A stretch of 64,000 bases of DNA from Lawsonibacter sp. (GTDB lineage: Bacteria > Bacillota > Clostridia > Oscillospirales > Oscillospiraceae), in the NCBI GenBank assembly GCA_022791995.1, contig JAAWAD010000073.1:1-64000 (forward strand). The letters run 5' to 3'. This document shows, piece after piece, positions 1 through 64,000 of the stretch. The position numbers and the translations under genes were made by a program. Under the pieces are notes generated by a model that ran no database searches, was not told where the DNA came from, and saw nothing but the letters and a program-made list of their open reading frames with translations. The number at the start of each line of letters is the position of its first letter. Position 1 is the first letter of the stretch.

Positions 1-450
1 AACTTCACCCAGAACGAGTCCTGCGGCAAGTGCGTCCCCTGCCGGGAGGGCACCCGCCGGATGCTGGAGATTCTCACCCGCATTGTAAACAATGAGGGCA
101 GCATGGAGGACTTGGATCTGTTGGAGGAGCTGTCCGCCACCATCAGCGAGACGGCCCTGTGCGGTCTGGGCCAGTCGGCCTGCAAGCCGGTGCAGAGCAC
201 CCTGAAATATTTCCGGAACGAGTACCTGGCCCATGTGGTGGACAAGCACTGCCCTCACTGCAACGGCCGGAAGAAGGTCCTTCAGATTGACCCGGAGCTG
301 TGCAAGGGCTGCGGCAAGTGTATGAAGCAGTGCCCCATGGAGGCCATCTCCGGCCAGATCAGGATGCCTCATGTCATTGACACGGAAAAGTGCATCAAGT
401 GCGGCGCGTGCTGGGGCTGCTGTCCCTTCGGCGCCATTCGGGAGGAGTGA
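1..450 (+). CDS. NADH dehydrogenase/hydrogenase NuoF-like (HydB/HndC) subunit, C-terminal part; 5' end outside window
   Basis: In-frame from base 1: NFTQNESCGKCVPCREGTRR (NuoF 4Fe-4S motif) followed by a C-terminal 2x[4Fe-4S] ferredoxin domain (CKGCGKCMKQCP, CIKCGACWGCCP). Confidence 0.9.
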   Translation, partial: NFTQNESCGKCVPCREGTRRMLEILTRIVNNEGSMEDLDLLEELSATISETALCGLGQSACKPVQSTLKYFRNEYLAHVVDKHCPHCNGRKKVLQIDPELCKGCGKCMKQCPMEAISGQIRMPHVIDTEKCIKCGACWGCCPFGAIREE

Positions 451-455
451 GCGAT

Positions 456-2156
456 ATGGCAAAGGGAATTATGTACATCGACGGCCAGCGGGTCCCCTTC
501 GACGGGGAGACCAATGTGCTGTCCGTCATTCGGAAGGCCGGAATTGAGATGCCCACATTCTGCTACAACTCCGACCTGTCGGTCTATGGCGCCTGCCGGA
601 TGTGCGTGGTGGAGGACGAGCGGGGCAAGCTTGAGACCTCCTGCTCCATGCAGCCCCGGGACGGTCTGAAAATCCGCACCAACACCTCCCGACTGCTGAA
701 GCACCGGCGGCTGATTCTGGAGCTGATGCTGGCCTCCCACAACTGCAACTGCACCATTTGCGAGAAAAGCGGCGACTGCCGCCTTCAGGAGCTGGCCATG
801 CAGTTCGGTGTGCGGAGCATCCGTTTTCAGGACAACCGGGAGTGCGCCCCCTTTGACGACTCCAGCCCTGCGGTGGTCCGGGACCCTACCAAGTGCATCC
901 TCTGCGGCGACTGTGTCCGGGTGTGTGAGGAGACTGTGGGCATGGGGATCCTCGACTTTGTCCAGCGGGGCTACCAGATGAAGGTGACGCCCGCCTTTGG
1001 CCGGAAGCTGTCCGAGACCAAGTGCATCAGCTGCGGCCAGTGCTCCGCTGTGTGCCCCACCGGAGCCATTACAGTTTACAACGAGATTGGCCGGGCCTGG
1101 CGGGCCATCCACAACCCGGAGAAGCGGGTGGTGGTCCAGATTGCTCCCGCCGTCCGGGTGGCGGTGGGGGAGGCCTTCGGTCTGCCCCCCGGAGCCAATG
1201 CCCTGGACCGGCTTGTGGCTGCCCTGCGCCTGATGGGGGTGGACGAGATCTATGACACCACCTTTGGCGCGGATTTCACCACAGTGGAGGAGTCCGCCGA
1301 GTTCCTGGAGCGGTTGGAGCGGGGCGGCCCCTTCCCCATGTTTACCTCCTGCTGCCCCGCTTGGGTGAAATACCTGGAGAACGAGAACCCCAAGTACCTC
1401 AAGCATATTTCCACCTGCAAGTCTCCGATGGAGATGTTTGCCTCCATTTTGAAGGATAAGTACAAGAAGAAGGATGCAGAGGATGGGCGGACCACCTTCC
1501 ACATTGCCATCATGCCCTGCACCGCTAAGAAGATGGAGGCCGCCCGGCCTCAGTTTGCCCGGGATGGCGTACCCGATGTGGATCTGGTGCTCACCACCCA
1601 GGAAATTGTTAAGATGATCCAGGAGTCGGGTATTCAGCTGCCCAAGGTAGAGATGGAGTCGCTGGATATGCCCTTTGGTTTCGGCTCTGGGGCGGGGGTC
1701 ATCTACGGCGCCACAGGCGGCGTGGCCGAGGCGGTGGTCCGCCACTGTCTGCCGGACAAGACGAAAAACTCCATGCGGGAGCTGAGCTTCTCCGGGCTGC
1801 GGGGCAGCCAGGGCGTCCGGGTGGCGGTGATTCGGGTAGGGGATCGGGATATCCACCTGGCGGTGGTCCACGGCCTGCGCAATGCCCAGAAACTGTTGGA
1901 GGAAATCGAGGCGGGGAATGCCTACTTCGATCTGGTGGAGGTCATGACCTGCCCCGGCGGCTGCGTGGGCGGTGCCGGTCAGCCCCACGGTCTGATGCAG
2001 GAGAAGCAGGAGCGCCGGGAGGGCTTGTATAATCTGGACCGCTCCGCGCCCTTCAAGCGGGCGGAGTACAACCCGGTGGTTGCCACTGTTCAGAGAGAGT
2101 ACACACCGGAGCAGCTGCATGAGATGCTCCACACCACATATGGACCGAACCAGTAG
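456..2156 (+). CDS. [FeFe] hydrogenase, group A catalytic subunit (NADP-reducing/bifurcating HndD/HydA type)
   Basis: N-terminal 2Fe-2S domain, His-Cys cluster, two 4Fe-4S motifs and H-cluster motifs FTSCCPAW, MPCTAKK, MTCPGGCVGGAGQP; ATG at 456. Confidence 0.95.
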   Translation: MAKGIMYIDGQRVPFDGETNVLSVIRKAGIEMPTFCYNSDLSVYGACRMCVVEDERGKLETSCSMQPRDGLKIRTNTSRLLKHRRLILELMLASHNCNCTICEKSGDCRLQELAMQFGVRSIRFQDNRECAPFDDSSPAVVRDPTKCILCGDCVRVCEETVGMGILDFVQRGYQMKVTPAFGRKLSETKCISCGQCSAVCPTGAITVYNEIGRAWRAIHNPEKRVVVQIAPAVRVAVGEAFGLPPGANALDRLVAALRLMGVDEIYDTTFGADFTTVEESAEFLERLERGGPFPMFTSCCPAWVKYLENENPKYLKHISTCKSPMEMFASILKDKYKKKDAEDGRTTFHIAIMPCTAKKMEAARPQFARDGVPDVDLVLTTQEIVKMIQESGIQLPKVEMESLDMPFGFGSGAGVIYGATGGVAEAVVRHCLPDKTKNSMRELSFSGLRGSQGVRVAVIRVGDRDIHLAVVHGLRNAQKLLEEIEAGNAYFDLVEVMTCPGGCVGGAGQPHGLMQEKQERREGLYNLDRSAPFKRAEYNPVVATVQREYTPEQLHEMLHTTYGPNQ

Positions 2157-2174
2157 AGCCTTGGTTCAATCTGT

Positions 2175-2214
2175 GCAGGCGTGCCTGTCCCTTTGGGGGA
2201 GGGCACGCCTGCGG
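2175..2214 (+). terminator. Stem-loop downstream of hydrogenase gene
   Basis: GCAGGCGTGCC ... GGCACGCCTGC 11-bp stem; only a weak T tract follows. Confidence 0.55.
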
Positions 2215-2302
2215 TCTCTTGTGGGGACAAAAAGGACAGTGGGTGGAGTTTGAAATTTGTGAACGGTGTCGGTTGACTTTTTCGGGGGATTGCCGTATTC
2301 TA

Positions 2303-2323
2303 ATAGTTATAGATTATAACTAT
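2303..2323. promoter_or_regulatory. Candidate MarR operator, overlapping the +1 region
   Basis: Perfect palindrome ATAGTTATA-GAT-TATAACTAT directly downstream of TTGACT (2273) N17 TATTCT (2296). Confidence 0.65.
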
Positions 2324-2335
2324 TTGGAGACTGCC

Positions 2336-2773
2336 ATGCACAGAGGTATGTTGATCTTCCTAAACAATGCGGGGCAGCTGTACCGCCGTATGCTTGTCCC
2401 AGTTCAGGAGGAGACAGGGCTGACCCAGGCGGAGCTGGATATTCTTTTGTTTCTTGCCAACAACCCGGGGTATGATACCGCTTCGGATATTGTGTCTGTG
2501 CGCCGTCTGGCCAAATCCAACGTGTCGGTGGGAATACGAAAGCTGGAGCAGAAGGGGCTGCTGCTGCGCCGGCTGGATGCCAGAGACCGGCGGATTGAGC
2601 ACCTGGAGCTGACCTCTGCCGCCGCCGGGGCGGTGGAGCTGGGGCGGAAGAGCCAGGAGGCGTTCGGAGCTGCCTTGGTTCAGGGGCTCACTTTTGAGGA
2701 ACGGCAGGAGCTGGAGCGCCTGATGGGCCAGATCCATCAGAATCTGGAGCAGATGTGGGACGAGACAAAATGA
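2336..2773 (+). CDS. MarR family transcriptional regulator
   Basis: wHTH MarR-like sequence (LTQAELDILLFLANNPG...RLAKSNVSVGIRKLEQKGLLLRR.DARDRR); ATG 2336 preferred to ORF-track start 2219 because a promoter lies between them. Confidence 0.85.
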   Translation: MHRGMLIFLNNAGQLYRRMLVPVQEETGLTQAELDILLFLANNPGYDTASDIVSVRRLAKSNVSVGIRKLEQKGLLLRRLDARDRRIEHLELTSAAAGAVELGRKSQEAFGAALVQGLTFEERQELERLMGQIHQNLEQMWDETK

Positions 2774-2798
2774 AACGGCAGACAAACGGGAGGGGAAA

Positions 2799-4187
2799 AT
2801 GATGGAGGATAAAAACGCGCTTGGCACCGCGCCAGTGGGACGGCTGATGTGGAAGCTAGCTGTGCCTGCGGTAGCGGCTCAGCTGATTAACGCGCTGTAC
2901 AATATTGTGGACCGAATGTACATTGGCCATATGGGAAGCGAGGGAGATCTGGCCCTGACGGGTCTGGGGGTTGCGTTTCCGATTTTGATGTTTATCTCTG
3001 CGCTCTCCGCGCTGGCTGGAATGGGAGGCGGCTCCCGGGCGGCGATCCGCATGGGGGAAGGGGACGTTCATGGGGCGGAGGCTATTTTAGGGGGCTGTAC
3101 CGCGTTGCTTTTGGTGCTGGCGGCGGGGTCCACGGCTCTGTTTCAGGTGTTCCGTGAGCCGCTGCTGCTCCTTTTTGGGGCCAGCGAGTACACTCTGCCC
3201 TATGCCAGCGGCTACCTGTCGGTGTATCTGTGGGGGACTGTGTCCGTTCTGCTGGCGATGGGACTGAACAACTTCATCACCGCCCAGGGCTTCGCCTCCT
3301 TTTCTATGCTTACTGTGGTGATTGGAGCGGTGTGCAACATCCTTTTGGATCCAGTCTTCATTTTTGGTTTGGGGATGGGGGTACGGGGCGCGGCTCTGGC
3401 CACGGTTTTGTCCCAGACAGTATCTGCCCTCTGGGTGCTGGCGTTCCTGGTGGGAAAACGAACCCAGCTGAAGCTGCGGATCAGGCACCTTCGGCTGCGG
3501 GCCTCTATTTTGCTGCCGGTGGTGGCCATCGGTGTTTCCCCCTTCATTATGCAGTCCACAGAGAGCCTTGTGACGATCTCTTTTAACTCCTCTCTGCGCA
3601 GCTTCGGCGGAGATGTGTATGTAGGAGCCATGACCATCGCTTCCTCCGTAATGCAGGTGGGCACCATGCCCTTTATGGGGCTGGCCCAGGGGGCTCAGCC
3701 CATTATCGGCTTCAACTACGGGGCGGGAAACCTGGAGCGGGTGCGCCGGGCCTTTCGGCTGCTGTTTATGTGTGGACTGTTCTGTTCTATCACGGTCTTT
3801 GTCCTGGTGGAGCTGTTTCCGGGGGCGTTCATTGCAATCTTTAACAGAAAGCCCGAGTTGGTGGAGGCTGCCCGGCACACCCTGCGGGTCTACTTTGGCG
3901 GCATGTTTCTGATGGGGGTGCAGTTCTCATGCCAGCAGACCTTTGTGGCTCTGGGAGAGGCCAAGATCTCGCTGTTCCTGGCTCTGCTGCGAAAAATAAT
4001 CCTGTTGATCCCTCTCATTTTTATCCTCCCCTGCTTTTTGTCGGACAAGGTTTTTGCGGTATGGCTGGCTGAGCCCATTGCGGACCTGTGTGCCGCGCTG
4101 ACAACAGGGACCATTTTCTTCCTCCGCTTTCCCCGGATTCTCAAGCGCCGAGAGGCGCAGCTGAAAGAGAAGGACGGCGCAGCATAG
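2799..4187 (+). CDS. MATE family efflux transporter
   Basis: MWKLAVPAVAAQLINALYNIVDRMYIGHMG MATE N-terminus, about 12 TM segments. Confidence 0.93.
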   Translation: MMEDKNALGTAPVGRLMWKLAVPAVAAQLINALYNIVDRMYIGHMGSEGDLALTGLGVAFPILMFISALSALAGMGGGSRAAIRMGEGDVHGAEAILGGCTALLLVLAAGSTALFQVFREPLLLLFGASEYTLPYASGYLSVYLWGTVSVLLAMGLNNFITAQGFASFSMLTVVIGAVCNILLDPVFIFGLGMGVRGAALATVLSQTVSALWVLAFLVGKRTQLKLRIRHLRLRASILLPVVAIGVSPFIMQSTESLVTISFNSSLRSFGGDVYVGAMTIASSVMQVGTMPFMGLAQGAQPIIGFNYGAGNLERVRRAFRLLFMCGLFCSITVFVLVELFPGAFIAIFNRKPELVEAARHTLRVYFGGMFLMGVQFSCQQTFVALGEAKISLFLALLRKIILLIPLIFILPCFLSDKVFAVWLAEPIADLCAALTTGTIFFLRFPRILKRREAQLKEKDGAA

Positions 4188-4202
4188 TGCTGCGCCGTCC
4201 TT
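4170..4202. terminator. Perfect 15-bp palindrome overlapping the MATE stop codon
   Basis: AAGGACGGCGCAGCA-tag-TGCTGCGCCGTCCTT; the TAG stop is the loop. Confidence 0.6.
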
Positions 4203-4242
4203 GCTGTTCCAGTAAAATGTGTGAAGCCGGTGTGTTCAGGAT

Positions 4243-4485
4243 TTACAGGGCGGTTTTCAGCGCCTTAGCCAGCTGATCGGGGCAGGAAGTGGGCCGTCCG
4301 CCGCAGCGAATGCCCTCCAACCGGTGAATCGCCTCCTCCACAGGCATTCCCTTCAAAAGGGAGCTGAGCCCCTGAAGGTTGCCGTTGCACCCCCCCAATA
4401 CCTGAACAGATTGGATGGTTCCATCCTCTACCTCGATTTGAAACAGCTGAGAGCAGACGCCCTTGGGTGTGTATGTGATCGTCAA
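4243..4485 (-). CDS. TSCPD domain-containing protein (TIGR03905-like)
   Basis: MTITYTPKGVCSQLFQIEVEDGTIQSVQVLGGCNGNLQGLSSLLKGM...GIRCGGRPTSCPDQLAKAL. Confidence 0.85.
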   Translation of the reverse strand: MTITYTPKGVCSQLFQIEVEDGTIQSVQVLGGCNGNLQGLSSLLKGMPVEEAIHRLEGIRCGGRPTSCPDQLAKALKTAL

Positions 4486-4593
4486 TGTGCATTTACCTCC
4501 TTGTCCGCAGGGCCTGTCCGGCTCTGCGGGATTTTTATGCAGAAAGAGCAGGTCTTAGTATAGCAGACATAGAGGGAAATGACAAGGGCTGAA

Positions 4594-5349
4594 TCAGAGC
4601 TGCCCCATCTCCAGCTGGAGGCTGTCGGCGATCATCGCAATAAATTCGCTGTTGGTGGGTTTTCCCTTGGTGTTAGAAACGGTGTAGCCGAAGTACTTTT
4701 GCAGAGTTTCCAAATCACCCCGGTCCCAAGCTACCTCAATGGCGTGGCGGATAGCCCGCTCGACCCGGCTTGCGGTGGTGCCGAACCGTTTGGCAACCTC
4801 GGGATAGAGGACCTTTGTGACGGCGTTGATGACGTCCATGTCGTTGACTGCAATCAGAATGGCTTCCCGCAGGTACTGGTACCCCTTGATGTGGGCGGGG
4901 ACGCCCACCTCGTGAATGATGGCAGTCACCTGAACCTCAAGGTTTCCTCTCTTGTCACGTTCCGGCTCCAGGCTGCTCCCCATGGTGAGCTGGCGCAGGC
5001 GCTCGCAGATGGTACTGGCCCGGCAGGGCTTGGTCATATAGTAATCCGCGCCCCCGGCGGCGGCGGAGTCCGCAATGCCGCCGCGGATGTAGCTGGAGAC
5101 GATGAGGATTTTGGGGCAGCGGACCAGTTCCTTCACCTCCTCCAAGACCGTTAAGCCATCCATCCCCATCAGCACCAGGTCCATGACGACCACGTCTGGC
5201 TCCAGGTCCTGGACCATACGCACAAGCTCCTGCCCATCCTCTGTCTGTCCAACAACCAGAAGATCCTGCTCGTTGTTCAGTGTCTCCACAACGCTGTGGC
5301 GAAATTCCTCGCTGGTGTCTGCGACCAATGCCTTCTTCACTTTGTCCAT
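4594..5349 (-). CDS. spo0A: Sporulation transcription factor Spo0A
   Basis: Response-regulator receiver ([12 protein letters not shown]) plus Spo0A_C ([42 protein letters not shown]). Confidence 0.96.
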
Positions 5350-5501
5350 GACAATTCCTCCATTCATTTCTAAAATTTGGTGGTTTTGCGTTTTTTCTCC
5401 TGCTTCTTGGAAGGTCTCCTATAATTTATCACATTCTGGCAATTTTTGCAAGATGCAAAGTGGCAAAATCTGTAATATTCTTTATTTAATTTCCGACGGA
5501 A

Positions 5502-5508
5502 TTCGACA
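5502..5508 (-). promoter_or_regulatory. Candidate 0A box upstream of spo0A
   Basis: Minus strand reads TTTTGTCGAATTCC, containing TGTCGAA, about 153 nt upstream of the spo0A start. Confidence 0.45.
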
Positions 5509-5534
5509 AAACAGGGAAATTATACTATATAGCA

Positions 5535-5563
5535 TCACCCCCGACGATAAACGCCGGGGGTGA
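5535..5563 (-). terminator. Hairpin between spoIVB and spo0A
   Basis: TCACCCCC ... GGGGGTGA stem. Confidence 0.5.
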
Positions 5564-5571
5564 CCGGTGTT

Positions 5572-6714
5572 TTACGAGGCCTGGTTTTTCAGGGCTCCAG
5601 ATGACTGACGGAGCATGTTTTCCGCAAAAATGCCATATCCTCTGGAGGGGTCATTGACCAGCACATGGGTCACAGCTCCCACCAGCCGCCCGTCTTGAAG
5701 AATCGGGCTGCCGCTCATTCCCTGGACGATGCCGCCAGTAAGCTCCAGCAGTTCTGGGTCTGTGACCTGAACCATCAGGCTTCGTGTCCCATCACTGCCG
5801 CTGTCCTGGGCGATGTGCGTGATTTTTACATGAAATTCCTCAACCTCTTCTCCTCGAATGTTGGTCAGGATAGTGGCGTCTCCCTCCTGGACCTGGTCCC
5901 GGGAAGCCACGGGCACCGCCTTTTGGCCAGCGGGCAGACTATCCTCTGTCATCTGGCCAAAGATGCCCAGATTGGTGTTGGCGTACAGAGTTCCCAGATC
6001 ACGAGTCAGGTCAAACTCGCCATGGAGCTCTCCGGGTTGGCCGCTGATTCCCTTTTTTACGCTGGCCACGCTGGCCTCCATAATACTGCCCGATTCCAGG
6101 GGCATAAGGGTTGCGGTGTCCACGTCGTTGATGCCGTGCCCTAGGGCGGCGAATACGCCGGTCTCCGGGTTGTAGAAGGTCAGGGTGCCAATACCGGCCA
6201 TGGAGTCCCGCAGCCATACCCCCAACTGATAGACCCCCTTTTCGTTTTCCGCCGGGGCTGCCGTCAACTGGAGCTGACGCTGCCCCCGCACCGCCTGAAT
6301 GGTAAGTGCTTCTCCGTCCTGCTGTGTGACCAGGGATTGGACCTCTTCAATGGTATCCACCTCGCTGCCATTGATGTGGGTAATCAGATCCCCCGCCTTC
6401 AGACCGCAGTCCCGGCCCGGGTAACGCTCCCCCTCCGGGGTCTCGACCGGAGACAGGCCAACCACCAACACACCGTCAGAAAACAGCTTGATGCCGACAG
6501 CGCGCCCCATGGGGATAACCTGTTCCGCCTCTCCTCCGCTCTGAGCGGGGGCAGCGGCGGTCAGACTGGGCAGCTCCAGCATAGCGGCGGCGGCAGGCTC
6601 CGCCGTCCAGTGCATCTCCGCGGTCAGACATAGGGCCAGCAGCAGGCCCAGCGCCAGTCCGTAGGCCAGGATGAGCGGTATTGGGCCTGCCTTTTGTTTT
6701 GGTTCTTGTTCCAC
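5572..6714 (-). CDS. spoIVB: SpoIVB peptidase (S55, PDZ domain)
   Basis: PDZ segment followed by ALGHGINDVDT and GGIVQGMSGSPILQDGRLVGAVTHVLVNDPSRGYGIFAENM; located next to spo0A as is usual in Clostridia. GTG start at 6714 inferred. Confidence 0.93.
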   Translation of the reverse strand: MEQEPKQKAGPIPLILAYGLALGLLLALCLTAEMHWTAEPAAAAMLELPSLTAAAPAQSGGEAEQVIPMGRAVGIKLFSDGVLVVGLSPVETPEGERYPGRDCGLKAGDLITHINGSEVDTIEEVQSLVTQQDGEALTIQAVRGQRQLQLTAAPAENEKGVYQLGVWLRDSMAGIGTLTFYNPETGVFAALGHGINDVDTATLMPLESGSIMEASVASVKKGISGQPGELHGEFDLTRDLGTLYANTNLGIFGQMTEDSLPAGQKAVPVASRDQVQEGDATILTNIRGEEVEEFHVKITHIAQDSGSDGTRSLMVQVTDPELLELTGGIVQGMSGSPILQDGRLVGAVTHVLVNDPSRGYGIFAENMLRQSSGALKNQAS

Positions 6715-7086
6715 TGTTCCACCCCCTTGTTTCAGTAAAAAACCTAGAACAGGTTCTTGTGCGGACAGACACACCATGGGAGCTGTCCGCCTCCTCATTA
6801 TGAGCGGAACCGCAGGAATACAACCGTGGAGACCCCTTCCACCATTTCCAGCCCCCGGGCGGCTGGTCCCTGTCTGGCCTGCATTGGGTGGATATGACTG
6901 GGATGAGGTGAAAGGTATGGTATATTTTTAATCGATAGGGCATGGGGAAATTTGTTGAATTTAGCCGGTTCGTCAAATTTTTTTCTTTTTTTATTAAAAA
7001 TTTCGGCTATTTTCTTGCAAAAATGGAAGTTTCTATAGGATTGCATCGGATTTTGCCATTTAAGGCAGAACGGATCGGAGCCTTGG

Positions 7087-7281
7087 TCAGTTGTGCGCCG
7101 ACGGTCCGGCGGTGTCTGTGCTCAACTCCTCCGCCAGCTTTTTCAGCTCCCCCAGCGTGGACACAGAGATGGTGCTCTCCAGCAGGCGGAGCTGGGCCCG
7201 GGCGGGCATCTGGTCCCAGTAGGACAGGAGAACCGGGTCGTGGCCTACCACATCCTGGGGCAGTCGGAAATATTGTTTCAT
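7087..7281 (-). CDS. Small conserved hypothetical protein (~64 aa)
   Basis: MKQYFRLPQDVVGHDPVLLSYWDQMPARAQLRLLESTISVSTLGELKKLAEEL; RBS-like sequence upstream. Confidence 0.6.
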   Translation of the reverse strand: MKQYFRLPQDVVGHDPVLLSYWDQMPARAQLRLLESTISVSTLGELKKLAEELSTDTAGPSAHN

Positions 7282-7367
7282 GGTGTATTTCTCCTTCATA
7301 TATACAGAAAATCACGGTTTTTCGGATGTATTTTACCCGAAAGATGTAGATTTATGTAATTTTGCAC

Positions 7368-7407
7368 AAAAAAGCCGCCGCAGAGCGTTTCTCTGCGGCG
7401 GCTTTTG
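7368..7407. terminator. Rho-independent terminator
   Basis: AAAAAAGCCGCCGCAGAG cgttt CTCTGCGGCGGCTTTT. Confidence 0.85.
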
Positions 7408-7424
7408 GTGTGAGTCTGATTGGC

Positions 7425-7793
7425 TCAAGTATTGTCTTCCGGGGACTCGGTGGGCTCCTCGGTGGGGGCCTCAGCCTCGGATGTGGGGATCTCCTCCGGG
7501 GTGGGTTCCTCGTCACCGGTCTCCTTCAGCTCGGCAATGCGGGCGTTGTTGGTTTCGATGGCGGCTTTGGCAGCGGTGATCTTCTCGCAAGCGGCGGCGT
7601 AGCCCCCCTCGGGAGCGGCGCCGTGCTCAGCATAATACAGCTTGCCCAACTCGATATAAGCCTTTTTGATGGTATCCTCCTCGCCCATGTTGGCGGTTTT
7701 CAGCTTGGCGATCTCCGCCAGGCGCTTGGACTGGGCCACACCGGCCTGTGCCAAATCGGTGGCCTTATCCTTCAGGGTGTCAAAAAATCCCAT
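7425..7793 (-). CDS. Conserved hypothetical protein, 122 aa, coiled-coil-rich with acidic C-terminus
   Basis: MGFFDTLKDKATDLAQAGVAQSKRLAEIAKLKTANMGEEDTIKKAYIELGKLYYAEHG; RBS AGGAGG upstream. Confidence 0.75.
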   Translation of the reverse strand: MGFFDTLKDKATDLAQAGVAQSKRLAEIAKLKTANMGEEDTIKKAYIELGKLYYAEHGAAPEGGYAAACEKITAAKAAIETNNARIAELKETGDEEPTPEEIPTSEAEAPTEEPTESPEDNT

Positions 7794-7947
7794 GTGTCAG
7801 ATTCCTCCTTCATGACATCGCGCGGTTTCCCGCCTCGTGTCTCCATTTTATCCTATTTCGCCCTGGGACGCAAGGACCTTCTGGGGGATTTAATCAATTT
7901 TTTAAAAAATTTGAAGGTTCCTTTCGCTTTCAGACCGACTGGACAGT

Positions 7948-9300
7948 TCAAAGTAGGCCCTGAAGCAGAATCACCAGAATCAGCACAGGAAGGGTAAATT
8001 GGAAGTAGGGCTTCAAGCACCGGGGCAGCTTCAGGCCGGTGCCGGTGTTGGCCTCGGTCAGGTAATTGTCGAAGCCCCAGCCCCACTTAGTTACACAGAA
8101 CAGCAGGTAAACCAGAGAGCCCAGAGGAAGGAGTAGGTTGCTGACTAAAAAGTCCTCGCTGTCCAGCACGTCCCGCCCGCCGATAAGGCGGAGATCCTGC
8201 CACAGGTTGTAGCCCAGGACACAGGGCATACTGGCGACAAGGATCAAAACGCAGTGTACCGCCACTGCCTTTTTTCGGCTCCAGCCGAAGTTGTCGATGG
8301 CGCTGGACAGCAGGTTTTCAAAGACAGCAATGAGGGTGGAAAAGCTAGCGAAGGTCATAAACAGAAAAAACAGGGCGCCCCAGAGCCGTCCTCCGGCCAT
8401 TCCGCCGAAAACCTTGGGCAAGGTAAGGAAGATCAGGTCGGGTCCAGCGTCCGGCTGAACGCCGAAGCTGAAGCAAGCGGGGAAGATAATCAGTCCCGAC
8501 ATCAGGGCTACAAAGGTGTCCAGACCGCAGATGCGCACCGCCTCTCCCGTCAGGGTGTGCTCCTTGGACATGTAACTTCCGAAGATTTCCATGGCGGCAA
8601 TTCCCAGGCTCAGGGTGAAAAAGGCCTGGTTCATGGCGGCGGTGATGACGCCGCCCAGACCGGCCTCCCGGGCCCGCTGAAGGCTGGGAAGGAGGTAAAA
8701 CCGCACCCCCTCCGCCGCGCCGGGAAGGAGCAGGCTGTGGGCGGCCAGCAGTACAATCAGCCCCAGCAGCCCCAGCATCATGCCCTTGGTGATCCGCTCC
8801 AGCCCCTTTTGCAGGCCAAAACTGCACACCAGAAAGCCGGTCAGTACGGTAACGGCCATCCAGACTGTCATCTCGCCGGGGTTGGCCAGCATCGCGTGGA
8901 ATACGCCGTCAATGGCGGTTCCCTCCAGGCCGTCAAAGGTTCCGGCGGCAAATTTGAAGAAATAGCCCAGCATCCAGCCGGATACGGTGGTATAGTACAT
9001 CATCAGCAGACAGCACCCGGCAACACAGAACCAGCCGTGGATGTGCCACAGGCTGCCCGCTGGCTCCAGGGCGCGGTAGCCCAGCACAGCGCTTTTGCGG
9101 CTGGCCCGTCCCACAGCCAGCTCCATGGTCAGCACGGGCACCCCCATCATGACCAGAAACAGCAGGTAAAACAGCACAAAGATTCCGCCGCCGTTGGCTC
9201 CGGCTACATAGGGAAATTTCCACACGTTTCCAATGCCGATGGCGCAGCCGGCGCTGACCAGCAGGAAGCCCAGGCGGGAGTGGAAGCTTTCACGTTTCAA
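7948..9300 (-). CDS. Sodium-dependent transporter, neurotransmitter:sodium symporter (SNF) family
   Basis: FHSRLGFLLVSAGCAIGIGNVWKFPYVAGANGGGIFVLFYLLFL NSS motif. Confidence 0.95.
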   Translation of the reverse strand: MKRESFHSRLGFLLVSAGCAIGIGNVWKFPYVAGANGGGIFVLFYLLFLVMMGVPVLTMELAVGRASRKSAVLGYRALEPAGSLWHIHGWFCVAGCCLLMMYYTTVSGWMLGYFFKFAAGTFDGLEGTAIDGVFHAMLANPGEMTVWMAVTVLTGFLVCSFGLQKGLERITKGMMLGLLGLIVLLAAHSLLLPGAAEGVRFYLLPSLQRAREAGLGGVITAAMNQAFFTLSLGIAAMEIFGSYMSKEHTLTGEAVRICGLDTFVALMSGLIIFPACFSFGVQPDAGPDLIFLTLPKVFGGMAGGRLWGALFFLFMTFASFSTLIAVFENLLSSAIDNFGWSRKKAVAVHCVLILVASMPCVLGYNLWQDLRLIGGRDVLDSEDFLVSNLLLPLGSLVYLLFCVTKWGWGFDNYLTEANTGTGLKLPRCLKPYFQFTLPVLILVILLQGLL

Positions 9301-9478
9301 AATTGGTCCCCCTCTCTTTTGTTGGAGGTGCTATTATACACGATTTTCCAGAACAAGTCCAGTGTTTGCGCCCAATTTTGCAAATCCTCAAAATTATGTT
9401 GACAACCGGCGGCAGCTGTTCTATTATAATGGAACCTATGTTCTCGATCGGACCGGGGACAAAACGGGAGGAATTTCT

Positions 9479-10246
9479 GTGAAGCTGTTTGACACCCATG
9501 CCCACTATGACTCCGGGGCTTTCAACGCCGACCGGCGGGAGGTGCTGGCCTCCATGCCGGCAAAGGGCGTGGAGCTGATTTTGAATCCGGGCTGTGACCT
9601 GGCCTCTTCCGAGATGGCTATCGCCCTGGCGGAGGCGTTTCCCTTTTTGTACGCCGCTGTGGGGGTGCATCCCTCGGACTGCGCCGGCTTTACGGAGGAT
9701 ACCTGGAACAGCCTGTGGGCGCTGGCCACCCATCCTAAGGTGAAGGCGATTGGAGAGATTGGTCTAGACTACCACTGGAAGGACAACCCGCCCCCAGAGT
9801 TCCAGCAGGAGGTTTTTCACCGGCAGATGGATCTGGCCCAGAGCGCCGGCCGGCCTGTCATCGTTCACGACCGAGAGGCCCACCACGACTGTCTGGAGGT
9901 GGTCAAGGCGCACCCTGGGGTGACGGGGGTGTATCACTGCTATTCGGGCAGTCTGGAGGACGCCAAAACGCTGGTGAAGCTGGGGTGGATGCTCTCCTTT
10001 ACCGGGGTCATCACCTATAAAAATGCCAGGAAATCTTTGGAAGTTGTAGATTGGCTGCCCATGGATCAGATCATGATTGAGACCGATTCCCCCTACCTGA
10101 CGCCAGAGCCCTTCCGGGGGAAGCGGAACGATTCCGGGTATGTCTGCCGGGTGGCCGAGACCATTGCCCAGGTGAAGGGGATGGACACAGAGGAGGTCGC
10201 CCGGATCACCCTGGAAAACGGGAAGCAGTTCTTTGGGATTCTTTGA
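9479..10246 (+). CDS. TatD family metal-dependent hydrolase
   Basis: KLFDTHAHYD, IGEIGLDYHW, RPVIVHDREA, ETDSPYLTPEPFRGKRN; GTG start with GGAGG RBS. Confidence 0.95.
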   Translation: MKLFDTHAHYDSGAFNADRREVLASMPAKGVELILNPGCDLASSEMAIALAEAFPFLYAAVGVHPSDCAGFTEDTWNSLWALATHPKVKAIGEIGLDYHWKDNPPPEFQQEVFHRQMDLAQSAGRPVIVHDREAHHDCLEVVKAHPGVTGVYHCYSGSLEDAKTLVKLGWMLSFTGVITYKNARKSLEVVDWLPMDQIMIETDSPYLTPEPFRGKRNDSGYVCRVAETIAQVKGMDTEEVARITLENGKQFFGIL

Positions 10247-10302
10247 TTTTGCCGGTGCAAAGAACGGGCGGTCTACTGCCGCCCCTGTGGAGGAATGCTG
10301 TT

Positions 10303-10923
10303 ATGACCATTACCTATGAATACGAGGGGGCGCTGTACGTCAACCTCACCAACAAATGCAACTGTGCCTGTACCTTCTGCCTGCGTCAGGGGAAGGCGGA
10401 GGGCTCCATCTATACTGAGGACTCCCTGTGGCTTGAGCGGGAGCCCACCCGGCAGGAGGCCCTGGACAGCTTCCTCAGCCGGGATGTGTGTGCCTATCGG
10501 GAGATTGTTTTCTGCGGCTATGGAGAGCCCACTTACCGCATAGACGACCTGCTCTGGCTGGTGGACCGGCTGAAGGAGCGCTTCGGGGACCGGCTGCCCC
10601 CTGTGCGCATCAACACCAACGGCCACGCCAATCTCATCCACGGCCGGGATGTGTGCCCGGAGCTGAAGAATCGAATCGACACCCTGTCCATCTCGCTCAA
10701 TGCCACCAGCGCCGCCGAGTATGTGGCCCTGTGCCGCCCTGCCCAGGGAGTGGCCGCCTACCAGGCGATGCTGGACTTTGCCGGGGAGGCCAGGGACTAT
10801 GTGTCCCGTGTGGTTTTCACGGTGGTGGACAAGGACAAGACGCCCCAGGAACTGGACCGGTGCCGGGAGATTGCCCGGAAGCTGGGGGTGGAGCTGCGGA
10901 TCCGCTCCTTTATTGACTCCTGA
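10303..10923 (+). CDS. TatD-associated radical SAM protein
   Basis: LTNKCNCACTFCLRQ CxxxCxxC motif, GYGEPTYR; directly downstream of tatD. Confidence 0.9.
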   Translation: MTITYEYEGALYVNLTNKCNCACTFCLRQGKAEGSIYTEDSLWLEREPTRQEALDSFLSRDVCAYREIVFCGYGEPTYRIDDLLWLVDRLKERFGDRLPPVRINTNGHANLIHGRDVCPELKNRIDTLSISLNATSAAEYVALCRPAQGVAAYQAMLDFAGEARDYVSRVVFTVVDKDKTPQELDRCREIARKLGVELRIRSFIDS

Positions 10924-10937
10924 CAGAAAGAACGGGG

Positions 10938-10961
10938 AAGGGGACGGTTGACCGTCCCCTT
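10938..10961. terminator. Perfect stem-loop, AAGGGGACGG-ttga-CCGTCCCCTT
   Basis: 10-bp perfect stem between convergent genes. Confidence 0.75.
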
Positions 10962-10964
10962 GGG

Positions 10965-11084
10965 TCACGCGGTGAGCTCCAGCTCCTCCAGAGCTTCCCG
11001 CTCGTTATCGGCGGAGAAGCAGAACCGCCCCGCCCAGTCGTAGACCTCCACATGCCCCCGTACCCATACGATGTTATATTCCAT
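10965..11084 (-). CDS. Small ORF of 39 aa, not in the supplied ORF track
   Basis: MEYNIVWVRGHVEVYDWAGRFCFSADNEREALEELELTA*; RBS AAAGGAGACAGAAACC immediately upstream and a hairpin terminator immediately downstream. Confidence 0.65.
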   Translation of the reverse strand: MEYNIVWVRGHVEVYDWAGRFCFSADNEREALEELELTA

Positions 11085-11195
11085 GGTTTCTGTCTCCTTT
11101 CTTGGATTGATTGTCTTCAGTATACCAGGAGATCAGTCCGATAAACCGGACTTTTGATGCCCCGGAACATATTTTTGGAACAGGGAGGTGCCGGT

Positions 11196-11357
11196 ATGGA
11201 GCCCATTTTCTACACGGTGGAGGCCATCCAAGGCGATTATGCCCAGCTTCTGTCCGACGGAGGTCTGGAGCACAGCGTAACCATGTTTCTTCTGCCCGAG
11301 GGGACCGATGTGGGCAGCCGTCTGAAGCTGGAGAATTTTTTGTGGACCCTGGAGTAA
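11196..11357 (+). CDS. Small protein of 53 aa, DUF3006-like
   Basis: MEPIFYTVEAIQGDYAQLLSDGGLEHSVTMFLLPEGTDVGSRLKLENFLWTLE; GGGAGG RBS. Confidence 0.6.
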   Translation: MEPIFYTVEAIQGDYAQLLSDGGLEHSVTMFLLPEGTDVGSRLKLENFLWTLE

Positions 11358-11408
11358 GTGCCAGCCCTTTTGCACATCCTATGAAAAATGTGCAAGGGGG
11401 CGACCGGA

Positions 11409-12113
11409 ATGGAAGAAAAAAAGGAGAGGCCGGCGGAGGAAAGCCAGGAAAGTCTGGAGGAGGAGAACCTTCAGCCCATCACGGATCTGGGCTCTTCGAT
11501 CATTCGGACGGAGCATGGGACCATCCATGTTCTGACCATTGTGGGGCAGATAGAGGGCCACCAGCTGCTGCCCCCTACCAGCAAAAGCACCAAGTATGAG
11601 CATGTCCTGCCGCTGCTGGCCATGGTGGAGGAGAGCGACCAGATTGACGGCCTGCTCATTCTGCTGAACAACGGAGGTGGCGATGTGGAAGCGGGGCTGG
11701 CGATTTCAGAGCTGATTGCCTCCATGTCCAAGCCAACCGTCTCTCTGGTGCTGGGGGGGAGCCACTCCATCGGAGTTCCCTTGGCGGTGTCGGCCAAAAA
11801 GTCCTTCATCGCGCCCTCCGCCGCCATGACCATTCACCCGGTGCGCCTGAATGGTCTGGTCATTGGCGTGCCCCAGACCTTCTACTACTTCGAGCGGATT
11901 CAGGAGCGGATCATCCAGTTCATCACCGCCAACAGCGGCATCAAGCGGGAGGCCTTGACCAAGCTGATGCTCCAGACCGGGGAGCTGGCCGCTGACGTGG
12001 GCAGTGTCATCTATGGGGAGGAGGCGGTGGAGCTGGGCCTCATCGACCGCATCGGCGGCCTGGCGGATGCCTTGGCCTGCCTCCATGAGATGATGCAGGC
12101 CTATCGGAAATAA
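11409..12113 (+). CDS. ClpP/SppA-fold protease, TepA-like translocation-enhancing protein
   Basis: LLILLNNGGGDVEAGLAISELIASMSKPTVSLVLGGSHSIGVPLAVSAKKSFIAPSAAMTIHPVR. Confidence 0.88.
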   Translation: MEEKKERPAEESQESLEEENLQPITDLGSSIIRTEHGTIHVLTIVGQIEGHQLLPPTSKSTKYEHVLPLLAMVEESDQIDGLLILLNNGGGDVEAGLAISELIASMSKPTVSLVLGGSHSIGVPLAVSAKKSFIAPSAAMTIHPVRLNGLVIGVPQTFYYFERIQERIIQFITANSGIKREALTKLMLQTGELAADVGSVIYGEEAVELGLIDRIGGLADALACLHEMMQAYRK

Positions 12114-12276
12114 GAACCTGTATTCACAACCTCAAACGACCGTCCGGGCGGGTTTTCCCAGCCATACTGGGTTAAATTTTCTTGCAATACATCCAGTATT
12201 CCTGCGAAAATTTGCCTTGTCTGGCTGTGAACTCCCTCGCCCATCCGGCATTTTCGGTTATGAATACAGGTTCTAA
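12111..12276. mobile_element. MITE-like element (160 bp, 12114-12273) with TAA target-site duplication
   Basis: TAA|GAACCTGTATTCACAA ... TTATGAATACAGGTTC|TAA: near-perfect terminal inverted repeats and 3-bp direct TAA flanks; no transposase inside. Confidence 0.72.
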
Positions 12277-12438
12277 GGGGCGGTCTTTGGGCCGTCCTGG
12301 CAAGGCTTCCGTGGAAAAGGGCTGGAATTGGGGCGGAAGATGTGGTACAATGGACCAGAGGAAGCATTTGTCATAAACCCCCGGCCACTGGGATAGAATG
12401 GGGGTATCCTTTCCTCTGCGTGATTGGAGGTACATACT

Positions 12439-13302
12439 GTGACCTATCTGATGTCTGCCGTTCTGGGCTTTGTCCAGGGCGTGGCCGAGTTCCTGCCCAT
12501 CTCCAGCTCCGGGCACCTGACCCTGCTCCAGCACTTTTTTGGCATGGCTGAGCCGGATAACCTGTTCAATGTCCTGCTCCACTTTGCCACCCTTCTGGCG
12601 GTGTGTGTCTACTACTTCCAGGATGTGCTGGAGATGGTGGAGGAGTTTTTCCGAATGCTGGTGGATATGTTCTCACGGCGGCCGGCCAAGGGCCGCCCGC
12701 CCGAGGCCCGGCGGCTGGTGCTGCTGCTGATTGTGGGAACGCTTCCGCTGTTTCTGGTGGTGCTGATTAAGGATAAGGTGGAGGCCCTGGGGGGCAGCCC
12801 CGCCTTTGTCAGCTGCGCGCTGCTGGTCACCGGCTGCATTCTCTTTTTGTCTGACCGGATGGGAGGGGGGCGGAAAAATGCCCGGAGCGCTACCCTTCAG
12901 GATGTGCTTTTGGTGGGAGTGGCCCAGGGCTTTGCCACCATCCCCGGCCTGTCCCGGTCGGGCTGCACCATCTCGGCCGGAATGGCGCTGGGCTTTGAGC
13001 GGCACTTTGCCGTCCGGTACTCCTTCCTGCTGTCCCTTCCCGCCGTGCTGGGGGCCACCCTGCTGGAGGTGAAGGATGTGGTGGAGATGGAGGGGGGCTT
13101 TCCCCTGGAGCTGCTGCCCCGGTATCTGCTGGGAATGGTGATTGCCGGCGTGGTGGGCTATTTCTCCATCCGGCTGGTGAATTTGCTGGCTGACCGGGGG
13201 AAATTTGGGGCGTTTGCCTTCTATTGCTGGGGAGCGGGTGTCCTCTCCCTGATTCTGGTCCTGATGAAGGTTACATTCCTCCCTGCCGCGCCGACGGTAT
13301 AA
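12439..13302 (+). CDS. uppP: Undecaprenyl-diphosphate phosphatase
   Basis: GFVQGVAEFLPISSSGHL and PGLSRSGCTISAGMALG. Confidence 0.95.
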   Translation: MTYLMSAVLGFVQGVAEFLPISSSGHLTLLQHFFGMAEPDNLFNVLLHFATLLAVCVYYFQDVLEMVEEFFRMLVDMFSRRPAKGRPPEARRLVLLLIVGTLPLFLVVLIKDKVEALGGSPAFVSCALLVTGCILFLSDRMGGGRKNARSATLQDVLLVGVAQGFATIPGLSRSGCTISAGMALGFERHFAVRYSFLLSLPAVLGATLLEVKDVVEMEGGFPLELLPRYLLGMVIAGVVGYFSIRLVNLLADRGKFGAFAFYCWGAGVLSLILVLMKVTFLPAAPTV

Positions 13303-13330
13303 GAACCTGTGGAAAGGAACGAGGAAAATC

Positions 13331-16009
13331 ATGGCAACAACACAAAGGAAAACAGGCGGGAAGCGCACCTCCGGGAAGCGGGCGGCCCCTTCCCGGGCCA
13401 AGAGCGCCCCGAAAGGACCGCCCCAGGGACAGCCCTTCCGCCGGGAGGCGGGGGCGGCGGTCTGTCTGCTGCTGGCGGTGTTCACCTTCTTCGGCTGGTT
13501 TCGGATGAAGGCGATTTTTATTGACTTTTTCTGTTCCCTTCTCCGGGGGCTGATCGGGTACGGCTTTTGGCTCACGCCGCCTGCCTTTCTGTTGGCCGCC
13601 TGGATTCTGGCCTTTCACCGGGGACGGCCTGTGGCTGTGCGGGTTACATGTGCCCTGCTGCTCCCCCTGACCTTTGCCGGTCTGTTCCATGGCCTGCTGT
13701 GCCCGGCTCTGCCCTGGGACGGATACCTGATGGGCTCTCTGTGGGAGAGCGGCCAGGTGATGAAATCCGGCGGCTTGGCGGGGGGAGTTCTGGCCCAGAG
13801 CTTTGTGTCCCTGTTCACCGTGATGGGCTGCTCGGTGGTTTTCGGCATGGCAGCTATTTTGATGGGACTGGCTGCCTTCGACCGCTCCTTGATTGACATT
13901 GCCGACTGGATCTTCAACCGCCCGGAGTACGATTATGAGCCAGAGCCCCAGCGGGAACAGAAGCCGAAGGCCAAGCCAAGCCCCCGGCGGGAACCCGCCA
14001 AGCCCCACGGACGCGCTCCGTCCGCGCCGGAGCTCAAGCGTACCCACACCGCCATCGACATTCCGGTGGACGATGTGCCGCCGGTTCGGCAGGAGCCGGA
14101 GCCAGAGCCAGCGGAAAAGCGGAGCCTGTTTGACAAGAAGCCCCGGGTACCCACCCCGGATCAAGTGCTGATAAGCCGCCGGCCGGAGCCTGTGCCTGAA
14201 CCCGAATCTGCTCCTGTGCTGGAGGAGGAATTGGAGCCGGAGGTGCCCGCGGCGTCCGCGGTTCTTGTGGAGGCGCCGGCTGCTCCGCCGCCACCCCTGC
14301 CAGAGCCGGAGCCGGAACCTGCGGCGCCCTCCAATGTGGTTCCCTTCCAGCCTCGCCCGGAGCCCGCTCCGAAGGCTGAGAAGCTCACCCTCCGCCAGGA
14401 GGCGGAGGAGGCTGCTGCCCAGATGGCCCAGGATATTCAGAGCACCATGACCCAGAACGCCGGGCCCTACCCCTATCCGCCCCTATCCCTCCTCCGGGAG
14501 GGGAGTGGAGACATTGGCGGGGAGGCTCTGGGAGAGCTGAGCGCCAACCAGCGCCGCCTGGGGGATACCCTCCACTCCTTTGGCATTGACGCCACCATCC
14601 ACAATGTGGTCCGAGGCCCTTCTGTCACCCGGTATGAGCTGGAGCTGGACCAGGGAGTGCGGCTGAATAAGCTGACGAACCTCTCGGATGACATTGCCCT
14701 GGCTCTGGGGGCCCCTGGCGTCCGTGTGGCCGCCGTGCCCGGGAAGCAGTCCACTGTGGGCATTGAAGTGCCAAACCAGCTGGTCTCGCCGGTGAACATA
14801 CGAGAGGTGCTGGCCTCGCCTGAGTTCCAGAATCACAAGTCCAAGGTGGCCTTTGCCGTGGGCAAGGACATCAATGGCAGCAATGTGGTGGGCAGTATCG
14901 CGGACCTGACCCACATGCTCATTGCGGGCACCACCGGCTCCGGAAAGTCGGTGTGTACCAACTCTCTGATTATCTCTTTGCTCTACAAAGCCGCTCCCGA
15001 CGAGGTGCGCCTGATTATGGTGGACCCCAAAATGGTGGAGCTGGGGATTTACAACGGCATTCCCCACCTGCTGATTCCAGTGGTCACAGACCCCAAGAAA
15101 GCCGCCGGGGCTCTCCAGTGGGCGGTGAACGAAATGATGAAGCGCTATCAGGCCTTCTCGGAGCTGGGTGTGCGGGACCTGGCCTCCTACAACGCCCGGG
15201 CTGCCCAGACCGAGGGATTGTCCAAGCTGCCCTCCATCGTGGTGGTCATCGATGAGCTGGCCGACCTGATGCTGGTGGCTGCCAAGGAGGTGGAGGACTC
15301 CATCTGCCGGGTGGCTCAGATGGGCCGGGCCGCTGGAATGCACCTGGTCATCGCAACCCAGCGGCCCTCTGCTGACGTCATTACCGGCCTGATGAAGGCC
15401 AACATTCCCTCAAGAATTGCCTTTGCCGTAGCCTCCGCCATGGAATCCCGGATTATCCTGGACAATTCCGGGGCGGAAAAACTGGTGGGTCGGGGGGACA
15501 TGCTCTACCAGCCACGGGGCAGTAAGCCGCAGCGCACACAGGGCTGCTTCATCTCTGACGACGAGGTGGCCGCCGTGGTGAGCTATGTGAAGCAGGGCAG
15601 CACCGCCCAGTACGACGACGCTGTCATGCGGGAGATTGAGCAGCGGACCGCGGAGAAGGACAAGGGCTCCAAGGGGGCCGGTGTCTCCGCCGAGGACGCC
15701 GGAGAGTATGACGAGCTGATTGACGCCGCTGCCGAGGTAGTAGTGGAGACTGGACAGGCCTCCGTCTCCATGCTCCAGCGCCGGCTGAAATTGGGCTACT
15801 CCCGGGCTGCCCGGCTGGTGGACCAGCTGGAGGACCGGGGTATTGTGGGCCCCTTTGAGGGCTCTAAGCCCCGGCAGTTGCTGATTACAAAGGAACAGTG
15901 GCAGGAGATGAAGTACCGCCAGGGAATTGACACTCCGCCCCTTCACCCTGCGGAGGAGGAGCCGCCCGCGCCGGAGGCGCTGGACCGGGCGGAGGAGGAC
16001 ACGCTGTAA
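13331..16009 (+). CDS. DNA translocase FtsK/SpoIIIE
   Basis: N-terminal TM region, Pro/Glu-rich linker, Walker A AGTTGSGKSV, C-terminal gamma domain (VSMLQRRLKLGYSRAARLVDQLEDRGIVGPFEGSKPR). Confidence 0.96.
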   Translation: MATTQRKTGGKRTSGKRAAPSRAKSAPKGPPQGQPFRREAGAAVCLLLAVFTFFGWFRMKAIFIDFFCSLLRGLIGYGFWLTPPAFLLAAWILAFHRGRPVAVRVTCALLLPLTFAGLFHGLLCPALPWDGYLMGSLWESGQVMKSGGLAGGVLAQSFVSLFTVMGCSVVFGMAAILMGLAAFDRSLIDIADWIFNRPEYDYEPEPQREQKPKAKPSPRREPAKPHGRAPSAPELKRTHTAIDIPVDDVPPVRQEPEPEPAEKRSLFDKKPRVPTPDQVLISRRPEPVPEPESAPVLEEELEPEVPAASAVLVEAPAAPPPPLPEPEPEPAAPSNVVPFQPRPEPAPKAEKLTLRQEAEEAAAQMAQDIQSTMTQNAGPYPYPPLSLLREGSGDIGGEALGELSANQRRLGDTLHSFGIDATIHNVVRGPSVTRYELELDQGVRLNKLTNLSDDIALALGAPGVRVAAVPGKQSTVGIEVPNQLVSPVNIREVLASPEFQNHKSKVAFAVGKDINGSNVVGSIADLTHMLIAGTTGSGKSVCTNSLIISLLYKAAPDEVRLIMVDPKMVELGIYNGIPHLLIPVVTDPKKAAGALQWAVNEMMKRYQAFSELGVRDLASYNARAAQTEGLSKLPSIVVVIDELADLMLVAAKEVEDSICRVAQMGRAAGMHLVIATQRPSADVITGLMKANIPSRIAFAVASAMESRIILDNSGAEKLVGRGDMLYQPRGSKPQRTQGCFISDDEVAAVVSYVKQGSTAQYDDAVMREIEQRTAEKDKGSKGAGVSAEDAGEYDELIDAAAEVVVETGQASVSMLQRRLKLGYSRAARLVDQLEDRGIVGPFEGSKPRQLLITKEQWQEMKYRQGIDTPPLHPAEEEPPAPEALDRAEEDTL

Positions 16010-16179
16010 AGGCGCTGTGTTCCGCTGCCTATGCAAATGGGGGGCCTTCGCTGCGGTGGTGCAGAAATTGAGGGCTTTTGCCCGGAGCTTGTCGAAATGT
16101 TTCATTTTTATTAAATTTGCCCAAAGCCCCTTTACAGAAATCCTCTTTTGAGGTAAACTAGGAGCAGTCAGGACAGGAG

Positions 16180-16440
16180 GTGATCCCGATGGATGATATG
16201 GAATACACCCGCAAGTTCAGCTTGGGCGACCAGCGGGACCTGGAGATTAAGACAATTTTGTCCACCGTCTACCAGTCCCTTCAGGAAAAGGGCTATAACC
16301 CCATCAACCAGATTGTGGGCTATATCCTGTCCGAGGACCCCACTTATATCACCAATCACAACAATGCTCGGGCTCTCATCCGCAGGGTGGACCGGGACGA
16401 GCTGCTCCAGACGCTGGTGAAATATTATCTGACCCACTGA
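16180..16440 (+). CDS. IreB family regulatory phosphoprotein (UPF0297)
   Basis: [65 protein letters not shown]. Start may be 16189. Confidence 0.95.
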
Positions 16441-16449
16441 GACCCATCC

Positions 16450-16486
16450 AAAAGCCGTCCAGCGCACAGCGCCGGACGGCTTTTTT
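16450..16486 (+). terminator. Rho-independent terminator
   Basis: AAAAGCCGTCCaGCGC aca GCGCcGGACGGCTTTTTT. Confidence 0.85.
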
Positions 16487-16524
16487 CGCAGGGATACTGC
16501 AGTTCGCTATAGGAGGTATCGGCT

Positions 16525-17361
16525 ATGACAGACCACAGCAAGAATATTTTGATTATCGGGGATATGCCAGGATACGGCAAGATGGGCCTGGCAGGGATGC
16601 TGCCCATCCTGTCCAATATGGGCCACAGCGTGTATAACCTGCCCACCGCTCTGGTGTCCAACAATTTCGACTATGGAACATTTTCCGTTCTGGACACCAC
16701 GGATTACATGCAAAAGACCATTGCCGTGTGGCGGGAGCTGGGCTTTCAGTTCAACTGTATCACCACTGGATTTTTGGCCTCGGCGGCCCAGGTGGACATT
16801 CTTCGGGACTTTATTGCCAGCCAGAGGAGGGAGGACCTGCTGGTGGTCACAGACCCCATCATGGGGGACGAGGGGAAGCTGTATAACGGCTCTACCAGAC
16901 AGACTGTGGAGAATATGCGCCGTCTGATTGGAGAAGCGGATGTGATTGTTCCCAATCTGACCGAGGCGGAGTTTTTGACCGGCCTGTGTGAGGGCGGGGA
17001 AACTCTATCTCAGGCTGAATCCCGTCAGGTGCTGGATGGTCTGCGGGCCTGTGGAGCCAAGTCGGTGGTGGTCACAAGTGGTCGGGAGACAGAGACCGGC
17101 CGCCATGTGGTGTGGGGCTATGACCACCGGCGGAAGGAGACCTTTACCATCCCTTACCGGTTTATCAAGGCCCACTTCCCGGGAACGGGGGACATTTTCG
17201 CATCCATCCTCACCGGGGAGTTGCTGAAAGGCAGACCCCTTCAGGCGTCGACCAAACGGGCTATGGACGTGATCGAGCAGCTGATTTTCCTGGAGCAGGA
17301 TGTGGTAGAGCGGAACAATGGCATCCGCATTGAGCGCTTCCTGAGCGTACTGCGGGAGTGA
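16525..17361 (+). CDS. Pyridoxal/pyridoxamine kinase (PfkB/ThiD superfamily)
   Basis: ILIIGDMPGYGKMGLAGMLPILSNMGHSVYNLPTALVSNN..., VTDPIMGDEGKLY, FPGTGDIFASILTG. Confidence 0.9.
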   Translation: MTDHSKNILIIGDMPGYGKMGLAGMLPILSNMGHSVYNLPTALVSNNFDYGTFSVLDTTDYMQKTIAVWRELGFQFNCITTGFLASAAQVDILRDFIASQRREDLLVVTDPIMGDEGKLYNGSTRQTVENMRRLIGEADVIVPNLTEAEFLTGLCEGGETLSQAESRQVLDGLRACGAKSVVVTSGRETETGRHVVWGYDHRRKETFTIPYRFIKAHFPGTGDIFASILTGELLKGRPLQASTKRAMDVIEQLIFLEQDVVERNNGIRIERFLSVLRE

Positions 17362-17426
17362 TCTGCCAGTAGGTATACCCTGCATAGGGTCCTTGCCCTG
17401 CCGTATATTGAAAGGAGTGCATCCCC

Positions 17427-20400
17427 GTGCCCTTTCCCCTGACCGATGAACAGAAAAGGATTGTAGAAGACCAGAGCGGTGAACTGTTGGTGTCCGCTGC
17501 CGCCGGCTCGGGAAAGACCCGGGTGCTGGTGGAGCGGCTGTTGGACCGGGTAGACCGGGAGGGGCTGGACATCGACCGCTTTCTGGTCATCACATATACC
17601 AAAGCGGCGGCGGCAGAGCTCCGGTCCCGCATCGCCCAGGAGCTGGCGGAGCGTATGGCCCACCGCCCCGGGGCCCGGCACCTGCGGCGTCAGACCGCCC
17701 TGGTGTATCAGGCCCAGATCTCGACCATCCACGCCTTCTGTGCTGCGCTCCTTCGGGAAAACGGCCATCTGCTGGATTTGGACCCGGACTTCCGCATGTG
17801 CGACGAGGGGGAAGCCAAGGTTCTCCTCCTCCAGACCCTGGAGGGGGTGCTGGACCGGCGATATGAGGGTCTGGAAGGGGACAGTTCTTTTGCTATTCTG
17901 GCGGATACCTTGGCCGTCGGGCGGGACGACAGCCGCCTGAGCGAAATCGCGGCGGATATCTTCCAGCGGGTCCAGAGCCACCCCGACCCGGTCCGGTGGC
18001 TGGAGGAGCAGAAGCGGCTCTGGGATCTGGAGGGGGTGACAGACCTGGCCCAGACGAGCTGGGGGGAGGTGCTGCTGGAGGACGCCCGGCGGCAGGCCGC
18101 CGGCTGCCGGGACCGGCTGGAGCTGGCCCTGGCACTGTCCGGGAAGGATGAGCTGTTGGAGCAGAACTACAGCCCGTCCATTTTGGCTTCGCTGGAGGGG
18201 GTAGAGGATTTTCTGAGGGCGGAGAGCTGGGATGCAGCTTATGCCTGCCTGCCCATTCCCTTTCCTGCCGCTGGACGAAAGCGAAAGCGGAGACAGGCCC
18301 TGCCTCCTATGGAGGAGGCTCAGGCGGATCAGACAGGGGAGCGGGTCAAGGCCATTCGCAGCTGGTGCAAAAAGAAGCTGGACAAGCTGGCTCCTCTGCT
18401 GGGAGGAGACAGCGCCTCTCTTCTGGAAGAGCTGTCCCTGTCCCGCCCCGCTGTTCAGGCACTTCTGGATCTGGTGCTGGACCTTCAGGCCGCCTTTTCG
18501 GCGGAGAAGCGGCGTCGGAATCTGGTGGACTTCTCTGATTTGGAGCATCTGGCTGTGCGGCTGCTGACCGACGCGCAGGGCAATCCCACCCCCCTGGCGG
18601 AGAGCTGGGGGGCCCGGTTCCACGAGGTGCTGGTGGATGAGTATCAGGATACCAACCAGGTCCAGAATGCCATTTTTCACGCCATCTCTCAGGGGGGGCG
18701 GCGGCTGTTCCAGGTAGGGGACGTGAAGCAGTCCATTTACCGCTTCCGGCTGGCCGACCCCGGCATTTTTCTGGACAAGTACCGCCGTTACCCCGACGGG
18801 GAGGGGGCGCTGGAGGGGGCGGCCCGGCGGCGGATTCTCTCAAAAAACTTTCGTTCCCGCCCTCAGGTGCTGGAGGGGTGCAACGATCTGTTTCGCTCCG
18901 TGATGTCCCGAGAGTTTGGAGAGGTGGACTACACCGACGATCAGGCTCTGGTGCCAGGGAAGCGCTTCCCGGTTCAGGAGGGACCCGACCCCTATGCCCT
19001 GGAGCTGGACTGTCTGGATCTGTCCTTTTTGGGGGAGCAGCAGGGAGAGAAGGAGGACAAGGACCTTTTGGAAGCTCGCTTTGCCGCCCGACGCGTCAGT
19101 GAGCTGCTTGCTGCTCCCCTGATGGTCACGGAGGGAGAGAGGCAGCGTCCCCTCCGTCCCTCTGACGTCATGATTCTGATGCGCAGCCCAAGCTCCGTTC
19201 TCCACCACTACCTCCGGGCCCTGGGAGAGGAGGGCATTCCCTGGTCCGCCCTGGAGGGGGGGGACCTGCTGAACACCACCGAGGTAAATGTGGCCCTGTC
19301 TATTTTGCGCATTGTGGACAATCCACGCCAGGATGTGGCCCTGATTGCTGCCCTGTGTTCCCCGGTGTACGGCTTTTCCGGGGATAAGCTGGCCCTCCTC
19401 CGGGCCCAGGCAGAGGGGGATTTCTATGCCGCCCTGGTCCGGGCTGCCCAGGAGGGCGACCAGGAGTGTCAAAGCTTTTTGGAGGAGCTGGCCGCCCTGC
19501 GCTTCGGCGCGGGGGACAGGACCTGCCGGCAGCTGATCTGGTATATCTATGAGAAGACCAACCTGCTGGGGATCTTTGGGGCCATGGACGGCGGAGCGGA
19601 GCGGCAGGGCAACCTGCTGTCCCTTTATGCCATCGCCGGGGCTCTGGAGAAGGCGGGGTGCCGGTCCCTGTTCCAGTTCCTCCTGCGCCTGGACCGGATG
19701 CGCAGCACCGGGGCCCGGCTGACGGTTCCAGGACCCAGCCAGGGCGAGGAAGGGGTGTCCATCCTGACCATCCACCGGTCCAAGGGGCTGGAAAAGCCGG
19801 TGGTGTTGGTCTGCGGTCTGTCCCGGCGGATGAACCGGGATGATTTCCAGCGACCGGTGCTCTTCCACCCCCAGTTGGGGGTGGGGCCCAAGGGGCTGGA
19901 CCGGGATCGCATGATCGAGTACTCCACTCCGGCCCGCCGGGCGGTTGCCCGGAGGATGGAGCGGGAGATGATGGCGGAGGAGCTGCGCTTGTTGTACGTG
20001 GCCATGACCCGGGCCCAGGAGAAGCTGATTCTGACCCTGTCCCTCCCGGAGGGAGGGCGGGTCCTGGAGCGATTGGGAGAGGTCTTCTCTGTTCCGCCGA
20101 GCCCCATGGTCCTGGAGAGCCAGCAGAATGTGGGCCAGTGGATTCTGCTCCACGCCCTGGCACGGCCGGAGGCCGGCGCCCTGCGGGAGTTGGCCGGTCT
20201 GTCCCTGACGCAGGGAGGGAAGTATGGTCCCCCCTGGGATATCCGCTGGGTGAAGGGGCTGTCCCTGACCCAGGCGGAAAGTGCCCAGGGCCGTTTTGCG
20301 GAGCTGACTCAGGATGGGCCGGAGGAGCTGGAGGCTCTGGTGAAGAAGCTGGCCTGGACCTATCCTCACCCGTCGGGGGCCAGCATTCCTTCCAAGCTTA

Positions 20401-21038
20401 CCGCTACCCAGATCAAGGGGCGTACCCTGGACCGGGAGGCCGCCGAGGAGGCTGCTGTCCAGCCGGGAGCCCGCCCCCCCATCCGCCGCCCCGATTTTAT
20501 GCTTCAGGAGCGGGGCCTGACCCCTGCCCAGCGGGGGACGGCCATCCATCTGGCCATGCAGTACATCCCCCTGGAGGGGGATCACAGCCCCCGGGGCGTT
20601 CGGGCGCAGCTGGACCGCCTGGTGGAGATGGGCTTTCTCACCCGCCTCCAGAGGGAAGCGGTGGACCCCAGGCAGATTTCCGCCTTCTTCACCAGCCCAC
20701 TGGGCCAGGCGATGACCGCCTCCCCGGTGTGCCGCCGGGAGTTCAAATTCTCCCTCCTGGTCCCTGCCCGGGACTACTTCCCGGAGGGGGAGTTCGGCGA
20801 GATGGTGCTGCTCCAAGGGGTGGTGGACGTCTGGTTTGAGGACAAGGGGGGGCTCACCGTGGTGGACTTTAAAAGTGACCGGATATCTACTGGCGGAGAG
20901 CTGGCCCGGAGCCAGGAGTATCGTTCCCAGATGATGGCCTATGGCCGGGCGCTGTCTGCCATTCTGGGCCGCCCGGTGAACCGAATGGTTCTGTGGTTTT
21001 TTGCCACTGGTCAGGGGGTGGAGGTGGGGCCTGCATGA
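17427..21038 (+). CDS. addA: ATP-dependent helicase/nuclease subunit A
   Basis: LTDEQKRIVED..LLVSAAAGSGKTRVLVERLLD; UvrD motifs LVDEYQDTNQVQ, GDVKQSIYRFR; C-terminal nuclease motif VDVWFEDKGGLTVVDFKSD. GTG start. Confidence 0.95.
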   Translation: MPFPLTDEQKRIVEDQSGELLVSAAAGSGKTRVLVERLLDRVDREGLDIDRFLVITYTKAAAAELRSRIAQELAERMAHRPGARHLRRQTALVYQAQISTIHAFCAALLRENGHLLDLDPDFRMCDEGEAKVLLLQTLEGVLDRRYEGLEGDSSFAILADTLAVGRDDSRLSEIAADIFQRVQSHPDPVRWLEEQKRLWDLEGVTDLAQTSWGEVLLEDARRQAAGCRDRLELALALSGKDELLEQNYSPSILASLEGVEDFLRAESWDAAYACLPIPFPAAGRKRKRRQALPPMEEAQADQTGERVKAIRSWCKKKLDKLAPLLGGDSASLLEELSLSRPAVQALLDLVLDLQAAFSAEKRRRNLVDFSDLEHLAVRLLTDAQGNPTPLAESWGARFHEVLVDEYQDTNQVQNAIFHAISQGGRRLFQVGDVKQSIYRFRLADPGIFLDKYRRYPDGEGALEGAARRRILSKNFRSRPQVLEGCNDLFRSVMSREFGEVDYTDDQALVPGKRFPVQEGPDPYALELDCLDLSFLGEQQGEKEDKDLLEARFAARRVSELLAAPLMVTEGERQRPLRPSDVMILMRSPSSVLHHYLRALGEEGIPWSALEGGDLLNTTEVNVALSILRIVDNPRQDVALIAALCSPVYGFSGDKLALLRAQAEGDFYAALVRAAQEGDQECQSFLEELAALRFGAGDRTCRQLIWYIYEKTNLLGIFGAMDGGAERQGNLLSLYAIAGALEKAGCRSLFQFLLRLDRMRSTGARLTVPGPSQGEEGVSILTIHRSKGLEKPVVLVCGLSRRMNRDDFQRPVLFHPQLGVGPKGLDRDRMIEYSTPARRAVARRMEREMMAEELRLLYVAMTRAQEKLILTLSLPEGGRVLERLGEVFSVPPSPMVLESQQNVGQWILLHALARPEAGALRELAGLSLTQGGKYGPPWDIRWVKGLSLTQAESAQGRFAELTQDGPEELEALVKKLAWTYPHPSGASIPSKLTATQIKGRTLDREAAEEAAVQPGARPPIRRPDFMLQERGLTPAQRGTAIHLAMQYIPLEGDHSPRGVRAQLDRLVEMGFLTRLQREAVDPRQISAFFTSPLGQAMTASPVCRREFKFSLLVPARDYFPEGEFGEMVLLQGVVDVWFEDKGGLTVVDFKSDRISTGGELARSQEYRSQMMAYGRALSAILGRPVNRMVLWFFATGQGVEVGPA

Positions 21039-21044
21039 GCGGGC

Positions 21045-21296
21045 CTATCTCCGGTGCTCTGGCTCCTTTTCCACCAGAATAATGTCCTCCCCAAAGCGAC
21101 GCACGGTGGTCCAGGGGATGTACCAGTCCTCCTCCCGGCCCAGCAGGCCGAAAAACCGCCGCCGCCCGGGTACCACCAGAGCGCTTACCTGTCCCGTCTC
21201 CAAATCGACCTCCAGGTCGCCCACATAGCCAAACCGGCTGCCGTCGGCCACGCTGATGACCTCCTTGTACCGAAGATCTGCAATCCTTGTTTCCAT
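21045..21296 (-). CDS. YlmC/YmxH family sporulation-associated protein (PRC-barrel)
   Basis: METRIADLRYKEVISVADGSRFGYVGDLEVDLETGQVSALVVPGRRRFFGLLGREEDWYIPW. Confidence 0.9.
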   Translation of the reverse strand: METRIADLRYKEVISVADGSRFGYVGDLEVDLETGQVSALVVPGRRRFFGLLGREEDWYIPWTTVRRFGEDIILVEKEPEHRR

Positions 21297-21342
21297 GGTT
21301 CCGCCTCCTCTTTGGGATACTTTATGCGAGGAGGGGCGCGTC

Positions 21343-22722
21343 CTATGAAGGGATCCGTCCCGTTTCGCCGCTTGGGACGGTACAGCGGTGAGAGTGGTTT
21401 GCGTTCCCGGAGCGGCTCCAGGCGCGGGCCAGAACAGACCAGAAGGTCACCACGCCCACCCAGCCCAGACCGGTGGCCAGGGCCACGGCGGGCAGGCCCA
21501 GTGCAGGGGCCAGCAGCCAGGAGACGACAGCCCGGAAGGTGATGTGCCCCGCTGCTCCGATGACGGTGAGATTTACCCGGCCAAGCCCCTCAAAGAAGCC
21601 GGCCAGAGCGCTGCCCAAAAAGTTAAAAAGGTAGAAGCAGGCCACAAGACGCAGGTAACCTGCCGCGGCATCCAGACTGTCGCCTCCCTGGCCAGGCAGC
21701 ACCAGGGACAGCAGGGGGGAGGCGGCAAGGATCATTCCCAGGGAGACCGCCACGCCAAACCAGGCCAGCAGCCGCCGGCCCTGACGCAGCCCCTGGAACA
21801 CCCGCTCCCGGTCTCCGGCTCCTGTGTTCTGGCCGATGAAGACCGCCATGGCAGAGGCCCCGCTGTCTCCGAAGGAGTTGGCAAAGCCTTCAATCCGGGT
21901 GGCGGCGGTGTAAGCGGCGATGGAGGCCTCGCCCAGGCCGTTCACTGTCCGCTGGACAGCCAGCTTGCCGATATAGAGGCTGGCCATATGGAGGGCGGAT
22001 ACAAAGCTGTAATGGGCGGTGCGCCGGAGAAGAGGGCCGTCGTACCGCATATCGCCCCGGTGGAACATGAGCTGGGGGAAGCGCCGGGCCAGATAACCCA
22101 GACACAGGCCGGTGGCCAGGGCCTGGGAGACGACTGTGGCCCAGGCGGCTCCCGCCACGTCCAGATAGGGGATCAAAGCCAGATCCAGCCCCAGATTGAC
22201 CGCCATAGAGACCATAAGGAAGAGAAGGGCGGCCTGGGTGTTGCCCACGGCCCAGAGAACAGCGGCACTGAGCTGGTAGGAAAAGGCTGCCGGGAATCCC
22301 AGAAAAATGACGGTCAGGTAGGGGTGGGCGTAAAGGCAGACGGATTCCGGCGTCTGGAGCAGGGAAAGCAGAGGATCCAGGAGAAGCAGTCCCGCTCCGG
22401 TCAGCCCCAGGGACAGTAGCAGCCCAAAGAGAGCGGCCAGGAAGAAGTCCCGGCGGAAGGCGGGGCCATCCTCTGCCCCGTAGAGCTGGGACAGCAGTAC
22501 CCCCACCCCGGAGCAGCCCCCGCTGATGAGGAAGAGGAACAGATTCATCACCGCCCCTGCCACCCCCAGGGCGGCAAAGGCGCTCTCTCCCACGATCCGG
22601 CCTACAAGGACGGCGTCCACGGTGTTGTACAGCTGCTGCATGATGTTGCCCGCCAGCATGGGCAGAGCCAGGGCAATCAGCTGCCGGCGGATGGGGCCCT
22701 GGGTTAAGGCTGTGGTGTTCAT
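21343..22722 (-). CDS. MATE family efflux transporter
   Basis: MLAGNIMQQLYNTVDAVLVGRIVGESAFAALGVAGAVMNLFLFLISGGCSGVGVL. Confidence 0.93.
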   Translation of the reverse strand: MNTTALTQGPIRRQLIALALPMLAGNIMQQLYNTVDAVLVGRIVGESAFAALGVAGAVMNLFLFLISGGCSGVGVLLSQLYGAEDGPAFRRDFFLAALFGLLLSLGLTGAGLLLLDPLLSLLQTPESVCLYAHPYLTVIFLGFPAAFSYQLSAAVLWAVGNTQAALLFLMVSMAVNLGLDLALIPYLDVAGAAWATVVSQALATGLCLGYLARRFPQLMFHRGDMRYDGPLLRRTAHYSFVSALHMASLYIGKLAVQRTVNGLGEASIAAYTAATRIEGFANSFGDSGASAMAVFIGQNTGAGDRERVFQGLRQGRRLLAWFGVAVSLGMILAASPLLSLVLPGQGGDSLDAAAGYLRLVACFYLFNFLGSALAGFFEGLGRVNLTVIGAAGHITFRAVVSWLLAPALGLPAVALATGLGWVGVVTFWSVLARAWSRSGNANHSHRCTVPSGETGRIPS

Positions 22723-22804
22723 GGGAAGAGACCTCCTGTGTTGTGGATGTGCTCCCAGTATAGCGGCGGGGCGCGGCCTTGTAAAATGCCGTTTTTTTCG
22801 ATTA

Positions 22805-22826
22805 AATATAATACAAATATTATATT
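22805..22826. promoter_or_regulatory. Candidate regulator site (palindrome) in MATE/LysR divergent region
   Basis: AATATAATA-caaa-TATTATATT perfect 9-bp inverted repeat immediately before the lysR RBS. Confidence 0.5.
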
Positions 22827-22839
22827 AAGGAGGTGAAAT

Positions 22840-23748
22840 ATGACCTATCAATCCATAGAGGTGTTTCTGGCCGTGGTCCGGGCGGGAAGCCTGTCTGGAG
22901 CGGCCCAAGCCCTGTATGTCACACAGCCCGCTGTCAGCCGCCAGATCCGGGCCCTGGAGGAGGAGCTGGGCTGTCCCCTGTTGGTTCGAGGCCGAGGCGT
23001 GCGGCAGGTAGAGCTTACCGACCAGGGACAGGACTTTGTTCAGGTGGCGGAGAAGTGGCGCCAGGTATGGCAGGAGACCCGGGAGGTGGCCAGCCGGGAC
23101 CGGGACCGGACGCTGAACGCTGCCTCGGTGGGCAGTGTAAGCACCTATCTGCTCTCCCCGGTGTTTCGGGCCTTTTTAGAGGAGGAGCCAGGGCGGGCCC
23201 TGACCTTCCACAGCTGCCACTCAGTGGACGCATACGAGTACATGGCCCAGGGGCTGGCGGACATTGCGTTTATCTCGGACAGTATGTACCACCCCCAGGT
23301 GGAGACCGTCCCCGCCTTCCGGGAGCCTATGGTCCTGGTCACGGCGCCAGACAGCCCGCTGCCCCGGCAGGTCCACCCCTCCCGGCTGGACCCGGCCCGA
23401 GAGCTGCGCCTGCCCTGGAATCCAGAGTACGATTTGTGGCACTCCTTCTGGTTCAGCAGCGGGGCCCAGCCCCGGGCGGTGCTGGACCAGATGTCCCTGC
23501 TGGAGGACTTTTTCAGCTGGGAGGGGAGCTGGGCGGACAGTTGGGCAATCGCGCCCGCCATGGTGGCCCGGGCCCTTCAGGAGAAACGGGGGCTGGCTGT
23601 CCGCCGGCTGGAGGAGGGGCCCCCGGACGAGATCATCTACTACCTGCTGGGCCGGCGGCGAAAGCCCGCCCTCACCCGGGCCTTTCTGGGCTGTCTGCAC
23701 CGGGAGCTGGAGCGGCAGCCGGAGATCGAGTCCTACCTGTCCGTTTGA
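22840..23748 (+). CDS. LysR family transcriptional regulator
   Basis: N-terminal HTH: MTYQSIEVFLAVVRAGSLSGAAQALYVTQPAVSRQIRALEEELGCPLLVRG. Confidence 0.93.
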   Translation: MTYQSIEVFLAVVRAGSLSGAAQALYVTQPAVSRQIRALEEELGCPLLVRGRGVRQVELTDQGQDFVQVAEKWRQVWQETREVASRDRDRTLNAASVGSVSTYLLSPVFRAFLEEEPGRALTFHSCHSVDAYEYMAQGLADIAFISDSMYHPQVETVPAFREPMVLVTAPDSPLPRQVHPSRLDPARELRLPWNPEYDLWHSFWFSSGAQPRAVLDQMSLLEDFFSWEGSWADSWAIAPAMVARALQEKRGLAVRRLEEGPPDEIIYYLLGRRRKPALTRAFLGCLHRELERQPEIESYLSV

Positions 23749-23810
23749 TTTTGGTGATCGCGGCAGTTCAGGCGCAAGCCTTCAAAATTTTATTAATGCA
23801 GCTTTTTTTC

Positions 23811-23839
23811 TTGCCAGCTCATTCCAAAAAAGGTATAAT
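23811..23839 (+). promoter_or_regulatory. Sigma-A-type promoter of amylase-family gene
   Basis: TTGCCA N17 TATAAT. Confidence 0.75.
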
Positions 23840-23892
23840 GGGAAGCGGCTATCAATCCTACCCGCATTGCGGCAAGAGAGGAGATAACAAAT

Positions 23893-25203
23893 ATGTGGTT
23901 TGACCAAGCGGTGATCTATCAAATTTACCCCCTGGGTCTGTGCGGCGCGCCAGCGGACAACGATGGGGTGCGGACCCCTCGCATCCGGCGGCTGCTGGAC
24001 TGGGTGGAACACATCAAGCAGACCGGGGTGGACACGGTGCTGCTGAATCCGGTGTTCGACAGTGACCGCCACGGCTATGACACCCGGGATTATTTCCATG
24101 TGGACCCTCGTCTGGGGGAAGACGAGGATCTGGCTCAGGTGTGTAAGGCCTTCCATGACGCGGGCCTGCGGGTGATGCTGGACGGGGTGTTCAACCATGT
24201 GGGCCGGGGCTTCTGGGCCTTCCGGGACGTGCGGGAGAAGCGCTGGGACAGCCCCTATAAGGACTGGTTTCACCTCAACTTCGACGGCAACACGAACTAC
24301 AATGACGGTTTCTGGTACGAGGGCTGGGAGGGCCACAACGAGCTGGTCAAGCTGAATCTGTGGAATCCGGCGGTGGTACAGCACCAGTTTGACGCCATCC
24401 GCTCCTGGGTGGAGCGGTTCGGCATTGACGGCCTGCGCCTGGATGTGGCCTACTGTCTGCCCCCCGAGTACCTGAAGCAGCTGCGCTCCTTCGCCAACTC
24501 CCTCAAGCCCGACTTTGTCCTCATGGGGGAGACCCTCCACGGGGACTACAACCGCTGGATGGGGGACGAGCTGTGCCACTCCGTGACCAACTACGAGTGC
24601 TACAAGGGCCTGTGGTCCAGCTTCAACTCCATGAACATGTTCGAGATTGGCCACTCCCTGGCCCGTCAGTTCGGCCCAGAGCAGTGGACCCTGTACAAGG
24701 GGAAACACCTGCTGTCCTTCCTGGACAACCACGATGTGACCCGCATTGCCTCCCAGCTCATCAATCCGGCCCATCTGCCCCTGGCCTACGCTGTTGCCTT
24801 TGGGATGCCCGGGGTGCCGGCCATCTACTGCGGCAGCGAGTGGGGCATTCAGGGAAAGAAGCAGGAGGGAGACGCCGCATTGCGCCCAACCTTGGAGAGG
24901 CCGGAGTGGAACGAGCTCACGGCCTGGATTGCCAAGCTGGCCCAGGCGAAAAAGGGCAGCACTGCCCTGTGCTATGGCGGGTACCGGAATGTGGTGCTCA
25001 CCAATAAGCAGATTATTTTTGAGCGCGCCTGTGACAGCGAGCGGGTGCTGGTGGCGCTGAACATCGACGGCCAGCCCTACACAGCCCACTTTGACGCTGG
25101 CTGCGGCCGGGCAGTGGATTTGATTACCGGAACGCCCCATGACTTCGGCGGCGGCTCCGAGCTGCCCCCCTACAGCGCCTTCTTCTGGCGGACGGAGCGC
25201 TGA
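23893..25203 (+). CDS. Alpha-amylase (GH13) family glycoside hydrolase, maltogenic/cyclomaltodextrinase-like
   Basis: VMLDGVFNHVG, DGLRLDVAY, MGETLHGDY, LDNHDVTRIAS GH13 motifs. Confidence 0.93.
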   Translation: MWFDQAVIYQIYPLGLCGAPADNDGVRTPRIRRLLDWVEHIKQTGVDTVLLNPVFDSDRHGYDTRDYFHVDPRLGEDEDLAQVCKAFHDAGLRVMLDGVFNHVGRGFWAFRDVREKRWDSPYKDWFHLNFDGNTNYNDGFWYEGWEGHNELVKLNLWNPAVVQHQFDAIRSWVERFGIDGLRLDVAYCLPPEYLKQLRSFANSLKPDFVLMGETLHGDYNRWMGDELCHSVTNYECYKGLWSSFNSMNMFEIGHSLARQFGPEQWTLYKGKHLLSFLDNHDVTRIASQLINPAHLPLAYAVAFGMPGVPAIYCGSEWGIQGKKQEGDAALRPTLERPEWNELTAWIAKLAQAKKGSTALCYGGYRNVVLTNKQIIFERACDSERVLVALNIDGQPYTAHFDAGCGRAVDLITGTPHDFGGGSELPPYSAFFWRTER

Positions 25204-25505
25204 TGTCCGCTTGGCTTTGGCGGGCCCTGGCCATCTATCTGGCCGCTGTCAATCTGGCTGCCCTTCTGCTGATGGGGCTGGACAAGGGGCTGGCCCGCCG
25301 GCGCCGGCGGCGGATTCCAGAGAAAACCTTGTTTCTCCCGGCCCTGCTGGGAGGCGGGCTGGGAGGAACGCTGGGGATGCGGCTCTTCCACCATAAGACC
25401 CGGCACTGGTATTTTCGGTACGGCTTCCCCCTGCTGCTTGCCTTACAGCTGTTGCTGGCTGTCTGGCTGGCGCTTCGCCTCGGGGCTTGGAGCGGGATTT
25501 TGTAA
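25203..25505 (+). CDS. DUF1294 domain-containing membrane protein
   Basis: MGLDKGLARRRRRRIPEKTLFLPALLGGGLGGTLGMRLFHHKTRHWYFRYGFPLLL. Confidence 0.88.
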   Translation: MSAWLWRALAIYLAAVNLAALLLMGLDKGLARRRRRRIPEKTLFLPALLGGGLGGTLGMRLFHHKTRHWYFRYGFPLLLALQLLLAVWLALRLGAWSGIL

Positions 25506-25515
25506 GAGGAGGGAC

Positions 25516-26604
25516 ATGCCGATGAATAAGCGGGTCACAATCCGGGATGTGGCAGAGCGCGCAGGGGTGTCCATCAGCACAGTGCATCAGGCGCTGAACG
25601 GGAAGCCGGGGGTGAGCGAGGCGACCCGGGCCCAGATCCGCAGGATTGCCGGGGAGATGGGCTATCAGCCCAATGCGATGGCCTCCGGGCTGAAGCGGCG
25701 TACCCAGCGGGTGGTAGCGCTGCTGCCCGGAGAGGGGGGGAAGAACCGCTACTACTACCCTCCTCTGTGGAGCGGTATCCGGGACTATCTGAACAGTGCT
25801 GCCGACCTGAATGTAGACTGTACAGAGCTCCCCTACGGCGGGGATCCGGCGGTTTCCGCCTCGCTCCGAGTGGATGAGGTCCGGGCTCTGCTGGCAGACG
25901 GACAGGTGGACGGCCTGCTGACTGTGGGGCATATGGACGCCTTTACCCAGGCGGAATGGGACGGCATCGAAAAAAGGGGCGTTCCTGTGGTGCAAATTGG
26001 CAATGACAACGCAAAAAGCCACAGTATGTGCTGTGTACAACCGGACTACCGCGTCATTGGCCGCACCATGGCAGAGCTGCTTCTGGGGCACATCCCCTCC
26101 TATGGCAGCATTCTGATGTGTGCCGGAAACCCAAGCTGGAAGCAGCATTCTCTGATTGTGCGGGGCTTTGAGGAGTATATGGAGGAGGACGGGGCCCGAA
26201 ACAAGCTGTACAAAAGCTTTGCCTGGAGCATCGGGGAGGAGTCTCAGCGCGAGATTACCTATCTGTTGTCCCAGCCTGACATTGCGGCTTGCTGTAGTGT
26301 GCTCTCCCAGGGCAGCGTGATGATGGTCCAGGCCCTGCGGGAGACCGGTAAGGCTGGACAGGTGTTTGCGGTGGGCAGCGACCTGTTTGAGGAGAACATC
26401 GCCAGCTTGCGGGCACGGATCCTGACCAGCATCATTCAAAAGAACCCATACGCCCAGGGGTATCTGGGCATCAAGACACTGGTGGAGGCGCTGACCCAGG
26501 GGAAGCAGCCCAAGCAGCAGACCATTTATGTGGGCTCGGAGGTGGTTTTTCGGAGCAACGTGGTGATGTATGACCACGGAAACTTCCGCAGTCTGCTGAT
26601 TTAA
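25516..26604 (+). CDS. LacI family transcriptional regulator
   Basis: VTIRDVAERAGVSISTVHQALNGKPGVSEATRAQIRRIAGEMGYQPNAMASGL. Confidence 0.94.
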   Translation: MPMNKRVTIRDVAERAGVSISTVHQALNGKPGVSEATRAQIRRIAGEMGYQPNAMASGLKRRTQRVVALLPGEGGKNRYYYPPLWSGIRDYLNSAADLNVDCTELPYGGDPAVSASLRVDEVRALLADGQVDGLLTVGHMDAFTQAEWDGIEKRGVPVVQIGNDNAKSHSMCCVQPDYRVIGRTMAELLLGHIPSYGSILMCAGNPSWKQHSLIVRGFEEYMEEDGARNKLYKSFAWSIGEESQREITYLLSQPDIAACCSVLSQGSVMMVQALRETGKAGQVFAVGSDLFEENIASLRARILTSIIQKNPYAQGYLGIKTLVEALTQGKQPKQQTIYVGSEVVFRSNVVMYDHGNFRSLLI

Positions 26605-26642
26605 AAAAGTCTTACAGGCCTGTGGCCTGTAAGACTTTTTTT
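26603..26642. terminator. Bidirectional terminator between lacI-type gene and convergent enolase-family gene
   Basis: AAAAAAGTCTTACAGGCC tgt GGCCTGTAAGACTTTTTTT. Confidence 0.9.
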
Positions 26643-26646
26643 GCGC

Positions 26647-27765
26647 TCAAAGCTCCAGCTTACGGTAGCTGCGGCAGCTCTTTTCGATCAGGTCCCAGTC
26701 CAGCTCCGCTCCCACGCCAGGGCCCTGCGGCACATGAATGATGCCCTTTTCGTCAATGGGGAGCATTCCTTTCATGGGCAGGGTGTAATTTTCCTCCGGC
26801 ACGAAATACTCGAAGTATTCACAGTTCTTGATAGCGCAGCTGACGTGCAGATTGACCAAATCCATATAGTTCATGGTGGTGGTGTGGATTTCGCAGTTCA
26901 GGCCGAAGGCCTCCGCCATGTGGGCGATTTTCAGGGTGCCGGTGATGCCGTCCTTCCAGCTGACATCAGCCCGCACAATATCGGCGGCGTGCTGAGCGAT
27001 TACCTGGGCTACCCCCCAGTGGCAGCCCCGGGTGGTTTCCGTGTCGGCGATGGGGATATCCAGTGTACGGCACAGCTCGGTGTATTTGTAGAGCTCAAAA
27101 TCCCGGAAGGGTTCCTCGAACCACTTGTAGCCCAGGCGCTCCAGCTGGCGGCCCACTGTGATGGCCTCGTTCAGAGTGTAGTCCCCCACCGGGTCAGTCA
27201 TCAGCAGGTATTCGGGGCCGACGGCGTCCCGGATCGCCTGATGAACCTCCATATCAAAGGAGACAGGGCCGCCTGGATGGGCCTTGTAGCCGGGAATGCC
27301 CCGATTTTTATAGTACACAGCCTCGTCCACGTACTCCTGAACGGTGCCATGGAAGTTGCCGCTGGCATAGACAGGCAGGCTGTCCCGATAGGCGCCGATG
27401 TACTTGTACAGGGGGAGGTTGGCCTCCTTGGCGCAGATATCCCAGAGGGCTACATCCACCGGGCCGGGGAGGAAAACGGGGAAGAAGGCCTCGTGCCGGT
27501 CGATGGTCCACAGCTCCTGGAAGATGGCCTCTCGGTCGTGGGGGTCCCGGCCCAGAACCACGGGGCCGATGCTCTCCTGAAGGTATGCCTCGCTGACCGC
27601 GCCGCTGCGGGCAGCCATACAGGTGGATACGCCCTCGATTCCAGTGTCGGTGGTGAGCTTGATTGCGATAACATCCCAGCCCATCTTTGCTCCGCCCTGC
27701 CGCTTTTCGTCGAACAGGCAGCGACCGCGCTCCACCCACCAGGTCTCAAATTTGACAATTTTCAT
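26647..27765 (-). CDS. Enolase superfamily (mandelate racemase/muconate lactonizing-like) sugar-acid dehydratase
   Basis: PVDVALWDICAKEANLPLYKYIGAYRDSLPVYASG, TDPVGDYT, WFEEPFRDF, EIHTT; internal ATG 27765 chosen. Confidence 0.88.
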   Translation of the reverse strand: MKIVKFETWWVERGRCLFDEKRQGGAKMGWDVIAIKLTTDTGIEGVSTCMAARSGAVSEAYLQESIGPVVLGRDPHDREAIFQELWTIDRHEAFFPVFLPGPVDVALWDICAKEANLPLYKYIGAYRDSLPVYASGNFHGTVQEYVDEAVYYKNRGIPGYKAHPGGPVSFDMEVHQAIRDAVGPEYLLMTDPVGDYTLNEAITVGRQLERLGYKWFEEPFRDFELYKYTELCRTLDIPIADTETTRGCHWGVAQVIAQHAADIVRADVSWKDGITGTLKIAHMAEAFGLNCEIHTTTMNYMDLVNLHVSCAIKNCEYFEYFVPEENYTLPMKGMLPIDEKGIIHVPQGPGVGAELDWDLIEKSCRSYRKLEL

Positions 27766-27804
27766 AAAGTGCCTCCTTAATGTTGTCTGTAGATTAAGAA
27801 CATA

Positions 27805-27816
27805 AAAAACGTTTTT
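27805..27816. promoter_or_regulatory. Candidate LacI-type operator O1 (AAAAACGTTTTT) at enolase-family promoter
   Basis: Minus strand: TTTACT N17 TATAAT (27824-27829), then operator centred on CG. Confidence 0.65.
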
Positions 27817-27896
27817 GTCCAATTATACCGGAAAGAGGAGAGAAAGTAAAGAGGCAACAAAATTTCGCCTTTAAAATCGTCAATATAGAAAAAACG

Positions 27897-27939
27897 GTTC
27901 GGTGAAAATTGGCGAGTCATACAAAAATATTCACCGAAC
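27897..27939. repeat. Inverted repeat pair GTTCGGTGAA N23 TTCACCGAAC in divergent promoter
   Basis: Perfect 10-bp inverted arms with centres 33 bp apart. Confidence 0.7.
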
Positions 27940-27961
27940 AAAGAGAACAACGGGAGAATTG

Positions 27962-27990
27962 TTGACACTAATTCCGAACTGTGGTAAAGT
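27962..27990 (+). promoter_or_regulatory. Promoter of TRAP/uronate operon
   Basis: TTGACA N17 TAAAGT. Confidence 0.65.
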
Positions 27991-28006
27991 AAAGCAAAAG
28001 CATAAC

Positions 28007-28018
28007 AAAAACGTTTTT
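28007..28018. promoter_or_regulatory. Candidate LacI-type operator O2 (AAAAACGTTTTT) at TRAP operon promoter
   Basis: Same 12-bp core as O1, just downstream of the promoter. Confidence 0.65.
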
Positions 28019-28088
28019 TGTTGTGTGGCGGCGGAGCTTCCCCGCCGCAGAGCAGAACAGATATCTGTTTTTAAGGAGGAAAACATCT

Positions 28089-29210
28089 ATGAAAAAGCTT
28101 GTTTCTTGCGCACTTGCTCTCGCCATGACGCTGTCTCTGGCCGCCTGCGGCGGCAACAGCGGCGGAACCAGTACCCCTGCCACTGGCTCTGGAAGCCAGC
28201 AGGGCGGCGCAGCCAACTCCGGCGCCCCTGCCAGCTCCAGCTCTGGGGATCCAGAGGGATGGTCCGGCACCGACTACACCTTTACCTGGAACGAGGTAAA
28301 CGGCGACGATTACGGCGCCACCCAGGGGGCCTATGCCTTCCGGGACGCCATTGAGGAGCTGTCCGGCGGCCACATTAAAATGGAAATTTACACCAACGGC
28401 ACCCTGGGCTCTGAGGCCGAGTCCATGCAGGGCATCCAGATGGGCACTCTGGATATGTTCCGCGGCAACGCCTCCTCTCTGCCCAACTACGGCGCGGAGA
28501 TCATCGGCTCCACCGGTCTGCCCTACGTCTTTAAGGACATGGAGCAGTTCCAGGCCGTGGCCGAGAGCAGCCTGGGCGACGAGCTGCTTCAGAGCGTTGA
28601 GGATGCCAACTGCGGCTATGTGGCTCTGGGTTGGCTGGTTGAGGGCCCCCGCAGCATGTTTATCACCCCTGCGGTGTATGAGCGGCTGGGCAAGCCCACC
28701 GAGTTCACCATCGACCTGATGAGCGGTCTGAAGGTCCGCGTGCCTGAAACGGACCTGATGATCAACACCATGGACGCCCTGGGCGCCTCCGCCACCGCTA
28801 TCGCCTACTCTGAGCTGTATACCTCCCTCCAGTCCGGCGTGGTGGACGCCGCGGAGAACGGCGTGACCTCTTACATGAGCAACTCCTTCAACGAGGTGGC
28901 CCCCTACTTCATCACCGACGCCCACACCTTTGGCTGCGGCGTGATTCTGATGAACGCCAACAAGTGGAACGCCCTGAACGACACTGAGAAGGGCTGGATG
29001 CAGCAGGCCGCTCTGGCCGCTCGCACCGCCTGCTATGAGTACAACCAGACCCAGGAGCAGGCCTGCTTTGACTCCTTCGGCGAGAAGGGCATCACCTTGC
29101 TGGAGGTCACCGATATCGAGAAGTGGCAGGAGGCCTGTGCCCCGCTGTATGCCCAGCAGAGCCAGGAGATCCAAGACATTATCGCCCGCATCCAAGGCGG
29201 CAACTATTGA
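28089..29210 (+). CDS. TRAP transporter substrate-binding protein, DctP family (lipoprotein)
   Basis: Lipobox LAAC; GGHIKMEIYTNGTLGSEAESMQGIQMGTLDMFRGNASSL; SGLKVRVPETDLMINTMDALGASATAIAYSELYTSLQSGVVDAAENG. Confidence 0.95.
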   Translation: MKKLVSCALALAMTLSLAACGGNSGGTSTPATGSGSQQGGAANSGAPASSSSGDPEGWSGTDYTFTWNEVNGDDYGATQGAYAFRDAIEELSGGHIKMEIYTNGTLGSEAESMQGIQMGTLDMFRGNASSLPNYGAEIIGSTGLPYVFKDMEQFQAVAESSLGDELLQSVEDANCGYVALGWLVEGPRSMFITPAVYERLGKPTEFTIDLMSGLKVRVPETDLMINTMDALGASATAIAYSELYTSLQSGVVDAAENGVTSYMSNSFNEVAPYFITDAHTFGCGVILMNANKWNALNDTEKGWMQQAALAARTACYEYNQTQEQACFDSFGEKGITLLEVTDIEKWQEACAPLYAQQSQEIQDIIARIQGGNY

Positions 29211-29249
29211 TTGTAAGGCACCGCTGAAGAGATAAAAGGAAGTGTGCAG

Positions 29250-29287
29250 GGCGGGCTCTCCGGTTCGTCAGAGCCGAAGAGCCCGCC
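29250..29287 (+). terminator. Intra-operon stem-loop between SBP and small permease genes
   Basis: GGCGGGCTCT ... AGAGCCCGCC perfect 10-bp stem followed by cTCAGTTTTT. Confidence 0.75.
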
Positions 29288-29312
29288 TCAGTTTTTGGGA
29301 AAGGGATGGGTT

Positions 29313-29816
29313 ATGGAAGCCTTGAATCGGGTCTGGTGTATGCTGGACAAAATTGTTTTCACAATCGTCAAGCACGTCTGTGTGGTTATTCTGGGTGTGC
29401 TGGTGACGGTGGTCTTTTATATCTTTTTTGGGCGCTATGTGCTGGGAAAGGGTCCCATGTGGGGTGAGCCTCTCTCCCTCTTCTGCCTGGTCTGGATGAG
29501 TGTGCTGGGCAGCGCCATGGTGGTCCGGGAGGACGCTCACCTGCGTGTGACCATGTTCGATGCGAAGATGAGCAAGGGAGCTCTGCTGGGCACGGATATT
29601 CTGTCCTCCCTGTGCATTGGCGTATTCGGCGTGTTCCTTATCATTTACGGCTGGCAGCTGACCATGAATGCAGCCAGCAACAATATGGCTGGTATCAATA
29701 TTCCCTATGCCTACATGTACGTTTCTCTGCCGGTTACTGGTGTACTGTACCTCCTGGCCTTGGTTGAGGCGTGGAGAAGACGGTTGACAAACGAAAGGAA
29801 GCAGGTGAAAGAATGA
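29313..29816 (+). CDS. TRAP transporter small permease, DctQ family
   Basis: 4-TM DctQ-like protein with WGEPLSLFCLVWMSVLGSAMVVREDAHLRVTMFDAKM. Confidence 0.93.
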   Translation: MEALNRVWCMLDKIVFTIVKHVCVVILGVLVTVVFYIFFGRYVLGKGPMWGEPLSLFCLVWMSVLGSAMVVREDAHLRVTMFDAKMSKGALLGTDILSSLCIGVFGVFLIIYGWQLTMNAASNNMAGINIPYAYMYVSLPVTGVLYLLALVEAWRRRLTNERKQVKE

Positions 29817-31120
29817 CAACCACAACCATCGCCACCGCCATGCTGGTGGTTCTCTTCCTTGGTCTGGTGCTGCTGCGGGTGCCTGTGGTCTACGCCATCG
29901 GCATTGCGTCACTGGTGGACTTCTTCTATCTGGGCATCAACCCCATGCAGATGGCCTTGAAATTTGTCAGCAACCTGAACTCCTACACCCTGCTGGCGGT
30001 TCCCTTCTTCATCCTGATGGGTGAGTTGATGAGCCGGGGCGGCATCTCCGAGCGACTTATCGTCTTCTCTCGGGAGCTGGTGGGATGGATTCGCGGCGGC
30101 CTGGCCATGGTAAACATCGTGGCCTCGGTCTTCTTCGGCGGCATCTCCGGCTCCTCCTCCGCCGACTGTGCCTCCATCGGTCCCATTCTGATTCCCATGA
30201 TGGAGAAGGAGGGGTATGACCGGGACTTCTCCACCTGTGTCACGATGGCCAGCTCGGTTCAGGGGATCCTGATTCCGCCCAGCCAGAACATGGTGATTTT
30301 TACCCTGGCTGCCGCCGGTGTGGCTAGCGTCTCCATCGGCAAGCTGTTTATGGCCGGCTATGTCCCTGGCCTAATGTTGGCCGCTGTGCTGATGATTTAT
30401 AGCTACTATGTGTCGAAGAAGAAGAACTATCCCGTCAGCAACAGCTTTCATCTGGGCCGCTGCCTTCGGGCCCTGGGCGGAGCTATCTGGGGCCTGCTGG
30501 CCGTTCTGATTGTGGTAGTGGGCGTGGTGGCCGGTGTCTTTACCACCACTGAGTCGGCCAGCTCCGCCGTCATCTGGAGCATGGTTGTGGGCCTATTCAT
30601 CTACAGAGGCTTTAAAATCCGGGATATCCCCGAAATTTTCCACGACGTGGTGATGATGCTGGGTAAGATTCTGATTTTGCTGGGTGTGTCCGGCGCCTTC
30701 AGCTATCTGCTGACCTATCTGCGCATTCCTGAGAAGGTCTCTGGTTTTGTGTTCAGTCTGACAGACAGCAAGATTCTGATTCTTCTGATGATTAACGTCC
30801 TGCTGCTGGTGCTGGGCTGCTTCATCGAGATGGCCTGCTGCATTCTGATGATTACGCCTGTCATCCTTCCCATCTGGATGGATCTGGGACTGAGCCCCAT
30901 CCACCTGGGTGTGGTGATGATTCTCAATTTGGGCATCGGCCTGATTACCCCGCCGGTAGGCTCTACCCTGTTCATTGGATCGGCGGTCTCTCACGAGCCC
31001 ATTGAAAAGCTGAGTAAGGCTATGCTGCCCTTCTATGCAGTTATGGTTGTGACAGTTCTGATTCTGACCTTCTTCCCGCAGTGCTTCATGTGGCTGCCCA
31101 ACCTGATGTTTGGCGCATGA
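29813..31120 (+). CDS. TRAP transporter large permease, DctM family
   Basis: LAVPFFILMGELMSRGGISERLIVFSRELVGWIRGGLAMVNIVASVFFGGISGSSSADCASIG; ATGA overlap with dctQ. Confidence 0.95.
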   Translation: MTTTTIATAMLVVLFLGLVLLRVPVVYAIGIASLVDFFYLGINPMQMALKFVSNLNSYTLLAVPFFILMGELMSRGGISERLIVFSRELVGWIRGGLAMVNIVASVFFGGISGSSSADCASIGPILIPMMEKEGYDRDFSTCVTMASSVQGILIPPSQNMVIFTLAAAGVASVSIGKLFMAGYVPGLMLAAVLMIYSYYVSKKKNYPVSNSFHLGRCLRALGGAIWGLLAVLIVVVGVVAGVFTTTESASSAVIWSMVVGLFIYRGFKIRDIPEIFHDVVMMLGKILILLGVSGAFSYLLTYLRIPEKVSGFVFSLTDSKILILLMINVLLLVLGCFIEMACCILMITPVILPIWMDLGLSPIHLGVVMILNLGIGLITPPVGSTLFIGSAVSHEPIEKLSKAMLPFYAVMVVTVLILTFFPQCFMWLPNLMFGA

Positions 31121-31863
31121 ACGAAGAGGTAATATTGTCCCTGGGAGCCCGGCTGCGGCTGGCCGGCGGGCCGGAGAGGACGAAAGGAATGGTTTTGATC
31201 TGCCCCGGGGGCGGGTACAGCTGGCTCTCTCCCCGGGAGGCCGATCCGGTGGCCCGTGCCTTCCAGGCGGGGGGATGGTCGGCGGCGGTGCTGTATTACA
31301 CCGTCCGAAGCGGAGCAGATCAGCCCCCTCTGGGGGATTTGCCGGCTCGCCAGGTGGCCCAAGCGGCCAACTGGATCCGGAAGAAATACCCGGATGAGAG
31401 GCTGGTTCTGTGCGGCTTCAGCGCTGGCGGACACCTGGCCGCCAGCTATGCCGCCCGCTGGTCCCAGCTGGGCGGACTCCGCCCGGACGGGCTGATTTTG
31501 GGGTATCCGGTGATTACGGCGGGAACGTACACCCACCGGGGGACGATGGAGTCCCTGGCCGGCGACAGAAACCCGTCCGCCTATGGCATAGAAGGGCAGG
31601 TCACAGGACAGATGCCCCCGGTTTTCCTCTGGCACACCGTCACCGACCCGGAGGTGCCGGTACAGAACAGTCTGCTTCTGGCCGGCGCCCTGAGCCAGGC
31701 AGGCGTACCCTATGAGCTGCACCTCTACCCACGCGGCGTCCATGGCTTGTCCCTGGCCACGCCGGAGGTGGAGGAGCTGGAAAAGAGCCGCTTTGCGGAC
31801 GAGCATATTGCGGGCTGGTTTTCCCTGTGCCTTACGTGGTTGGACAGCCTGCTGACAGAATAG
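31117..31863 (+). CDS. Alpha/beta hydrolase (BD-FAE/acetyl-esterase-like)
   Basis: MVLICPGGGYSWLSPREADPVARAFQAGGW; nucleophile LCGFSAGGHLAAS; ATGA overlap with dctM. Confidence 0.88.
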   Translation: MNEEVILSLGARLRLAGGPERTKGMVLICPGGGYSWLSPREADPVARAFQAGGWSAAVLYYTVRSGADQPPLGDLPARQVAQAANWIRKKYPDERLVLCGFSAGGHLAASYAARWSQLGGLRPDGLILGYPVITAGTYTHRGTMESLAGDRNPSAYGIEGQVTGQMPPVFLWHTVTDPEVPVQNSLLLAGALSQAGVPYELHLYPRGVHGLSLATPEVEELEKSRFADEHIAGWFSLCLTWLDSLLTE

Positions 31864-31878
31864 AAGGAGTGATGATTT

Positions 31879-32592
31879 ATGGCAATGTGGCACAGCGATA
31901 CAGAGATGTTTGCCCTGATGAAGGAGAAGCTCTACACCCCTGTGGTGGGGGATATTTTGGACCAGATGGGCTACAAGCACCAGTTCCTGCCGGCCTCCAT
32001 CCGGCCCCTGGCCAGTCAGGTGCCCACCGCCCCCTTTAAAAATCCGGGGGAGCAGACGGACAACCGCCTGAAGGTGGCGGGCTATGCCTGTACCGTGCTG
32101 GAAAACGACGTGTTTGAATACCAGGACGCCAAGCCCTTCGGCTATATGACCGAGGCCCTGGACGACCTGAAGCCCAACGAGATCTACATCGCCACCGGGG
32201 CCCACAACAGTGCCCTGTGGGGCGAGCTGCTCACCGCCAGCGCCAAAGCCCGGGGGGCCGTGGGGGCGGTGCTGGACGGCTATACCCGGGATACCCCTCA
32301 GGTCATTGAGCAGAATTTCCCTGTGTTTTGTTCGGGTACCTGGGCCCAGGATTCTTCGGTGCGCACCTATGTGTTCCAGTGGCGCTGCCCCATTGAGATC
32401 GGTCAGGTGACCATCCACAATGGAGACATCATCTTTGGCGACATTGACGGGGTGCTCATTATCCCCCAGAATGCTGCCCAGGAGGTCATTGAAAAGGCGC
32501 TTATTAAGGCGGAGACGGAGAAGACCATGCGCAAGGCCATTGAGGACGGGATGTTTGTGACGGAGGCCTTTGCCAAGTTTGGCGTACTGTAG
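31879..32592 (+). CDS. RraA family protein (HMG/CHA aldolase-like)
   Basis: TPVVGDILDQMG; GAHNSALWGELLTASAKARGAVGAVLDGYTRDTP with conserved R-D. Confidence 0.88.
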   Translation: MAMWHSDTEMFALMKEKLYTPVVGDILDQMGYKHQFLPASIRPLASQVPTAPFKNPGEQTDNRLKVAGYACTVLENDVFEYQDAKPFGYMTEALDDLKPNEIYIATGAHNSALWGELLTASAKARGAVGAVLDGYTRDTPQVIEQNFPVFCSGTWAQDSSVRTYVFQWRCPIEIGQVTIHNGDIIFGDIDGVLIIPQNAAQEVIEKALIKAETEKTMRKAIEDGMFVTEAFAKFGVL

Positions 32593-32603
32593 GGCGGCGG
32601 ACG

Positions 32604-32939
32604 ATGGAAGAGAAGCAAACTGCATTCCAGATTGCGCTGGAGGACAATGTGGCCACCGCGCTGACCCCCCTGAAGCCAGGCCCGGTCACTCTCCTGGGGG
32701 ATGCCGTCGTGCCGGTTGTTCAGGCGTCTGCTGAGGTTCCCCTGGGCCACAAGATTGCTCTGCGAGACATCCGGGCCGGGGAGGATATCCTGAAATACGG
32801 CGTGGTCATCGGCCGCGCCACAGCGGACGTCCCGGCGGGCAGCTGGGTCCACCTCCATGTGATGGGCAGCGTCTATGACCAGCGCAGCAGTCATCTGGAC
32901 GTGAACACCGGTGCGCCCAAGGACACCCAGTATGAATAG
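32604..32939 (+). CDS. UxaA family hydrolase, N-terminal SAF domain (small subunit)
   Basis: VVQASAEVPLGHKIALRDIRAGEDILKYGVVIGRATADVPAGSWVHLHVM. Confidence 0.85.
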   Translation: MEEKQTAFQIALEDNVATALTPLKPGPVTLLGDAVVPVVQASAEVPLGHKIALRDIRAGEDILKYGVVIGRATADVPAGSWVHLHVMGSVYDQRSSHLDVNTGAPKDTQYE

Positions 32940-32951
32940 GGGGGCAGCCAG

Positions 32952-34190
32952 ATGGAACAGAATTGGAAAAGTCTGACCTGGCAGGGCTATGCCCGCCAAA
33001 ATGGTACAAAGGGTATCCGAAATCGGGTGCTGGTGATCTACACGGTGAAATGCGCCGAGTTCGTGGCCCAAAAGATTGTGGCTGAGAGCGGCAGCGGCGA
33101 TGTGGAGCTGCTGGGCTTTGACGGCTGCACCGACAACCAATATGCGGTCAATCTGCTCATCAGCTTTATCCGCCACCCCAACGTGGGAGCGGTGCTGGCG
33201 GTGGGGCTGGGCTGCGAGTATGTTCAGCCGGAGTGGCTGGCCGAGCTGGCCGTCCAGGAGGGCAAGAGCGCCGGCTGGATGTTCATTCAGAACGAGGGGG
33301 GGACTCTCCCCAGCATTGAGAAGGGGCGCGCCTGGGTCCGTCAGGCGCTGGAGGAGCTGAAGCACACCCCCCGGGTGCCCATGACCATGGCCGATCTGGT
33401 GGTGGGCGCGGAGTGCGGCGGCAGCGACTACACCAGCGGTCTGGCGGGCAACGTGGCGGTGGGCCGCTTCTATGACAAGCTGGTGGATGCCGGGGGCACC
33501 GCTATTTTTGAGGAAATTGTAGAGGCTGTCGGCCTGGATGGCCTGCTGACCAGCCGCGCCGCCAGCGAGCAGGCCCGAGAAGAGATCCAGTACACCTATA
33601 ACAAGGCCCTGGAGTACTGCAAAAGCGTGCGCCAGTACTCCGTAAGCCCGGGCAACTTCGCCGGGGGACTGTCCACCATCGAGGAGAAGAGCATGGGCGC
33701 CGTGGTGAAGAGCGGTTCCCGTCCCATCCAGGGGGTGCTGAAGGTTTCTGTCTCTCCGCCCCGGCCAGGTCTGTGGCTGCTGGACTCCACCCCGGACCCC
33801 CACTGGATGCAGTTCGGTATCACCAACCCCAACGACAACGAGGGGCTGATGGATCTGGCCAGCTGCGGGGCGCACATCGTCTTCCTGGTCACCGGCCGGG
33901 GGAACGTGGTGGGCAGCGCCGTGGCTCCCTGCATCAAAATCACCGGCAACCATGCCACGTATACCCACATGGAGGGGGACATGGACTTTGACGCCAGCCC
34001 GGTGCTCCGAGGGCTGTGCAGCCAGGACGAGCTGGCGGAGCAGCTGGCGGAGATGACCGCCGCCGTGGCCTCCGGGACGCCTTCCAAGAGCGAGGCCCTG
34101 GGCCACCGGGAGTTTTACATTCCCTATAAATATCAAGATAAGCAGGTTGGACGCCCCTGTGAAACGCAGGGGGACAGTCCAGGTGTATAA
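32952..34190 (+). CDS. UxaA family hydrolase/altronate dehydratase large subunit
   Basis: GTKGIRNRVLVIYTVKCAEFVAQKI; VVGAECGGSDYTSGLAGNVAVGRFYDKLVDAGGTAIFEEIVE; GLWLLDSTPDPHW. Confidence 0.88.
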   Translation: MEQNWKSLTWQGYARQNGTKGIRNRVLVIYTVKCAEFVAQKIVAESGSGDVELLGFDGCTDNQYAVNLLISFIRHPNVGAVLAVGLGCEYVQPEWLAELAVQEGKSAGWMFIQNEGGTLPSIEKGRAWVRQALEELKHTPRVPMTMADLVVGAECGGSDYTSGLAGNVAVGRFYDKLVDAGGTAIFEEIVEAVGLDGLLTSRAASEQAREEIQYTYNKALEYCKSVRQYSVSPGNFAGGLSTIEEKSMGAVVKSGSRPIQGVLKVSVSPPRPGLWLLDSTPDPHWMQFGITNPNDNEGLMDLASCGAHIVFLVTGRGNVVGSAVAPCIKITGNHATYTHMEGDMDFDASPVLRGLCSQDELAEQLAEMTAAVASGTPSKSEALGHREFYIPYKYQDKQVGRPCETQGDSPGV

Positions 34191-34205
34191 GGAGGAAATG
34201 AGAAG

Positions 34206-35003
34206 ATGGCTGCTTTTTCCAAGGAGCAGATGGAGCAATTTTCCATGCAGAAGTGGTATGACCTGTCCGGTCAGACCGCCGTGGTCACTGGCGGCGCCAC
34301 AGGGCTGGGGCTGGCAATCACCCGCTGTCTGGTCTCTGCGGGGGCTAAGGCAGTGGTACTCAGCCGGAACGCCGAGCAGGCCGCCCAGGCGCTGGCCGAG
34401 TTTGGGGACCGGGCTGTGTTTTATCCTCTTGACGTGGCCGATACCAGCAAGACCCAGTCGGTGGTGGATCAGATTCTGGCTGAGCAGGGACCGGTGAGCA
34501 TCCTGGTCAACAACGCCGGCAACCACTGCAAAAAATTTGTCTGGGACATGTCGGTGGAGGAATATCAGAGTGTACTGGATGTGCATCTGGTGGGGGCGTT
34601 TGCCCTGACCAAGGCGCTGGTGCCCCAGATGAAGGAGCTGGGCCGGGGACGCATTCTCTTCCAGGCCAGCATGACCAGCTATATTGGTCAGCCCCAGGTG
34701 TCGGGCTATGCCACCGCTAAGGCGGGGTATCTGGGCCTGATTCACACCCTGACCGCCGAGCTGGCCGAGTATGGCATCACGGTGAACGCCATCGCGCCGG
34801 GCTGGATTGATACCCCCATGTTCCATAAGGCGACAGACAACGATCCCCCCCGTCTGGCCAAAATTATGGGCCGCATCCCCGCCAAGGCGGTGGGAGATCC
34901 CATGGATGTGGGCATGTGCGCAGCCTTCGTGTGCAGCGACGCCGCCCGGTACATCAGCGGCACCTGTATCCCGGTGGACGGGGGTGCGCTGATCGGCTTC
35001 TGA
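34206..35003 (+). CDS. SDR family oxidoreductase (possible hexuronate/keto-aldonate reductase)
   Basis: TAVVTGGATGLGLAITRCL, ILVNNAGNH, SGYATAKAGYLGL, SGTCIPVDGGALI. Confidence 0.92.
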   Translation: MAAFSKEQMEQFSMQKWYDLSGQTAVVTGGATGLGLAITRCLVSAGAKAVVLSRNAEQAAQALAEFGDRAVFYPLDVADTSKTQSVVDQILAEQGPVSILVNNAGNHCKKFVWDMSVEEYQSVLDVHLVGAFALTKALVPQMKELGRGRILFQASMTSYIGQPQVSGYATAKAGYLGLIHTLTAELAEYGITVNAIAPGWIDTPMFHKATDNDPPRLAKIMGRIPAKAVGDPMDVGMCAAFVCSDAARYISGTCIPVDGGALIGF

Positions 35004-35054
35004 TCGGATTGCGGGCTCTCCCAGAGAGGACCCATTTTGTGAAAGGGGATCACC

Positions 35055-36467
35055 ATGAAGAATACATTCAGTGAGGAGCTGTTTTTGACCAATGAAACCG
35101 GCCGGATGCTCTACCACAAGTACGCCGAGCACCTGCCGATTATCGACTACCACTGCCACCTCCAGCCCAGCGAGATTCTGGAGAACAAGGAGTTTGAGGA
35201 CCTGGGAGAGATGTGGCTCCGGGGCGACCACTATAAGTGGCGCTGTATGCGGGCCTTCGGCATTGAAGAGAAGTATATCACCGGCGACGCCAGCTACTAT
35301 GAAAAATACATGCGCTTTGCCGAAATTCTGCCCCAGCTGGCGGGCAACCCCATCTACATCTGGTGCGCCCTGGAGCTCAAGCGGTATTTTGATATCGACG
35401 AGCCCCTCACCGCGGAGAACGCCCAGGCCATCTATGATCGGACCTGTGCTCTCATTGCCGAGAAGCACATGACCCGCCGGTGGTGCATGGAGCACAGCGA
35501 TGTGCGCCTGGTCTCCACCACCGAGGACCCCACCGACGACCTGGCCTGCCATAAGGCCCTGCAAAAGGAGAACCTGTCCACCCGGGTCATCACCGCCTTC
35601 CGCCCGGATAAGGCCATGTTCTGCGCCAATTCGGACTTTGACGCCTACCTGGGCAAGCTGGCCAGGGCGGCGGAGCAACCCATCCACAGCTTCTCCGACC
35701 TCCTAACCGCCCTGGAGAAGCGGCTGCAATATTTCCAGCAGGTCACCGGGACCACGGTCAGCGACGACGGAATCCCCTATTTCGCCTGGGCGGACTACAC
35801 CCAGGAGCAGGTGGAGGCCATTTTTGCCAAGGCCCGCCGGGGCGAGGCCCTCACCCGGCAGGAGATTGACCAGTATCAGAGCGCGTTCCTTTTTGAGATG
35901 GGGCGGATTTACAACAGGAATAACTATGTGATGCAGCTGCATATCGGCACCTATCTGGATGCCAACACCAGCCGGGTGCAGGCGATTGGCCAGTCCACCG
36001 GCTTCGACTGCACCGACGACGCCACCGCGGTGAAGAGCGTGGGCACGCTGCTGGACCGGCTGACGGCCGTCGGGGAGCTGCCCAAGACCATTCTCTATCC
36101 CCTGGATGGCACCAAGATAGAGGCGTGGGCTGTGCTGGCCGCCGGCTTCTGCGACAGCGGAACCCGGGCTAAGGTGCAGCTGGGGGCTCCCTGGTGGTTC
36201 AACGACCAGGCCTTCGGCATCCAGCGCCAGTTTGAGGCCTGCGCCAATCTGTACCCCGTCAGCCTGTCCGTGGGAATGCTCACTGACAGCCGCAGCTTCC
36301 TCTCCTACCCCCGCCACGAGCTGTACCGCCGTGTGCTGTGCAGCTACCTGGGCAGTCTGGTGGAGCGTGGCGAGTACTTCTCCGGCGAGGCAGAGCTGAA
36401 AAAGCTGATTGAGAATGTCTGTTTTGACAATGTGAATCAGTTCTTCGGATTTCAGGTGCAGCGATAA
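35055..36467 (+). CDS. uxaC: Glucuronate isomerase
   Basis: IIDYHCHLQPSEILENKEFEDLGEMWLRGDHYKWRCMRAFGI; MQLHIGTYLDANTSRV; FLSYPRHELYRRVLCSYLG. Confidence 0.95.
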   Translation: MKNTFSEELFLTNETGRMLYHKYAEHLPIIDYHCHLQPSEILENKEFEDLGEMWLRGDHYKWRCMRAFGIEEKYITGDASYYEKYMRFAEILPQLAGNPIYIWCALELKRYFDIDEPLTAENAQAIYDRTCALIAEKHMTRRWCMEHSDVRLVSTTEDPTDDLACHKALQKENLSTRVITAFRPDKAMFCANSDFDAYLGKLARAAEQPIHSFSDLLTALEKRLQYFQQVTGTTVSDDGIPYFAWADYTQEQVEAIFAKARRGEALTRQEIDQYQSAFLFEMGRIYNRNNYVMQLHIGTYLDANTSRVQAIGQSTGFDCTDDATAVKSVGTLLDRLTAVGELPKTILYPLDGTKIEAWAVLAAGFCDSGTRAKVQLGAPWWFNDQAFGIQRQFEACANLYPVSLSVGMLTDSRSFLSYPRHELYRRVLCSYLGSLVERGEYFSGEAELKKLIENVCFDNVNQFFGFQVQR

Positions 36468-36482
36468 AGGAGCGGAAATAGA

Positions 36483-37232
36483 ATGGCAGAGTTGACTGGA
36501 AAGGCCGGAATTGTAACCGGCGGAAGCAGCGGCATCGGTTTCCAGATTGCCAACGTGCTGGCCCAGGCCGGCGCGGTGGTGTACGTTATCAGCCGCACCG
36601 GGCGGCCTAAGGAGGGTGTGGGAGAGAGCGCCCCCGGCGTGGTCCATCTGGCGGGGGACATCGGAGACCGGAGCGGCATGGAGAAGCAAGTGGCGCAGCT
36701 GGCCGGAAAGCACGGCGGCGTGCTGGATTTCCTGGTGAACAACGCGGGCGTCAGCCACAAGTGCCGGGCAGAGGATTTTCCGATGGAAAAGTTTGACCAG
36801 ATCATGCAGGTCAACGTGCGCAGCCTCTTCGAGATGAGCGTCGTCTGCTACCCCTACCTGAAAAAGAGCCCGGGCCGGGGCCGCATTGTCAACATCACCA
36901 GCATGAGCGCCCACCTGGGCTTCTCGGAGGTGGTGCCCTACTGTGCCAGTAAGGGCGCAGTGCTGGCCATGACCCGCGCCCTTGCGGTGGAGTGGGCCAG
37001 CGATAACCTGTGTGTCAACAGCATTGCCCCCGGCTGGTTCCGCAGCAAGATGAACGAGCAGGTGGTGGACGCCCAGCGGGAGACCAAGATCCTGGGCCGG
37101 ATGCCCTTCCACGCCTATGGGGATACCCGGGATTTGGGGGCCATGGCGAAATTCCTGTGTGGCGATGGTGCTGCCTATATCACCGGCCAGGACTTCGCCG
37201 TGGACGGCGGCGCACTGGCTTTCGGGTACTGA
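36483..37232 (+). CDS. SDR family oxidoreductase
   Basis: GIVTGGSSGIGFQIANVLAQAG, LVNNAGVSHK, VPYCASKGAVLAM, AVDGGALAFGY. Confidence 0.92.
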   Translation: MAELTGKAGIVTGGSSGIGFQIANVLAQAGAVVYVISRTGRPKEGVGESAPGVVHLAGDIGDRSGMEKQVAQLAGKHGGVLDFLVNNAGVSHKCRAEDFPMEKFDQIMQVNVRSLFEMSVVCYPYLKKSPGRGRIVNITSMSAHLGFSEVVPYCASKGAVLAMTRALAVEWASDNLCVNSIAPGWFRSKMNEQVVDAQRETKILGRMPFHAYGDTRDLGAMAKFLCGDGAAYITGQDFAVDGGALAFGY

Positions 37233-37300
37233 GGCTTCTGTTCTGCACTCTAGAGCAGTCAGCTGGAACGCTGGCTGCTCCTTTTTGTAGAACGAAAAGG

Positions 37301-37330
37301 AGGGGACGGGCAGAAGCCCGTCCCCTTTTC
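37301..37330. terminator. Rho-independent terminator
   Basis: GGGGACGGGC agaa GCCCGTCCCC TTTT. Confidence 0.85.
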
Positions 37331-37339
37331 TGTATTGAT

Positions 37340-38407
37340 TTAGCAGATTGGCACGATCCAGCCGTGGGGGTCCGCGATGCGGCCCCACTGAATTCCGGTG
37401 AGCTCATCGTAGAGCTTTTGGGTAATCTCACCAATCTGGTTGCCGCTGACAATGACCTTTTTGCTGCCCATCGCCAGCTCTCCGATGGGAGAGACCACGG
37501 CGGCGGTTCCGGTGCCCCAGGCCTCCTCCAGGGTGCCATCCTCGGCGGCCTGGAAGAGCTCCTCGGCGGAGATGCGCCGCTCCTCCACGGCGTAGCCCCA
37601 GTCCTTGAGCAGCTGGATGCAGGAGCGGCGGGTGATGCCGTCCAGCACAGAGCCATTCAGATCGGGGGTGAGGATTTTTCCAGCGATTTTGAACATGACG
37701 TTCATAGAGCCCACTTCTTCAATATACTTGCGGTGGACGCCATCCAGCCACAGCACCTGGCTGTAGCCGCTCTTCTCAGCCAGGTCGCTGGCCCGGAGAG
37801 AGGCGGCATAATTGCCGCCGGTTTTGGCCATGCCAGTGCCGCCCTTCACAGCCCGGACATCCTGGTCCTCCACATAGATTTTCACCGGATCCAGGCCCTC
37901 GGGATAGTAAGCCCCCACCGGGCACACCACCACAATATACTGGACATGGTGGGAGGCGTGGACGCCCAGCGCGGCATCTAGGCCGATCATGAAGGGGCGG
38001 ATATACAGGGAAGTGTCCTTGGCGCTGGGGACCCAGTCCTGCTCCAGCTTCACCAGCTCGGTGATACCGGCCAGGGCCAGCTCCTGGGGGATCTGGGGCA
38101 GGCACAGACGCTGGGCGGACTGGTTCATCCGCTCAATATTGCAGTCAGGCCGGAACAGCTGAATGGAACCGCTCTCGGTGCGGTAGGCCTTCAGGCCCTC
38201 GAAAATCTCCTCGGCGTAGTGGAGCACCTTGGCGGCAGGGTCGATAGCCAGGGGGCCGTAGGGGATGATTCGGGGGTCGTGCCAGCCCTGGTCCTCGTCA
38301 TAGTCCACGATGAACATGTGGTCGGTCATGGCCTTGCCAAACACCAGCTTGGAGGGGTCGGGCTTCTCCTTCAACGCTGTGGCCCGGGTAATTTTGATCT
38401 CTTCCAT
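37340..38407 (-). CDS. ilvE: Branched-chain amino acid aminotransferase
   Basis: MFIVDYDEDQGWHDPRIIPYGPLAIDPAAKVLHYAEEIFEGLKAYRTESGSIQLFRPDCNIERMNQSAQRLCLP. Confidence 0.95.
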   Translation of the reverse strand: MEEIKITRATALKEKPDPSKLVFGKAMTDHMFIVDYDEDQGWHDPRIIPYGPLAIDPAAKVLHYAEEIFEGLKAYRTESGSIQLFRPDCNIERMNQSAQRLCLPQIPQELALAGITELVKLEQDWVPSAKDTSLYIRPFMIGLDAALGVHASHHVQYIVVVCPVGAYYPEGLDPVKIYVEDQDVRAVKGGTGMAKTGGNYAASLRASDLAEKSGYSQVLWLDGVHRKYIEEVGSMNVMFKIAGKILTPDLNGSVLDGITRRSCIQLLKDWGYAVEERRISAEELFQAAEDGTLEEAWGTGTAAVVSPIGELAMGSKKVIVSGNQIGEITQKLYDELTGIQWGRIADPHGWIVPIC

Positions 38408-38588
38408 GGTTTGCTTCCTCCTAACATTTTCTGGGAAAAATTGTTGGCGTCCTATCCGTATCTTCCCCTCTGGGAGAAGAAAAGCCTGCGGAATGGGGGG
38501 CGCCCCCATTATATCAGCCTTTCCGTTAGGATGCAACCGGTTTTTCCCAGAATAGACCAGACTTCTGCATAAAATACTGCCCGCCGCC

Positions 38589-38617
38589 TTGTGTCCGCTT
38601 CCCCTCTCTGCTATAAT
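38589..38617 (+). promoter_or_regulatory. Promoter of yjdF
   Basis: TTGTGT N17 TATAAT. Confidence 0.75.
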
Positions 38618-38627
38618 GGGGTGGCAG

Positions 38628-38735
38628 GGATAAAAACACAGGGCGGTTGGTAGTCCGCCCGCGGGTTTGCGCGCTCCCGTCAGTAGCCCTCCCTCCCGGG
38701 TCGTCCCTTCCCTGACACACGCATGGGAGGAAATT
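38628..38735 (+). ncRNA. Candidate yjdF (azaaromatic) riboswitch leader
   Basis: About 110-nt structured leader (hairpin GGGCGG-TTGGTAG-TCCGCCC, then ...GTCAGTAGCC...) between promoter and a YjdF-family ORF; covariance model not run. Confidence 0.6.
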
Positions 38736-38739
38736 GCAT

Positions 38740-39153
38740 ATGGAACATGGCAGAAGCAGCTTCACCGTGACCTTTCAGTCCCCCTTTTGGGTGGGGCTGG
38801 CGGAGCGCTGGGGGGAGGAGGGCTATCAGGCGGCCCGGGTGGTCTTCGGCCCGGAGCCCACCGATCCCCAGGTGTACCAGTGGCTGGAGCGGGAGTGGTG
38901 CCAGCTCCCCTTCACCGCCCCGGCGGCGGGGGAGAGCCCCAAACCGGATTCGGTCAGCCCCAAGCGCCGCCAGCGGGAAGCCCCCCGGGCTCTGTCCAGG
39001 ACAAGCACCCAATCCCAGGCGGCGCTGAGCCGCCAGCGGGAGGCAGACGGTCTGGCCCGTCAGACCCGCCGCCGGGACGAGAAGCGGGAAGCGGAGGAAC
39101 AGAAGTTTCGCCTCCGCCAGGAGAAAAAGCGCGAAAAGAAGCGAGGCCATTAA
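38740..39153 (+). CDS. YjdF family protein
   Basis: FTVTFQSPFWVGLAERWGEEGYQAARVVFGPEPTDPQVYQWL ... RRRDEKREAEEQKFRLRQEKKREKKRGH charged C-terminus typical of YjdF. Confidence 0.85.
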   Translation: MEHGRSSFTVTFQSPFWVGLAERWGEEGYQAARVVFGPEPTDPQVYQWLEREWCQLPFTAPAAGESPKPDSVSPKRRQREAPRALSRTSTQSQAALSRQREADGLARQTRRRDEKREAEEQKFRLRQEKKREKKRGH

Positions 39154-39194
39154 AGAACCGCCCGGACTTTTGTGGAGTCCGGGCGGCTCTTTAA
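39150..39194. terminator. Bidirectional terminator
   Basis: TTAAAGAaCCGCCCGGACT ... AGTCCGGGCGGcTCTTTAA. Confidence 0.85.
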
Positions 39195-39199
39195 TGTGG

Positions 39200-39901
39200 T
39201 TAGTTCCTCCGGTTGCCCAGGAAGCGGAGCAGGTAGAGGAACATGTTCAGGAAGTCCAGGTACAGCTGGAGGGCGGAGAAGATGGACGCCTTGGCCAGCA
39301 TGTCAGGATAACCGGCATAGTAGCTGTAGTAGGCCTTGATCTTCTGGGTGTCGTAGGCGGTGTAGGCCAGGAAGATGGCGATGCCAACCAGACATACAAT
39401 CTGGTCAAAAACCTGGAACCAGGGGATGATCCAGGTGAGCAGGCCAAAAACAATGAGGAAAATCAGGCCGGAGAACAAAATGGTGCGCAGGCTGGACAGG
39501 TCCCGGTGGGTCAGATAGCCATAGGCGGCCAGAGCGGCGAAGTAGACAGCAGTGGCCAGGAAGCAGAATACCGCAAGGCCCAGGCCATAGACCGCCAGAT
39601 AGACCGAGCAGGTCAAGCCGAACAGGAAGGAGAAGCCCACAAACAGAGCAACCGCACTGCCCACCCGCATTTTCTCAATGCGCCGGGCCATGGTGAAGGA
39701 CATCACCAGAGTGGCAATCAGGATGACCCAGTGGAGCTGGGCGGCCAGATAGACAGCTCCGGTGAACCAGCTGCCCACCGCTACAGTAAAGGTAATCATC
39801 AGTCCCAAAACCATCCAGAGGAAGGTTTTGGCTGTGTACTGACCAATGGAGTCCACCTGTCGCTGCATACTGTTATCAAATTCATAGGGGTTAAAGCTCA
39901 T
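39200..39901 (-). CDS. Bax inhibitor-1/YccA family membrane protein
   Basis: YTAKTFLWMVLGLMITFTVAVGSWF ... FLAYTAYDTQKIKAYY ... ALQLYLDFLNMFLYLLRFLG. Confidence 0.93.
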   Translation of the reverse strand: MSFNPYEFDNSMQRQVDSIGQYTAKTFLWMVLGLMITFTVAVGSWFTGAVYLAAQLHWVILIATLVMSFTMARRIEKMRVGSAVALFVGFSFLFGLTCSVYLAVYGLGLAVFCFLATAVYFAALAAYGYLTHRDLSSLRTILFSGLIFLIVFGLLTWIIPWFQVFDQIVCLVGIAIFLAYTAYDTQKIKAYYSYYAGYPDMLAKASIFSALQLYLDFLNMFLYLLRFLGNRRN

Positions 39902-39946
39902 AAAAAACGCTCCTTTCAAGGTTTTTAGGGACATGTTGCGCCGCTG

Positions 39947-40273
39947 TTATGTGGCGTGATCGCTGGTGTGAAACTGCTTCAGGTTGCCGATTTTTGCGCT
40001 GCGGCGGTCCAGCTCCTCCGTCACCGCCTCCAGAGGGATGTTCTGCTGAACCATCAGCACCGTCAGATGGTAGAGCAGATCGGAAATTTCTCCCACTGTG
40101 TCGGCCTGCACGCCGTTTTTGGCGGCAATGACCGTTTCGGTACACTCCTCTCCCACCTTCTTCAGAATTTTGTCCAGGCCCTTGTCGAAAAGGTAACAGG
40201 TGTAAGACCCCTCCTGGGGAGTTTCGCGGCGGTTCTGTACCACCTGATACAGCCGCTGCCAGACGTTGTGCAT
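39947..40273 (-). CDS. hisE: Phosphoribosyl-ATP diphosphatase
   Basis: EGSYTCYLFDKGLDKILKKVGEECTETVIAAKN...GEISDLLYHLTVLM. Confidence 0.95.
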   Translation of the reverse strand: MHNVWQRLYQVVQNRRETPQEGSYTCYLFDKGLDKILKKVGEECTETVIAAKNGVQADTVGEISDLLYHLTVLMVQQNIPLEAVTEELDRRSAKIGNLKQFHTSDHAT

Positions 40274-40302
40274 GAGAATCGCTCCAATCCTTGATTATGA
40301 TT

Positions 40303-40626
40303 TTATTCTAGCACAATCTCATTGAAAAAGCAACTGTCCGCTCCGGTGTGGCAGGTGGGGCCGTCGGGCAGGCAGAGATAGAGCAGGGTATCGGTGTCAC
40401 AGTCGGTAAAAATCCGCTGAATGTGGAGGAAATTTCCTGAGGTAGCCCCCTTGTTCCACAGCTCCTGACGGCTGCGGCTCCAGAACCAGGCGGTTCTGGT
40501 TTGCAGGGTCAGCTCCACCGCCTCCCGGTTGGTAAAGCCCAGCATAAGAACCTGTTTGGTCCGAGCGTGCTGGATAATGACAGGGATCAGCTCCGCCTTT
40601 TGAAACAGAAGGGACAGGTCAAGCAT
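40303..40626 (-). CDS. hisI: Phosphoribosyl-AMP cyclohydrolase
   Basis: [44 protein letters not shown]. Confidence 0.96.
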
Positions 40627-41389
40627 GGCGTTCCCCCCTCACTGGGATGCCCCGGCTGCGCAGATAGTCCTTCACCTGGGGGACCGTAAGCTCGCCGAAG
40701 TGGAACAGAGAGGCTGCAAGAGCGGCGTCACAGCCGGTCTCCTGAAAGACCTGGGCGAAGTGTTCCAGGCTGCCGCAGCCCCCGGAGGCGATGACCGGAA
40801 TGGAGACCGCCTGGGTGACGGCCCGGGTCATGGCCAGGTCGAAGCCCGCCTTGGTGCCGTCGGCGTCCATGGAGGTGAGAAGAATCTCCCCCGCGCCCAG
40901 AGCCTCGCCCTGCCGGGCCCACTCCACCGCGTCCAGACCGGTGGGGTTCCGGCCCCCGGCGGTGACGACCTCGAAGGAGCCGTTGGGCCGCTTCCGGGCG
41001 TCGATGGCCAGCACCACGCACTGCGCTCCAAACTGCGCAGCGGCCCGGGAGATCAGGGTGGGATCCTTGACCGCGGCGGAGTTGACAGAGATCTTATCGG
41101 CTCCCGCCCGGAGCAGCCGCTGGAAATCCTCCAGAGTGCGAATGCCACCTCCCACTGTCAGAGGGACGAAGACCTGGGCGGCGGTGCGCTCCACCACGCC
41201 GGCCACAGTGTCCCGGGCGTCGCTGGTGGCGGTGATGTCCAGAAAGACGATCTCGTCCGCCCCCTGTCGGCTGTAAAAAGCGGCCAGCTCCACCGGGTCC
41301 CCTGCGTCCCGGATATTGACAAAGTTGACCCCCTTGACCACCCGGCCGTCCCGCACGTCCAGACAGGGGATAATGCGTTTTGCCAGCAT
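40619..41389 (-). CDS. hisF: Imidazole glycerol phosphate synthase subunit HisF
   Basis: [66 protein letters not shown]. Confidence 0.97.
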
Positions 41390-41459
41390 TTCGGCTTCCC
41401 CGCTTCCTATGATAGAGTAGAGGGCGGTTCTCAGCAAAGCATAGACCGCCAACGCTCCT

Positions 41460-41488
41460 ATTATACCGCCGGCGGTCCTGCAAATCAA
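41460..41488 (-). promoter_or_regulatory. hisFIE promoter
   Basis: Minus strand TTGATT N17 TATAAT. Confidence 0.7.
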
Positions 41489-41496
41489 GCTGTCAC

Positions 41497-41524
41497 TTGC
41501 AAAAAATACAGAAATTGCTATAAT
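41497..41524 (+). promoter_or_regulatory. Divergent promoter upstream of MATE gene
   Basis: TTGCAA N16 TATAAT, leaving an approximately 100-nt leader. Confidence 0.6.
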
Positions 41525-41658
41525 GGAGGGGGCCGAGGCCGTAGTATATTGTGGCGCCGGGCTTGTGCAGAGCTTCAAGATATGTCGGAAGGGCTTTTCC
41601 TCCGGCTGGATTTGTGCTACACTGTTTGCAAATGATAAAAAGAGGGAGGGGGAGTTCT

Positions 41659-43035
41659 GTGACCCGGACGAAGAATGATTTTTCCCAGGGGAGCATCCCC
41701 CGCAACATTTTGTCGCTGGCTCTGCCCATGACGGCGGCCCAGCTGGTGAATGTGCTGTACAGCGTGGTGGACCGCATCTATCTGGGCCAGCTGCCAGGAA
41801 CGGGGCATCTGGCCCTCACGGGCCTGGGGGTCACCCTGCCGGTGGTGTCCATCCTCATGGGACTTGCCAACTTGTGCGGCATGGGGGGCGGTCCCCTGTG
41901 CTCCATCTGCCGGGGCCGGGGGGACAACGAGGAGGCCGAGCGGGTGATGGGCAACGCCTTTGTTCTGCTGCTTCTGCTGGGAACGGGGGCCACCGCTTTT
42001 TTCCTGGCACTGAAGGAGCCGATTTTGTATCTCTTCGGGGCCAGCGATGCTACCTTCCCCTATGCCAATGACTATATGACCATCTACCTGTGCGGGACCC
42101 TCTTTGTTATGGTCAGCCTGGGGATGAATCCCTTTATCAACTCTCAGGGCTTTGGCCATATTGGCATGATGACCGTGGTGCTGGGGGCGGCGGCGAATAT
42201 TCTTCTGGATCCGGTGTTCATCTTTGGACTGCGTATGGGGGTGAAGGGGGCCGCTCTGGCGACGGTGATATCCCAGGGGCTGTCCGCGGTCTGGGTCCTC
42301 TGGTTTTTGATAGGGAACCAGGCCATCCTGCGGCTGCGGCTGTCCTGCCTGCGGCTGAACGGGCGGCGGACCTGGAAGATTGTCTCTCTGGGACTGTCCG
42401 GGTTCTGCATGAATATGACCAACAGTCTGGTGCAGGTAGTGTGCAACGCCACGCTTCAGACCTACGGCGGAGACCTGTATGTGGGCATCATGACCATCCT
42501 CAATTCCCTGCGGGAGGTCTTCTCCATGCCCGTCCACGGCTTGACCAACGGCTCTCAGCCGGTGGCGGGCTACAATTATGGGGCGGGGCTGTACAGCCGG
42601 GTGCGGGAGTCGATCCGGTTCAGTGTAACCGTGACAGTGGTCTACACCACCCTGTTCTGGGCGGCGGTGATGGCCCTTCCTGGGACGCTGATCTGGATCT
42701 TCAACCGGGAGCCAGAGGTCATTGCGGCAGGCATCCCCGCCATGCGCATCTACTTCGGTCTGTTCATCCCCTGGTCCTTTCAGATTGCCGGACAGGGCGT
42801 CTTTGTGGGTTTGGGGCGGTCCAAACAGGCGGTGTTCTTTGCCCTGCTGCGGAAGGCGGTGATCAATGTCCCGCTGACGGTGCTGCTCCCTGTCTGGATG
42901 GGGACCAACGGGGTCTTTGTGGCGGAGGCGGTGTCTCAGCTGGTGGGTGGTGTGGCCTGCTTTACCACCATGTACTTCACCGTCTACCGGCCTCTGGGAA
43001 AGCTGAGGGATGGAGAGCCCCTGCCAAGTATTTAA
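41659..43035 (+). CDS. MATE family efflux transporter
   Basis: [40 protein letters not shown] start with GGGAGGGGG RBS (alternative ATG 41632). Confidence 0.92.
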
Positions 43036-43098
43036 TGTATTTAAGATATGAAAGATGAAAACCGTTGATTTGGAACGATTTTGATAAAGGAGAACCCA

Positions 43099-45468
43099 AT
43101 GAGCGATTTATTTGAAAAATCCATTCAAACCCTGGAGCTGCCCCGGGTACTGGAGTTGCTGTCCGCTTGCGCTGTGACAGAGGAGGGCAAGGAGCGCTGC
43201 CTGACGCTGCGCCCCATGACTGACCTGGACGACGTGGAGCGGGCCCAGAAGGAGACCACAGCGGCAGTGAAGATGCTGGTCCTTCGCGGCAGCCCCGGCT
43301 TTGGCGGCATACGCCCGGTAGGGCCCAGCCTTCAGCGGGCGGATCTGGGGGGCGTGCTGTCCACCCGGGAGCTGCTGGACATCGCGTCCGTTTTGCGGGC
43401 GGCCCGAAGCGCCGGGGACTATGGAGCGGGGGAGGAGAAGACGCCCATCTCCCACCTGTTCCAGGCCTTGACGCCCAACAAGTTTCTGGAGGAGTCCATC
43501 ACCGGGGCCATTCTGGGGGAGGAGGAGATCGCCGATTCCGCCAGCCCGGAGCTGGCCTCGATTCGCCGGCACATCCGGGCCGCGGAGTCCAAGGTGCGGG
43601 ACATTTTGCAGCGGCTGATCTCCTCCAACCAGTCCAAGTACCTTCAGGAGGCCATCATCACCCAGCGGGGAGACCGGTATGTGGTGCCGGTCAAGTCAGA
43701 GCACAAGAATGCCATCCCCGGTCTGGTCCACGATGTGTCTTCCTCCGGGGCCACCTTCTTCATCGAGCCCGAGGGAGTGGTGAAGGCAAACAACGAGCTG
43801 CGGGAGCTGGCCGCCCAGGAGAGACGGGAAATTGAGCGTATCCTGGCCGAGCTGTCTGCCCAGTGCGCTGCGCACAAGGAGGACATTGCGGAGAACTACC
43901 AGCTTCTCATCTGGCTGGACGCCATTTTTGCCCGGGCTCAGCTTTCCCTGAAGCTGGAGTGTACCGAGCCCAGATTGTCCCGGAAAGGGGTTCAGCTCCG
44001 GGGGGTACGGCACCCCCTGCTGGACAAGCGAAAGGCGGTGGCCAACGACCTGGAGCTGGGGGAGCGGTTTGACACCCTGGTCATCACCGGCCCCAACACC
44101 GGTGGCAAGACGGTGACCCTGAAAACCCTGGGTCTGGTTACTCTGATGGCCCAGTGCGGCCTCCATATCCCCGCCAAGGACGACTCTGCTGTCCGGGTAT
44201 TCCGGCGGGTGCTGGCCGATATCGGGGATGAGCAGTCCATCGCCCAGTCCCTGTCCACCTTCTCCTCCCACATGACCAACATTGTGGGGATTTTGCAGGA
44301 GGCAGACAGCGAAGCCCTGATCCTCTTTGACGAGCTGGGGGCGGGCACCGACCCGGTGGAGGGGGCCGCTCTGGCCGCTTCCATCATTGAATCCGCCCGG
44401 GGCCTGGGGGCTCAGGTGGCCGCTACAACCCACTATGCGGAGTTAAAGGTATACGCCATGTCCACCCAGGGGGTGGAGAACGCCTCCTGCGAGTTCAATG
44501 TGGACACCCTGGCGCCTACCTACCGGCTGGTATTGGGCATTCCGGGAAAGTCCAACGCCTTTGCCATCTCCCGGCGGCTGGGGCTGCCTGAGTATATCAT
44601 CGAGAAGGCCGCCGCCCGTCTGGACGCGGAGAACGTCCGGTTTGAGGATGTGCTGACCCGTCTGGACCAGCAGCGCCAGGAGATGGAGCGGGAGCGGGAC
44701 GAGGCCCGTCAGCTGAAGCTGGAAATGGAGCAGTCCGCCCGGAAGGCCCGGGAGTACCGCCAGAGACTGGAGGAGGAGCGGGCGAAGATGGTAGAAAAGG
44801 CCCAGGCCGAGGCCCGGGCGATCATCGACGAGGCCCGGGCGGCCAGCGACCTGGCCCTGTCCGAGCTGAAGGAGATGAAAAAGCGGCAGGATAAGCTGGA
44901 TTGGCAGCAGGTGAACGACAGCCGGGCACAGGCACGCCATCTGCTGAACGAGGCCGAGCGGGCCATTGGAGGCCCCGTTCAGGAGGTAGAGGCCCCGCCG
45001 CCCACCCGCCCCGCCCAGGTGGGGGACACGGTAGAGCTGGTGTCTATGGGCACCAAGGCTACCGTTCTCTCGGTGAACAAGGACGGCTCCCTTCAGCTCC
45101 AGGCTGGAATTCTGAAGATTTCCGCCAAGCAGGAGGAGGTCCGGGTGGTGGAGGGGGAGACCCAGAGCCAGAAGGAGACCCGCCGGATCATTGCCCGGGC
45201 GGAGCGCACCATCCGCACCGCCGCCGTCCCCTCCCAGCTGGACCTGCGGGGGATGATGACCGACGAGGCCATTGCAGTGCTGGAGCACTTTCTGGACACC
45301 GCCATGATGGGCAAGCTGGAGACTGTGACCATCATCCACGGCAAAGGCACCGGCGCGGTGCGCAGCGCCGTGCGGACCTACTTGAAGCGCAGCCGCTATG
45401 TAAAAGCCTTCCGTCCCGGCCGCTATGGCGAGGGGGAGGATGGCGTCACAGTGGCGGAGCTGAAATGA
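43099..45468 (+). CDS. mutS2: Endonuclease MutS2 (Smr domain)
   Basis: VITGPNTGGKTVTLKTLGLVTLMAQ; ILFDELGAGTDPVEGAALA; C-terminal Smr LDLRGMMTDEAIAVLEHFLD..IIHGKGTGAVRSAVRTYLK. Confidence 0.96.
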   Translation: MSDLFEKSIQTLELPRVLELLSACAVTEEGKERCLTLRPMTDLDDVERAQKETTAAVKMLVLRGSPGFGGIRPVGPSLQRADLGGVLSTRELLDIASVLRAARSAGDYGAGEEKTPISHLFQALTPNKFLEESITGAILGEEEIADSASPELASIRRHIRAAESKVRDILQRLISSNQSKYLQEAIITQRGDRYVVPVKSEHKNAIPGLVHDVSSSGATFFIEPEGVVKANNELRELAAQERREIERILAELSAQCAAHKEDIAENYQLLIWLDAIFARAQLSLKLECTEPRLSRKGVQLRGVRHPLLDKRKAVANDLELGERFDTLVITGPNTGGKTVTLKTLGLVTLMAQCGLHIPAKDDSAVRVFRRVLADIGDEQSIAQSLSTFSSHMTNIVGILQEADSEALILFDELGAGTDPVEGAALAASIIESARGLGAQVAATTHYAELKVYAMSTQGVENASCEFNVDTLAPTYRLVLGIPGKSNAFAISRRLGLPEYIIEKAAARLDAENVRFEDVLTRLDQQRQEMERERDEARQLKLEMEQSARKAREYRQRLEEERAKMVEKAQAEARAIIDEARAASDLALSELKEMKKRQDKLDWQQVNDSRAQARHLLNEAERAIGGPVQEVEAPPPTRPAQVGDTVELVSMGTKATVLSVNKDGSLQLQAGILKISAKQEEVRVVEGETQSQKETRRIIARAERTIRTAAVPSQLDLRGMMTDEAIAVLEHFLDTAMMGKLETVTIIHGKGTGAVRSAVRTYLKRSRYVKAFRPGRYGEGEDGVTVAELK

Positions 45469-45688
45469 TACCAGGCTCGCTGCGGCGCTGACCGCGCCTG
45501 TTTTCCCATACGGACAGGCTGTTTCCGGGCAAGAAACGACGGTTTTTGGAAAAATGAGAACAAAGGACCTTGGGATGGCCGTAATTTTTGTTGAAAAATC
45601 CTGTAATATTTGTGGAAAATAACATTGACGTGAGACCGATAAATCTGGTATGCTTAAAGCACAATACGTTGAGGCGGAGGTACGCGAA

Positions 45689-45952
45689 ATGTATAGTCAG
45701 GAAGCAGTTGTAAATAACCAGGTCGGTCTGCACGCCAGACCCGCAACCTTTTTCATCCAGAAGGCCAACGAGTTCAAGAGCTCCATCTGGGTCGAAAAGG
45801 AGGAGCGCAAGGTCAATGCAAAAAGCCTGCTGGGCGTCCTGTCCCTTGGCATTGTAAAGGGCACTCCCATCAAGCTGATTGCCGACGGCCCCGATGAGAA
45901 GGATGCGGTAGAGGCGCTGTACAAGATGATCTCCTCTGATTTTTCCGAGTAA
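45689..45952 (+). CDS. HPr family phosphocarrier protein
   Basis: VGLHARPATFFIQKANEF (His15) and VNAKSLLGVLSLGI (Ser46). Confidence 0.94.
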   Translation: MYSQEAVVNNQVGLHARPATFFIQKANEFKSSIWVEKEERKVNAKSLLGVLSLGIVKGTPIKLIADGPDEKDAVEALYKMISSDFSE

Positions 45953-45963
45953 TCCAATCCGAA

Positions 45964-45993
45964 GAAAAGGCGCCGTACACCGGCGCCTTTTTT
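45964..45993 (+). terminator. Rho-independent terminator
   Basis: AAAAGGCGCCG taca CCGGCGCCTTTTTT. Confidence 0.85.
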
Positions 45994-46019
45994 GATATTT
46001 TCACAGCAGGAGGATGCCC

Positions 46020-47840
46020 ATGACCTTTGATGAATTGAAGGAAAAGGCCCACAGCCTGCCCCTGAAGCCCGGCGTATACATCATGCAGGACGCCGGGAGC
46101 ACCGTTATCTATGTGGGAAAGGCCAAGGCACTGAAAAACCGGGTGTCCCAGTACTTTCAGGACTCTGCCGGCCACACGGAGAAGACGCGGGCTATGATAA
46201 GTCAGATCGACCACTTCGATGTCATCATTGCCGACAGCGAGTTCGAGGCGCTGGTGCTGGAGTGTGCCCTTATCAAGCGGCACCAGCCCCGGTACAACAT
46301 CCTTTTAAAGGACAGCAAGGGATACCCCTACATCCGTCTGTCCAAGGAGGCCTACCCCCGGTTTTCTCTGGCGGCGAAGCCGGCAGAGGACGGAGCCCGG
46401 TACTTCGGGCCCTATGCCGGTCGGCGAGAGACCCAGGGGATCATTGACGCGCTGCGCTCGGCCCTGCGTCTGCCCGCCTGCAACAAAAAGTTCCCGCGGG
46501 ATATTGGAAAGGAGCGGCCCTGCCTCAACTTTCACATGGGCAAATGCGACGGCTACTGCCGCAGTGACGCCATGGCAGAGGACCATGCCCAGGCAGTTGC
46601 TCAGGCGGTCAGCCTGCTGGAGGGCCGCTTTCGGGAGGTGCAGGCAGAGCTCACCGCCGAGATGGAGCGGGCGGCGGAGGAGCTGCGGTTTGAGGGGGCG
46701 GCCCAGCTTCGGGACCGGCTCCGGGCCATTGAGCTGTTGGGCAAGCGGCAGAAGGTGATCGCCGGGTCATTGGCGGACACCGATGTCACCGGTTTTTTCC
46801 GGGGGACAGCCAAGAGCTGCTTTGTGGTCCTCCACTATGTGGAGGGGGAGCTGGCGGCCAAGGATTTTGACCTGCTGGACACCCCGATGGAGGAGGACCA
46901 GGGGGCGGTTCTGTCCTCCCTGGTGCGGGAGTACTATGTGGACCGGACACGTCTGCCCAAGCAGATCCTGCTGCCCTGGGAGCTGCCCGACCAGGTGCCT
47001 CTCACCCGGATGCTGTCGGAGCAGACGGGCCATCGGGTCGAGCTGGTCACGCCCCAGCGGGGGGCCAAGATGGATCTGATCAGGCTGGCCAACCGGAACG
47101 CCCAGGAGGAGGTCCTTCGGGCCACCACCCGGGAGGAGCGGCAGAACAAGCTGCTGGAGGTCCTGGGCCGTATGCTGGCCCTGGAGAGGGCGCCCGGACG
47201 GATGGAATCCTTTGATATTTCCAACACGGGAAGTAGCGATATCGTGGCCTCTATGGTGGTCTATGTGGACGGCAGGCCCCTGAAGCGGGACTACCGCCGC
47301 TTCAAGCTGAAGGACATGAAGGGTCCCGACGACTATGCCTCCATGGAGCAGGTGCTCATCCGGCGGTTCCGCCGGTATCTGGACGGGGACGAGAAGTTTG
47401 CAGAGAAGCCGGACCTCCTTCTCATTGACGGGGGGCACGAGCATGTGAAGGTGGCGGCCCGGGTGCTGGCGGAGCTGGGGCTGGACATCCCCGCCTATGG
47501 CATGGTGAAGGACGACCGCCACCGCACCCGGGCCCTGGTCCACCCCGACGGCCGGGAGATCGGCATTCAGGCTGTCCCGGCGGTGTTCGCCCTCATTGGA
47601 CAGATTCAGGAGGAGACCCACCGGTTTGCCATCGAATACCACCGCCAGCTCCAGGCGGGGCATGTAAAGGTCTCGACCCTGGATAGCATACCGGGGGTGG
47701 GAGAGAAGCGCCGCACCCAGCTGCTGAAGCACTTCAAGACCCTGAAGGCCATCAAAGCAGCTACGCTGGAGGAGCTCCAGGCCGCGGTGCCCCGGAATAC
47801 CGCCCAGGCGGTGTATCAGTATTTCCACCGTGAAACGTGA
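46020..47840 (+). CDS. uvrC: Excinuclease ABC subunit UvrC
   Basis: GIY-YIG start PLKPGVYIMQDAGSTVIYVGKAKALKNRVSQYF; FDISNTGSSDIVASMVVYVDG; LLIDGGHEHVKVA. ATG 46014 also possible. Confidence 0.97.
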   Translation: MTFDELKEKAHSLPLKPGVYIMQDAGSTVIYVGKAKALKNRVSQYFQDSAGHTEKTRAMISQIDHFDVIIADSEFEALVLECALIKRHQPRYNILLKDSKGYPYIRLSKEAYPRFSLAAKPAEDGARYFGPYAGRRETQGIIDALRSALRLPACNKKFPRDIGKERPCLNFHMGKCDGYCRSDAMAEDHAQAVAQAVSLLEGRFREVQAELTAEMERAAEELRFEGAAQLRDRLRAIELLGKRQKVIAGSLADTDVTGFFRGTAKSCFVVLHYVEGELAAKDFDLLDTPMEEDQGAVLSSLVREYYVDRTRLPKQILLPWELPDQVPLTRMLSEQTGHRVELVTPQRGAKMDLIRLANRNAQEEVLRATTREERQNKLLEVLGRMLALERAPGRMESFDISNTGSSDIVASMVVYVDGRPLKRDYRRFKLKDMKGPDDYASMEQVLIRRFRRYLDGDEKFAEKPDLLLIDGGHEHVKVAARVLAELGLDIPAYGMVKDDRHRTRALVHPDGREIGIQAVPAVFALIGQIQEETHRFAIEYHRQLQAGHVKVSTLDSIPGVGEKRRTQLLKHFKTLKAIKAATLEELQAAVPRNTAQAVYQYFHRET

Positions 47841-47980
47841 GGGAGGGCCTCGCCGCCGAAAGAGGCATCTCGTTTTGTCGGAAATTTTTCGGGATTTTTT
47901 TTTCAAAAGTCGTTGCAAAATGTGACCGGGTGTGGTATACTTCTAAGTACCAAAGGTCTTTCCTGGAAAGGAGCTACCCT

Positions 47981-48964
47981 ATGAAACACAAAATGAAGTG
48001 GATGCCCCTGGTACTGGCGGTATGTCTGCTGTGCGCCTGTGCTCCGGCCCAGCCCGGGGAGAGTGGGGCGGAGGAGACCATCTATGTGGACCAGGTGGTC
48101 ATGGAGGAGATTTCCCTGGAGGACGAGGCGGTCCCCCTAGCTGCCTCCCCTGTGGCCCAGGACACAATGCTGCTTCCAGTGGCGTCGGGCACCGTAGTGA
48201 AGCGGACTGACCGGGCGGTCATTGACTACTCCAACGTGGCTGACGGCTATGTGATGGTTCAGTTTACCGCCTCCACCGACAAGCCCCTCCGGGTTCAGAT
48301 TGTGGGCCCCACTACCACCTATGTATATTTTCTCACCGCGGGGCAGTGGACCACCTTCCCCATGTCTGACGGCAATGGGACTTATAAGGTCAATGTGCTG
48401 GAGGGGACATCCAGCGGCAAGTACGCCCTGGTCTGTTCTGAGAGCATTTCTGTCACGCTGAGCAACGAGTTCGCCCCCTTTATCCGTCCAAATCAGTATG
48501 TGGACTACAGCGGAGCCACGAATACCCTTCAGAAGGCAGAGGAGTTGACTCGGGGGCTCACGGACCCTCTGGCCAAGGTGGAGAAGGTCTATGACTTTGT
48601 GGTGAACAACCTGACCTACGATACCCAGAAGGCGTCCTCGGTGAAAAGCGGATACTTGCCCGCTCTGGACAGTGTGCTTGCCTCCAAGAAGGGCATCTGC
48701 TTTGATTACGCCGCTCTGATGGCCGGAATGCTCCGCAGCCAGGGGGTTCCCTGCAAGCTGGTGGTGGGCTATGCCGGTACTGCGTACCACGCCTGGATCA
48801 GCGTCTGGACAGAGGACCAGGGCTGGGTGGACGGCGTTATTTTCTTCGACGGCTCTGTGTGGCAGCGGATGGATCCCACCTTTGCCTCCTCGGGAAAGAG
48901 CAGCGAAGCTATTATGAAGTATATTGGGGACGGAAGCAACTACACAGCCAAACAGTTCTATTGA
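47981..48964 (+). CDS. Transglutaminase-like domain lipoprotein
   Basis: Lipobox CLLCAC; KGICFDYAALMAGMLRSQGVPCKLVVGYAGTAYHAWISVWTEDQGWVDGVIFFDGS. Confidence 0.9.
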   Translation: MKHKMKWMPLVLAVCLLCACAPAQPGESGAEETIYVDQVVMEEISLEDEAVPLAASPVAQDTMLLPVASGTVVKRTDRAVIDYSNVADGYVMVQFTASTDKPLRVQIVGPTTTYVYFLTAGQWTTFPMSDGNGTYKVNVLEGTSSGKYALVCSESISVTLSNEFAPFIRPNQYVDYSGATNTLQKAEELTRGLTDPLAKVEKVYDFVVNNLTYDTQKASSVKSGYLPALDSVLASKKGICFDYAALMAGMLRSQGVPCKLVVGYAGTAYHAWISVWTEDQGWVDGVIFFDGSVWQRMDPTFASSGKSSEAIMKYIGDGSNYTAKQFY

Positions 48965-49042
48965 CAGCGGCCTGATCATTTCGGTCTGTGCCTCGCCTTG
49001 GAGGAGGCGGAGCATTGGAGCGAAATTGGACGAAAAAGTAAA

Positions 49043-49088
49043 CGCCTGAAAATGAGTCGGTGGATTTTCCACGGGCTCATTTCGGGCG
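49043..49088 (+). promoter_or_regulatory. Long leader hairpin directly upstream of the gspF-like RBS
   Basis: CGCCTGAAAATGAG ... CTCATTTCGGGCG (about 13 bp, one bulge) with inner TGGA/TCCA, ending 4 nt before the AGGAGG. Confidence 0.55.
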
Positions 49089-49102
49089 AATAGGAGGTTC
49101 CG

Positions 49103-50143
49103 ATGAAAAAAACGATTTCCAGCGAAGAGATCGCCTCTCTGACCCTAGAGCTGTCCCTTTTGCTCCACGCCGGTGTGGGGATGGGGGACGCCCTCTCGCT
49201 GCTGGGGGAGGACTGCGCCCCGGAGCATAAGGCTATGCTGACCGATCTGTCAGACCAGGTGGACGGGGGGGAGCTGCTGTCCGCCGCTCTGCGGAGCACC
49301 GACCGGTTCCCTGCCTATGTCTGCGGTTTGGTAGAGGTGGGAGAGCAGACCGGACGTACAGAGGAGGCCCTGTCCGCTTTGTCCCGGTATTACGAGGAGC
49401 GGGTACGGCTGGCCCGGCGGGTGCGCAGCGCGCTGCTGTATCCCGCCGTCATGCTGGGCTTGATGCTGGTGGTGATTGGGGTGCTGCTGGTGAAGGTGCT
49501 GCCCATTTTTGACGATGTATATGCCTCTCTGGGCGGGCGTCTGTCCGGGGTGGCGGGGGGCCTGCTGGCTCTGGGCCGGCAGCTGGACCGGATGATGCCT
49601 GTTCTGTGGGGCCTGCTGGCTGTGCTGGCCCTGTTTGCCCTGGCCTTTGCGGCCTCTCAAACCTTCCGGGATAAGGTCTCTGCCTGGTTTGCCCGGGTGT
49701 GGGGAGACCGAGGGGTTGCCCGCAGCCTGAATACCGCCCGGCTGGCTCAGGCTATGGCTATGGGAATGGCCAGCGGCCTGCCCCTGGAGGAGGCGGTTGT
49801 CCTGTCCGCCAATCTGATGGAGGATGTGCCCGCTGCCAAGGGGCGCTGCATGGACTGCGGTACCCGCCTGGGAGAGGGGGAGCCTCTCGGTAGTGCGCTG
49901 AAAGAGAGCGGCCTGCTGCCGGCTAACCACTGCCGCCTGCTGGAGCTGGGGCAGCGCAGCGGCGCGGGAGATACCTCCATGGCCAAGATTGCCCAGGATT
50001 TGACCGAGGAGAGCGAGGCTGGCCTGGAGTCGGTGGTCAGCCGGGTGGAGCCCGCCCTGGTGCTGGTGTGTTCCCTGCTGGTGGGATTGGTTCTGCTGTC
50101 GGTGATGCTGCCTCTTATGCACATCATGGCGGCCATTGGGTGA
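49103..50143 (+). CDS. Type II secretion/type IV pilus inner-membrane platform protein (GspF/PilC family)
   Basis: LTLELSLLLHAGVGMGDALSLL; VEVGEQTGRTEEALSALSRYYEE; VSRVEPALVLVCSLLVGLVLLSVMLPL. Confidence 0.93.
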   Translation: MKKTISSEEIASLTLELSLLLHAGVGMGDALSLLGEDCAPEHKAMLTDLSDQVDGGELLSAALRSTDRFPAYVCGLVEVGEQTGRTEEALSALSRYYEERVRLARRVRSALLYPAVMLGLMLVVIGVLLVKVLPIFDDVYASLGGRLSGVAGGLLALGRQLDRMMPVLWGLLAVLALFALAFAASQTFRDKVSAWFARVWGDRGVARSLNTARLAQAMAMGMASGLPLEEAVVLSANLMEDVPAAKGRCMDCGTRLGEGEPLGSALKESGLLPANHCRLLELGQRSGAGDTSMAKIAQDLTEESEAGLESVVSRVEPALVLVCSLLVGLVLLSVMLPLMHIMAAIG

Positions 50144-50147
50144 GGGT

Positions 50148-50471
50148 ATGAGAAGACGAAAAAGCGGGCTGTGGCCCCTGCTCCGGGGTCTGCTGCTGCC
50201 CCTGGCGGCTGTGCTGATCCTGGTGGGCTTTTCCACGGCCCTGGACAGCCTGGATGCGGGGAGGGCGGAGGAGAACCAGCGGCAGCTGGAGGAGACGCTG
50301 CGCCGGGGCTGTCTGGCCTGTTACGCCGCCGAGGGGGTCTATCCACCCAGTCTGGAGTACTTAGAGGAGCACTATGGCATACAGATTGACCAGAAGCGGT
50401 ATACCGTCCGGTATACGGTTTATGGAGGAAATCTGCTGCCTGACATCACTGTGTTGGAGAATCAGCCATGA
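50148..50471 (+). CDS. Pseudopilin-like protein (divergent)
   Basis: One N-terminal TM then CYAAEGVYPPSLEYLEEHYGIQIDQKRYTVRYTVYG, a minor-pilin-like head. Confidence 0.65.
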   Translation: MRRRKSGLWPLLRGLLLPLAAVLILVGFSTALDSLDAGRAEENQRQLEETLRRGCLACYAAEGVYPPSLEYLEEHYGIQIDQKRYTVRYTVYGGNLLPDITVLENQP

Positions 50472-51016
50472 GGAGACGGAGTGTGCAATCCCATACCGAT
50501 GGTTTGGCGGCCCTGTTGCTTTTTGGGATCTTTGCCGTCTGTGTGCTGGCAGTGCTGCTTACCGGGGCGGACGCCTACCGGCACCTGACCCAGCGGGATC
50601 AGGCGGCCTACAGCCGCCGGACCTGTGTCCAGTATGTGGCAACCCGCGTCCGGCAAGCCGACCGCCAGGGCTTTATTTCTGTCGTTCCCTTCGGCCAGGG
50701 GGAGGCCCTGGTGCTGCGAGAGGATGAGGCCTTTGAGACTAAGCTGTACTGCCAGGACGGCTGGCTGATGGAGCTGTATACCTATGCAGGGGCGGATATG
50801 GCCCCGGAGGATGGTACGCCCCTGATGGAGGCCGCCGCCCTGTCCTTGGCGCTGGAGGACGGACTGCTGACGGTGGAGGTCACCACCTCCGCCGGAGAGA
50901 CGGATACCCTGTGCCTGAGCCTGCGCAGCAGCGCCCCGGAGTCCGTTGATACCCCGCAGCCATCCCCGGCGGAGCCCGCCCCAATTCCGGGGCTTGGAGA
51001 GGGGGTGGCTCTGTGA
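50468..51016 (+). CDS. DUF4860-like pseudopilin-type protein
   Basis: Short basic N-terminus + DGLAALLLFGIFAVCVLAVLLTGADAYRHLTQRDQAAYSRRTCVQYVATRVRQAD; translationally coupled. Confidence 0.75.
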   Translation: MRRRSVQSHTDGLAALLLFGIFAVCVLAVLLTGADAYRHLTQRDQAAYSRRTCVQYVATRVRQADRQGFISVVPFGQGEALVLREDEAFETKLYCQDGWLMELYTYAGADMAPEDGTPLMEAAALSLALEDGLLTVEVTTSAGETDTLCLSLRSSAPESVDTPQPSPAEPAPIPGLGEGVAL

Positions 51017-51441
51017 AGAGCAAGGCGCCGCTTTCCCTGATGGAACAGATGGTGATGCTGGCCGTCTTCGCCCTAGCTGCTGCCCTGTGCCTCCAGGCAT
51101 TTGTGAAATCAGATGCCATTTCCCGCCGAAGCCAGGCCCGGGACCGGGCCGTGGTCCTGAGCCAGACGGCGGCGGAGGTCCTCCAGCACTACAGCGGGGA
51201 CCTGGACGAGACTGCGCGGTATCTGGGATGTACCGCAGGCGCGGAGGAGCTGCATGTCCAGTATGATGAGGATTGGAATGTGGTGGAGGGCGGAGCGTAT
51301 CATTTGTATATCCGCTATGAGCGCTCGGATATTCCAGGCTGTGGATTGGCTGTTGTCCGGGTGATTGAGGGTAGCGGCGAGTGGGACGAGAAGAATACGC
51401 TGGTTGAACTGCCGGTGGCTTGGCAGGAGGTGCTGCCCTGA
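51013..51441 (+). CDS. Pseudopilin-like protein with retained Glu5
   Basis: MKSKAP|LSLMEQMVMLAVFALAAALCLQAFV aligns to the pilin FTLIE.. N-helix; overlaps upstream ORF. Confidence 0.65.
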   Translation: MKSKAPLSLMEQMVMLAVFALAAALCLQAFVKSDAISRRSQARDRAVVLSQTAAEVLQHYSGDLDETARYLGCTAGAEELHVQYDEDWNVVEGGAYHLYIRYERSDIPGCGLAVVRVIEGSGEWDEKNTLVELPVAWQEVLP

Positions 51442-51869
51442 TGGAACCGAAGAAAAACACTGGTTTTTCACCCCCCACCACGGGGGGCGTATCCCTGCTG
51501 GTGGTCTTTGCGGTGCTGTGCCTGACGGTGTTCGCCCTGCTCAGTCTGGCCACGGTCCAGGCAGACAGCCGCCTCAGCGAGGCATCTGCCCGGGCGGTGT
51601 CCGACTATTACGCCGCCGACTACGAGGCCCAGTGTATTCTGGCCCGGCTGCGGGCCGGTGAGCGCCCGGAGGGCGTGACATATTCTGGAAGCGGACTGCT
51701 GTATGCCCTGTACGCAGTTCCCATCTCGGATACCCAGGAGCTCCAGGTGTCGGTGATCCTACAGGGAATTGCGGACCGAGAGTACATCATCCAGCAATGG
51801 AAGGTGGCCTCCACCCAGGAGTGGGTGGCGGACGACGGCCTGGATTTGTGGGACGGCGGGCTGTTCTGA
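51441..51869 (+). CDS. Pseudopilin-like protein (GspK-like N-terminus)
   Basis: TTGG|VSLLVVFAVLCLTVFALLSLATVQADSRLSEASARAVSDYYAADYEAQCILARL; TGATGG overlap. Confidence 0.6.
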   Translation: MEPKKNTGFSPPTTGGVSLLVVFAVLCLTVFALLSLATVQADSRLSEASARAVSDYYAADYEAQCILARLRAGERPEGVTYSGSGLLYALYAVPISDTQELQVSVILQGIADREYIIQQWKVASTQEWVADDGLDLWDGGLF

Positions 51870-51930
51870 TTTGACGTTCTGAGAAAAGAGATGTCCAGGG
51901 GAATCCTGCTGGAAAAAGGAGAGTGCGGCA

Positions 51931-52989
51931 ATGGCACAGTTGATAGACTATTTGAAACGTTCTGTGGACGATCAGGCCTCTGACCTGTTTATTGTGGCGG
52001 GGGGGCAGGTGTGCGAAAAGCTGGAGCAGCACATGACCCCCATCAGTGAGGAGAAGGTGTTTCCCAAGGAGACCGAGGTGCTGATTCGAGAGCTCTATAC
52101 CCTGGCAGACCGGCCGATGGAGCACTTTCTGAGCCGGGGGGATGACGACTTCTCCTTCTCGGTGCCCGGTCTGGCCCGGTTCCGGGTGAACGCCTACCGG
52201 CAGAGGGGCTCCCTGGCGGCGGTGGTTCGGGTGGTGGCCTTTGACATCCCCTCCTGGGAGAAGCTGCGCATTCCAGAGCAGGTGATGAATCTTGCCAATG
52301 TGTCCCACGGCATGGTGCTGGTCACTGGCACGGCGGGCAGCGGCAAATCTACCACCCAGGCCTGTATCCTGAACCAGATCAATGAGACCCGTGAGTGCCA
52401 TATTATCACGCTCGAGGACCCCATCGAGTACCTGCACCGGAACAAGCGGAGCATCGTCAGCCAACGGGAGATTGCCATTGACACAGAAAATTACCTCTCC
52501 GCCCTCCGGTCCTGCCTGCGGCAGGCTCCCGATGTCATCCAGCTGGGGGAGATGCGGGACCCGGAGACCATCCATACCGCCATGACAGCGGCAGAGACGG
52601 GACATCTGCTGATTGCAACCCTTCACACCAAGGGGGCGGTGAACACCATTGACCGGATTGTGGATACCTTCCCCAGCGGCCAGCAGGATCAGATTCGGAT
52701 GCAGCTTTGTATGGTGCTGCGCACGGTGGTGTCTCAGCAGCTGCTCCCTGGGGCTAAGGGGGATCTGGTCCCCGCCTTTGAGATTATGCAGATGAACAAC
52801 GCCATCCGCAGCATGATTCGAGAGAATAAGACGCATCAGATCGACAATGCCATTGCCGCCGGCAGCAGCGAGGGTATGATGACCATGGACCAGTGCATCC
52901 TGTCCCGGTTCAAGGCCGGGCTGATTACAGCGGAGACCGCTTTGAACTTTGCGGACAACCCCGACCAGCTTCGCCGGCGCATGGGATGA
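51931..52989 (+). CDS. PilT-class type IV pilus/T2SS ATPase
   Basis: Walker A GTAGSGKST, Asp box ITLEDPIEYLH, Walker B region VIQLGEMRDPET, TLHTKGA; 352 aa and no tetracysteine region. Confidence 0.92.
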   Translation: MAQLIDYLKRSVDDQASDLFIVAGGQVCEKLEQHMTPISEEKVFPKETEVLIRELYTLADRPMEHFLSRGDDDFSFSVPGLARFRVNAYRQRGSLAAVVRVVAFDIPSWEKLRIPEQVMNLANVSHGMVLVTGTAGSGKSTTQACILNQINETRECHIITLEDPIEYLHRNKRSIVSQREIAIDTENYLSALRSCLRQAPDVIQLGEMRDPETIHTAMTAAETGHLLIATLHTKGAVNTIDRIVDTFPSGQQDQIRMQLCMVLRTVVSQQLLPGAKGDLVPAFEIMQMNNAIRSMIRENKTHQIDNAIAAGSSEGMMTMDQCILSRFKAGLITAETALNFADNPDQLRRRMG

Positions 52990-53026
52990 GAAAAATACGC
53001 TGAAAAAGTGGGAATACAGCCTCACG

Positions 53027-53062
53027 GGCAGAGGCGGCAAGCAGCCGCCTCTGCCGTTTTTT
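53027..53062 (+). terminator. Rho-independent terminator
   Basis: GGCAGAGGCGGC aagca GCCGCCTCTGCC gTTTTTT. Confidence 0.9.
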
Positions 53063-53184
53063 GGCACATCCGGCGCGCAGGTGCTCATCTTGCATTGATA
53101 TGTTTTGATAAAAATATATCTTTCTGTGATATATCTATGCAAAATGCCGTCCGAGATTTCCCGGGCGGTATTGCCTCCAGAAAA

Positions 53185-53224
53185 CAGCAGGAGAACCCCG
53201 GATACGGGGCTCTCCTGCTGTTTT
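53185..53224. terminator. Terminator of GntR gene (bidirectional)
   Basis: CAGCAGGAGA acCCCGgataCGGGgc TCTCCTGCTG flanked by AAAA/TTTT. Confidence 0.85.
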
Positions 53225-53226
53225 GC

Positions 53227-53889
53227 TTACTGGGGGTTGTTTTGAATCGCGTTCAGGGAGCGGATCATGGAGTAGTTGATGTGCAGAATGACCGTGTCCC
53301 GGATGTCGTGTTCATTTTCCCGGAGAAGGGCATCGATAATGGCACAGTGCTGAGCCAAATCATCCTCCCGGGCGTTGACAGCATTTTTTAGTGCGGCGTA
53401 CATGGCCAGACGGGCCTGGATGAGCATCAGACGGTTGTACATTTCCATTAAAATCTTGTTGTCTGTGATGGAGATCAGGTAGGCGTGAAAGTCGATATCC
53501 AGCAGAAACCGGTCCAGGTCGGGGGCATCCGCCGACTGCTGGAAGCTCTGCTGGTACTGAATCAGCCGTCCCTTGGAGTAGAGGGTTTTGTACTCCTCAA
53601 TGACGGTGGGCTCAATCAGCTTTCGGGTCTGATACAGGTCCTTGACGCTTTTCTCCGTCATCAGGGAGATGCGCATTCCCTTGCGGGGGAAGATGTCTAC
53701 CATCCCCTCCTTTTGCAGCAGCAGCAGGGCCTCCCGCAGGGGGGTACGGCCAAATCCGGTCTCTTCCACCAGCAGCTTTTCGTTCAGCTCCTGCCCGGGC
53801 AGGTATTCGCAGCGCATAATTTTCTGATACAGATAGTCATAAGCCTGGTTTGCCATCGGGCGGATCTGTTTTTCGGGCATATTCTGCAC
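53227..53889 (-). CDS. GntR family (FadR-type) transcriptional regulator
   Basis: AYDYLYQKIMRCEYLPGQELNEKLLVEETGFGRTPLREALLLLQKEGMVDIFPRKGMRIS plus FCD-like domain. Confidence 0.93.
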   Translation of the reverse strand: MQNMPEKQIRPMANQAYDYLYQKIMRCEYLPGQELNEKLLVEETGFGRTPLREALLLLQKEGMVDIFPRKGMRISLMTEKSVKDLYQTRKLIEPTVIEEYKTLYSKGRLIQYQQSFQQSADAPDLDRFLLDIDFHAYLISITDNKILMEMYNRLMLIQARLAMYAALKNAVNAREDDLAQHCAIIDALLRENEHDIRDTVILHINYSMIRSLNAIQNNPQ

Positions 53890-54004
53890 CCTCTTTTCCG
53901 TTTTTCTGAGCGAACATCTCTCTGATCGAGGGGCCCAGTCAATTTATACAAATATCATACACAAAGTTTGGTGAAAAAGCAAGTGGGCAAAGGATAAAAA
54001 TTGG

Positions 54005-54048
54005 TTGATTTATATTAGATGCGATGATATAATACCTGTGATATATCA
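54005..54048 (+). promoter_or_regulatory. Promoter with overlapping GntR-type operator
   Basis: TTGATT N17 TATAAT (54028-54033), then palindrome TGATATATCA (54039-54048) over the predicted +1. Confidence 0.65.
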
Positions 54049-54089
54049 AAGAAAACCCAGCATCCGAAAGGAAAGGAGCCGCATCCCTC

Positions 54090-55184
54090 ATGAACACAGC
54101 AGATACCAAGCTAAAGGATATCCGCCTGTATCAGGCAATCAGCAAAATCAGTCAGCCCATTGCTGACTCCACCCATGACATCAGCAAGATCGCCTTCTAC
54201 ATCCTGGAGGTGGAGACCGCCGGCGGCGTGACCGGACAGGGCTACCTCCTCAGCTTCCACTACAGCCCCAACGCCATCGAGGGGGCGTTGAAGGACCTGC
54301 GCCGGTTCATCCTGGAACGGGACTACCATGTGTACGAGACTCTCCAGGTTCAGCGGGACTACGAGCAGGAAAGCGAGTATTTCGGGATTGTCGGTCTTCA
54401 GCGCTGGGCCCTGGCTACCCTGAATGTGGCCATGTGGGACGCCTGGAGCCGGACAAACGGCCAGCCCATCTACCGGATGTTCGGCTGTCACCGCAGGCCC
54501 ATCCCCGTCTATGGCAGCGGCGGCTGGATCAGCTACAGCGACGAAGAGTTGGTGGACGAGGTGGTCAACTACAAGAAGCGGGGCTTCACCGCGGTGAAGA
54601 TCAAGGTGGGCAGCCCGGACATGGAGCGGGATATCCGCCGGCTCCATCTGGTGCGGGAGGCCGTGGGCCCCCAGGTGAAGATTATGATGGACGCCAACCA
54701 GGGCATGGATGTGCCCAGCGCCGTCAAGCTCATCAGCCAGGTGGAGGATCTGGGCATCTTCTGGTTCGAGGAGCCGGTGGTGAACACCGACTTCGAGGGC
54801 TATGCCACCATCCACGCCAAGACGAAGATCAGCCTTGCCATGGGGGAGCGAGAGTACAGCACTGTAGCTCTGCGGGAGCTCATCGGACGCCGGGCCCTGG
54901 ATCTGTGGCAGCCTGACCTGATCCGCCTGGGCGGAGTGGAGGCCTGGCGGGACAGCGCCGCTCTGGCCAACGCCTACAATATCCCTGTGCTGCCCCACTA
55001 CTATAAGGACTATGATGTCCCCCTGCTGGCTACCGTGGCCAACCCCTACGGAGCGGAGAGCTTTGACTGGATCGACGCCATCATTGACCAGCCCATGACC
55101 ATCGACAACGGCTTTGCCCTGCCCCGGGCGGGTGAGGGCTGGGGCTTCCGCTTCTTGCCCCAGGCCATGACCGAGGTAAAGTGA
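54090..55184 (+). CDS. Mandelate racemase/muconate lactonizing (enolase) superfamily enzyme
   Basis: KIKVGS (KxK), MMDANQGMDV, WFEEPVVNTD, AMGEREYS, DLIRLGGVEAWRDSAALANAYNIPVLPH. Confidence 0.92.
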   Translation: MNTADTKLKDIRLYQAISKISQPIADSTHDISKIAFYILEVETAGGVTGQGYLLSFHYSPNAIEGALKDLRRFILERDYHVYETLQVQRDYEQESEYFGIVGLQRWALATLNVAMWDAWSRTNGQPIYRMFGCHRRPIPVYGSGGWISYSDEELVDEVVNYKKRGFTAVKIKVGSPDMERDIRRLHLVREAVGPQVKIMMDANQGMDVPSAVKLISQVEDLGIFWFEEPVVNTDFEGYATIHAKTKISLAMGEREYSTVALRELIGRRALDLWQPDLIRLGGVEAWRDSAALANAYNIPVLPHYYKDYDVPLLATVANPYGAESFDWIDAIIDQPMTIDNGFALPRAGEGWGFRFLPQAMTEVK

Positions 55185-55193
55185 GGCGTTTTC

Positions 55194-56243
55194 ATGGACA
55201 CAATGCACGCCATAGTCATTGAGGCCCCGGGAAAGGCCGCCGTGCTGGAGCGCCCGATTCCCCAGCCCAAGGAGGGGGAGGCCCTGCTGAAAATGCTGGT
55301 GGGCGGGGTGTGCGGAAGCGATTTGGCCTCCTACCGGGGGCAGTCGGCCTATGTCAGCTACCCCCGCACCATCGGCCATGAGTTCGCCGCCCAGGTGGTG
55401 GAGACGCCCCCCAACGAGTTTGGCATCCGTCTGGGGATGGTAGTGACAGGCAACCCCTATTTCAACTGTGGCCAGTGCTACAGCTGCCGCCGGGGGTTTG
55501 TCAACGCCTGTGTGAACAACCAGACAATGGGAGTTCAGCGGGAGGGGGCCTTCTCCGAGTACTTCACCATGCCGGTGGAGCGCCTGTACGACGGACAGGG
55601 TATTGCCCCCAAGGCCCTGGCGCTGGTGGAGCCCTTCTGCATCAGCTATCACGGAGTCAGCCGGGTCCGCCCTCAGCCGGGGGAGAAGGTTCTGGTAATG
55701 GGAGCGGGAGCCATCGGTACCTTGGCGGCAGTGGCTGCCAAGTGCTTCGGCGCCCAGGCATATATCACCGATGTGGCTCCCGGTAAGGTAGAGGCGGCCG
55801 TGCAGGACTTTGGCCTGGACGGGGGCTTTGTCAACGACAGTCCCCAGGCCCTGGAGCGCTTCCGTCAGGAGATCACCGGAGAGGACGGTTTTGACGTCAC
55901 CGTGGAGGCGGTGGGGGCCCCGGCCACCTTCCTGGACTGTGTCTGGGCGGCGGCCAGCCGGGGCCGTATGGTGGTCATCGGTGTGGCCAAACACAGCGCC
56001 GATTTCAACTTCCTGGAGCTCCAGCGCAAGGAGCTGACTATCACCGGCAGCCGGGGGGCCACCAAAGAGGATTTTGCCGCCGTACTGAAGCTGGTGCGGG
56101 AAGGGGCGGTGGATCTGACACGGCTGCTCTCCCGGACCTACCCCAGCCGAGAGGCCGCTGCGGCCTTTCAGGACATGGATCAACACGCCGTGCAGATTAC
56201 CAAGGCGGAATTTGCGTTTTGTGATCCGACCTCTGAAATATAA
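55194..56243 (+). CDS. Zinc-binding alcohol dehydrogenase (sorbitol/galactonate-DH-like MDR)
   Basis: GGVCGSDLASYRG, IGHEFAAQV, GNPYFNCGQCYSCRRGFVNAC, VLVMGAGAIGTLAAVAAK. Confidence 0.92.
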   Translation: MDTMHAIVIEAPGKAAVLERPIPQPKEGEALLKMLVGGVCGSDLASYRGQSAYVSYPRTIGHEFAAQVVETPPNEFGIRLGMVVTGNPYFNCGQCYSCRRGFVNACVNNQTMGVQREGAFSEYFTMPVERLYDGQGIAPKALALVEPFCISYHGVSRVRPQPGEKVLVMGAGAIGTLAAVAAKCFGAQAYITDVAPGKVEAAVQDFGLDGGFVNDSPQALERFRQEITGEDGFDVTVEAVGAPATFLDCVWAAASRGRMVVIGVAKHSADFNFLELQRKELTITGSRGATKEDFAAVLKLVREGAVDLTRLLSRTYPSREAAAAFQDMDQHAVQITKAEFAFCDPTSEI

Positions 56244-56254
56244 AAAGTTTCGGG

Positions 56255-56316
56255 CCGCCCTTTTCAAAGGGCGGTGGGTCCAGGGCAAAGCCCTGGCGGG
56301 TTTGGGCGGAGCCCAA
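56255..56316. repeat. Triple-hairpin intergenic repeat (REP-like)
   Basis: CCGCCCTTT-tc-AAAGGGCGG, CCAGGGC-aaa-GCCCTGG, TTGGGC-gga-GCCCAA in tandem. Confidence 0.7.
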
Positions 56317-56399
56317 GGCGTTCGTTGCCAGTTGTACTCACGATACCCCTGCACCGAAGAGAACCAAATCAACACTGAAAAAGAAAGGAAAAAACTGTC

Positions 56400-57494
56400 A
56401 TGAAAAAGAAACTTGCACTCCTGCTCTCCGCGGCTCTGTGTCTGAGCCTCCTGGCCAGCTGCGGCGGGAAACCCGCCTCCTCTGGCGGAGCCACTTCCAG
56501 CGGCGGGACCTACGGCGGAACTTCCTCCGGCGCTGCCAGCTCCACCCCCGCGACCGCCCCCTCCGGGGACACTGTCACCATCCAGATCGGCTTCGAGAAT
56601 ACGCTGGAGGAGCCGATTGGCCAGGCTGTGCAGAAGTGGGCTGAGCTCCTGGAGGAGCAGAGCGGCGGCGCCATGAAGCTGGAGCTGTTCGCCAACAGCG
56701 CCCTGGGCTCCAAGAGTGAGCTCATTGACCAGATGGTTATGGGCGAGAACATCATCACCATCGCTGACGGTGCATTTTATGCGGATTACGGCGTGCCTGA
56801 TATGGGCATCATGTACGGTCCCTTCTTCTTTGAGACCTGGGACGACGTGTGGGCGCTTCTGGACAGCGACTGGTACGCCGAAAAGTGCCAGGAGCTGGCG
56901 GACAAGGGCCTGACCATCCTAGCCTCCAACTGGGTATACGGCGAGCGCGAGCTGATGACCAAGACCAAGGTAGTCACCCCCGCCGATGTGGCTGGACAGA
57001 AGATCCGTCTGGCCAACAGCCAGATCTATGTGGAGGGCTTCAACGCTCTGGGCGCCACCGCTGTGCCTATGGCCCTGGGCGATGTGTACACCGCACTTCA
57101 GAACGGCACCCTGGACGGTGTGGAGAACCCCCTGTCCACCCTGTACGGCCAGAGTTTCCAGGAGGTCACCAAGTACATCCTGATGACCGGCCACATCAAG
57201 AACTTCACCACCTGGTGCATCGGCACCAGTTACCTGAACACCCTCACCGCTGACCAGCAGGCGCTGCTGGTGAAGACCGGTGAGGAGGCTGGCCTGTACA
57301 ACAACGAGCTTCAGGCCGCTGCCAACGACGACTATGCCCAGAAGATGATTGACGCCGGCGTGGAAATCACAGAGCTCACCGAGGAGCAGATCGCCGAGTG
57401 GAAGGCTGCCGCCCAGTCCTTCTATGAGATGGGCAGCACCTTCGGCTGGAGCGACGGTCTGTACCAGACCACCCAGGCCGCGATGGGAAAGTAA
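56400..57494 (+). CDS. TRAP transporter substrate-binding protein, DctP family (lipoprotein)
   Basis: Lipobox LLASC; GGAMKLELFANSALGSKSELIDQMVMGENIITIADGAFYADYGVPDMGIMYGPFF. Confidence 0.95.
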   Translation: MKKKLALLLSAALCLSLLASCGGKPASSGGATSSGGTYGGTSSGAASSTPATAPSGDTVTIQIGFENTLEEPIGQAVQKWAELLEEQSGGAMKLELFANSALGSKSELIDQMVMGENIITIADGAFYADYGVPDMGIMYGPFFFETWDDVWALLDSDWYAEKCQELADKGLTILASNWVYGERELMTKTKVVTPADVAGQKIRLANSQIYVEGFNALGATAVPMALGDVYTALQNGTLDGVENPLSTLYGQSFQEVTKYILMTGHIKNFTTWCIGTSYLNTLTADQQALLVKTGEEAGLYNNELQAAANDDYAQKMIDAGVEITELTEEQIAEWKAAAQSFYEMGSTFGWSDGLYQTTQAAMGK

Positions 57495-57516
57495 TTCTCC
57501 TTAAAAACACGGAACC

Positions 57517-57546
57517 GGGAGGAGGGGCCGGAGGGCTCCTCCTCCC
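57517..57546 (+). terminator. Intra-operon stem-loop between SBP and small permease genes
   Basis: GGGAGGAGG (12-nt loop) CCTCCTCCC; no U tract. Confidence 0.65.
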
Positions 57547-57569
57547 ACGACTACCGGAGGACTTGAATC

Positions 57570-58070
57570 ATGAAAAAAATAATCAACGCCCTGGTCAAGG
57601 TGGAGATCATCGCCGCCGGCGCCATTCTGGTGGCCCTGATTCTCTGCACCTTCGGCGGCGTCATCATGCGCTATTGCTTCAGCAAGCCCTTCACCTGGGA
57701 GGAGGAGTTCCAGCTGGCCTGTATGGTGTGGATCACCTTCCTGGCGGCCTCTGTAGCGTTCCACACCCGGAGCCATGTGGCCATCGAGATCCTGGTGGAC
57801 ATGTTCCCCAAGCGGCTCCAGCAGGTGGTGGAGGTGTTCATCTTTCTGGTCATGTGGGGCATTATGGGCTACTTCTTCTTCCGCAGCATTGACTTTATCA
57901 GCGTGATTGCCAGCACCAGCCGGAAGACACCCATTCTGAAAATTCCTTACGCCTGGATCTACGGGGTGGCCCCGGTTTCCATCGTGCTGATGCTGATCAG
58001 CTACACCTATATGACCATCCAGGACGTTCTGGCCCGGCGCAGCGCCGGGGGAGAGGAGGGGAAGGCATGA
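57570..58070 (+). CDS. TRAP transporter small permease, DctQ family
   Basis: FTWEEEFQLACMVWITFLAASVAFHTRSHVAIEILVDMFP. Confidence 0.94.
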   Translation: MKKIINALVKVEIIAAGAILVALILCTFGGVIMRYCFSKPFTWEEEFQLACMVWITFLAASVAFHTRSHVAIEILVDMFPKRLQQVVEVFIFLVMWGIMGYFFFRSIDFISVIASTSRKTPILKIPYAWIYGVAPVSIVLMLISYTYMTIQDVLARRSAGGEEGKA

Positions 58071-59353
58071 ATACACCGGTTATCGCTATGGTTGTGGCGC
58101 TGCTGGTTCTCCTCTTTCTGAAGGTCCCGGTTTTTGCCTCGGTGCTGGGGGCCTCGGTGGTCTATTTCATCCTCAACCCCAACATTACCCCCGCCGTCTT
58201 CGGCCAGCAGGCCATTACCGGGACGGAGAGCGTCACTCTGTTGGCCATTCCCTTCTTTGTGTGTGCCGGAGTGCTGATGAACTACACCGGCGTCACTAAG
58301 CGAATTATGGATTTCTGTGCTGTGGTCACCGGGCGGATGTTCGGCGGCCTGTCCCAGGTGAACATTCTGTTGTCCACCCTGATGGGAGGACTGTCCGGCT
58401 CTGCCCTGGCCGATGCCGCTATGGAGGCCAAGATGCTGGTGCCCGAGATGGAGCGCCACGGTATCAGCAAGGCCTTCTCCACGGTGGTCACCGCCGCCTC
58501 CAGCATGATTACCCCCCTGATTCCCCCGGGCATCGGCCTGATCCTCTACGGCTGCATCGCCAACGTCTCCATCGGCAAGCTGTTCATTGCGGGCTTCGGC
58601 CCGGGAATCCTGCTGTGCGTTACCATGATGTTCATGGTGTCCCGCATTTCTCACAAGCGGGGGTATATGCCTCTGCGGAAGGAGAAGATGACCGGCTCCA
58701 TGTTCTGGAGGTCCTTCCGTCCCGCTGTGCTTCCCCTGTGCCTGCCCATTATCATCATCGGCGGGGTGCGTCTGGGGATCTTCACCGCCACCGAAGCCGG
58801 CTCTGTGGCCATTGTCTATGCCGCTGTGCTGGGTCTGTGGTACCGGGAGCTGGGAGTCAAGGAGTTTGCCACCAGCCTGAAGGAGACCCTGACCACCACC
58901 TCCTCCATCATGCTGATTGTGGCGGCAGCCTCCACCTTCTCCTGGATTCTGACCAAGGAGCGTATCCCCCAGCAGTTTACCGAGTGGCTAATCTCCGTGA
59001 TTGACAACAAGTGGGTTTTCCTTGTGGCGGTGGACATCTTCCTCATCTTTGTGGGCATGTTTGTAGAGGGCAACGCCAGCATGATCGTCCTGGTTCCCCT
59101 CTTCGCCCCCACCGCTACGGCTTATGGCATCGACCCCATCCATTTCGCTATGGTATTTATCTTTGCCAATGCCATAGGAGCCTTTACGCCTCCTATGGGC
59201 ACCCTGATGTTTGTCACCTGCGGCGTCACGGGCTGCAAGACCAAGGACTTCGTGAAGGAGGCTGTGCCCTTTTACATTCTCCTGTTCGGCTGTCTGCTGC
59301 TGCTGACCTTTGTTCCCGTATTCTCCACAGGGCTGGTGAATCTGATCTACTGA
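58067..59353 (+). CDS. TRAP transporter large permease, DctM family
   Basis: LLAIPFFVCAGVLMNYTGVTKRIMDFCAVVTGRMFGGLSQVNILLSTLMGGLSGSALADAAMEAKML; ATGA overlap. Confidence 0.95.
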   Translation: MNTPVIAMVVALLVLLFLKVPVFASVLGASVVYFILNPNITPAVFGQQAITGTESVTLLAIPFFVCAGVLMNYTGVTKRIMDFCAVVTGRMFGGLSQVNILLSTLMGGLSGSALADAAMEAKMLVPEMERHGISKAFSTVVTAASSMITPLIPPGIGLILYGCIANVSIGKLFIAGFGPGILLCVTMMFMVSRISHKRGYMPLRKEKMTGSMFWRSFRPAVLPLCLPIIIIGGVRLGIFTATEAGSVAIVYAAVLGLWYRELGVKEFATSLKETLTTTSSIMLIVAAASTFSWILTKERIPQQFTEWLISVIDNKWVFLVAVDIFLIFVGMFVEGNASMIVLVPLFAPTATAYGIDPIHFAMVFIFANAIGAFTPPMGTLMFVTCGVTGCKTKDFVKEAVPFYILLFGCLLLLTFVPVFSTGLVNLIY

Positions 59354-59364
59354 TACCAAATGAG

Positions 59365-59396
59365 AAGGCGGCGCGATGTTGCATCGTGCCGCCTTT
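59365..59396. terminator. Terminator after second TRAP operon
   Basis: AAGGCGGCgCGAT gttgc ATCGtGCCGCCTT. Confidence 0.8.
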
Positions 59397-59398
59397 GT

Positions 59399-60355
59399 CT
59401 ATGGAGTGCCCTGTGCCGCCTCCGCGCCGGAAGAGGGGGTGTCCAGAGAGAGAACCATATCCCGTTTGGGAACCCGGTCCCAGGAAAAGAGGGGGAGAAG
59501 CTCCCGGGGGGAGACAGGCCGGTATTCGGGCAGGAGTCCGGCTGCGTGGGCCAGGCGGCCTACCAACTCCGGGGCGGTGTACACCTCCTGGAGCTGTCCC
59601 AGCTCCAGATCCCGGTCCCGCTTAGCCAGCCGCCGCCCGTCGGGGGCCAGGAGAAGGGGGACATGTGCATACTCGGGGTGAGGCAGGCGCAGCTGCTGCT
59701 GGAGCCACAGCTGCCGGGGGGTGGAGGACAGCAGGTCGCTTCCCCGGACCACTTGGGTCACCCCCATGGCGGCGTCATCCACCACGACCGCCAGCTGATA
59801 GGCATACACGCCGTCGGACCGGCGGAGGATAAAGTCGTCTTGCGCCAGCTGTTCCGAGACAACCCCCTGAAGAAGATCCGAAAAGAGGACCGTTTCCTCT
59901 GGGGCGTGAATTCTCCAGGCGGGGCGGCGTGTTCTGGCCAGCACTTCCCGCTCCGCCGGAGTCAGACTGCGGCACCGGCCGTCATAGAGGGCGGTGCCGT
60001 CGGAGCGGTGGGGGGCGGAGGCGGTCAGCCGCTCTGCCCGGGTGCAGAAGCAGGGATAGACCAGCCCCTGCGCCTCCAGGGCGCGGAAGGCCTGGGCATA
60101 GGCCTCGGTCCGCCGGCTTTGATATACCGGCTCCCCGTCCCAGTCCAGCCCCAGCCACTCCAGGTCCCGCATCACCTGGTCGCAGAAGGCGGGGCGGCAC
60201 CGGTCCGGGTCCAGGTCCTCCAGCCGAAGGACCATTTCTCCTGAACAGCTCCGGGCGGCCAGCCAGGCAAGCAGACAGGACCACAGGTTGCCCAGGTGCA
60301 TTCGGCCGCTGGGGCTGGGGGCGAAGCGGCCCCGCACCGGGATTTTCTTTTCCAT
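59399..60355 (-). CDS. gluQ: tRNA glutamyl-Q(34) synthetase
   Basis: RGRFAPSPSGRMHLGNL; Zn motif CFC...YDGRC (CxC...YxxxC); lacks the GluRS anticodon-binding domain (318 aa). Confidence 0.9.
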   Translation of the reverse strand: MEKKIPVRGRFAPSPSGRMHLGNLWSCLLAWLAARSCSGEMVLRLEDLDPDRCRPAFCDQVMRDLEWLGLDWDGEPVYQSRRTEAYAQAFRALEAQGLVYPCFCTRAERLTASAPHRSDGTALYDGRCRSLTPAEREVLARTRRPAWRIHAPEETVLFSDLLQGVVSEQLAQDDFILRRSDGVYAYQLAVVVDDAAMGVTQVVRGSDLLSSTPRQLWLQQQLRLPHPEYAHVPLLLAPDGRRLAKRDRDLELGQLQEVYTAPELVGRLAHAAGLLPEYRPVSPRELLPLFSWDRVPKRDMVLSLDTPSSGAEAAQGTP

Positions 60356-60360
60356 AAGGC

Positions 60361-61215
60361 TCAGCGGGGCTGGGTCTCTCGCTGGAATTTCTCCCAGTAG
60401 GCCTCCTGGAGCAGGTTCAGGCGCTGGGGGTCCCGTCCGCCCACTGGAATGCCGTCGATGGATTCCGCCGGGATGCACAGAGCGCTGCTGCTGGTGACCA
60501 GCACCTCGTCGGCGTTCATCAGCTCAGTCATGGAGAAGGGCCGCTCCTCCACCGGGATGCCGTGCTCTCGGGCAAGGGCAAGCAGGTGCTTGCGGGTGAT
60601 GCCCGGCAGGATCAGCTCGTCCGTGGGGGCGGTGCGCAGCACCCCGTCCTGGAGGATGGAGATGTTGCTGTGGGCGCATTCTGTGACCCGGGAGCCCCGA
60701 TGGAGCACCGCCTCGTCACAACCCTGCTCCACAGCCCGCTGGTTGGCCAGCACGCTGGGGATCAAATTCAATGTTTTGATGTTGCACAGGTAAAACCGCT
60801 TGTCCTCTAGAGAGATCAGGCGGTACCGCTTGTCCTTGGGCTTCATGGCGATGGGCTTGACATAGATGAGCAGGCTGGGCTGCACCTCCGCGGGAGGGAA
60901 GGGGTGATTGCGCATACACACCCCCCGGGAAACCTGCCAGTAGAGGAAGTGGGTGGGGGCGTCCTCCGCTGCGTCCAGCACCTTTTGTAGCTCCCCGGTC
61001 ACCGTCTGCCGGTCCAGATGGAAGGGAATCTCCAGCAGGCGCAGGCTGTTGTACATCCGGTCCAGGTGGTCCTCCAGGGCGAAGGGCACCCGGTTGACCG
61101 CACAGGTGGCCTCGTAGATGCCGTCCCCGAAGTAGAGGGCCCGGTCCTGCATGGGCACCGTCATCTCCTCCAGGGGGCCGATGGCGCCATTATAGTATCC
61201 GACATTTTTCCACAT
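60361..61215 (-). CDS. Class IV aminotransferase (D-amino acid aminotransferase-like)
   Basis: YYNGAIGPLEEMTVPMQDRALYFGDGIYEATCAVNRVPFALEDHLDRMYNSLRLLEIP; LHRGSRVTECAHSNISILQDGVLRTAPTDELILPGITRKHLL. Confidence 0.9.
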   Translation of the reverse strand: MWKNVGYYNGAIGPLEEMTVPMQDRALYFGDGIYEATCAVNRVPFALEDHLDRMYNSLRLLEIPFHLDRQTVTGELQKVLDAAEDAPTHFLYWQVSRGVCMRNHPFPPAEVQPSLLIYVKPIAMKPKDKRYRLISLEDKRFYLCNIKTLNLIPSVLANQRAVEQGCDEAVLHRGSRVTECAHSNISILQDGVLRTAPTDELILPGITRKHLLALAREHGIPVEERPFSMTELMNADEVLVTSSSALCIPAESIDGIPVGGRDPQRLNLLQEAYWEKFQRETQPR

Positions 61216-61217
61216 GG

Positions 61218-61757
61218 TTACAAGCTCCTTTTCTCCAATGTTTGATTTGTCCGCCAAACTGCCCAGGCGCACAGGCTGCCGATGATGGCTCCGGCCAGCA
61301 CGTCGGTGGGGTAGTGGACCCCTACATACAGCCGGGACAGGCCCATACACACCGCCAGCACAACGGCCCATACCCGCGTTCCAGGCTTGGGCAGGGTGCG
61401 GGCCCAGATCATCCCGGCGGCAAAGGCGGCGCAGGTGTGGCCTGATGGAAAGGAGTTGGGGTCCCCCTCAAGCACGAGAGGAACAATGGGCCAGTCCAGC
61501 CAAGGCCGGGGCCGCTGGAACAGGTGCTTGAGGACCACATTGGTACACAGAGCGCCCAGAACCAGAGCACACAGGCTGAGCACCCCTGCCCGTCGGGTGG
61601 ATTTCCGCATCAGAAACAGCAGACTGAGGAGCAACCACAAAAAGCCCACATCTCCCAGACGGGTGAACATGGGAACGATGGTATCCAGCAGAGGGGTGTG
61701 TGCCTCCTGAATGGCCAGCAGCAGGGCCCCGTCCAGCCCTTGGATGGTTTGCAGCAT
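61218..61757 (-). CDS. PAP2 family phosphatase
   Basis: KHLFQRPRP, PSGHTCAAFA, SRLYVGVHYPTDVLAG. Confidence 0.93.
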   Translation of the reverse strand: MLQTIQGLDGALLLAIQEAHTPLLDTIVPMFTRLGDVGFLWLLLSLLFLMRKSTRRAGVLSLCALVLGALCTNVVLKHLFQRPRPWLDWPIVPLVLEGDPNSFPSGHTCAAFAAGMIWARTLPKPGTRVWAVVLAVCMGLSRLYVGVHYPTDVLAGAIIGSLCAWAVWRTNQTLEKRSL

Positions 61758-61848
61758 AGGCTTGCCTCCTTTTTCCCCTCTATTATACCGCTCCAGAAGA
61801 GAAACTGCAAGGGTAAGGGGAATTTTCGGGAAAGTCGCACTCCTCCAC

Positions 61849-61879
61849 TTGACAGGGCGGGGCAGAATGGGGTATAGTA
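61849..61879 (+). promoter_or_regulatory. Promoter upstream of acyl-CoA synthetase gene
   Basis: TTGACA N18 TATAGT. Confidence 0.55.
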
Positions 61880-61907
61880 CTTTAATGGTTTAAAGGTAAA
61901 CACCGGT

Positions 61908-61931
61908 AAAGTGGAGCATCCTCCACTTTTT
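61908..61931 (+). terminator. Leader terminator/attenuator-like hairpin before acyl-CoA synthetase
   Basis: AAAGTGGAG-catc-CTCCACTTTTT between promoter and RBS. Confidence 0.6.
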
Positions 61932-61954
61932 ATGAGAAAGGAATGTGGAAACAT

Positions 61955-63589
61955 ATGCCCATCACCGATTTGCTGGAGCGCAACAGCAAGCTGTATGGCG
62001 ACCAGATATCCCTGGTGGAAATCAACCCAGAGGTACAGGAGGAGCAGCGGTTGACCTGGAAGGAGTACGCCCTGATTCAGCCCACCTCTCCGGTGCCCTT
62101 CCGGCGGGAGATTACCTGGTCCGTCTTTGACGAGAAGGCCAACCGGGTGGCCAACATGCTGCTCAGCCGGGGCATTCAAAAGGGGCAGAAGGTTGCCGTT
62201 CTGCTGATGAACTGCCTGGAGTGGCTGCCCATCTACTTCGGCATTTTAAAGACCGGGGCAGTAGCCGTTCCTCTGAACTTCCGGTACACGGCAGAAGAGA
62301 TTGAGTACTGTGTCCGGCTGGCCGATGCCGACGTGCTCTTTTTTGGCCCCGCCTTTATCGGCCGGGTGGAGACCATCGCAGAGTCCCTGGGGAAGGAGCA
62401 CCTGCTGCTCTATGTGGGAGAAAACTGCCCCTCCTTTGCCGAGGACTACCACATGGCCGCCGCCGACTGCTCCTCCGCTGCCCCGAAGATCCTGGTGGAG
62501 GATGAGGATGACGCGGCGATCTACTACTCTTCAGGCACCACTGGCTTTCCCAAGGCCATTTTGCTGAAGCACTCCGCCCTGATGCAGGCGGCACGAATGG
62601 AGGCCCTCCACCACGAGACCACCCACGACGATGTGTTCCTGTGCATTCCGCCTTTGTACCATACAGGGGCCAAGATGCACTGGTTTGGATCCCTGTATAC
62701 CGGGGGTAAGGCGGTTCTGCTGAAGGGAAACTCCCCCAAAGCCATTCTGGAGGCGGCTTCCGGCGAGGGGTGTACCATTGTCTGGCTGCTGGTGCCCTGG
62801 GCTCAGGATATCCTGGCCGCACTGGACCGGGGGGACTTGAGCATAGAGGATTATCAGCTGGCCCAGTGGCGGCTGATGCACATCGGAGCGCAGCCTGTGC
62901 CCCCCTCCCTGATTCGCCATTGGCTCCAGTACTTCCCCCACCACAAGTACGATACCAACTACGGTCTGTCTGAGTCCACCGGCCCGGGCTGCGTCCACCT
63001 GGGGCTGGACAACATCCACAAGGTGGGGGCCATCGGTGTGCCAGGCTATGGCTGGAAGTGCAAGATTGTGGACGAGCACAACCAGCCCGTGGAGCAGGGC
63101 CAGGTGGGAGAGCTGTGCGTCAAAGGCCCCGGAGTGATGGTGTGCTACTACCACGACGAGAAGGCCACCCAGGAGGTGCTGGAGAACGGCTGGCTGCACA
63201 CCGGGGATATGGCCCAGCAGGATGAGGATGGCTTCTACTTCCTGGTGGACCGGAAAAAGGATGTGATTATCTCAGGGGGCGAGAATCTGTACCCCGTCCA
63301 GATAGAGAGCTTCCTGTCTGCCTTCTCCAAGGTTCACGACGTGGCCGTGATCGGCTTGCCCGATAAGCGTCTGGGAGAGATTGCCGCCGCCATTGTCCAG
63401 GTGAAGGAGGGGATGGAGTGTACCGAGGAGGAGATCAACCGCTTCTGTCTGGACCTGCCCCGGTATAAGCGGCCCAGAAAGATTATTTTTGCCCCTGTGA
63501 TCCGCAATGCCACTGGAAAAATTGATAAGCCCAAATTGCGGGAAGCCTACTGCGGCGTCCGCCTGGTGGAGGCGCAGAACCACGGATGA
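61955..63589 (+). CDS. AMP-binding acyl-CoA synthetase/ligase
   Basis: IYYSSGTTGFPKAI, NYGLSESTGPG, GWLHTGDMAQQDEDGFYFLVDRKKDVIISGGENLYPVQIE, ATGKIDK. Confidence 0.93.
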   Translation: MPITDLLERNSKLYGDQISLVEINPEVQEEQRLTWKEYALIQPTSPVPFRREITWSVFDEKANRVANMLLSRGIQKGQKVAVLLMNCLEWLPIYFGILKTGAVAVPLNFRYTAEEIEYCVRLADADVLFFGPAFIGRVETIAESLGKEHLLLYVGENCPSFAEDYHMAAADCSSAAPKILVEDEDDAAIYYSSGTTGFPKAILLKHSALMQAARMEALHHETTHDDVFLCIPPLYHTGAKMHWFGSLYTGGKAVLLKGNSPKAILEAASGEGCTIVWLLVPWAQDILAALDRGDLSIEDYQLAQWRLMHIGAQPVPPSLIRHWLQYFPHHKYDTNYGLSESTGPGCVHLGLDNIHKVGAIGVPGYGWKCKIVDEHNQPVEQGQVGELCVKGPGVMVCYYHDEKATQEVLENGWLHTGDMAQQDEDGFYFLVDRKKDVIISGGENLYPVQIESFLSAFSKVHDVAVIGLPDKRLGEIAAAIVQVKEGMECTEEEINRFCLDLPRYKRPRKIIFAPVIRNATGKIDKPKLREAYCGVRLVEAQNHG

Positions 63590-63603
63590 TCCCCAATGCT
63601 TTT

Positions 63604-63636
63604 GGAAAAAACCGTCCCTCTGGGGCGGTTTTTTCC
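63604..63636 (+). terminator. Rho-independent terminator
   Basis: AAAAAACCGtCCC tct GGGgCGGTTTTTT. Confidence 0.8.
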
Positions 63637-63665
63637 GGTCCCTCCCCTTTTCAAGGGGAGGGACC
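63637..63665. repeat. Perfect 11-bp palindromic stem-loop
   Basis: GGTCCCTCCCC-ttttcaa-GGGGAGGGACC. Confidence 0.7.
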
Positions 63666-63709
63666 TGTGCTAAAATAGCAGAGCGACACTGCAAAGGATG
63701 GTCCTGACA

Positions 63710-64000
63710 ATGGAAAATTTGATTCTCTCCCTCAACTGTGTAACGCCCATGTTTCTGATTTTGTGCGTCGGGCTGCTGGTCCGGCGCTGCGGCGTGCTCA
63801 GTGAGGAGAATGTCCATGCCTTGAGTACGCTCAGCTTTCGGGCGCTGCTGCCCTGTCTGCTGTTCTACAATGTTTACTCCGCTGACCTGGATACAGCTGC
63901 CCAGCCCCATGTAATTGCCTTTCTGATGCTGTGGACGTTGGGGTGGTTTGGGGCTGGCTACGTGCTGTTCACCTGCACCGTGAAGGATCCCCGCCGCCGG
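63710..64000 (+). CDS. AEC family transporter, N-terminal part (truncated by window end)
   Basis: MENLILSLNCVTPMFLILCVGLLVRRCGVLSEENVHALSTLSFRALLPCLLFYNVYSADL; not in ORF track because it runs off the end. Confidence 0.85.
   Translation, partial: MENLILSLNCVTPMFLILCVGLLVRRCGVLSEENVHALSTLSFRALLPCLLFYNVYSADLDTAAQPHVIAFLMLWTLGWFGAGYVLFTCTVKDPRRR

Follow-up and report, generated by a model that had tools for sequence, protein, structure and literature searches.

A seven-gene membrane machine made of type IV pilus parts is carried by many gut Clostridia, as found in Lawsonibacter sp. (GCA_022791995.1, contig JAAWAD010000073.1, positions 1–64,000 of the forward strand; this whole stretch of 64,000 nt is referred to as the window). 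A platform protein, four pilin-like bitopic proteins, an ATPase of the PilT clade and a transglutaminase-fold lipoprotein (TG) constitute one conserved locus, and most of the genomes hosting it have neither a PilB nor an A24 prepilin peptidase. The existence and conservation of the locus are firm, and we infer its mechanism. The reading put forward here, which we consider about evenly poised between right and wrong, is that of a reduced system that stands on its own within the type IV filament (T4F) superfamily, descended from a type IVa pilus (T4aP)-like system, in which PilT alone would act on uncleaved, anchored minor pilins on the platform. Such a machine would be coupled to the TG and would probably be non-filamentous.

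The genes are all encoded on the + strand in the order TG-GspF-p2-DUF4860-p4-p5-PilT. The TG (47981–48964; 327 aa from the ATG at 47981) is separated by a promoter-like element and hairpin (49026–49088) from the GspF/PilC/ComGB-type platform protein (49103–50143; 346 aa), followed by the pilin-like p2 (50148–50471; 107 aa with an ATG start, and a TTG at 50136), the DUF4860 protein (50468–51016), p4 (51013–51441), p5 (51441–51869) and the ATPase (51931–52989; 352 aa), and the operon ends at an intrinsic terminator (53027–53055) with a 12-pair stem and GTTTTTT. The sequence-only reading had described six tightly packed genes at 49103–52989 closed by a strong terminator at 53027; both hold, GspF to p5 being five genes that overlap or nearly do so and a 61-bp gap preceding PilT, although the extent of the locus was underestimated, as the TG directly upstream had been overlooked. 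At the TG-GspF junction, TTGGAC (49026) and GAAAAT (49048) with N16 between them are a weak promoter match, and the hairpin (49043–49088) has a predicted MFE of -32.5 kcal/mol and a z of -6.2. Across 21 relatives, a composite of TTTACG-N17-TAAAAT and the hairpin is confined to this junction, and the stem shows compensatory changes. In the window stretch, no Rfam family reached the gathering threshold, and L141 gave sub-threshold matches only.

The seven-gene order recurs in 71 of 80 clostridial loci of a species-wide collection, 12 of 40 genomes of relatives have the same genes in this order, and p2 was found in 44 of the 391 genomes of a class-wide sample; rearranged orders also occur, in which the same genes still stay together. 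The dN/dS ratio is below 1 for each of the seven genes (about 0.15–0.5), and this, together with the recurrence in fixed order, means that the locus is not a product of chance. Lack of conserved synteny in related genomes had been named beforehand as grounds for abandoning the idea, and in the window's clade the gene-neighbourhood comparison found synteny strongly conserved. The suggestion that the locus is a decaying remnant without function, to which the lost cleavage sites, the TG remnant in G001 and the ATPase-less G036 might point, deserves next to no credence, since most of about 90 loci are intact, the dN/dS range covers all seven genes, and an invariant Glu+5, the catalytic motifs and the promoter-hairpin element are conserved; for the window's clade it is refuted by dN/dS, intact genes and conserved motifs. 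The genome of G036 (100% complete) keeps five of the genes, without the PF00437 ATPase and without the TG, and the motor may therefore be dispensable in some lineages. In family f25, the six genes are present and the TG does not adjoin them. Both cases speak against a reduced machine of the kind proposed.

The TG matches PF01841 at 83.6 bits, bears the lipobox LLCAC and conserves the Cys-His-Asp catalytic triad in alignments (GICFDYA, YHAW, RMDP), and this profile match and triad place it in the transglutaminase-core superfamily. It is present in 76 of the 80 loci, directly upstream of GspF in 74 and just beyond PilT in two, and its clear ortholog is confined to locus-bearing genomes save for the one remnant, a co-occurrence that speaks for the reduced-machine reading. 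The platform protein matches PF00482 at 142 bits, as expected of a T4F platform. Relative to the GspF model it is missing the first ~57 positions; it has the length of ComGB and is matched at 57–399 of TIGR02120 and at 5–331 of the 332 positions of NF041012 (ComGB).

The ATPase scores 401 bits on the NCBIfam PilT/PilU profile TIGR01420 (cut-off 319) and 116 bits on the PilB profile (cut-off 676). The ATPases of the locus form one clade (support 100/100), which falls with PilT in the tree and apart from PilB and CpaF, and the join of this clade to individual PilTs has moderate support only. The clade is a distinct PilT subclade with an altered Walker A, and 16 differences from canonical PilT are fixed in it, including GPTGSGKS to GTAGSGKS in Walker A and RQDPD to RQAPD. 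Its placement with PilT and its own fixed residues speak for the reduced-machine reading. PilT normally drives retraction and depends on PilB for extension. The earlier proposal that one ATPase does everything is upheld as regards a sole ATPase, whereas the mechanism that it implies is one of several possible. In one of these, PilT would have taken on a new role, as the assembly motor or two-way motor of a real, possibly short filament of uncleaved or otherwise processed pilins; the 16 clade-fixed differences would suit this, the single Tad motor CpaF drives both extension and retraction (PMC11300603), and an extension-type CCOCCO state is possible in PilT structures (PMC6858323). However, the Walker A and RQDPD changes do not converge on PilB, which has the PilT residue there, and no canonical major pilin accompanies the motor, p2 having neither Glu+5 nor a class III signal in any relative examined; we regard this filament as rather unlikely.

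T4F systems are described as having four core proteins, held to be present in every such system (PMC10191384). In the genome of the window (80.4% complete), genome-wide profile searches detected a single PF00437 match above the cut-off, namely the PilT of the locus, hence no second type II/IV ATPase above the cut-off, no PF01478 (A24 prepilin peptidase) match and no PF07963 (N-methylation-motif pilin) match. The lack of PilB, prepilin peptidase and canonical pilin noticed in the locus thus extends to the genome as covered. Among 50 locus-bearing genomes, A24 is absent from 33, of which 32 also lack a second T4F ATPase and with it an extension ATPase of the PilB/GspE/ComGA type, and present in 17; it tracks the second ATPase (16/17 vs 1/33, Fisher 6e-11). 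Neither was found in four relatives of the same genus (G005, G006, G019 and G021; 95–98% complete). In G236, a complete, single-contig genome, the PilT of the locus is the sole PF00437 match, and no A24 was found in the 1.6 of 2.97 Mb covered by a home-made profile that recovers known A24s in control loci. Where relatives carry T4P or Tad, the A24 search did recover the peptidase, as it did in 12 of 14 control genomes. That the locus borrows PilB and PilD from elsewhere as an accessory to a normal T4P, which the sequence-only reading had also entertained, is consistent with distant relatives, where canonical prepilin sites accompany PilB or Tad, and with the 17 hosts that have A24. For the window's clade it is rejected by the absence of A24 and a second ATPase from most hosts, including the four same-genus relatives, and in the window's own genome it could hold only through the missing ~20%; overall, we consider it highly improbable. 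A complete T4P locus elsewhere, which was to have counted against an independent minimal system whose only ATPase is of the PilT class, does not occur in most hosts of the window's clade, and this system is supported by that result and by the conserved synteny.

The four small proteins, listed at first as one-TM proteins, look like a minor-pilin set and not like unrelated proteins: p4 resembles GspI, p5 GspK/PilX and the DUF4860 protein ComGG, and p2 appears pilin-like. None of the four matches a canonical pilin profile at the cut-off. Pfam sequence profiles gave no usable matches for p2, p4 and p5 across all relatives, and structure prediction was therefore used for p2 and p4. Both are predicted as a long N-terminal helix with a small beta head, for which pilins are the best Foldseek matches by probability at E >0.1. 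For p2 (pLDDT 86.7) the best match is the type IV pilin 4d40 (probability 0.87, E 0.47), and for p4 (pLDDT 92.0) it is EpsI/GspI 2ret (probability 0.96, TM 0.76 by target, E 0.24). The GspI-like fold of p4 and the pilin-like fold of p2 speak for a reduced pilus machine; the E values (0.24–0.47), weak although the probabilities are good, speak against it. Besides its long helix p2 has the motif ACYAxEGxYPP..YL..YG, and its lack of Glu+5 and of a class III signal extends to relatives with canonical siblings. The DUF4860 protein, likely a minor-pilin-like protein of GspJ/ComGG kind, matches PF16152 at 74.9 bits; NF041014 (ComGG) is weakly matched in 23 of 47 relatives, and the Glu+5 column holds D/E in 69 of 80 sequences, with Asp in the window. 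The last pilin gene encodes p5, which has a weak PF14341 (PilX_N) match (E 0.049), the motif GG-xSLLV and no Glu+5; absence of Glu+5 and a 3' position are GspK-type features (PMC5207764), and p5 shows both. No paper on DUF4860 was found among the open-licence papers searched, nor anything there on T4P with transglutaminase and Lachnospiraceae or on PilT in Oscillospiraceae.

Prepilin leaders are described as invariably ending in Gly or Ala (PMC10191384). By contrast, p4 of the window reads SKAP-LSLME, with Pro at -1, and in its clade Pro-1 occurs in 78 of 79 p4 sequences with Glu+5 invariant; p4 and the DUF4860 protein both lack the Gly-1 site and keep the acidic residue at +5. No class III signal with Gly/Ala at -1 was found in the window's genome, and such signals occur in divergent relatives. 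Distant relatives, whose genomes encode PilB or Tad, retain the canonical site G|FTLIE; in four of them (L252, L254, L260 and L263), p4 has canonical sites and PF07963 matches, with PilB in the genome. This series, from canonical sites in PilB genomes to Pro-1/Glu+5, speaks for the reduced-machine reading. The Gly that p5 retains ahead of its hydrophobic stretch speaks against the proteins being uncleaved. A peptidase outside PF01478 could still process them, making the locus a conventional minimal T4F; the conserved Gly pair of p5 and the Glu+5 kept in p4 would fit, but the near-universal Pro-1 and the performance of the A24 search in relatives and controls make it quite unlikely.

Among known systems, the Com pilus (ComGA-ComGG, ComC) is likewise a minimal monoderm system with a single ATPase, a ComGB-length platform and a small pilin cluster in one operon. 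It has ComGA as extension ATPase, ComC as prepilin peptidase and a major pilin that is cleaved, whereas the locus has neither ComGA nor ComC and combines a PilT-type ATPase with Pro-1 in p4 and a TG lipoprotein. A Com-like DNA-uptake machine of monoderms, to which the platform length, the ComGG-like minor pilin and ComEC in the genome might point, is very unlikely: the ATPase of the locus is of PilT and not of ComGA type, the adjoining partner is not a Com gene, and ComEC is found in 39 of 40 relatives with or without the locus and therefore indicates no link to DNA uptake. T4aP share PilT and PilC homologs and a minor-pilin-like set with the locus, whose divergent members keep G|FTLIE in PilB genomes; unlike T4aP, most host genomes have no PilB, no PilD and no recognisable major pilin. 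The GspI fold of p4, the GspK features of p5 and the acidic +5 of the DUF4860 protein recall GspI-GspJ-GspK of the T2SS, but a GspE-type ATPase, Gly-1 in p4 and a GspG-like canonical major pseudopilin are lacking. The Tad pilus also has one ATPase, but CpaF belongs to a different clade and the Tad system includes a peptidase of its own, TadV; the window's genome yielded neither. MSHA pilus loci, as here, have no prepilin peptidase of their own; every MSH genome also encodes a further system that has one (PMC6668835), and most genomes here do not.

In the reduced machine that we favor, the pilin-like proteins would stay uncleaved and anchored in the membrane, held by the platform via the +5 acid; a title cited in PMC5207764 reports that pseudopilins need Glu5 to be recruited by the T2SS assembly platform. 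Their heads may assemble without an extension ATPase, like the reported T4aP priming complexes, the priming complex being incorporated independently of PilB (PMC7541494). PilT would then turn, pull or disassemble the complex, which would be a ratchet or short piston and not a long pilus, and the TG would work outside the membrane as the enzymatic partner or substrate of the machine. Whether the locus thus represents a distinct, widespread clostridial T4F-related class, with uncleaved anchored minor pilins, PilT as sole motor and no prepilin peptidase or extension ATPase, operating a surface transglutaminase-fold enzyme, is a proposition with as much chance of being wrong as right.

In dozens of genomes the locus lacks two of the four T4F core components, and intermediates retain the canonical cleavage site. 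It provides a natural experiment that asks whether PilT can act alone, what role Glu+5 has without a new N-terminus as its partner, and whether complexes of minor pilins can function without a major pilin. It is also an unusual test case for pilus motor function. If the proposed reading is true, these Clostridia would possess a machine without two components, the extension ATPase and the prepilin peptidase, that are held to be universal in T4F.

The gene set that the sequence-only reading had placed at 49103-52989 was recovered in full, comprising a GspF/PilC platform protein, the small one-TM protein p2, a DUF4860 protein, the small proteins p4 and p5, and a PilT-type ATPase, and the predicted terminator was confirmed as a 12-pair stem at 53027-53055. 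A seventh gene, absent from that reading, adjoins the locus upstream (47981-48964) and encodes a transglutaminase-core lipoprotein (TG). The platform protein is a clear PF00482 member by profile search; its match begins at GspF model position 57, and the ComGB profile is matched end to end. Downstream, 53227-58076 carries a minus-strand gene for a GntR-type regulator together with enolase-superfamily, zinc alcohol-dehydrogenase-like, and TRAP-type transporter genes and, read from translations, looks like a sugar-acid catabolic cluster unrelated to the locus.

Gene order across relatives, the check proposed with the initial reading, is largely kept. The six genes occur in unchanged order in 12 of 40 relatives' genomes besides the window and are adjoined by TG in 11 of these 12, the contig of the twelfth (G028) ending before the expected TG position. 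Scanning a p2 alignment against one genome per species (84,980 species) yielded 250 relatives, and among the best 80 of these 250 the exact order TG-GspF-p2-DUF4860-p4-p5-PilT is found in 71 loci; the other nine are cut by contig ends (five), carry TG past PilT (L127 and L183), or lack TG (L134 and L161). L127 and L174, two copies of the locus, share one assembly name (isolate S31_Bin2); in one of them TG lies past PilT. All seven genes show dN/dS below 1 against five relatives by simple NG86 estimates. In a class-wide sample of 391 genomes and 223 genera, 44 genomes from 26 genera carry p2, and the 20 of these loci examined for gene-order variants include modules with PilT first and TG last (L260), TG after PilT (L263), TG on the opposite strand (L250), no adjoining TG (family f25), and no adjoining PilT, a PilT-sized ATPase match lying approximately 40 kb away (L251 and L255). 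Furthermore, the 100% complete genome G036 retains GspF and four pilin-like genes (L098:8503-11265) with no PilT, zero PF00437 matches, and no TG. Separately, L212:8310-8483 (G001:C93) holds what is left of a TG gene where a contig ends; its reading frame continues into a membrane protein of another kind, and none of the remaining locus genes lie beside it, likely owing to a deletion or a chimeric contig.

The claim of a sole ATPase with neither prepilin peptidase nor canonical pilin agrees with the searches of the window's genome (80.4% complete), where profile searches returned a single PF00437 match above cut-off, no PF01478 (A24) peptidase, and no PF07963 pilin. Because this genome is only 80.4% complete, relatives matter for the absence claim. 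In four locus-bearing genomes of the same genus (G005, G006, G019, and G021; 95-98% complete), the locus ATPase alone exceeds the cut-off and no A24 peptidase was found; likewise, in the complete, one-contig genome G236 the locus PilT is the sole PF00437 match, with no A24 in the 1.6 Mb searched. Among 50 further locus-bearing genomes, A24 was not found in 33, of which 32 have no second PF00437 ATPase (match of at least 50 bits), whereas such a second ATPase is present in 16 of the 17 genomes that have A24 (Fisher 6e-11, phylogenetic dependence ignored). A24 thus tracks the second ATPase, indicating that the peptidase travels with other systems and not with the locus.

On TIGR01420 (cut-off 319) the ATPase reaches 401 bits, as its earlier assignment to the PilT type implied, and it falls far under the cut-offs of the PilB, GspE, and ComGA profiles. 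In a tree of 32 ATPases, the locus ATPases group together with 100/100 support on the side of PilT, separate from PilB and CpaF. At sixteen positions, 90% or more of 75 locus ATPases share a residue that differs from six canonical PilTs; these include the changes of Walker A from GPTGSGKS to GTAGSGKS and of RQDPD to RQAPD. The main rival explanation, a re-purposed PilT building a real filament, draws on the extension-type conformation that PilT can adopt (PMC6858323); at the changed Walker A and RQDPD positions PilB has the canonical PilT residue, and there is therefore no convergence on PilB there. In genome G063, an additional PilT paralogue of this clade (L213:7791-8840) is changed in its His box (STLYTMGAAS) and in the Walker B region (MEELRD), and searches with the window's proteins detected none of the remaining locus genes alongside.

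The small proteins resemble minor pilins. The p4 model (pLDDT 92) comprises a long helix and a four-stranded head resembling GspI (EpsI 2ret, prob 0.96; XcpV/XcpW entry 5bw0, prob 0.90), and that of p2 a small head on a long helix, its top match being type IV pilin 4d40 (prob 0.87), all with weak Foldseek E-values (0.24-0.47). The DUF4860 proteins of 23 out of 47 relatives weakly match ComGG. For p5 there is a weak match to PilX_N; it has no Glu+5, and its gene closes the pilin set, both as described for GspK-type pilins (PMC5207764). Prepilin leaders are described as invariably Gly- or Ala-terminated (PMC10191384). In the window's clade, p4 carries Pro at -1 in 78 of 79 sequences and Glu+5 in every one, and the aligned +5 position of DUF4860 is Asp or Glu in 69 of 80. 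Canonical class III sites (e.g., KGFTLIE) occur in p4 of the divergent loci L252, L254, L257, L261, L260, and L263; PF07963 matches all four scanned (L252, L254, L260, and L263), and genomes of this group encode PilB or Tad-type ATPases. p2 has no class III signal in any member examined, siblings of canonical p4 included. On the simplest reading of these sequences, a cleaved module that depended on PilB/PilD gave rise by stages to an uncleaved form that stands alone, the direction being suggested by the canonical motif common to other type IV filaments (T4F).

At the TG-GspF junction of 21 loci (L109, L114, L118, L122, L129, L135, and L141 among them), a composite CTTTACGAA-N15-TTAAAATGGG with fixed spacing (TTTACG-N17-TAAAAT) is followed by a conserved hairpin into which the -10 extends; these loci (1.1 Mb) and 1.6 Mb of G236 contain no further exact copy. 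Across 18 loci the stem is paired in 233 of 234 cells; several of its pairs are G-T, compensatory changes are seen in the inner half, and it matches no Rfam family at threshold. The window holds a diverged equivalent at 49026-49088 (TTGGAC-N16-GAAAAT; hairpin z -6.2). The composite is a locus-specific promoter-like element. A divergently transcribed BTAD regulator adjoins TG in 21 of 71 assessable loci (L114, L118, L129, L135, and L141 among others); that of L087 (2267-3466, minus strand) has a sub-threshold GGDEF-like region. The regulator is linked with the CTTTACGAA box (16/25 vs 5/46, relatedness ignored).

In the mechanism proposed as most likely, the platform would hold uncleaved minor-pilin-like proteins through their +5 acid, these would assemble without an extension ATPase, PilT would move or reset the assembly, and TG would work outside the membrane. 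The T4aP priming complex, incorporated independently of PilB, offers an analogy for such assembly (PMC7541494). According to a review, all T4F systems contain a pilin, a prepilin peptidase, an extension ATPase, and a platform (PMC10191384). MSH loci also lack a peptidase of their own, but always lie beside another, peptidase-encoding system (PMC6668835). No described system matching the locus was found among the open-licence papers searched, which are only part of the literature. The locus shares parts with T4F machines, although it lacks defining features of T4aP, Com, T2SS, and Tad, and is best called a new variant inside the type IV filament superfamily.
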